DNA of 27,056 nt from a virus. The notes beneath the pieces were generated by a model, which was given only the letters and a program-made list of their open reading frames with translations, was not told where the DNA came from and did no database searches. Position 1 is the first letter of the stretch; every line of letters begins with the position of its first letter. The DNA lies in IMG/VR virus record IMGVR_UViG_3300030107_006291, positions 1 to 27,056 of that record; one strand, written 5' to 3'. Positions 1 through 27,056 of this stretch are shown piece after piece. The position numbers and the translations under genes are program-made.

Positions 1-1
1 C

Positions 2-844
2 CCCTGCCAAGACATCAGCCTGGCAGGAAGCGGAGCCGGTCTGGCTGGGGAGAGGTCCGGCCTTTGGGGGGAAATGTACCGGGTCATTCGCGAGATTCGA
101 CCCCGATTCGTCGTTGTGGAAAACGTCCCAGCTCTTACTTCTCGGGGGCTCGGAACCGTACTTGGAGACTTGGCCTCTTGCGGGTACGATGCGGAATGGG
201 ATTGCATCAGCGCGGCATCCGTCGGGGCGTGCCATCGACGCGATAGGCTCTTTATCATTGCCTACAATACCGACGCCAACAGCGGGAGACGCGAAGAGCA
301 GCGGGAGCCGGAACACGGCAAACAGCAAAGCCAACGCAGGAACGAGCCTGACGGACTGGGCAAAACAGGACGGCGGGAAGGGGCGCATGATGATGCCAAC
401 TCCGACAGCAGCAAAGGGCGGCAACGTATCCAGGGGAGGCAAGCGGAAGAACGAGAAACTTTTAACCGGTGCAGCGAGGGATCTAGCCGCAAAGATGCTG
501 CCGACACCAACAGCGACACAGTACGGAAACAATCAAGGCGGAGCAGCCGGACGGGTAGGCCCAGTTCGTCACAGCCTCGGGAGCCTAGCAAAGAAAGGGA
601 TCTTGCCAACCCCCAGCGCGAGGGACTTCAAGAGCGGGAAGGGGCGCAAGGAGAATGGACATACGCCTCAATTGCCGGAGGTCATGGGGGGAATGCTGAA
701 CCCCGATTTTGTCCAGTCATACCTAATGGGTTTCCCGGACGGGTGGCTAGATTAAAAGCCCTTGGCAATGCCGTTGTGCCTGCGGTTGCTTATCAGGTTG
801 GTAGAGCTCTGCTTCAGAGAATTAACGAGGCCAATTGTACTTGA
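2..844 (+). CDS. C5-cytosine DNA methyltransferase (Dcm-like), 5' partial
   Basis: Transfers a methyl group from S-adenosylmethionine to C5 of cytosine in DNA, probably to mask phage DNA from host restriction. The frame is already open at base 2 and begins with PCQDIS, the motif IV loop with the catalytic Cys at bases 5-7, so the AdoMet-binding N-terminus lies upstream of the window. Next come ENVPAL (motif VI), CHRRDRLFIIAY (motif VIII), then a long hydrophilic variable region with repeated ANS/TNS-type segments where the target recognition domain is expected, and RLKALGNAVVP (motif IX/X region) near the C-terminus. All conserved motifs are in this one frame, which identifies it as the catalytic frame. 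The first internal Met is at base 74, but starting there would remove the catalytic Cys. A second long frame overlaps it. The stop overlaps the convergent endolysin gene by 23 bp. The locus looks more GC-rich than the late operon. Confidence 0.9.
   Translation, partial: PCQDISLAGSGAGLAGERSGLWGEMYRVIREIRPRFVVVENVPALTSRGLGTVLGDLASCGYDAEWDCISAASVGACHRRDRLFIIAYNTDANSGRREEQREPEHGKQQSQRRNEPDGLGKTGRREGAHDDANSDSSKGRQRIQGRQAEERETFNRCSEGSSRKDAADTNSDTVRKQSRRSSRTGRPSSSQPREPSKERDLANPQREGLQEREGAQGEWTYASIAGGHGGNAEPRFCPVIPNGFPGRVARLKALGNAVVPAVAYQVGRALLQRINEANCT
3..755 (+). CDS. Overlapping second frame in the methyltransferase gene: PTPTA-repeat protein (possible dual coding)
   Basis: This frame is offset by one base from the methyltransferase and is open from base 3 to a TAA at 753-755, about 250 codons, with its start upstream of the window. 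It is not random in content. It contains four PTPTA-like units (IPTPTAGDA, MPTPTAAKG, LPTPTATQY, LPTPSARDF) spaced through the middle, a segment reading SLWKTSQLLLL, another reading ETWPLAGTMRNG, and a C-terminus LNPDFVQSYLMGFPDGW. From memory, proteins with exactly this arrangement (TSQ..LLEG, ETWPxSGM.xNG, repeated LPTPTA.D, LNP.FVEWLMGFP.GW) are annotated in many phages, usually next to or within methyltransferase loci. The same DNA therefore reads as two familiar proteins. Whether both are made, or this one is reached by frameshifting or its own start, cannot be decided here. An internal ATG at 114 is possible but would drop the N-terminal part. Confidence 0.45.
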   Translation, partial: PAKTSAWQEAEPVWLGRGPAFGGKCTGSFARFDPDSSLWKTSQLLLLGGSEPYLETWPLAGTMRNGIASARHPSGRAIDAIGSLSLPTIPTPTAGDAKSSGSRNTANSKANAGTSLTDWAKQDGGKGRMMMPTPTAAKGGNVSRGGKRKNEKLLTGAARDLAAKMLPTPTATQYGNNQGGAAGRVGPVRHSLGSLAKKGILPTPSARDFKSGKGRKENGHTPQLPEVMGGMLNPDFVQSYLMGFPDGWLD

Positions 845-1244
845 ACCATCTAGCGGCTCTTGCTTTTTCTGGTGAAGAACCGCGAGTATCGAAGTGAACA
901 AAATTCTCATAAAGACCTAAGCCAAAACCAGTGCCTAACCTACGAGCTGCGTTCTCTAGCTCAATATATAATCTCAGCATATAGGCACCGTGACGCTTAG
1001 TCGCGGCTACATAAGTAACATCAGCGGCGTAGCAAGTACCATCTCGCGGAAGATGCCAGCTCCTTGACGCACCACCTACTGCCTCGTTGTGCTTCTCGCA
1101 GCGATAAGACGAGTTAATCCTTAACGGGCCAAGCTGTTTGCGAACGCTATCGAGAACCGTGACGAGCGACTGGGCGGGATTGGTTTTACTGCAACACGAG
1201 CAGGCAAACTCTGACGCCGAAAAGTATTGGCCAACCCTACCCAT
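822..1244 (-). CDS. Peptidase M15-type endolysin (D-Ala-D-Ala carboxypeptidase-like)
   Basis: A 140-aa protein that probably cleaves peptide bonds in the peptidoglycan stem peptide and serves as the phage endolysin. It has the M15_3-type pattern: an N-terminal FSASEFACSCC segment (residues 8-18), INSSYRC at 43-49, SWHLPRDG at 62-69, AAD at 73-75 and FVHFDTRG at 115-122. His64, Asp75 and His117 are the expected zinc ligands. The His-Asp spacing is longer than the usual H..G.A.D form, so a short loop appears to be inserted there. There is no signal peptide, which fits release through a holin. Its ATG shares one base with the TAA of the upstream Lys-rich gene (TAATG), so it is probably translationally coupled. 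It is the last gene of the late operon, and its 3' end overlaps the convergent methyltransferase gene. Confidence 0.85.
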   Translation of the reverse strand: MGRVGQYFSASEFACSCCSKTNPAQSLVTVLDSVRKQLGPLRINSSYRCEKHNEAVGGASRSWHLPRDGTCYAADVTYVAATKRHGAYMLRLYIELENAARRLGTGFGLGLYENFVHFDTRGSSPEKARAARWFKYNWPR

Positions 1245-1381
1245 TACGCACGCCTAGACTTTTTAGCCTTCTTGGGTTTCTTGGTCGCAATAGCTTTCTT
1301 TTTAACTTTCTTTGCTGCTTTCTTTGCTTGAGCTTTTCCCTTTGTGGTGTACGGAAAAGATTGTCCCATTACTTTTGGCAT
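1244..1381 (-). CDS. Lys-rich 45-aa miniprotein
   Basis: A 45-aa, extremely basic protein that begins MPKVMGQSFPYTTKGKAQ and ends in an almost pure Lys/Ala tract finishing KKSRRA. I do not know a function. The composition suggests binding to nucleic acid or another polyanion. It is supported as a gene by a good Shine-Dalgarno sequence (AAGGAGA, about six bases before the ATG at 1381) and by one-base TAATG overlaps with both neighbours, the same junction used elsewhere in the operon. The second Met (MGQSF) could start a 41-aa form but lies too far from the SD. The SD lies inside the last codons of the upstream gene. It resembles the two upstream genes in charge and in its C-terminal RRA. Confidence 0.7.
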   Translation of the reverse strand: MPKVMGQSFPYTTKGKAQAKKAAKKVKKKAIATKKPKKAKKSRRA

Positions 1382-1572
1382 TACGCTCTCCTTGTTCTTG
1401 GTTTTTTTGATTTAGCTTTTTTTGGCTTGGCTGTCTTTGCCGCTGCTTTAAACGCTGCGTTAGTGGGCGCACCCTTGGCCCCGACTTTCCGCATTGTCTC
1501 GCCTGAGCCTTTTCTTATTCGTTCTCTTTTTGCCTGAATATTCGCGTACAGCCCTTTTCGTTTCTTTGCCAT
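1381..1572 (-). CDS. Lys/Arg-rich 63-aa phage protein
   Basis: A small basic protein starting MAKKRKGLYANIQAKRERI and containing GSGETMRKVGAKGAPT, then a Lys/Ala-rich tail ending RTRRA. Proteins with the pattern YANI.AKR.RI..GSGE.MR..G.KGAPT are, from memory, common short hypotheticals in many phages near lysis and structural genes, with no assigned function. The frame is open upstream to 1608, but I chose the ATG at 1572 because it follows an AAGGAGA Shine-Dalgarno sequence at proper spacing and shares its A with the upstream TAA (TAATG). Its own TAA overlaps the next ATG in the same way. Binding to DNA or RNA is a guess from composition only. Confidence 0.75.
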   Translation of the reverse strand: MAKKRKGLYANIQAKRERIRKGSGETMRKVGAKGAPTNAAFKAAAKTAKPKKAKSKKPRTRRA

Positions 1573-1856
1573 TAGGCTCTCCTTGATTTTGCGCCAGAGC
1601 ACTTCCAACGTTTACGAGATAGATTGTTTGCACTATTTGGGTCGTTTTGTTTTTTCTTAGATAATCGTTTCTTAATTCCTAGACTACGAGCACAGTAGCT
1701 ATCGCCCTTAGACGTACCTGGCTTGACACGAGGACCGCCCTTTTTTGCGCTGCCTGACTGCCCGTAACAAGTTTTTTTTGTTCGACCCGTCTTAGGGTTT
1801 TTAAACGTTTTGCATTTGGCTTTACCCCTGGGTTTGGTCTTTTTTGCTTTTGCCAT
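1572..1856 (-). CDS. Lys-rich, four-cysteine 94-aa phage protein
   Basis: A basic 94-aa protein. The first half is Lys-rich (MAKAKKTKPRGKAKC). The second half carries KPGTSKGDSYCARSLGIKK and QNDPNSANNLSRKRWKCSG, a pattern I remember from short hypothetical proteins of aquatic phages. Four cysteines (15, 30, 55, 86) could bind a metal, but the spacing does not match a zinc finger I can name. Function unknown. Two in-frame GTG codons lie just upstream, but the ATG at 1856 sits 4-5 bases after GAGGTG and shares a base with the upstream TGA (TGATG), so it is the preferred start. The last codons, reading KSRRA, contain the AAGGAGA Shine-Dalgarno sequence of the next gene. Confidence 0.75.
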   Translation of the reverse strand: MAKAKKTKPRGKAKCKTFKNPKTGRTKKTCYGQSGSAKKGGPRVKPGTSKGDSYCARSLGIKKRLSKKKQNDPNSANNLSRKRWKCSGAKSRRA

Positions 1857-2074
1857 CACCACCTCATTTTCAGACCTGCCGCTGCGGTCCAGTCGCCGGA
1901 ATTGGCGAACTCTCCAGAAGCAAACGCAAATACATCGTGTCCTAACTTGACATCCAAACTGCCAACAGCCCGGGCACCATCAGGCCCAACAGTAGCACCA
2001 AGCAGAAGGTCAACCGTGTCTTTCGGAAGCGCCGATGCTTTCGCCAAACCTCCCGCAACAGCACCGGCTACTCC
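1856..2074 (-). CDS. Downstream frame probably expressed as a -1 frameshift extension of the holin-like protein
   Basis: A 72-codon frame with no ATG or GTG start. It begins GVAGAVAGGLAKASALPKDT, continues with LLLGATVGPDGARAVGSLDVK and ends in GEFANSGDWTAAAGLKMRW. The C-terminal pattern, ending in an aromatic after W.A.AGL, resembles short phage proteins I have seen, but I cannot name it. The only start-like codon is a TTG at 2047 with GGAGGT directly against it, a poor initiation context about 20 bases beyond the upstream stop. In contrast, a -1 slip on A AAA AAG at 2080-2074 brings ribosomes from the holin-like gene exactly into this frame, giving a 146-aa fusion (2295 to 1856). Its TGA shares a base with the next ATG (TGATG). 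That the frame is coding is likely; the mode of expression is inferred. Confidence 0.65.
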   Translation of the reverse strand, partial: GVAGAVAGGLAKASALPKDTVDLLLGATVGPDGARAVGSLDVKLGHDVFAFASGEFANSGDWTAAAGLKMRW

Positions 2075-2080
2075 TTTTTT
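2031..2080 (-). promoter_or_regulatory. Candidate -1 programmed ribosomal frameshift signal
   Basis: On the minus strand the last codons of the holin-like gene are GCA AAA AAG GAG TAG, containing the heptamer A AAA AAG (2080-2074) in the correct phase (X XXY YYZ). This is the slippery sequence of E. coli dnaX. After a 5-nt spacer (GAGTA) comes a 9-bp stem, GCCGGTGCT (2068-2060) with AGCATCGGC (2039-2031). It includes one G-U pair, and the loop is 20 nt. Slippage before the TAG enters the 72-codon frame downstream. An SD-like stimulator upstream is weak (AGG about 8 nt before the heptamer). Efficiency cannot be judged from sequence. Confidence 0.65.
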
Positions 2081-2295
2081 GCTAGATGCCTAGCTGCTTC
2101 TACTTGAGCTGCACCAATGGCTTCTTTCCCTTTAACCATGCTGCGTCCCATGGTGTAGCTTGAGCCACATACTGCCGCTAGAATGCCACCAATAATCTGT
2201 GTCCACTGGTTGCCTTCAACAGATGCAAGAATGCATCCGCCAATCATGCCAACCAATGTGATAATCATTTCACTTGTTTTAATTCCTGGTTTCAT
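2068..2295 (-). CDS. Holin-like small membrane protein
   Basis: A 75-aa protein with two hydrophobic stretches: residues about 10-26 (IITLVGMIGGCILAS) and about 33-48 (IIGGILAAVCGSSYTMG). A short loop separates them and a charged C-terminal tail follows. This is the layout of class II holins, which open the inner membrane for the endolysin at the end of infection. Its position between a coiled-coil membrane protein and the endolysin end of the operon supports a lysis role. The start ATG overlaps the upstream stop as ATGA. The 3' end is unusual: A AAA AAG lies two codons before the TAG, followed by a stem-loop, so a fraction of ribosomes may add 72 residues. Other possibilities are an antiholin or a pore-forming accessory protein. 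Confidence 0.65.
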   Translation of the reverse strand: MKPGIKTSEMIITLVGMIGGCILASVEGNQWTQIIGGILAAVCGSSYTMGRSMVKGKEAIGAAQVEAARHLAKKE

Positions 2296-2579
2296 TTCGA
2301 CATCTCCCGTCTCATCTCTTCTCGTGTTTCCTGCCTAGTTAGAAAGATTCTAAACTCTTCTCGAAACTCACAAAGGTCACGATGCGTTTTAACTAACTTG
2401 TCGTTAATTTGAGTAATCTCTTCCTGAAGTTCACCCACTTTGTTTTCCAGAATCGTTATTCGAGAGTATGTTGACCCACCGTTATTTTTTTCTTTGTGCG
2501 TTTTAATAGCCGCTGCAACTCCCCAGATGGCAGCGATAAGACCTGCTGTTCCCCCCGACTGGATGAGTGCATCTTCCAT
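2292..2579 (-). CDS. Small membrane protein with coiled coil (spanin- or holin-like)
   Basis: A protein of about 95 aa with one N-terminal hydrophobic segment (AGLIAAIWGVAAAI, about residues 12-25), a short basic linker, then a long heptad-like helix (ITILENKVGELQEEI onward) rich in Glu, Lys and Arg. The build is that of an inner-membrane lysis accessory such as an i-spanin, or of an XhlA-like holin partner. The sequence alone does not decide between them. The frame extends upstream to a TTG at 2597 inside the fibre gene. I prefer the ATG at 2579, one base after the fibre stop, though the SD is weak (GAGGG about 12 bases upstream). It ends in ATGA, overlapping the holin-like start, so the two are probably co-translated. 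Confidence 0.6.
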   Translation of the reverse strand: MEDALIQSGGTAGLIAAIWGVAAAIKTHKEKNNGGSTYSRITILENKVGELQEEITQINDKLVKTHRDLCEFREEFRIFLTRQETREEMRREMSK

Positions 2580-2580
2580 C

Positions 2581-4713
2581 TCAGTCACCACCCTCAAGCT
2601 GCTCGATGCGAGCAGTAAGCTCCTGGACGGCTTTGATTAATGGAGCCACCAACAAAGAATATTGTATCCCCATCTTGCCGCTAGAGTTTTCCTTGATTCC
2701 GTTAAACTCTACACCCAGGGTCTCACAAGCTGCTTTGACTTCTTGAGCAATTAGCCCGTCTGAGCGGGTTGTGCTGTCAAATTCTTCTTTGATTGGCTGC
2801 CCCGTTTCAACGTCAAAAGTAGCAGTGGAAACTATAAATTCTTCCGTTCCTGTAACATTCCCATCTTCGTCAAGAATATCCCGCGTTTGAGTCTGGCCTT
2901 TTTTATACCGGTTGTCTCTAATTTCTTCCGGCCAATCGGCTGGATGAACCCTCGAAAAACTTACTGGACGAAGCGCATTGATAAATTCCAAGCCAAGGCT
3001 TAAGTCCTGTACGTTAGTTTTAACTCTTGCGTCCGACGTAGCGGTAAGAGCTACTTGGCCGTCAATATCACCGATAGAAGTGTTACCAAGTCTGACTTGA
3101 TTTTGTGAGTCCGTGACCGCCCCATAACCAATAGCAATTTGGTTGTCCCCGTCAGCGTCGGTTGTATCTGCCGTTGACCCCAGAAATACGCACTGGTTTC
3201 CATCATCAAGTCCTAAACCAGACTGATACCCAATCGCGGTGTTATGTTCAGTCGTTGCAGTTAAGGCTGTTAAGGCTTGATATCCTACTACCGTAGCCTT
3301 GCTCGAAGAAGTTGCATCAAGTGCTTCTTTTCCAATTCCTACCGAATCAGAGCCAGTAAACGCGCTCATTGCATCTCTGCCGATTGCCACATTATTGGTC
3401 CCTGAGCAGGTTGCAGAAAATGCGCCTTTTCCGATGGCGGTATTGTGTGCCCCTGTCGCAGCGTCCCCGGTATTGTGGCCGATATAAACACAATCGTTGC
3501 CCGATTTTCTTCCGCTGTTTGTTCCGATTGCGACTGAGTTTTGAGTTGAAGCGGCATCATCGAGTGCGTAAGTACCGATAGCAACATTGCGCTGCGCGTT
3601 CGTCATGTCTAGACCAGAACCAAAGCCAATCACCACATTGTTGGCCGCGCTCGAAAGCGCCCAGCTACCGGAGCCTCTTTGCGCAATAATGGTGTTTAAA
3701 ACACCGTCTTCTTCAATCGCATCAAGAAGACCCGCGTCCCCGATGGCAATGTTTCCCGATGAGCTAGTGACGCCAGACGATGAGCTTAGAGTCAAAACCC
3801 CGGTAGCGTTTACAGCCATGACCGATTTGCTGTCTCCCGTCTTTACTGCAAAGAGTTCGCCGCCGTCACGTTTGCAGGCTACGCCGGTTGAGCTAGTGTT
3901 GATGGCGTCTTCAAGAATTAGCTCGGTGTCGCTGTTAATTGTAGTGACCGTGGTAGTTACGGTTCCAACTTTAATCGCTGCACCGACGTGAAAGTCAGTA
4001 GTGAACGCAGTATTTACACCCGTCAGCGTAGTGCTTGATCCGCTAGTGCTTACCGATGCAGTGCCACCGTTATTGGTCAGTTCTGTACCTAGGTGGCCAA
4101 CCGTCTCAACTTCGGCTGTTGCAGAGCAAGTGCCGAAACCAACATTGCCTGATCCGCTGGCAATGCATTGTCTGACCGCATTTCCCGCTTGAACCCTATA
4201 ATCAACGTTGCTGTTCACTGTTGTGTTTGCGCCTGATGCTTCAATGGTAAGCACCCCGGCATCGCGCTGAAAAGATGCCTGAGCGGCCACACTGTCATTT
4301 CTCACATGCAGCGATTTAGGGCTTGTGATATCATCTATATCTGTTCCAATCATAACCGCTGTCGGACCTATGGCCATTCTTTCAGTGCCAGCAGTTTTAA
4401 AGGAAATGGTGTTAGCGGTTTTAAGGCGCATCTGAGTGTCAGTGTCGTCAATGAAGCCCATTTCGTTACAAATCTGAAGCTCTGGCAGAGAGCCGTCAAT
4501 CTCGCGAATAATTAACCCAGCGTTTTTAATTTCGCCGCCATCACCCGCACCGACCCCCAGCTCTAGCTGCTCGGCGTTGTCGGTGGTCGTGATTTTCATA
4601 AACTGCTCGCCCGCAGTGTCCTGAATTACGAGAGCCGTAGCGTTGTTATCTGGGATAACTGTGGTGCCTGCGCTGATTTGCTGACCGTAATTAATAATTT
4701 TTGCATCTGCCAT
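2581..4713 (-). CDS. Tail fibre/appendage protein with YadA-like repeats and C-terminal S74 intramolecular chaperone
   Basis: A 710-aa structural protein, probably a trimeric receptor-binding fibre. The middle has a beta-rich module around residues 215-285. Residues about 359-545 are a run of YadA/collagen-head-like repeats with recurring NVAIG, NTAIG and SVGIG steps about 13-30 residues apart. From residue 560 the sequence is a peptidase S74 / intramolecular chaperone domain of about 150 aa: SDARVK with Ser560 and Lys565 as the expected self-cleavage pair, LRPVSF, GLIAQEV and a C-terminal helix. In characterised phages this domain assists trimer folding and then cuts itself off. The ATG follows a clear AGGAG Shine-Dalgarno sequence. 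It is the first gene before the lysis cassette, as is common for fibre genes. Confidence 0.85.
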   Translation of the reverse strand: MADAKIINYGQQISAGTTVIPDNNATALVIQDTAGEQFMKITTTDNAEQLELGVGAGDGGEIKNAGLIIREIDGSLPELQICNEMGFIDDTDTQMRLKTANTISFKTAGTERMAIGPTAVMIGTDIDDITSPKSLHVRNDSVAAQASFQRDAGVLTIEASGANTTVNSNVDYRVQAGNAVRQCIASGSGNVGFGTCSATAEVETVGHLGTELTNNGGTASVSTSGSSTTLTGVNTAFTTDFHVGAAIKVGTVTTTVTTINSDTELILEDAINTSSTGVACKRDGGELFAVKTGDSKSVMAVNATGVLTLSSSSGVTSSSGNIAIGDAGLLDAIEEDGVLNTIIAQRGSGSWALSSAANNVVIGFGSGLDMTNAQRNVAIGTYALDDAASTQNSVAIGTNSGRKSGNDCVYIGHNTGDAATGAHNTAIGKGAFSATCSGTNNVAIGRDAMSAFTGSDSVGIGKEALDATSSSKATVVGYQALTALTATTEHNTAIGYQSGLGLDDGNQCVFLGSTADTTDADGDNQIAIGYGAVTDSQNQVRLGNTSIGDIDGQVALTATSDARVKTNVQDLSLGLEFINALRPVSFSRVHPADWPEEIRDNRYKKGQTQTRDILDEDGNVTGTEEFIVSTATFDVETGQPIKEEFDSTTRSDGLIAQEVKAACETLGVEFNGIKENSSGKMGIQYSLLVAPLIKAVQELTARIEQLEGGD

Positions 4714-4722
4714 GACCTACTC

Positions 4723-5055
4723 CTACTTAGCTGTTGTTGCTTTGATGTGAAGGTCGCCAGCCATTGAGCCAGTGCCATCGTCATCGTAAGTGCATCGAAC
4801 GTGTTCAAGCTTCATGTCAAAGTTGACAATCGTTAGCGTCTCGTCCGTTAAGTCAATCGTTTGGATTGTTGGGATGGCTACTTCAGTGCCACTCTCGTCA
4901 GTAAAAATAGACTTAAGCCGAATGCGAATATTGGCCGAACTATTGTCAGCGTAAAATTCCCATGTTTGCCGACCGTGCTCTTGGACCTTTAAATCCATAG
5001 CGGTGGCTTCCGTGGTGCCGGATAGTCCGGTAAATACTTTGGTAATAGTTCTCAT
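4723..5055 (-). CDS. Hypothetical 110-aa protein, probably virion-associated
   Basis: I do not recognise this family. The protein is acidic to neutral, has no hydrophobic segment, and looks mostly beta-stranded, with alternating hydrophobic/polar runs such as TWEFYADNS, IRIRLKSIF and LTIVNFDMKLEHV. The N-terminus MRTITKVFTGLSGTTEATAM is Thr-rich, like many small phage structural proteins. It has a good Shine-Dalgarno sequence (GAGGAG) before the ATG at 5055 and lies between the 1510-aa ejection-type protein and the tail fibre, with 9 bp to the fibre start. That place suggests a tail-tip, fibre-adaptor or decoration role, which is an inference from context only. Confidence 0.65.
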   Translation of the reverse strand: MRTITKVFTGLSGTTEATAMDLKVQEHGRQTWEFYADNSSANIRIRLKSIFTDESGTEVAIPTIQTIDLTDETLTIVNFDMKLEHVRCTYDDDGTGSMAGDLHIKATTAK

Positions 5056-5092
5056 ATCAATCTCCTCAAGGCCATATCTTCAGCCTAAGTGG

Positions 5093-8000
5093 TTATGTCA
5101 TCGCAGTCTGTAGTGGTAGTGTCGCTCGATTTGCTTGGTTTTGTAAACCCTCTAGACGCTTTCTTGGGGCAGGCGCTTGAGGCTCTGCTTTGTAGACGCC
5201 CTGGGTAACTGCAAGCTGGCCAGTCATCATTCCCGGCGCCACGTCAGCAGGCAAAAACTTATGCATGGTTCTCTTATAGGCGTCACTTAAAACTTCACCG
5301 TCTGCTACGCGGTCAGAAGCTTTTTCCATTATGTACACAGCCATTCTTTCGTACAATGAGGAGTGCGCTACTTTTAAATAATCGATTTCAGCATAAGAAA
5401 TAGTGTTGTTCTGGAGGTTTTCGCAAATACGACGAACAGGGTCTTCAGCTACAGCGCAAATTTCTGCAAACTTTCTTATTTCAGAGTCGGGCGCTTTTTG
5501 TCGCCGCTGAAATAACTGAGTAGGATTAACTGCCGCCACTTTTGGCGCGTGCTCTTTAATGTACTGAACTTGCCCTGATACCTGCCGTACAACTTCCTGG
5601 CCAAGCTCTTTACGCTCACCAAACGGTTCTGCAATTTCCTCAAAAACCTTTGCCTGAAGCGCGGGGTTTGTTGTTAACTGGTTCAAACGGTCAACTACTA
5701 CCTCATACTCCTCTTGGCGCTCGGCGGCAGTCTCAGCGTCAACCAGGGCTCCTATTGGCGCAAGAAAACTAGGCAGTACATTTGACTGAGTTGTTTTGCG
5801 AGGCCGCGCTTTGTTGAACATAACATCGATAACGTGGTCCAGGTTTTCAACAAGCGCTTTCTCTGTCCCGTCAATGAGGTCCCATATAGCAACGTTAGCA
5901 CGAGCAAAAGTAGTTGGCTTACTCATTGCGGCAATTGTTGCTGCTGCCATACCACCGCCTAAACCAAATGGAACCGAACCCACAGCCCCTGCAAGCATTG
6001 CAGCTCCAACGCCATCATACCCGGCACCAATGCCACGCAAGGTTTCTTTAGCCGCAAGCTCTCTCTGCATAAGCGCAAGCAATTGCTCGTTTACGTCTTT
6101 ATCTGTAATCTTATCTGCTGCCCTGAGCTCTGCTCTTCTTTTTGTTATCTCTTCTTGTATTTCGGCGGCCCGAACCTTTAACGCTTCTGACTCGTCTGTT
6201 ATCTCGCCTTTTTTAACAGCCTTCTTTGTCTTGTAGACATTGCGGGCATTCTTAACTTTTGCACGAGCAACCTCTTGCCTTGCTCTGATTGAAAGCATTT
6301 CGGTTTCAAGCTCAAGAATAGTCTCCTGGTGCCTAGCCTTAAGCCGCGCAACCTCTTCCTTGCGAAATTGCTCTTTGATTTTTAGCGTAGACTTTTCGCT
6401 AAGCATGGCTTTCTTTAAATCTGAAAGGCCACTGGTTTCTTTAGACAGCTCATCACGAACGCTTTTCTTAATTGTTGCCTCGATTGCCGCTGACTGGTTA
6501 TCAATGCTTCGCATTTTAGCCTGAACAGTTTTTATCTTTGCATCAATTTCGTTTAGCTTTTTAGTCTTCTCGCCCTTAGACGCCAGCTTTTGTTTTGCTT
6601 TTTCTTGCTTTAAAGAGTCAAGTTGGCGAGCAATTGGAAGTCTTGACTTTGCCAGGTCATCAAGCTGTTTGAGCTGCCCTGTTTTAAGCCAACCGCTATG
6701 GGCTTTTTTGTTTGCAAGAATCTGCTTTGTTTCTGCCGCAAATCTTTTTGACTCGGCAAGCGTGTCGCCACCAATGCGTGAACGCTCTCTTGTAAGCGCT
6801 CCCAGCTTTTGGCCTAATTCATCAATTTCCTGGGCTCTTCGCGTATAGTTGCTAAGTTTTTGTTGGGCAAAATCAGGCAGCTCTTTAACTTGTATTTTTC
6901 TGCCGGTAACCATTCGATAAGCTTCAAGCGAGTTTCTCGCTAGTGTCGCTTGATTAAATGATTCCTCTAGCCCTTTTGCTCCATTACGAAACTGGCCCAG
7001 CACTGCATCAAACTCTTCGCCCTTGCCTTTAAAGTACCGCTCAAAAACGTCTGCTAGGTTTTCAGCTTGCTTTCGATAAAGGTCAAACCCTTTGCGTAAA
7101 TTAGTTACACTGGCAGAGCGCACCATGTTGTGTACTGCCGCTATACGCGCCTCTCGATTATTTGCAAAAGGTGTAATACTTCCAGCCCTACTGGAGAGTT
7201 CAGGTTTAAAAGCTTTGGCCGTAAGCCCTGTTTGAATTGCATCCCTTGCTCGGATGTAGTGGCTAATGGCCTGATTAACATCCTTGTACATATCCACAGC
7301 AGCTTTGCCGAAATACTTTTCATTAGTCAGGATAGAGTTAAAGCCATCTGTGATTGTTCTTACGTCGGATATCCCCCGAAAAGCAGCAGAATCTTTAACG
7401 GGCTTTGAATAAAGAACCTCTTGGATTTGTCGCTTTGCATCATCAAGCTCTTTAAACATCACATCAACAGGCAGGTTGCCATCTAGCGCGTCAGTTAATC
7501 TTTCTGATACTTCGTTTAGTCGAGTACCTAATGCAGAGGATAAATCCTTATCAATGTCATCGCGTATGCCCTCAAGAGTGTCCTCTATCTTAGACCAGTA
7601 GTTACGCGCTTCGTCCCGCATCTCCCTTGCTACTGCCGGGGCAGGCTCAACTAGCTTTGGCAATAGTTCATCAAAAAACCCGGCCTTAACCTTATCGGCT
7701 CCTGGCTCTCCGCCTCTTCGCTGCATAAAAACACTTAATTGCTCGGCAGACTCGAGAAGGGCGTTTGTGTCAATAACAGCACGATCACCTATGCGGCTCA
7801 TGTAGCCTTCAGCATCAGCGATAAGCTTACCCATCTCATCTTTTTGCTCGCCTTGAAGACCCTTCATTGCTTCGCGGGTGGCGTTGATTCGGTCGGTAAC
7901 GTCTATCTTGTGGAGCTGGTCGGCAATAACTTTTTCTTGAATCTCAGAAAACATCACAGAGCGACGCGCTTCGTCGTCGGCCTGGCGAAACAAGTATTCA

Positions 8001-9625
8001 GCGTTGTCGATTGCAAACTCACGCTTCTTTGCCGCGCTTAGCTTGTCAAGATTAAACAAGTCCTCCGTAAGCATGCCCTGTTCTCGGAGCTGCTTAAGAC
8101 CCAACTCAATTTCAGAATCGTCAAACCTCTCAACAAAGTCACGACGCTCTTTGCGGAGATCATCAATCTCAAGAAGGTTTTCCTCTTTGTGTCGTCTTAA
8201 CTGAGAACGAAGAGAGTCAATGCTATCGGCGCCACGGTTCTTAATGCCCAGCATTCGCTCACGAATATCAATGGCACGAGTGTTTAGCGCATCAAGCTGG
8301 CTAAGCTCTGAGGCTTTTTCGGCGTTGTGCTTCTGAAGCATCTCAAAGTTGTCGTTAATAAACTGGCGCTTTTCTTCAATGGTAAGTTCTTTTACTGCGT
8401 TTTTGTCGGCATTTAATTCATCAAGCTTACCGTTTATCTCCATGTCTTGGATGATTAGCTCTACATCGTCATCCCTAAGCTCTCGAACAAATGCTTGTCG
8501 CTTTTTCGCAAGAACGGTCTTTTCTTCCGCCAAGCTAAGGGAGGCCATGTCGATATCGTTATCAAGATTAATCTGTTCGTCTATTTTGTTTACGCGGTTT
8601 CTTACTTTTTGAACACTTAAGGCATAGCGCTCGGCCTTAATGTCTTCAAGCGCCTGCTTTGCCGCGTCTACGTCGTTTAAGATAACCCGCTTTTCATCTA
8701 GGCCGCTTTTTCCAGGACGGATTAACTTGCGAACAACGTCTACAGGTTCACCGGTCATAGTGGACACAGCTTGAGCAAGCATATCAGAGGCGCCGTTTAC
8801 CATTGGCATATCTAGCGTCTTCTCGAACATGCTCTTGATAGACGTGGCTGTTTTCTTTGTACCGGCAACACCAAGGACCGCACCTGAGCCAAGGGCACCG
8901 CCAAGGGCACCGCCAAGCAAAGCACTTAAGCCTACATTGGCAATAATATCGCTTGCAGCTTTAGGCTTATCGGAAGTTATAAGCTCGCTAAGCTCCATAC
9001 CCGATTCATAGATGCCTGAGTCTACAGCACCAGCGACCATGAGAGAGACGCCGGTTTGCCCTACTTTTCTAGCAAGCGAGTCAGCCGCAATCTTTTTAAA
9101 AGTAGCTTCTCCTGCTTTTTCACCCAGCCGCGTAGAAAGCATTGCGGAACGACCAGCAGGGGTCAGCCTGGCGGCAGTGCCTAGCGCTCCTCCACCAGCA
9201 GTAAAAAACGCGGGCAAAATAGCTCCGCCAATTTCACCGGTTAAACTTAAGCCGCCAAATTCCTCTTGGTAGGTCTGAAGAATTTTTGGGTCAACAACAG
9301 TTGAAAGCATTGCGTCAGAAATGCCAAACGTAACGCCACGACCAAGACCAGCACCAAACGCCAGCATTGCGTTGCCTAGGCCGGACCCATATTCTTGCTT
9401 AAAGGCCCTATTGGTTGCTGCCTCTTTGGACTCAAACTGCGCCCCCATTTTAAAGGCTTCAAAAGCATCTGACCCGTGAATTTTATAAGGCTGGCCGTTA
9501 GGCAAAACAATATTTACCTCTGCATCTTTAGCAAACCCATACGCTCCAGACGCAACCGCGTCCTTAACCTTTTCATCTTCAATGGTTTCATACGCATTGG
9601 ATTCGTAATTATACAGTCTAGCCAT
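5093..9625 (-). CDS. Very large (1510 aa) internal virion / DNA ejection-type protein
   Basis: The largest gene in the window. The N-terminal 75 residues are soluble (MARLYNYESNAYETIEDEKV). Gly/Ala-rich hydrophobic segments follow at about 82-105, 127-150, 190-205 and 226-256. Residues about 310-1190 are almost entirely helical and charged, as in long coiled coils. A second Gly/Ala hydrophobic block lies near 1195-1235, and the C-terminus is mixed. There is no obvious lysozyme or transglycosylase motif. Large proteins with coiled coil and amphipathic segments in the tail region of podoviruses are typically packaged in the head and ejected to form a channel through the host envelope, and I infer that role here. 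A duplicated segment of about 118-residue period occurs at about 376-545. It starts five bases after the upstream stop with an AAGG SD. A tape-measure role is possible but no tail-tube gene is seen. Confidence 0.7.
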   Translation of the reverse strand: MARLYNYESNAYETIEDEKVKDAVASGAYGFAKDAEVNIVLPNGQPYKIHGSDAFEAFKMGAQFESKEAATNRAFKQEYGSGLGNAMLAFGAGLGRGVTFGISDAMLSTVVDPKILQTYQEEFGGLSLTGEIGGAILPAFFTAGGGALGTAARLTPAGRSAMLSTRLGEKAGEATFKKIAADSLARKVGQTGVSLMVAGAVDSGIYESGMELSELITSDKPKAASDIIANVGLSALLGGALGGALGSGAVLGVAGTKKTATSIKSMFEKTLDMPMVNGASDMLAQAVSTMTGEPVDVVRKLIRPGKSGLDEKRVILNDVDAAKQALEDIKAERYALSVQKVRNRVNKIDEQINLDNDIDMASLSLAEEKTVLAKKRQAFVRELRDDDVELIIQDMEINGKLDELNADKNAVKELTIEEKRQFINDNFEMLQKHNAEKASELSQLDALNTRAIDIRERMLGIKNRGADSIDSLRSQLRRHKEENLLEIDDLRKERRDFVERFDDSEIELGLKQLREQGMLTEDLFNLDKLSAAKKREFAIDNAEYLFRQADDEARRSVMFSEIQEKVIADQLHKIDVTDRINATREAMKGLQGEQKDEMGKLIADAEGYMSRIGDRAVIDTNALLESAEQLSVFMQRRGGEPGADKVKAGFFDELLPKLVEPAPAVAREMRDEARNYWSKIEDTLEGIRDDIDKDLSSALGTRLNEVSERLTDALDGNLPVDVMFKELDDAKRQIQEVLYSKPVKDSAAFRGISDVRTITDGFNSILTNEKYFGKAAVDMYKDVNQAISHYIRARDAIQTGLTAKAFKPELSSRAGSITPFANNREARIAAVHNMVRSASVTNLRKGFDLYRKQAENLADVFERYFKGKGEEFDAVLGQFRNGAKGLEESFNQATLARNSLEAYRMVTGRKIQVKELPDFAQQKLSNYTRRAQEIDELGQKLGALTRERSRIGGDTLAESKRFAAETKQILANKKAHSGWLKTGQLKQLDDLAKSRLPIARQLDSLKQEKAKQKLASKGEKTKKLNEIDAKIKTVQAKMRSIDNQSAAIEATIKKSVRDELSKETSGLSDLKKAMLSEKSTLKIKEQFRKEEVARLKARHQETILELETEMLSIRARQEVARAKVKNARNVYKTKKAVKKGEITDESEALKVRAAEIQEEITKRRAELRAADKITDKDVNEQLLALMQRELAAKETLRGIGAGYDGVGAAMLAGAVGSVPFGLGGGMAAATIAAMSKPTTFARANVAIWDLIDGTEKALVENLDHVIDVMFNKARPRKTTQSNVLPSFLAPIGALVDAETAAERQEEYEVVVDRLNQLTTNPALQAKVFEEIAEPFGERKELGQEVVRQVSGQVQYIKEHAPKVAAVNPTQLFQRRQKAPDSEIRKFAEICAVAEDPVRRICENLQNNTISYAEIDYLKVAHSSLYERMAVYIMEKASDRVADGEVLSDAYKRTMHKFLPADVAPGMMTGQLAVTQGVYKAEPQAPAPRKRLEGLQNQANRATLPLQTAMT

Positions 9626-9630
9626 AGCCC

Positions 9631-11376
9631 TTACTGCCCCTGACCCTTATACCGTTCCATTCGGCTCATAATTTCCTTAGACAGTTCAGCGCTTGCTGTA
9701 GCGTTGGATTCTCCAAAAGCACGCTTCCCGGCCCGAATAACTGTTTGCAGCTCAGAGTCACTTAAAGACCCTTTTCGGTACTCTGCTGCTGCTTGACCCA
9801 GTGCGCTTAGCTGCTGCAACTTAAATTCAATCATGCTGTTTGAATCTGTAGGAAGAGGAACACGCTCAAGATAAAACTTTAAATCGTGGTCAGAAATTTT
9901 ACCGCCTTCTTTAATCTCTGAAAACGTTTTAGATAGGTTTGCAGCAAGTTCGTAAAACTCAGCGGAGTCTGTTCCCATCATGCGGCCAATGTCTTGAGGA
10001 AGCATACCTGTAGTTTGTCGCCACATAGGGCTATCTTTTAAGCCTCGTCCCTGAAATTTTCCTCTTCCGTAATAATAATCCTCCACAGCCTTTAACTGAG
10101 GCAAGAACTGCGACTCAAACTGAGAGAAAAACTCTTTATCTTTTTCGGATAGCTTTGGAACCTTAACCGTTCTCGCTCTTAGCTGAGCAGCAGCAGTTCT
10201 TGCTGCGAACTCCTTGTCGGCCAAAGAAAGCTCAGTTGCTAACCGTGATTTTTCTATGTTGGCAACAACCTTGGCAAGTCCCGTCTTGGACAAGTCAACC
10301 TTGTACTTATCAGCAACTTCGCCAAGCTTCATTTCAACAAGAGTATAAGCTTGCTGGCGAGCCAAGAGCTCAGCCTTTTCCTCGTCGCCGTGGCGGTCAA
10401 GAAGTCGACTATAAGCATTTTCTTGCAATCGAATACCAAACTTTTTATTTGCAAGCTGGGCTTTCTGAGCATCAATGTCTCGATTAATAGCGCCTTCAAT
10501 TATCTTTGAGGCAACATCAGAGCCAGCAAAAGCCCCAAGTCCCTGAGCAAGAGCAGATAAAAGACGCTTCCCTAAAGAATCAAAAATCCTGTTAGGGTTA
10601 ATCTTAAACTCAGACACCTCGTTAATTGCTTCATCAATGTCAGCAGAAGCTTTTTCTTTTGCTTCTTTTCTTAGTTTATCCGCAGCTTGCTTTTGCTGCA
10701 TAAGGTCACGGACTTCGTTACGATAGTCTCGTTTTGCCCTGGACTCTTCTTCGGCCATCTGAGCACGAACGCGGTAATCATAAAGAGCCGCATCTTTTTC
10801 AAGCCCAGCAATCTCGGCAGACTCCCCCTGAATGCGGTCCAAGTCGCCAAGGTAACCTCTTGCAAGAGCTGTTTCTTCGGCTATGCCCCGGCGCATTCGG
10901 TCTTGTTCGTTTTTAAGGCGTTGTCTTTCTAGTTCACCGCCTGCGGCATCTGCCAGTGGTCTTTCAACGGGTGCAGATTTTGACTCAAGAATTCTTTGGT
11001 CAACGTACTCGGACCAGCGAGACTCTGGAATACCCAGACGAAAAGCCTCTAGTTCAAACTTATCGCGAAGACCTTGATCGGCAGCGGCTTGCTGCTCTCT
11101 GGCAAACTCAGTTTCCGTGCTAAGCGCTGCTGCACGGTCGCCTTTTGTAGCTCTTAAATAATCTAATTTCGCCGCATCAGAAAGCCCTGGATTTGCCGCA
11201 AGGTATTCTTCTGGGCGATATCGGTAACGCTCCATATTTTCTCGGCGCTTAGCCGATTCAGCAGCAAACGCTGCGTCTCGCTCTGCTTGCCTTGGGTCTG
11301 CCCCCCGCCGCTCTGCTTGCTGGCGAGCTACTTCAGCCTCATAAACGTCTGAAGGCGGAAACATCGAATCTGACAT
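9631..11376 (-). CDS. Helical internal virion/ejection-type protein, 581 aa
   Basis: A protein rich in Ala, Glu, Arg, Lys and Gln, predicted mostly helical with long charged runs (EAEVARQQAERRGADPRQAE near the N-terminus). One weakly hydrophobic stretch, ALAQGLGAFAGSDVASKIIEGAI, lies about halfway. No enzymatic motif is visible. Its position between the 310-aa S74-like protein and the 1510-aa protein suggests it belongs to the same set of internal or ejected proteins. The frame can be extended one codon to a GTG, but the ATG at 11376 has the SD GAGGT at five bases and forms a TGATG overlap with the upstream gene, so it is the likely start. A scaffold or tail-assembly role cannot be excluded. 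Confidence 0.65.
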   Translation of the reverse strand: MSDSMFPPSDVYEAEVARQQAERRGADPRQAERDAAFAAESAKRRENMERYRYRPEEYLAANPGLSDAAKLDYLRATKGDRAAALSTETEFAREQQAAADQGLRDKFELEAFRLGIPESRWSEYVDQRILESKSAPVERPLADAAGGELERQRLKNEQDRMRRGIAEETALARGYLGDLDRIQGESAEIAGLEKDAALYDYRVRAQMAEEESRAKRDYRNEVRDLMQQKQAADKLRKEAKEKASADIDEAINEVSEFKINPNRIFDSLGKRLLSALAQGLGAFAGSDVASKIIEGAINRDIDAQKAQLANKKFGIRLQENAYSRLLDRHGDEEKAELLARQQAYTLVEMKLGEVADKYKVDLSKTGLAKVVANIEKSRLATELSLADKEFAARTAAAQLRARTVKVPKLSEKDKEFFSQFESQFLPQLKAVEDYYYGRGKFQGRGLKDSPMWRQTTGMLPQDIGRMMGTDSAEFYELAANLSKTFSEIKEGGKISDHDLKFYLERVPLPTDSNSMIEFKLQQLSALGQAAAEYRKGSLSDSELQTVIRAGKRAFGESNATASAELSKEIMSRMERYKGQGQ

Positions 11377-12308
11377 CACTTACCTCTTTTCTTGCCTTCA
11401 ATTTTTGCTAGGCGCTCGCTTAAGGTTTCGTTTTCTTTTTTAAGCATAGCCATTCCAGCCATCATTTTCTTCAAGGCAGCACCGCTATCAATCGTTTTTA
11501 AACCCGCCGGTCCTTGGCGAATCATTTCTTTGCCAGCTTCAGACTTTTCGAGGTCTTGAGCAAGTATCCCAGTCTCGTTTTTACCAGCCATATCGTAATT
11601 GACTGGCTTCATCTTAGAAAGCATCTCAGAGATAGCCTTCTCGCCCTTCTTTGGCGATTTCTTGGACTTTACCCGCTCATCCGATATGAATGCTGCGGCA
11701 ATAGCTGCAAGCCCACCAAGGGCGCTCTGAGCCATTCCCCAGCCTCGTCCTGCACTGGCAGCCTGCTGCTGCATTTGAAGTTGCCGTTCACCAGAAAGAC
11801 GAGCAAGAATCTGACCACGTAAGCTGTCAGCCGCTTGTTGTTTTTCCATCTCCTGAAGCCCCGCCATTGCCTCGTTCCCAAGTGCAGTAACTTGCTCCCC
11901 TCGCTCTCGGCCAGCCCTCAAAGCCCCTGCTGCGTCTCTTGCTCCAAGAGCACGAGCAATCCCCATCTGACCACCACTTAACTGTGCCAGGTTGCGCCGC
12001 ATTTGCTGTTGAGCAAGAGTATCGACATTGCCTGAAGCTCTTGCTTGCAAGCCAGCCAAGTATTCACGCTCAAAAGGCGACATTTGGCCAAGCTCGTTTG
12101 CACCAAACTTTTCACCCATAAGATAAAAATCACCAGCACCCTCGCCGCCTCTGACACCTATAAACCTCCCGTGGTCTTCACCGCCCATCTGATAGACAGC
12201 TTCGCGCCCTTCGGGGTCATCTGGAATATTGTAAACTCCAGTGCTTCGGTCACGTTCGCCGTATGTTGTCTGACCGGAATACGGTCTTGTGTATTCATCA
12301 TCAGCCAC
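11376..12308 (-). CDS. Structural protein with C-terminal S74-like intramolecular chaperone, 310 aa
   Basis: The N-terminal 75 residues are acidic and polar. Residues about 78-185 are helical and Gln/Ala/Arg-rich, and a short hydrophobic stretch follows (ALGGLAAIAAAFI, 196-208). The last 100 residues resemble an S74 intramolecular chaperone: SDERVK with Ser209 and Lys214, LSKMKPVNYDM, TGILAQDLEKSEAGKEM, then a terminal coiled-coil helix. The SDxRVK site matches that of the tail fibre in the same genome. In known proteins this domain drives trimerisation and self-cleaves after the Ser-containing junction. Here it sits on a non-fibre protein in the ejection-protein block. The start is a GTG at 12308, one base after the upstream stop, with only a G-run as SD, so coupling is likely. 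Confidence 0.7.
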   Translation of the reverse strand: MADDEYTRPYSGQTTYGERDRSTGVYNIPDDPEGREAVYQMGGEDHGRFIGVRGGEGAGDFYLMGEKFGANELGQMSPFEREYLAGLQARASGNVDTLAQQQMRRNLAQLSGGQMGIARALGARDAAGALRAGRERGEQVTALGNEAMAGLQEMEKQQAADSLRGQILARLSGERQLQMQQQAASAGRGWGMAQSALGGLAAIAAAFISDERVKSKKSPKKGEKAISEMLSKMKPVNYDMAGKNETGILAQDLEKSEAGKEMIRQGPAGLKTIDSGAALKKMMAGMAMLKKENETLSERLAKIEGKKRGK

Positions 12309-12309
12309 G

Positions 12310-13323
12310 TTAACCCCCCATCAACGAAATTAAAGCGTTCTTCTCGTCATCATCCATATTATCAATAATCTTTTTTACTGACTCAGGCATTTCAACATCT
12401 GATTTCCCTTCACCGACAGGCTCAGGAACTTTTCCTTTTGTTATTACGTTAAAGCCTTCGTTTCCGCCGTACATTAACGAGTCATCAAAAAGAGCGTCTT
12501 TGGATTCTTGGCGTTTTTGTTGCTCTGCTTTTGTTGCTTTTCCGTACATCAACGAATCATCAGGAAGATTGCTTGTTTGGTTCATCTCCTGAATAACATT
12601 GCGGCCTTCCATTCCGCCATACATTAAACTGTCCTGCCCAATCTGCGGATAAAAAATTCGGTCTTTATCGGCGGCTACGTCTGCCTGGCGTTGAATCTCT
12701 TGCTCGCTAATTGGGCTTGCCATCAAGCCACCTTGACCCGTCAAAGGATTGCTTTCCCCTGTCCCGCCGTACATAAGGGAGTCTGCGGCTACTTCGCTTT
12801 TTGGAGCCGCTGGCTTGCTTTCTTTTGCCGCTGCTTTTGGTTTTTCTTCGGTAGTTTCCATTGTAGAAAGATAATCGGCGCCTGACCTTGCCAAAAAATC
12901 AATTGATTTCAGCGTAAGGTCTTCAAGAAACCGGTCTTGCATTTTGCTCATGTTTATATTGTGCGACCCCTCTTGCATTCTAGCATCCAGATAAGCACGA
13001 CCTATCTGGTCATCGGCTCTTGCTGCCCTTGCTACCTGCTGAGCTGTTCCTGCACCAATAACCCCGCTGGCCATTTCATCAACAAGATGCCCCAAGAGCA
13101 TTTCTTGTCTTTTTGACTGAGTAAACGCTTTACGAAGAAGGCCGCTGACCTCGGGCCTTGAGGTTGTTTCGCCTGTGAGCTCTGTTTGTCCTCTAAGGTC
13201 TAGCGGTGGAAGAGTCTTGTTGTAACTCCCCAATGCCGAAGCAATCCCGCCGCCCATAATTCCTGCTGCTGCCCCGCCAAGAACACCGGCAAGCGCTCCT
13301 GCGTATGGATTATCCGATGCCAT
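12310..13323 (-). CDS. Virion-associated protein with four DSLMYGG repeats, 337 aa
   Basis: The protein begins with a Gly/Ala-rich hydrophobic segment (residues 7-31: AGALAGVLGGAAAGIMGGGIAS), typical of membrane-active or ejected phage proteins. A helical region follows to about 155, then a low-complexity Lys/Ala/Pro linker. The second half holds four copies of DSLMYG(G/K) at residues 181, 231, 256 and 281, spaced 50, 25 and 25. The C-terminus is acidic (DNMDDDEKNALISLM). I do not recognise the family. The repeats look like short linear binding motifs for one partner, perhaps another internal protein or a packaging/assembly factor. The ATG overlaps the TAA of the 1211-aa tail gene (TAATG). 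Confidence 0.65.
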   Translation of the reverse strand: MASDNPYAGALAGVLGGAAAGIMGGGIASALGSYNKTLPPLDLRGQTELTGETTSRPEVSGLLRKAFTQSKRQEMLLGHLVDEMASGVIGAGTAQQVARAARADDQIGRAYLDARMQEGSHNINMSKMQDRFLEDLTLKSIDFLARSGADYLSTMETTEEKPKAAAKESKPAAPKSEVAADSLMYGGTGESNPLTGQGGLMASPISEQEIQRQADVAADKDRIFYPQIGQDSLMYGGMEGRNVIQEMNQTSNLPDDSLMYGKATKAEQQKRQESKDALFDDSLMYGGNEGFNVITKGKVPEPVGEGKSDVEMPESVKKIIDNMDDDEKNALISLMGG

Positions 13324-16300
13324 TAACTAGCCTCCACTGTTTGAGCTGCTGGGAGCTTAAACGCTCCAGGACGCAGGCCAATCTCAAGGGCTAACCCGTC
13401 AAGAACAACTGCCGCCCCTGTAGCCGATGTCCCTCCTGCCGTTATCTTTAGCTTTACCGCTCTGCACTTTTGGTTCTTCATGTGCCCACGGTAATGATAC
13501 GGATTGGTTTCTGCTGATATTGACGACGTATGCGAGACTGGCGTAGCGTCATCGTAATCAGTAAAAACATCAACCGTTAAATCATGCGGCGTAATGTAAT
13601 CACCAAGCACCATAAACCGATAAACCCGCTGCATGTTTTGCAATCCCGCCACAGAGATGTAACCGGTCTGCAAGACCATGTCATAATTAACTGCTGACCC
13701 CGTTGTGTAATCGACGTATTGCTTAGGGTCCATCCTGTGAAGATTGCCATCAGCATTAAGCATGTACAAAGAGTTGTTTCGCAGAAAACCAGAAACACCG
13801 TAGCTGCTGCCTGAGTACCCCACGGTAAACTCTGACCATTGCCGTGCAATCGTATTGAAAACAAGTATCGAGTTGCTTGACCCTGAAGCAGTATTTTCAA
13901 CGAAGAAGTAAATTTCGTTTTGGTCCTCATCTACAGCAATTGAAAAAATATCTTTTACTGTAAGGTCAGTTGCTACCTGTTTTATAGATATGCTGCTTTC
14001 GATATTTGCCCCAATATAATCGGGTTGCAGATTAGGAAGAATGTTGAAAATACCACGACGTGTCTGAATCAGTGTCCCGCCAGAATGGTAAGCGTGGTCT
14101 GCACCTGGCAAAGCACCAACTCCAGGGGCAAACATTCTTGGCTGAGTAAAAGACCCAACCCCCGCATTGTCTGGGCCTTCACCTGTGACGTAGTATCCGT
14201 CATCCTCTGTAAAAATTAGCAAAGCTTCACGGGCAGACTCTATTGCAGCAATTTCAATATTTTCGCTGCTTACTCTAAGCTCAAAGCCATCAGTAAAGTT
14301 GACCCCATCAAGACCGCTCATGTGCTTAGAAAATTTAACTGCGTTATTGCTTGTCGTAATAAACGCACGTTCCTTGTGGTACGCGGCATCTTTGCACGAG
14401 CCTATAAATGCATTAGAAGGGACGCCTGCCTGAGTGTACAGAAGTTCATTATCCACTAACTCAGCGTCAGTGATTCCGCCATAATCTGACCAAGTGACAA
14501 GAACGTCGTCTTCTTTGTCTGAAAGGTTTTCCGCGCCAACCCTATGATAAACTGAACCACCCGCAGTTGTTCGGTAAATAACGGCACGAACACCGTTAAA
14601 GGAATCATTGTATAAACCAAGTCGTTTCCTGGTTAACTGAAGCGCGTAAATATCAATATCGTTTCTTCCAATGCTGCCTGCGTAAGTGACGCTCATTGAC
14701 TGGGATGGTGCTGACCGGTGAACGTTACCCATTGCGTCGTACCACTCATAAACCACCCGGTAGAGATAAGTGCCTGTTGGTATTACGCCCCCAGAAGTTC
14801 CGGTAACCCTAGCAAAAGGAAAAACAAGAAAGTTGTTTTCAGTGAGGGAAACGCCGTCATAATGATAAAGCATTCCCCCGGTTAAAAGTAGGCCGTTTGG
14901 GGTTTTTACGGATTTATGCTTTCTAGATGGAGCAAGATTTATAGAAACAACTGCTGGAGAATGCGCTTCGTCTTCAAAGGTGTCTGTCGCCGCTCCCGTA
15001 GTGTACTCTACCAAGTTGGTAAAACGGTTTGACCCAAAACGATACAGACCGGTAGAAATTAATCCTACTCGAGAAACACTTGTAAAAAGTCGAATATTGT
15101 TTTCGAGTGACGCAGCCGTGTCTGATGTAAAGTTCGTAGGGTTGTTGCCGGTTCCTATTGCTCCAACAATTTCCCATGTTCTAACAGTGTTTGTAATGGG
15201 CGGCGACTGCATTAAGGCCATGTTCCCACTTAAAGAGCCTCGAATGCCATTTGTGTGGGACAAGACAAAGTAAGTGTCTGTACCGTCATTAAACAAGTCG
15301 CTTATAATGCTAGAATTGTACGCAATTGTTTTGGAGTTTGACCAAGACGTTTGAGCACCGCCTGTTCGCGACATTTCAAAATAATATATTGCGTGAGTAT
15401 CGGGCCGACCTGTTGACTTAGAACCAACACTTGTATCTGTCACAATCTCAGCAATAACCCTAAGCTGGCTGCTATTTTCAGCGTAAGCCGAAGCTCTCAA
15501 CAAAAAACCTTCATTGGTTGCCTGCATTGTAGCGTTTTGGCTCCCAAGGTCATGGTCGAGCAAAGCAAACTTTTGCTTTATTTTTGAGCCAGAAGAGGCG
15601 TAATTTGTTACCGCATAAAATATCTGACCATTTGCAGGCGTTGCGTCATTAATAGCTTTCAAAGAAAACCCTGGCGTTACTGCATCGTCAGTTGCCATAA
15701 CCGGCAAGGCTTCAGCATTGCCTGATGAGCCTACCCCGCTATTTCCTACATCAAAGCTTGTTGTGGCGCCGAAAGACGTTAGCGTTGTTCCAGAGGTGCA
15801 TTTAAAATATTCAAAACGAAGACCGCCGTTTACCGCTGTTTCGTCTCTGCCTCGGCTAAACGTTAATGTGGTGTTAGTGTTTGTAGCGGTTGCGTTAGCC
15901 GACAAAACAAACGTATCGGTGTCTGTTATTGCTGCCACAGTAGCCCCTGCTGGAATACCGGTGCCGCTCACTCCGTCGCCCACCATTAACCCCAGCGTTG
16001 AATCCATATCAACATTTCTGCTCCCGCTCGTGGTGTCACAAGTGGCATCGGTAAACGTGTGGACATCAAGATTTGAGCTAAACAGACTGCCTGCAATTAT
16101 GGCTGATGTAACACTTTCTGCCGCAACCGTGGCATTGCCTGCTGAAGTTGCAACATCTGCTGAAAACATTGGCCTATGGTACGACGCTGTAAAAGAACCA
16201 AGATCGGCAGCAGCTTGAAACTGGTTTCCGGCAGTGTCGAAAGTGTGCCCTGCGCTCGTGGCGCTTGTAAGGTCGATACCTGAGTACCTTACCTTTGTTG

Positions 16301-16958
16301 CGCCAGTTCCTTGCTGGGGTTCCATGTACAAAATAAACGCCTTAGTTCCTAAAACGCATACATGAGGATCAGGGACACGATAAAGCCTGTTTGTTTGAGT
16401 GCTGGCTGTTTCTATCGTTATGTTTGTAATTGCTTGCTCGTAAATAAGCGCTTCAGTGGTGGCGTCTCTTACTTCGGCAATAATGGTGTAATTGGTCGAG
16501 CTTCCAAAAGCCCATCGAACATAGGTGCAAACCATGAAGGTAGGCACAGAGCCGGAGTAGACGTAACCAACCTGTACTGGACTGGTTTTGTAGTTGTCGT
16601 TTCTGAATAAAAACTTATTCTCGACCTCGCAAGGAACAAGGGCACCCTTGTCGATGTAGCGGTCACTTAAGTTAGAGCTCGAACGCCCAAACAATCGACG
16701 CTTGCTGCCTATAAGAACTTCACCGTTATATTCTGTTCCATAGTTAGCATCCGATAAGCTTGCCCCTAAGCTATCGTTACTGTAGGCCACAGTGTTGACT
16801 TCTCGAACAAATCCGCCTCGTTTTGAGACTTTCCCTACTTTGTCAAAAACAACGTTCTTAGCCTCTGTAAGCTCACCTACAGGCAAAACCTTGTCTGATA
16901 CTTTGTCGTTCAGACCCTTCCCGAAAGGAAACGTGAGTGTTTGCTTCTTAAGAACCAT
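13323..16958 (-). CDS. Large tail structural protein, 1211 aa
   Basis: A beta-rich protein with a typical phage N-terminus: KKQTLTFPFGKGLNDKVSDK, then LPVGELTEAKNVVFDKVGKV.KRGGF. I remember this 'G-L-N-x-K .. L..AxNVVFD..G.l.KR.G' pattern from large structural proteins at the tail of many podoviruses. Residues about 305-370 form a compact Thr/Asn-rich module (SGTGIPAGATVAAITDTDTF) that looks like an inserted domain. The rest is many short strands and W/Y motifs, compatible with a propeller or nozzle-type tail protein. It sits right after the adaptor-type genes, so a tail nozzle or tube-like role is inferred. The frame reaches a GTG at 16970, but the ATG at 16958 makes a TAATG overlap and is preferred. 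The SD is weak. Confidence 0.75.
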   Translation of the reverse strand: MVLKKQTLTFPFGKGLNDKVSDKVLPVGELTEAKNVVFDKVGKVSKRGGFVREVNTVAYSNDSLGASLSDANYGTEYNGEVLIGSKRRLFGRSSSNLSDRYIDKGALVPCEVENKFLFRNDNYKTSPVQVGYVYSGSVPTFMVCTYVRWAFGSSTNYTIIAEVRDATTEALIYEQAITNITIETASTQTNRLYRVPDPHVCVLGTKAFILYMEPQQGTGATKVRYSGIDLTSATSAGHTFDTAGNQFQAAADLGSFTASYHRPMFSADVATSAGNATVAAESVTSAIIAGSLFSSNLDVHTFTDATCDTTSGSRNVDMDSTLGLMVGDGVSGTGIPAGATVAAITDTDTFVLSANATATNTNTTLTFSRGRDETAVNGGLRFEYFKCTSGTTLTSFGATTSFDVGNSGVGSSGNAEALPVMATDDAVTPGFSLKAINDATPANGQIFYAVTNYASSGSKIKQKFALLDHDLGSQNATMQATNEGFLLRASAYAENSSQLRVIAEIVTDTSVGSKSTGRPDTHAIYYFEMSRTGGAQTSWSNSKTIAYNSSIISDLFNDGTDTYFVLSHTNGIRGSLSGNMALMQSPPITNTVRTWEIVGAIGTGNNPTNFTSDTAASLENNIRLFTSVSRVGLISTGLYRFGSNRFTNLVEYTTGAATDTFEDEAHSPAVVSINLAPSRKHKSVKTPNGLLLTGGMLYHYDGVSLTENNFLVFPFARVTGTSGGVIPTGTYLYRVVYEWYDAMGNVHRSAPSQSMSVTYAGSIGRNDIDIYALQLTRKRLGLYNDSFNGVRAVIYRTTAGGSVYHRVGAENLSDKEDDVLVTWSDYGGITDAELVDNELLYTQAGVPSNAFIGSCKDAAYHKERAFITTSNNAVKFSKHMSGLDGVNFTDGFELRVSSENIEIAAIESAREALLIFTEDDGYYVTGEGPDNAGVGSFTQPRMFAPGVGALPGADHAYHSGGTLIQTRRGIFNILPNLQPDYIGANIESSISIKQVATDLTVKDIFSIAVDEDQNEIYFFVENTASGSSNSILVFNTIARQWSEFTVGYSGSSYGVSGFLRNNSLYMLNADGNLHRMDPKQYVDYTTGSAVNYDMVLQTGYISVAGLQNMQRVYRFMVLGDYITPHDLTVDVFTDYDDATPVSHTSSISAETNPYHYRGHMKNQKCRAVKLKITAGGTSATGAAVVLDGLALEIGLRPGAFKLPAAQTVEAS

Positions 16959-17278
16959 TAAAACACCCACAAACTGGCTGTAACATCGCCGTCCGATTTT
17001 AAGACAATAAACTTTTCTTTGTCGGCATCCACGGTGTCATCAACATAAACATGCTTATCGGAATTTTTCTTGGTGACAAGAAATCCGCGATAGGCGCGGC
17101 CAAGGTTATGCAAAAATCGTTGCGTAGTCGTTGTCACTGCTAGGTCAGAAACAAGCTTGCCGTTAAGGATTTCGACATTGCGAATACTTCTCAAGGCTTC
17201 TCTATCGGCGCCTCGACTTAGTTCCGACTCACTTGATTCGGCTGGAAAGCTGGATTGTTCTGAAAGGCGAGTTGCCAT
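16958..17278 (-). CDS. Hypothetical 106-aa virion-associated protein
   Basis: A small protein with a Ser/Glu-rich N-terminus (MATRLSEQSSFPAESSESEL) and a C-terminal beta-rich part that includes FLHNLGRAYRGFLVTKK, the acidic run YVDDTVDADKEKF and the ending ASLWVF. Proteins of this shape (HxLGRxYRGF, DK.kFl.LK, ending SLWVF) are, from memory, found next to tail genes of podoviruses, but I cannot give a tested function. The place between the adaptor candidate and the 1211-aa tail protein suggests a tail-tip or connector component. The ATG follows GAGGTGAACT, a fair SD, nine bases from the upstream stop. Its TAA overlaps the next start, coupling it to the large tail gene. Confidence 0.7.
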   Translation of the reverse strand: MATRLSEQSSFPAESSESELSRGADREALRSIRNVEILNGKLVSDLAVTTTTQRFLHNLGRAYRGFLVTKKNSDKHVYVDDTVDADKEKFIVLKSDGDVTASLWVF

Positions 17279-17286
17279 AGTTCACC

Positions 17287-17973
17287 TCAATAATGAAAAT
17301 CCATTCCGGCGCCACGACCAACGTCTATATCCGTAATAGCGTAGGAATCGCCAGCGTTCCGCTTGCCTGCTGAAGATTCAATTCTCGCTCGAATCTCAGC
17401 TTTTCTTGCCATGTGGATACGTGTATCGCTTTCTTCTTTCATTAAGCAAGCAATGGTAGCCGTAACGCAGACATAATCTTCGTATCCAGGAATAATCGAT
17501 TTAATTTCTTTATTGCTAAAATCAGGACCAGAAAACTGGGTGGCCACTGGGACATAATAAAGCAATGCCGTACCGCTGCTACTTGTCGGAATAAACTTAA
17601 TGCTATCACCCTGAATGTGGTACTGAGTGTGAGCATACAAACGGTCACCAGAATAAGCCGTGGTATTGTGCCGGTTTCTTTCCTGAAACGAGTAGTTTGC
17701 AATGCTGTAAGTGTTTCCGCCAACATCAAGGTCTACGCCTAAAGCCTTGTAGAAGTCGCCTGGAAGGTCAAAAGTATCACCAGTTGAAAGGTCCATTGAG
17801 GTCGAGGTTTTTAAATAATAGTCCTCGTATTTCTCAACAACGATATCGTGCAGCTCTGCAATTGCTGCATTGATATAATCTCGCAGCTCAGCGTCAGTGA
17901 TAAAGGTGGAATTTTCCATATCCGCCATTCGGCGGGTACGGGTTCTTAGGGTTTCTTCTGTAAAAGATGCCAC
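17287..17973 (-). CDS. Head-tail adaptor / neck protein candidate, 228 aa
   Basis: The protein opens with a helical segment, TEETLRTRTRRMADMENSTFITDAELRDYINAA, where the 'fIt..EL..yIN.A..eLyd' pattern is characteristic of podovirus adaptor/neck proteins that sit under the portal. A beta region follows with DLPGDFYKALGVD, then YHIQGDSIKFIPTSS and LLYYVPVA, and finally a helical part (IPGYEDYVCVTATIACLMKEESD). That order of helix, strand and helix fits tail-tubular-A/gp4-like adaptors. The start is a GTG preceded by a G-rich SD. It is the first gene after a strong terminator, so its expression should be below that of the capsid genes unless it has a separate promoter, which I did not find. Confidence 0.7.
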   Translation of the reverse strand: MASFTEETLRTRTRRMADMENSTFITDAELRDYINAAIAELHDIVVEKYEDYYLKTSTSMDLSTGDTFDLPGDFYKALGVDLDVGGNTYSIANYSFQERNRHNTTAYSGDRLYAHTQYHIQGDSIKFIPTSSSGTALLYYVPVATQFSGPDFSNKEIKSIIPGYEDYVCVTATIACLMKEESDTRIHMARKAEIRARIESSAGKRNAGDSYAITDIDVGRGAGMDFHY

Positions 17974-17986
17974 AGCTAATCCCCCC

Positions 17987-18012
17987 TAAAAAGAAGGGGG
18001 CCGAAGCCCCCC
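17987..18012 (-). terminator. Rho-independent terminator downstream of the capsid gene block
   Basis: On the minus strand there is a perfect six-pair GC stem, GGGGGC (18011-18006) with GCCCCC (18001-17996), extended by one G-U pair, around a TTCG tetraloop. The stem is followed at once by TTCTTTTT. This is a strong intrinsic terminator in the direction of the late operon. It lies after the major capsid, capsid-associated and small acidic genes and just before the GTG of the adaptor gene. Confidence 0.9.
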
Positions 18013-18018
18013 TCCAAC

Positions 18019-18240
18019 TTAAGACTTGGACCTAGAAGAGTAGATGTCAAAAAACTCACTAAGCGCCTGGCCTAGTGCGTTTGCGTCATCACCCTTAAAA
18101 GCCGCATGTACTTTTTGGGAGGCCTCACTCATGGCAAACGATGGAGCAGACTTCTCTTCTTCACCGCTTGCCTCTTCAGGCTCCCCAAACTTTTTTCTCG
18201 CCTTTTCCAAGACAAGAACTGATAATCCGTCAGGCTTCAT
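18019..18240 (-). CDS. Small acidic protein (73 aa) after the capsid genes
   Basis: A 73-aa mostly helical acidic protein: MKPDGLSVLVLEKARKKF, a Glu-rich linker (GEPEEASGEEE), and a C-terminal helix with GDDANALGQALSEFFDI. The pattern '..a..GDa.ala.AL..ff.i' is, from memory, recurrent in very small phage proteins next to the capsid gene. The function is unknown, and it may act in head assembly. There is no SD; the ATG lies one base after the TGA of the upstream gene, so expression should depend on coupling. It is the last gene before the terminator. Confidence 0.65.
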   Translation of the reverse strand: MKPDGLSVLVLEKARKKFGEPEEASGEEEKSAPSFAMSEASQKVHAAFKGDDANALGQALSEFFDIYSSRSKS

Positions 18241-18241
18241 A

Positions 18242-18616
18242 TCAAGTTACACTGCTGTTTTTCAGGAATGCAATAAATTGAACTTCCTGGTCGCTGTCAC
18301 TGTCGCCAGTAACATCGTTATCAGAGTGGTTATTACAGACAAACGACAATGTTTTTGCACCGTTTACATCGTGCGCTGTGCATTCGATGTATCGCTCAGG
18401 ACCGCCGGTCCCAACGACATTTGCAGCACAGTACAAAAGGTCACTGTATTTATCATCAAGTGTAACTGTAAAAACACCAGAGCTCATGTTGGAGCATGTG
18501 AAGCCAATGCCTTCAGATACCCCTGTCATCGTACCATTGGTAAACGCAACGCGACCACCAATAATGACGACAGCACGCTCTAGCGCTTTTACTGCTTTAA
18601 AATCTCTACTCGCCAT
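18242..18616 (-). CDS. Capsid-associated (decoration or head-fibre-like) protein, 124 aa
   Basis: A beta-rich protein with the run GRVAFTNGTMTG, GIGFTCSN, SGVFTVTLDDKYSDLLYCAANVVG and a C-terminal VQFIAFLKN. The 'G.ytVTLdd.Y..ll.c.a.v' followed by 'v.fi...N' arrangement is one I associate with small phage structural proteins placed next to the major capsid gene. It has five cysteines, more than most of its neighbours. A decoration or short head-fibre role is an inference. The SD AGAGGAG sits well before the ATG, and the gene is 26 bp after the capsid gene stop, so it should be highly expressed. Confidence 0.65.
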   Translation of the reverse strand: MASRDFKAVKALERAVVIIGGRVAFTNGTMTGVSEGIGFTCSNMSSGVFTVTLDDKYSDLLYCAANVVGTGGPERYIECTAHDVNGAKTLSFVCNNHSDNDVTGDSDSDQEVQFIAFLKNSSVT

Positions 18617-18642
18617 AACTCAATCTCCTCTCTGAGTCTGAA

Positions 18643-19923
18643 TTATGCCAATGCTACGCGGCAGTTATAACCAGGGGCGTTACAAGATACGTTCCCGTAA
18701 AAACCAACACGTACCTCGTACGCATCCGCATTATACACGCGGAGCATCTGACCGGCATCATCAGCATTAAGGATTTGAGGAGCCGCACCAAGTGAGTTGA
18801 GGCACCAAGTATCCAGTTGAAGCATCCATGCAACGTTAGGCTGGCAGTTGTGGTCAGGAATAACTTTCATTCGACCGCGAGGACCGTTAACCACAAGAGC
18901 ATCAAAGCCAATATCAGCATCGTTAGATGATACTTTGTCATACTGCACCTTAGACCCGAGGGCTTTTTCAAGGTTTGAGTAAGACGCAAAGTCCATAAAG
19001 ATGTGATCAGGGGCGCCGCCTTCACGAGCAATCTCTGAGGCACCACCGATAAGGGCTTCTTCAATTGGAAGAGCTGAACCGTCAAAACGCACACCACCCA
19101 ATCGAGTTGTGTCCGATGTACGGTCAACACCGAAGTGCAATGTTGCTGAAGGGTCAGAAGAAGGAACCCAGGAATCAAGGCCCTTCATCTTAGCGTCTTT
19201 GTCGCCAAACTGCACCAAGTGGTCACCCACGGCAATGTCAGCATGGGTTGTTGCGCTAAACGTAATGAATGGCTGTGTACCGCCTCGGCTTACTTTTGCA
19301 ATAGTGGCAGTTGTACTGCCGCGAGCACTGCCGGTAGGAGCGCCACCGGAGTTTGCATAAAACTCAATCTTCATCCCAACTTCAAAGTTGGTAATATCAG
19401 CAGCGTTTGCCAAGTAAATGGTGGTCAAAGAACCATCAGGGTCACCGCCAGCCGCGTCATCACCAGCAACTGTACCGATAGAACCAGTACCATCGCGATA
19501 CATTGCTACAGCAAGTGAACGCTTAAGGCTGTGAATAGCGCCGTCAATTTCCATTGTGGCGTAGCGAACAAATGCATCAGTGCTTGAAGCACTTGCACGA
19601 ATAGCCTCGTGTGAAATCTGAGCGAAGGAATAGTCCTTTGCACGAGTCAGTAAAAACTGACGAATTTCAGATGTAGATGCGTTGCCTTGGCCGGATGTAA
19701 AATCCGCGCTTCGTCGTTGCGGCCCGGTGAGGATGATTGGAATCGGCATATTTTCGCCGCCAAACTTCTCATACTTAGGCATTAGCGCCAGCAAAGGATT
19801 GTTTTTGTAGCTCATCTCTTTGATGCGCTGCGGCTTATAGTGCTCTTTTAGGGCACCGTCGATATTATAAATAGTATGTGACGTAGTGGCTGTTGTCCCA
19901 CTGCTTAATTCTAATGCTGCCAT
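18643..19923 (-). CDS. Major capsid protein
   Basis: A 426-aa protein directly downstream of the scaffold. The N-terminal arm is followed by NNPLLALMPKYEKFGGENM and PIPIILTGPQRRSADF, then a long helix with the pattern FAQISHEAIRAS and the typical capsid stretch MEIDGAIHSLKRSLAVAMYRDG. A beta domain lies around residues 160-260, and the C-terminus has LGAAPQILNADDAGQMLRVYNADAYEVRVGFYGN. Order and content fit a HK97-fold major capsid protein of podoviruses. No cleaved prohead arm is visible. The SD (AAGGT) precedes the ATG by eight bases. Together with the next two genes it forms the capsid block that ends at a strong terminator. Confidence 0.85.
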   Translation of the reverse strand: MAALELSSGTTATTSHTIYNIDGALKEHYKPQRIKEMSYKNNPLLALMPKYEKFGGENMPIPIILTGPQRRSADFTSGQGNASTSEIRQFLLTRAKDYSFAQISHEAIRASASSTDAFVRYATMEIDGAIHSLKRSLAVAMYRDGTGSIGTVAGDDAAGGDPDGSLTTIYLANAADITNFEVGMKIEFYANSGGAPTGSARGSTTATIAKVSRGGTQPFITFSATTHADIAVGDHLVQFGDKDAKMKGLDSWVPSSDPSATLHFGVDRTSDTTRLGGVRFDGSALPIEEALIGGASEIAREGGAPDHIFMDFASYSNLEKALGSKVQYDKVSSNDADIGFDALVVNGPRGRMKVIPDHNCQPNVAWMLQLDTWCLNSLGAAPQILNADDAGQMLRVYNADAYEVRVGFYGNVSCNAPGYNCRVALA

Positions 19924-19934
19924 CGTAATTTACC

Positions 19935-20810
19935 TTATCTTGCTGCGTCTAACATACGCGCAATGCGGTCCAGGGACTGTTCACGAGAAAGCATACCTGT
20001 TTCTTTCTCACTTGTTCCTGAAACAAGTTGATTTGTCAGTGTCTTCGGTTTTTGTTGAGCTTTTCTTGCTGGCTCAACTTCCCCTGCGTCATCAACCGGC
20101 GTATCCTGCGACTCCGATGTTAGCTCTTTAAGCCCATACTTCTTCTGCAACTTTTCGGCCTTGAGATAACCCTCCAGCGACTCCTCAAGACTTTCTTCTA
20201 CTAAATTCGCAGCTTGAGTGGCAGTGATTTGCTGCCCCTGCTTCTGGTAAAATTCCCGCATTAACTGGGGAACCATCCATTGCATGCCTCCGGCACGAAT
20301 TAATTCGTAGCTGGAATCATTGTCCACAAATTCCGTCACTTGGTCAACAAATGACTTCCATTCTGTTTCTTCTTTTTTTGCTTCGCGCTGCGTCATTTCT
20401 TCTTCGCGCTGCTTTAGCAAGTCGGCATTTTGTTTTTCAAGAGCTTCAATCCGCCTAGAAAGCTTTGTTTCTACCGGAAGGTCACCATTTAGGTCTTGGT
20501 GTAAAAGCTCTTCCATCGTAAGCCCTGATTCTTGCAAAAACTTAACTGGGTCAGTCTTTGCTAGGCCACGCGCTGCTTTAATCTGTTCAATTTCTTGCCT
20601 TAGTTGCTCGTTTTCTGCCCGAGTTGCTTTGGCTTGTTTGGCAATATCCTGAAGCGCAGCCTCTTTTTTTGCTATTGCAGCAAAATGCGTAACGTATTCT
20701 GAACGTCCCGGCCCTTTTTCTTCTACTGGTGCCTCTTCTGTAACTACTTCTTCTGCAACTGTTTCTTGTTCTACTGCAACTTCTTGAGCAATTTCTGCAT
20801 TTTCACTCAT
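19935..20810 (-). CDS. Scaffolding protein
   Basis: A 291-aa acidic, almost entirely helical protein. The N-terminal 35 residues are Glu/Val-rich (EVAVEQETVAEEVVTEEA). A coiled coil follows, covering about residues 45-160 (KATRAENEQLRQEIEQIK and LEKQNADLLKQREEEMTQRE). After a linker, the C-terminus holds a basic patch (ARKAQQKPKT) and a short amphipathic helix (SREQSLDRIARMLDAA). Acidic coiled-coil proteins between portal and capsid genes are the internal scaffolds for procapsid assembly. The basic C-terminal helix is the usual place for capsid binding. The SD AGGAG precedes the ATG. Confidence 0.85.
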   Translation of the reverse strand: MSENAEIAQEVAVEQETVAEEVVTEEAPVEEKGPGRSEYVTHFAAIAKKEAALQDIAKQAKATRAENEQLRQEIEQIKAARGLAKTDPVKFLQESGLTMEELLHQDLNGDLPVETKLSRRIEALEKQNADLLKQREEEMTQREAKKEETEWKSFVDQVTEFVDNDSSYELIRAGGMQWMVPQLMREFYQKQGQQITATQAANLVEESLEESLEGYLKAEKLQKKYGLKELTSESQDTPVDDAGEVEPARKAQQKPKTLTNQLVSGTSEKETGMLSREQSLDRIARMLDAAR

Positions 20811-20818
20811 AATTTCTC

Positions 20819-22690
20819 CTACGTCGGCATAGCAGCTTGTTCACCCCCAGCGGCGGCGGCTGCTTCTTCCATAATCATTTCATCCGTCATTCCTGCGGGA
20901 GTTGCCCCGCTAGGCTCGGCTGGTTCTACTGGCCCGGCTTGCTGTGCTTGCTGCGGGGCCATTGCCGCCATAGCTTGCTGCTGCGCGGCTTGCTGCATTT
21001 GCGTAATTAAATTGATGCACTCCTCAATATATCGCCGGAGTAAATCAAGCCGTTCTTCAGGCACTTTATTAATTTTTGCTCGAAGATACGCTGATTGCAT
21101 AAGTTTAATACTGAGCTCTAGGTTACTAAACGGCTCAGGCGGAATGTACTCACCCTTTTCAAGCATCTGCTCAATAAGCATATTAACGTCATCGCGTGCG
21201 GCTGTTGCCATGCTGTTAACTGCCTCAATATCTGGATAATCAAGCAAACCTCGAGATTCTTCCTGGCTAAGCATCCCAGCCTGAAGCATCTCAATAACTT
21301 TTTGCAGCTTAGCGGCAGGCGTTGTAGGCAGCAAAGAGGTCGGATAAATCTTCATGACATACTGGTCTTCTTCCAGGTTAATGTCTTTCCACTTTATCTT
21401 CTCAATGTTTTTATCGCCGTGGCTAATAACCTCGTAGGCATCACCCCTTGCAGCAACCTCACGCGCCAAATCAATCATCTGACGCGCCGCATCTAAAAAT
21501 GTTTTCTCGTATTGCTGCGCCGTAATCATAAAACGCTCAGTCTCAATGTCTTGAAACTCACGAAGAGCTACGCCGGACTCTAGGCCAGCAGGCTTTCTTG
21601 ACTGTGCAGCGAGCTGAGAAACGCCAGTAATTTCATAGGCACGATTAAATAACCGGTCTAAGTGACTAAAAATTTCACCCGAAACTGTTCGAGGAACAAA
21701 AAACTGCGGCGGCGTACCCCTGTACTCAATAACACCCCAAGTCTCATTGTTTAAATGAGCTTTGGCAATTTTAGAACCCGCCTCAACAAAAACCTTTGGC
21801 TTTGCCAGGTGCATCTGTTCCTGGATATTAAACAGCAATTTATTAATTTCCAGTTGTATGCCGGTTAATTGTTCAGCGAGCCCCTGCCCGTAGAAGCCGA
21901 GAAGACGTTCAGTCCATCGGATAAACACGAACGGAAAGTAATCGCGCTCATACGGTTCGTCGAACAGCGTAGCGCCATCAATGCAAATAACGTGGCGTCC
22001 GTCTCCGGCTCCCTCACCACTAGGTAAGTGCCAAGCTTCGATGCACACGATCTGGTTCGATTCATCATAGCCTCTTCCGTCATCTTCTGGAGCAGGAGCT
22101 GCATAAATGGCATCTCGATGCTCCGGGTAAAGATTGTTTAACACGTCGCGGTCAACGTATTTGACTTGGAAAAGTTGGCGAGGATTGCCGTAAACGGACT
22201 CTCTATCATCTACAACAAGCTCGTTTGGAAAAATGCGCTCGACTTTAATTTTACCGTCGTGCTCGTAAATCTTCATTGCACCAGTACCAAACACGCACGC
22301 ATCAAGAAAAACCTTCGGCGCCACGTTATAAATACCAGTGGAATAAAACTGCCCGTCACAAAACCGCTCTAACAACTTGGCTTTGCGCTGCATTTTATAA
22401 TCTCCACCGCTTGTTAAAAACGTAGCACGAGGGCGGTTTTTTGCAATCTTGGCGGTCACCGTGTCACACATTGACTGAACAACGTTTAGGGTTACTCTGT
22501 GACGCATTGCGGCGCTTTTCATTCTGGAATAATTCGAGCTAGATAATCCCGCACTGTAATAGTTACCGTAAAGCCGCAAGTGCTTTAAGTTGTAGTCTTC
22601 CCGATAGTCTTGGTCTTCTTTGACTGACTGAAATTTGCGGATAACGCTCTCATGAACGTCACTTTTTTCTGACCACCAGTAATCCATCAT
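20819..22690 (-). CDS. Portal protein
   Basis: A 623-aa protein right after the large terminase. It has features of podovirus portals: an N-terminal helix (DYREDYNLKHLRLYGNYY), the stem/wing region with ERLLGFYGQGLAEQLTGIQLEINKLLF, the conserved-looking segment AKPKVFVEAGSKI, and later PTSLLPTTPAAKLQKVIEM. The C-terminus is Gln/Ala/Met-rich (TQMQQAAQQQAMAAM), as in the barrel or tail of several portals. It forms the dodecameric channel for DNA packaging. The start is either the ATG at 22690, in a TAATG overlap with the upstream gene, or the next codon, also ATG, at better distance from GGAGG. Confidence 0.85.
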   Translation of the reverse strand: MMDYWWSEKSDVHESVIRKFQSVKEDQDYREDYNLKHLRLYGNYYSAGLSSSNYSRMKSAAMRHRVTLNVVQSMCDTVTAKIAKNRPRATFLTSGGDYKMQRKAKLLERFCDGQFYSTGIYNVAPKVFLDACVFGTGAMKIYEHDGKIKVERIFPNELVVDDRESVYGNPRQLFQVKYVDRDVLNNLYPEHRDAIYAAPAPEDDGRGYDESNQIVCIEAWHLPSGEGAGDGRHVICIDGATLFDEPYERDYFPFVFIRWTERLLGFYGQGLAEQLTGIQLEINKLLFNIQEQMHLAKPKVFVEAGSKIAKAHLNNETWGVIEYRGTPPQFFVPRTVSGEIFSHLDRLFNRAYEITGVSQLAAQSRKPAGLESGVALREFQDIETERFMITAQQYEKTFLDAARQMIDLAREVAARGDAYEVISHGDKNIEKIKWKDINLEEDQYVMKIYPTSLLPTTPAAKLQKVIEMLQAGMLSQEESRGLLDYPDIEAVNSMATAARDDVNMLIEQMLEKGEYIPPEPFSNLELSIKLMQSAYLRAKINKVPEERLDLLRRYIEECINLITQMQQAAQQQAMAAMAPQQAQQAGPVEPAEPSGATPAGMTDEMIMEEAAAAAGGEQAAMPT

Positions 22691-22899
22691 TATCCTCCAG
22701 AAGAGTAGAACAGAAGAGCTTCATCTGCTTCTTCGGTGCTAGGCGTAGTTTCGCGGTAATTCTCAGGAATAGCAAACCCTACCTCTGGTACAGGAGGAGG
22801 AAAAGTTACTGAGATTTTTCCGTTTGGCGTTTCATAAGTAATGTTTGTGGCGCCGATTAATTTCGCAAACTCAGCAGCTTCTTTTAGTTCATCATCCAT
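22690..22899 (-). CDS. Small acidic protein (69 aa) between terminase and portal
   Basis: A 69-aa protein: an N-terminal helix (MDDELKEAAEFAKLIGAT), a beta segment ITYETPNGKISVTFPPPV, then a proline-containing acidic tail ending ALLFYSSGG. I do not know the family, though short ORFs of this kind between terminase and portal are common in podoviruses. The gene starts inside the last codons of the terminase gene in another frame, a 16-base overlap, without a clear SD. It ends in a TAATG overlap with the portal, so it may partly serve translational coupling. The GGAGG encoding part of its last residues is the portal SD. Confidence 0.6.
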   Translation of the reverse strand: MDDELKEAAEFAKLIGATNITYETPNGKISVTFPPPVPEVGFAIPENYRETTPSTEEADEALLFYSSGG

Positions 22900-24347
22900 T
22901 CAGGCGTACCCGTCCCTTCTTCGCTGGTGTCTTCAATTTTATCAGCAACTCCCGCCCAATATCTTTGCTCCCATTCCTTGTGAAACTCAGGGCTTCCCAT
23001 CTGGGGCGGCAGTAATTCTTCTTCGTGAGTAAAGTGCTTAGACTCTCGCCAGGCGTACAGGCAGGCATCAGATAGGTGGTTGTCAAACCTACCATCTTCT
23101 TTGCGGCGGTCTTCGTCCCACTGTAGTAGACGCCATTCGTCTACTAAATCTGACAACTCATTTACTAAAATATTCCCAGAAGCTAAATCTGAGTTCATAA
23201 GCTCAATATAAGCGGCTTTGTTTCGTTTTTCTGCTGCCTTGATAGGCAAGGCCCAGCGCTGCCTAAACTCTTCCACGATGGATTTACCCAGGCCGCCGGT
23301 ATCTGCCACGATAGACGTAAAGTTATACATCTCATTGTATTCTTGAATTTTTAAAGCAATTTCAGAAGGTAGCATCTTGGATTGTTTAAAGGCGTCCACC
23401 ACGAAAAAATAAGGCAGTTCGGGGCTGTACGCGCCAACCACAAAAGCCGTGGCATCCTCGTATCCTAAATCCACACCTAAAATAAAATCAAAGTCGTACT
23501 CATGGTAGGGCACGTCATCGTAAAAATTCTTCTCTTCGGAGTATTTATAAACCAATGAATCTTCAGACCTAATCCATTGACCCCGCCACTCTCGAAGATA
23601 AACCGGGTTTGTGTCGTCCCATTTCTTCTGGCGCATACGCTTTTCAAGCCAGTCTTTGGCGTGAGGTATGTGCGGGTTGTCCATAATGGTCCAATGGTGG
23701 TTGCTGTAACCAAATGCAGGGTTTGTCGTTGCATGAAAAAACATGCCGCTACATGAAGCGTTTGGCGTACCAATCATTGCCAAAGTACCATTGTGGTCAA
23801 TAAGCGCGGGCTCAAGAACTTCTTGAACTAGCTCTTCCATGTGAGCACCAAAACTCGCAGCTTCGTCCAGAATAACTAGACGGTAAGCCGACCCACGAAG
23901 CTTATCAATATCAGCCTCATCGTTTGCGCCTGTTAAGATTATCTGGCTGTTATTGGGCAGTGTCGCCACGAGCTCTGAGTTATTAAACCGCATTCCTATA
24001 TGGTAACGCCGGTTTGCTCTTTTAAGCTCCATCCACATTAGGCGCTTAGCACTTGTGCGTGTAAGTGCGATGTAGGCCGACAATGAATCAGGATGTTTAG
24101 ATGCTGTTTCAATTAAGTAGTAGCAACTAGCGTAAGTCTTGCCAGCTCGCCGGGAGCATAGGGCTGTTTTAAAAGAAGAAGGATCATTTATAAAGGCAAG
24201 CTGCTGCTCAAACAAGTCCTCTTGCCAACGATAACTGCGGTCTTTAGATGCAGCCGTATCCTCTTTAAGAGCATTGGCGTCACCAAAGCGCTTAACAAAC
24301 TCCTTTAGAACCTGGCGAGAGGCGTATGACTCAGGCTGCTTTGGCAT
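22884..24347 (-). CDS. terL: Terminase large subunit
   Basis: A 487-aa DNA packaging motor. The ATPase part has an adenine-contact region near YRWQEDLFEQQ (39-49), Walker A CSRRAGKT (64-71), Walker B LVILDEA with catalytic Asp161-Glu162, and the coupling motif LAMIGTPNAS (189-198). The C-terminal RNase H-like nuclease has FILGVDLGYEDAT with Asp293, SIVADTGGLG with Asp349, and NHLSDACLYAW with Asp427 as the expected metal-binding acids. Length and motif order fit a complete protein. It starts at an ATG after AAGGTAACGG and overlaps the upstream small gene by 17 bases and the downstream one by 16. Confidence 0.95.
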   Translation of the reverse strand: MPKQPESYASRQVLKEFVKRFGDANALKEDTAASKDRSYRWQEDLFEQQLAFINDPSSFKTALCSRRAGKTYASCYYLIETASKHPDSLSAYIALTRTSAKRLMWMELKRANRRYHIGMRFNNSELVATLPNNSQIILTGANDEADIDKLRGSAYRLVILDEAASFGAHMEELVQEVLEPALIDHNGTLAMIGTPNASCSGMFFHATTNPAFGYSNHHWTIMDNPHIPHAKDWLEKRMRQKKWDDTNPVYLREWRGQWIRSEDSLVYKYSEEKNFYDDVPYHEYDFDFILGVDLGYEDATAFVVGAYSPELPYFFVVDAFKQSKMLPSEIALKIQEYNEMYNFTSIVADTGGLGKSIVEEFRQRWALPIKAAEKRNKAAYIELMNSDLASGNILVNELSDLVDEWRLLQWDEDRRKEDGRFDNHLSDACLYAWRESKHFTHEEELLPPQMGSPEFHKEWEQRYWAGVADKIEDTSEEGTGTPEWMMN

Positions 24348-24576
24348 CCGTTACCTTTTTAGGCCGACCTTTTTTAGGGGCGGCTTTGCCTTTTGTTCGG
24401 CACCAAGAAATAGAACTCATTGGCAACCAATAAGAACCTTTCTTTTTATCGATGATACGGACCCCTAAAACGCCTTCTACTTTTTCAAAAGACAAGTCAA
24501 AGTGGTCGGAAGCCAAAAAGCTCTTATTTAAAACGCTTCTGGCTGACTCTGTGAGCTGTACTCCTACAATCTCCAT
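24331..24576 (-). CDS. Small basic protein with AT-hook-like tail, upstream of terL
   Basis: An 81-aa protein. Residues 1-60 look globular (LTESARSVLNKSFLAS, VEGVLGVRIID, GSYWLPMSSISWC). The C-terminus is basic with KKGRPKK at 68-74, which resembles the GRP core of an AT-hook for minor-groove DNA binding. Family unknown. It overlaps both neighbours out of frame, by 13 bases upstream and 17 bases with terL, so the three genes are likely co-translated. A DNA-binding accessory to the terminase, or even the true small terminase subunit, is possible. Both are inferences from position and charge. Confidence 0.6.
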   Translation of the reverse strand: MEIVGVQLTESARSVLNKSFLASDHFDLSFEKVEGVLGVRIIDKKKGSYWLPMSSISWCRTKGKAAPKKGRPKKVTDAKAA

Positions 24577-25070
24577 TCTTCACTCTCAATCTTCTCCAAG
24601 CCTTCTGGTCTTTGGAGGTTTGGGACATAAAACAGATTATAGGGCTGCTTTAGGTCTTTGAATATAAAACTTTTATGACTACAGAGGATAGGTTCGCCCT
24701 TCTCGTGCTCAAAAAAGCCTAAAAGGGCCTTGCACAGCCCAAATTTTCGTAATGATTTCTTGGTGTAAGCAAAATGAACGATAAAACGATTATTTTTAGT
24801 CCGTACACCGCAAACCCAACCAAAAATTAAGTTTGGGTCTTCACTTGAGCACGCAATAACCGTAATCGAGTTTTCCATAAGGTTTTTTATGACCTCTCGA
24901 TGGGATTTAAAAAAAAGAGGTTGATACTGGTCTTTATTTTGGACCCACCAAGCATCTAACCAGCTTTTATAGACAAAACTCGAATCCCCTTGGTCTGCTA
25001 GGCGAATATAGACCGGCAAACGCTCGTTATGCATCATCGGGTTGTATGGTGGCGCCGCTTCAATGGTCAT
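24564..25070 (-). CDS. GNAT-like N-acetyltransferase
   Basis: A 168-aa protein with a GNAT-type layout: VYIRLADQGDSSFVYKSWLDAW at the N-terminus, then ITVIACSSEDPNLIFGWVCG (strands before the cofactor site), VHFAYTKKSLRKFGLCKALL as the acetyl-CoA pyrophosphate-binding region (R/Q-x-x-G-x-G/A is degenerate here), and a C-terminal strand region YNLFYVPN. From memory, many phages carry GNAT-like proteins of this type close to the terminase. The substrate is unknown, and host or phage proteins are possible. It starts in an ATGA overlap with the upstream gene. The degenerate cofactor loop means activity is uncertain. Confidence 0.65.
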   Translation of the reverse strand: MTIEAAPPYNPMMHNERLPVYIRLADQGDSSFVYKSWLDAWWVQNKDQYQPLFFKSHREVIKNLMENSITVIACSSEDPNLIFGWVCGVRTKNNRFIVHFAYTKKSLRKFGLCKALLGFFEHEKGEPILCSHKSFIFKDLKQPYNLFYVPNLQRPEGLEKIESEEWRL

Positions 25071-25510
25071 TTATCGCCATCCTTTAATCTATCGCTTGTC
25101 ATCTCGGCCAGCTTAATTAAATCCGCATCACTCATGGCGTCTAGGTCAGACTGCTCTTTAAGCTCTTTCTCGATACCAACAATCTGGGCCAATGAACGAG
25201 TCATTTGACCAAAGGAATGCACCTGTTGGCGGTCCAGGCCGCTGCTAGTGGTAGAAACCCTAAGATGGTGCCTTACTTCGGAATCAATCACCGCAAGGGC
25301 GTTTTCCATAATGCTGTGGAGACTCGGCATAACCCGAATATCGATTAGGTCTGCCTGACGCTTGTTTATCTGAACTCTGGACCCCTCGGTTTCAAGGTCT
25401 TGCTCAGCGAGTTCTAAAATTTCTCGGCGGTCTAGTTTTCCGCCCTTGGTCTTGCAAGCCTCGTCGTAACGGACTTCAAGGCTCTTCCCCATATAAATCT
25501 TCTTCGACAT
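25067..25510 (-). CDS. Candidate small terminase subunit (helical 147-aa protein)
   Basis: A 147-aa charged, predicted helical protein: MSKKIYMGKSLEVRYDEACK, then REILELAEQDLETEGSR, a central long helix (LIDIRVMPSLHSIMENALAV) and a C-terminal acidic helix ending TSDRLKDGDK. Size, helicity and place two genes ahead of terL fit a small terminase subunit, the DNA-recognition part of the packaging motor, but I see no clear helix-turn-helix signature, so the call is tentative. The SD AGGAA precedes the ATG, and the stop overlaps the next start as ATGA. Confidence 0.5.
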   Translation of the reverse strand: MSKKIYMGKSLEVRYDEACKTKGGKLDRREILELAEQDLETEGSRVQINKRQADLIDIRVMPSLHSIMENALAVIDSEVRHHLRVSTTSSGLDRQQVHSFGQMTRSLAQIVGIEKELKEQSDLDAMSDADLIKLAEMTSDRLKDGDK

Positions 25511-25536
25511 AAAAATTCCTGCAACATTTTAAAATT

Positions 25537-26292
25537 TTATCCGACAGTTCCTGACATAAAGAGAGTATAGTCCTGAGCTGAAGTAACAGTGGTGTTAGAG
25601 TTTAATCCCGTAAACCCAGAAGCAATAATAAGTTCGTAATGAGCAACGTTTCCTTTAATTTTAGCCAGTTGACCTGGCAAGGAGACAATGCCTCCGGCGG
25701 GCACAAACATATTGTCACGAGAAAAAAACTGGATACCAATGGTTCCGCCGTCATCTGTTTCATTTGTTCCAAAGTCAGTGGCTGAAATAGTAACGCGATC
25801 AGTCCCGCTTGATGCCGTTGCAAAGTCAGTAATTCTACCAAAATCGTTATTGTTAGCAGACTTGGCACCGTAAACATTAAGGTGGGTAGCCCCCTTGTCG
25901 CCACCGTCTTGGTAGTCGCCTTTTTGGAAGCCGTTGTCCACGGGTGTAGTAATTTGGTTATTACTAGCAAAAACACAGTTACCGATAGTGCTGCCGCTAA
26001 GGTCAGCAATTAGACGGTAGTATTGAATTAACAGCTCATTGTCTGAGCGGTTATGCAGAATAAATGTGTTTACCCTGGTTAAACCTTGAAGTGACAGGTT
26101 GTAATAATCAAAGGCGTTATACAGGGTACTGGTTGAGCCAACCGTCGTATTCGCCTCAAGCCGACCATCGACACGAACAACCTTTTCATCGGTCTGGGTT
26201 TGGGTAGCCTCGTTTAGAAACACATGAGGGCTTGAGTAGTCCGAAGATCTACTAGAAAGCGCCGAAACTACCGTTTTAACATATTCTGCCAT
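25537..26292 (-). CDS. Virion-like beta-rich protein, 251 aa, first gene of the late operon
   Basis: I do not recognise the family. It starts MAEYVKTVVSALSSRSSDYS and is rich in Thr, Ser, Asn and Gly. Runs such as TFILHNRSDNELLIQYYRLI, ISATDFGTNETDD and FVPAGGIVSLPGQLAKIKG suggest a beta sandwich of a structural or decoration protein. The frame continues upstream to 26313, but the ATG at 26292 follows GGAGATGGGGC with a good SD and is preferred. It is the first gene downstream of the intergenic region, so it should carry the 5' leader of the late transcript. A virion role is inferred from composition. Confidence 0.65.
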   Translation of the reverse strand: MAEYVKTVVSALSSRSSDYSSPHVFLNEATQTQTDEKVVRVDGRLEANTTVGSTSTLYNAFDYYNLSLQGLTRVNTFILHNRSDNELLIQYYRLIADLSGSTIGNCVFASNNQITTPVDNGFQKGDYQDGGDKGATHLNVYGAKSANNNDFGRITDFATASSGTDRVTISATDFGTNETDDGGTIGIQFFSRDNMFVPAGGIVSLPGQLAKIKGNVAHYELIIASGFTGLNSNTTVTSAQDYTLFMSGTVG

Positions 26293-26421
26293 GCCCCATC
26301 TCCTGTTGAGCAAAGGATACGCTGGACCCTGAATAAAAACAAGTGGACGGGGTTAGCCGGTCGGCCCACAGAGCTCGTTTTATTAAGCACATCCCCCGTG
26401 GCGATTTATTAAATAAATATA

Positions 26422-26450
26422 AAGGTAGAATCAACAACGCATTGCGTCAA
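26422..26450 (-). promoter_or_regulatory. Candidate promoter of the late operon with overlapping palindrome
   Basis: On the minus strand TTGACG (26450-26445) is followed after 17 bases by TACCTT (26427-26422), a moderate sigma70-like pair with a good -35 and a weak -10. An AT-rich stretch follows. The 11-bp palindrome ACGCA-T-TGCGT (26437-26447) overlaps the -35, as an operator would. The distance to the first late gene is about 130 bp. If the phage has its own RNA polymerase, the real promoter may be different. Confidence 0.35.
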
Positions 26451-26730
26451 ATGCACTTTGGGGGGAGTGAGTGTGAGGGTAATTAATAAAAAAGGGAAAA
26501 GCCCGGCGCGGGGGCACCCCCCCCATCCGAATTGACTTCGGAAAGTACGCCGCAACGCCGCACAAAAAACAATGATTTTTTACTTATTCAGGTCAATAGG
26601 TTGCGCCCGTTTGACTTATTCGGTTGCGGTAGACCTCTACAGAATAAACGACGGGTGACCATGCCGGGAAGGTGCTACCTTGTTGCTTTGAGGGGTGTCG
26701 GAAATGCCCTATTTTACCGAATCACGCCCA

Positions 26731-26745
26731 CCGAAGGACCTTCGG
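26731..26745. repeat. Perfect 7-bp-arm palindrome, operator-like
   Basis: CCGAAGG-A-CCTTCGG is a perfect inverted repeat with a one-base centre. It is not followed by a T tract on either strand, so it is not an intrinsic terminator. It may be a protein-binding site in the control region. Confidence 0.6.
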
Positions 26746-26769
26746 CGCCTATAAGCTCTTGTGGCGCCG

Positions 26770-26789
26770 ACCACGCACAAACCACGCAC
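26770..26789. repeat. Short direct repeat ACCACGCAC x2
   Basis: Two copies of ACCACGCAC start 11 bp apart (26770 and 26781), about one helical turn. Such phasing is usual for adjacent protein sites, but two copies alone are weak evidence. Confidence 0.5.
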
Positions 26790-26869
26790 CAGCCACGGAA
26801 AAATAACGTCACAGGTCTCGAGGGCTCGAGCGTAGCATCTAGCGCGCGCGTTTTATGCGTGCGGCGTCG

Positions 26870-26909
26870 AAAATAGATAAAAATCTATCAAAATAGATAA
26901 AAATCTACC
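26870..26909. repeat. 20-bp tandem repeat, each copy with an inverted repeat (operator pair candidate)
   Basis: Two adjacent 20-bp units (26870-26889 and 26890-26909) differ at only one position. Each contains TAGAT-AAAA-ATCTA, a 5-bp inverted repeat with a 4-bp AT spacer, so the two dyads lie exactly two helical turns apart on the same face of the DNA. They sit about 90 bp upstream of the rightward gene start at 26996. Binding by a repressor or activator is inferred. Confidence 0.75.
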
Positions 26910-26995
26910 ACCCGCTCTTCGGCTAGCAATAAATAACCAGTAGTGGCGCCGATAAATGCACCAGAACAACAGAGGATAGCTTGTAAGGGGATAAA

Positions 26996-27056
26996 ATGAG
27001 CCAGGAACACCACAGGCGGAGTCGGATTAATGCTGTGATGTACCTGACTCCGAAGT
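26996..27056 (+). CDS. Start of a rightward gene, 3' partial
   Basis: An ATG at 26996 follows AAGGGGATAAA, a good Shine-Dalgarno sequence at proper spacing, and opens a frame that stays open to the window end. It reads MSQEHHRRSRINAVMYLTPK. Only 20 residues are visible, so no function can be given. The basic N-terminus is compatible with a small early regulatory protein. It is the first gene on the plus strand after the control region and probably the start of the early operon. Confidence 0.5.
   Translation, partial: MSQEHHRRSRINAVMYLTPK

Follow-up and report, generated by a model that had tools for sequence, protein, structure and literature searches.

Conserved -1 frameshifting as the probable source of two products, one with a predicted outer-membrane-anchor-like extension, from a lysis-module gene of uncultured phages

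The locus and its neighbourhood

The window (the whole 27-kb stretch of DNA analysed) is an IMG/VR virus record that carries terminase-, portal-, capsid- and tail-like genes on its minus strand, as judged from their translations. On that strand, ORF A (2068..2295; 75 aa; ATG at 2295, stop TAG at 2070-2068) combines a hydrophobic segment (residues ~10-26) with a Gly/Ala-rich one (~31-49) and a basic helical tail ending in LAKK-E. Its 3' end reads GCA AAA AAG GAG TAG and holds, in phase with ORF A, the slippery heptamer A_AAA_AAG (2074..2080, minus strand), followed on the same strand by a 5-nt spacer (GAGTA, 2069..2073) and a putative stimulatory stem-loop (2031..2068) with an inner helix and two arms (2068-2060 and 2039-2031) that pair over 9 bp, one of them G-U. 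The -1 frame stays open as extension B (1856..2074, minus strand; 72 aa plus stop at 1858-1856) up to a C-terminus reading GLKMRW, and a -1 shift is predicted to yield a 146-aa product, A-B. A preliminary description made from the letters of this DNA had given the same positions, phase, spacer, 9-bp stem and 72 open codons, all of which we could reproduce. It had further held that the -1 frame lacks an ATG and has a TTG as its only candidate start. While the former is wrong, with an ATG at codon 70 (too late to matter), the latter stands for early starts, of which the TTG at 2047 is the only one and directly abuts GGGAGGT.

Upstream, ORF A is joined through an ATGA overlap by the gene for a 101-aa protein (2292..2597, minus strand) in which an N-terminal hydrophobic segment precedes a coiled coil, and which weak matches mark as a candidate BhlA-like holin or spanin-like protein. 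The same gene overlaps the 3' end of a tail-fibre gene, and its coiled-coil membrane protein is a candidate partner of A or A-B. Downstream, the start of a gene for a small basic protein (93-96 aa; 1572..1862, minus strand) overlaps the B stop and lies outside the frameshift, and an endolysin gene follows (822..1244, minus strand; 140 aa) whose product is assigned to Peptidase_M15_3 (PF08291, E 1e-14; phrog_894, E 3e-27). In many related loci, a protein of the 101-aa type (one hydrophobic segment plus coiled coil) is encoded upstream of A and is itself preceded by a tail fibre, and in many the endolysin begins 0-110 nt from the B stop. The endolysins after B are of two unrelated types, Peptidase_M15_3 or a 188-197 aa protein that matches phrog_3000 and the endolysin family phrog_33083. 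Going by this neighbourhood, the A/B gene very likely belongs to a lysis module.

Several further features of the region may be recorded here. Three very small Lys/Arg-rich ORFs (45, 75 and ~93 aa) follow one another at positions 1244-1862 of the minus strand, separating B from the endolysin, and basic ORFs resembling them are found again close to A-B in relatives (L049, L051 and L061 among others). The 188-197 aa family (phrog_3000/33083; L055:685-1248, L038:2302-2892 and similar ones), which replaces the M15 enzyme directly after B, often starts with MLPPxLxxxKxxGxxVF. Convergent to the lysis genes, the C-terminal part of a DNA cytosine methyltransferase-like ORF (74-844, plus strand; from its translation only) lies at the contig edge.

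Frame relation and slip site among relatives

Relatives were gathered by scanning IMG/VR with A, B, an alignment of A and clade alignments of B, which gave ~50 contigs with ~45 distinct relatives; 47 A genes were examined for the heptamer and 45 B sequences were available. When isolate phage records were queried by tblastn, neither A and B from different clades nor the major capsid protein found a relative at the sensitivity used, which leaves no cultured relative to compare, and a scan of genome contigs did not find one either. The A/B genes belong to a large family of uncultured phages.

In every relative having both parts, B lies in frame -1 of A and never in frame +1. This includes loci found through B alone (L092, L113, L115, L120, L126, L127), where A (partial in L113) is present upstream with an in-phase heptamer, so that the relation is not an artefact of searching with A. 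In its -1 frame, B evolves under purifying selection (dN/dS 0.07-0.65; 14 pairs), and a homologue with A and B fused in a single frame, which the preliminary description had proposed to look for, was not found among the relatives. A one-base sequencing or assembly error in the A-run, against which the same description had cautioned and which a metagenome contig with a homopolymer at the site might well suffer, can be dismissed with near certainty, since the same frame relation occurs in more than 40 contigs, including GGGAAAG ones that have no long homopolymer. Transcriptional slippage as a general cause was rejected as well: six A's are a short run, and GGGAAAG is without a long one.

All 47 A genes carry an in-phase slippery heptamer within their last ~10 codons, as against 7 of 2,979 in-phase positions (0.23%) elsewhere in the same genes and only 4/47 out-of-phase heptamers near the A end for each of the other phases. 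The tally is A_AAA_AAG (22), G_GGA_AAG (20), A_AAA_AAA (3), A_AAA_AAC (1) and C_CCA_AAG (1), and A_AAA_AAG, G_GGA_AAG and C_CCA_AAG rank among the most shift-prone heptamers in E. coli (review, PMC5009743). Rather than being lost in close relatives, a scenario raised in the preliminary description, the heptamer is swapped only for other slippery heptamers, with at least nine such exchanges required on an A tree that was built without the slip codons from few columns and leaves many forks unresolved.

Selection on the slip codons themselves can be seen in their lack of synonymous change. In the window's group (n=13), exactly three of the 55 codon columns scored are free from synonymous variation (mean across all columns, 0.55) and these three are the heptamer codons (GCA/GTA AAA AAG). 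In the G_GGA_AAG group (n=20), GGA and AAG are invariant, the preceding codon always ends in G, and just one more of the scored columns is invariant, the GAG codon within GCGGAGGC, which is an internal Shine-Dalgarno sequence 13 nt before the heptamer. Zero synonymous variation at this GAG is found in two clades, and the third of the groups (n=9; A_AAA_AAG, MIQG starts) keeps both the internal Shine-Dalgarno sequence and the heptamer. Hence, the expectation that heptamer, stem and frame relation be kept while synonymous sites vary is borne out, for the stem within the window's clade only.

These observations bear on whether B could be a gene in its own right that overlaps A and is translated through reinitiation or a weak start of its own (TTG, GTG or ATG), with the heptamer being incidental. 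Such a gene might use the TTG directly after GGGAGGT in the window or the in-frame ATGs near the A stop in L046/L047 (TAATG), L058, L063 and L066. However, the start codon for B is conserved in neither place nor kind, with 5/47 having none in the first 75 nt and 9/47 only a TTG; moreover, a separate gene would not account for a frame that is always -1, for a heptamer kept or exchanged in 47/47 or for slip codons devoid of synonymous variation. We therefore regard it as very improbable. The few relatives with an ATG near the A stop may permit both frameshifting and reinitiation, and among them there is no convincing case of a normal ATG with a Shine-Dalgarno sequence for B. With B having no start codon to go by, annotation would miss A-B.

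Programmed -1 frameshifting that yields A and A-B is thus strongly supported by the comparison and, as far as sequences can tell, almost certain; the conservation of heptamer and frame across relatives also favours the earlier proposal that two products (75 aa and 146 aa) come from one gene. For the core claim as a whole, namely conserved -1 frameshifting that gives A and A-B in a lysis module, we would put the probability at about 85%.

What stimulates the shift appears to depend on the clade. The downstream stem is unusually stable only in the window's clade (window, L030-L032, L035, L042, L043; z about -1.9 to -3.6), whereas z for downstream structure averages 0.0 in the G_GGA_AAG group; this indicates that the clades have retained the shift but not one common stimulator. 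The internal Shine-Dalgarno sequence (GGAGG) lies 13 nt upstream of the heptamer in GGGAAAG members and in the MIQG clade, and a clear stimulator was not found in L036-L041, L038/L039 and L044-L047. Eight relatives retain a stem of the window's type with one-sided substitutions (G-U/A-U, C-G/U-G), and a search for two-sided compensatory covariation found none, so that covariation is consistent with the stem yet counts as weak evidence. Stimulators and heptamers that are exchanged while recoding persists amount to a natural experiment in the evolution of frameshift sites. Two well-known sites invite comparison. E. coli dnaX (tau/gamma) shares the heptamer A_AAA_AAG, the downstream stem-loop (window's clade) and an internal Shine-Dalgarno sequence upstream (other clades), but is unrelated in gene and function and has a shift that shortens the product rather than lengthening it; in the A-B family, the stimulator changes from one clade to another. 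Phage lambda gpG/gpGT resembles part of the A-B family in using G_GGA_AAG, and it resembles A-B in pairing a short major product with a minor, C-terminally extended one and in being conserved across divergent phages; the gene here, however, is for a membrane protein beside an endolysin and not for a tail chaperone.

The slip site may also have served as a junction for modular exchange. Because the L019/L068 contig shares 88% of B but only 46% of A with the window while keeping the -1 relation, A and B have, by this measure of identity, evidently recombined at or near the slip site with their frame relation intact.

Predicted folds of A and B

A and B were folded apart, B by AlphaFold on 45 sequences. 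The B model consists of a helix (2-14) and four strands (21-30, 33-43, 48-57, 61-70) with a pLDDT of 82 and a pTM of 0.59, and its best PDB matches in Foldseek are the YadA membrane anchor 2LME (best E 0.066), then Hia (3EMO, 2GR7), with 2GR8 and AtaA ranking close behind. Among the named viral structures, phage adhesins that have YadA-like anchors match best (best E 0.0044); although these E-values are modest, the same fold recurs in two libraries. By profile, PHROG 17426 ('adhesin') matches six B members (best E 0.0005) and Pfam Phage_OMP matches three weakly (E 0.047), while a search of B against PDB sequences gave chance matches only (MyD88). Pfam YadA_anchor matches none of the 45 B members at E <= 1, so the likeness we draw between B and the anchor is one of fold. 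The C-terminal residue is Trp or Phe in 45/45 members, Gly occupies position -6 in 45/45, and hydrophobic and polar residues alternate along the last strand, a combination we take to be the pattern of the BAM beta-signal. On the strength of these models, B probably forms a helix followed by a beta meander of four strands, as in the membrane anchors of trimeric autotransporters, where three chains make up a 12-strand trimer, and it probably ends in a beta-signal. It would share with those of YadA, Hia and AtaA a helix followed by four antiparallel strands and a terminal aromatic residue, but differs in that A-B has neither a passenger domain nor a match to YadA_anchor and is preceded by an inner-membrane-type segment of a phage protein.

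For A, two helices are predicted, the first of them hydrophobic and the second weakly so (hydrophobicity sums of -2.0 to +1.1 for the first segment vs +3.7 to +10.4 for the second). Class II holins and pinholins (lambda S, S21) are similar in that A is short, has two hydrophobic segments and a basic C-terminus, and adjoins an endolysin; what sets A apart is the weakness of its second segment, the lack of a significant family match and an extension by frameshift instead of the known dual starts. Holin PHROGs match one or two A members at E >= 0.14 and none does so significantly. The label 'holin-like' given to A earlier is plausible, then, but it has neither a significant holin match nor a strong second segment behind it. 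Of the arrangements that the preliminary description had considered, the best fit is a holin tethered to another domain, that domain being the outer-membrane-anchor-like fold of B, which had gone unrecognised there.

How A sits in the membrane matters for where B would end up. The positive-inside rule suggests an N-in/C-in topology for A, which would leave B in the cytosol. Since the second segment is marginal for insertion, export of the remainder is still conceivable: A may equally be a signal anchor with everything beyond it exported, or holin lesions, once open, may let B into the periplasm. No lipobox ORF turned up in any frame of the 27-kb window, which as a fragment may be incomplete, so that a spanin of the known o- or u-types was not recognised there. 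IGGC in the window's A was considered as a lipobox and rejected, as its Cys is not conserved. Among the A proteins of relatives, only that of L041 (2501-2746) carries a proper lipobox (LVSGC), so that in this one lineage A may occur as a lipoprotein.

Possible roles in lysis

A scenario for how the two products might be made and used can be envisaged as follows. Most ribosomes would stop at the TAG to give A, and a fraction would slip in tandem by -1 on A_AAA_AAG (in relatives on G_GGA_AAG, C_CCA_AAG, A_AAA_AAC or A_AAA_AAA) to give A-B, helped by the downstream stem in the window's clade or by the internal Shine-Dalgarno sequence 13 nt upstream in other clades. A and the membrane protein encoded next to it would act together in the inner membrane; the minor A-B form would trimerise, place B in the outer membrane and, after the endolysin has removed the wall, link both membranes in a spanin-like manner. 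The fixed ratio of A to A-B would set how much of the inner-membrane protein carries the link. That A-B is a spanin-like lysis protein linking inner and outer membranes is a tentative reading with the odds somewhat against it. With odds distinctly against it, we would add the possibility of a third kind of spanin, in which one gene, via -1 frameshifting, gives a holin-like inner-membrane protein plus a minor form with a trimeric beta-barrel anchor, in fixed ratio and without a lipoprotein. Like Rz/Rz1 and the u-spanin gp11 of T1 (PMC6139136), A-B would belong to a lysis module and connect the two membranes; it differs from them in having no lipoprotein signal, the outer-membrane link being instead a beta-barrel anchor added by the frameshift. 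Against such a link speaks its length, as the ~70 residues from the first hydrophobic segment to the barrel correspond to ~10 nm of helix, which is shorter than a normal periplasm.

The frameshift may be real and yet serve another purpose. A-B could be a regulator on the cytosolic side whose altered C-terminus delays or tunes holin triggering in an antiholin-like way, a role consistent with the charge distribution of A (which favours C-in), with its place in the lysis module and with holin/antiholin pairs known to arise from one gene by dual starts (SPP1 24.1/24.1* and 26/26*; PMC6316719). A cytosolic regulator would, however, have no need for an amphipathic four-strand fold or for the Gly at -6 and the terminal aromatic residue of 45/45 members, and we consider this role unlikely. 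It is also conceivable that A-B is a surface or virion protein (adhesin-like or for superinfection exclusion) unrelated to lysis, whose gene lies between tail fibre and endolysin by chance. The nearest viral folds are indeed annotated as phage adhesins or YadA-like proteins, the tail-fibre gene is just upstream, and in phiEco32 the YadA-like gene is located far from the lysis genes and not within a lysis module. Yet an endolysin, of either unrelated type, begins 0-110 nt from the B stop in many loci and A has no passenger domain, so a surface role seems quite unlikely to us.

Should A-B be the spanin-like link, its significance would lie in phages for which no such protein has been recognised. 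A spanin survey could recognise no spanin in roughly 13% of its phages, many of them marine, and how the outer membrane is broken there is an open question; the review had only raised the possibility that 'an OMP could act as an o-spanin' (PMC6139136). The A-B family is a concrete candidate for outer-membrane disruption in phages without spanins and, if true, would represent a novel means by which phages breach the outer membrane of bacteria. As for recoding, the conserved frameshifts described in tailed phages are chiefly those of tail chaperones and of capsid or tail proteins, the frameshift at the MS2 lysis gene is a different, RNA-phage mechanism, and SPP1 holins are dual-start products (PMC6316719). 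PRFect names 'lysins' among gene types with known frameshifts but not the A-B architecture. In the open-access literature, to which the search extended, we found no DNA phage reported to frameshift a holin-like gene of its lysis module, and we regard the novelty of a frameshifted lysis-module gene as provisional. Finally, lysis neighbourhoods of some relatives (L055:1949-2614; also L057, L061, L065 and L067) hold a gene that matches PHROG 3704 'ferredoxin' (host takeover; E 3e-56) and whose product starts with SFLVANLPLEPVxVRKEFLY.
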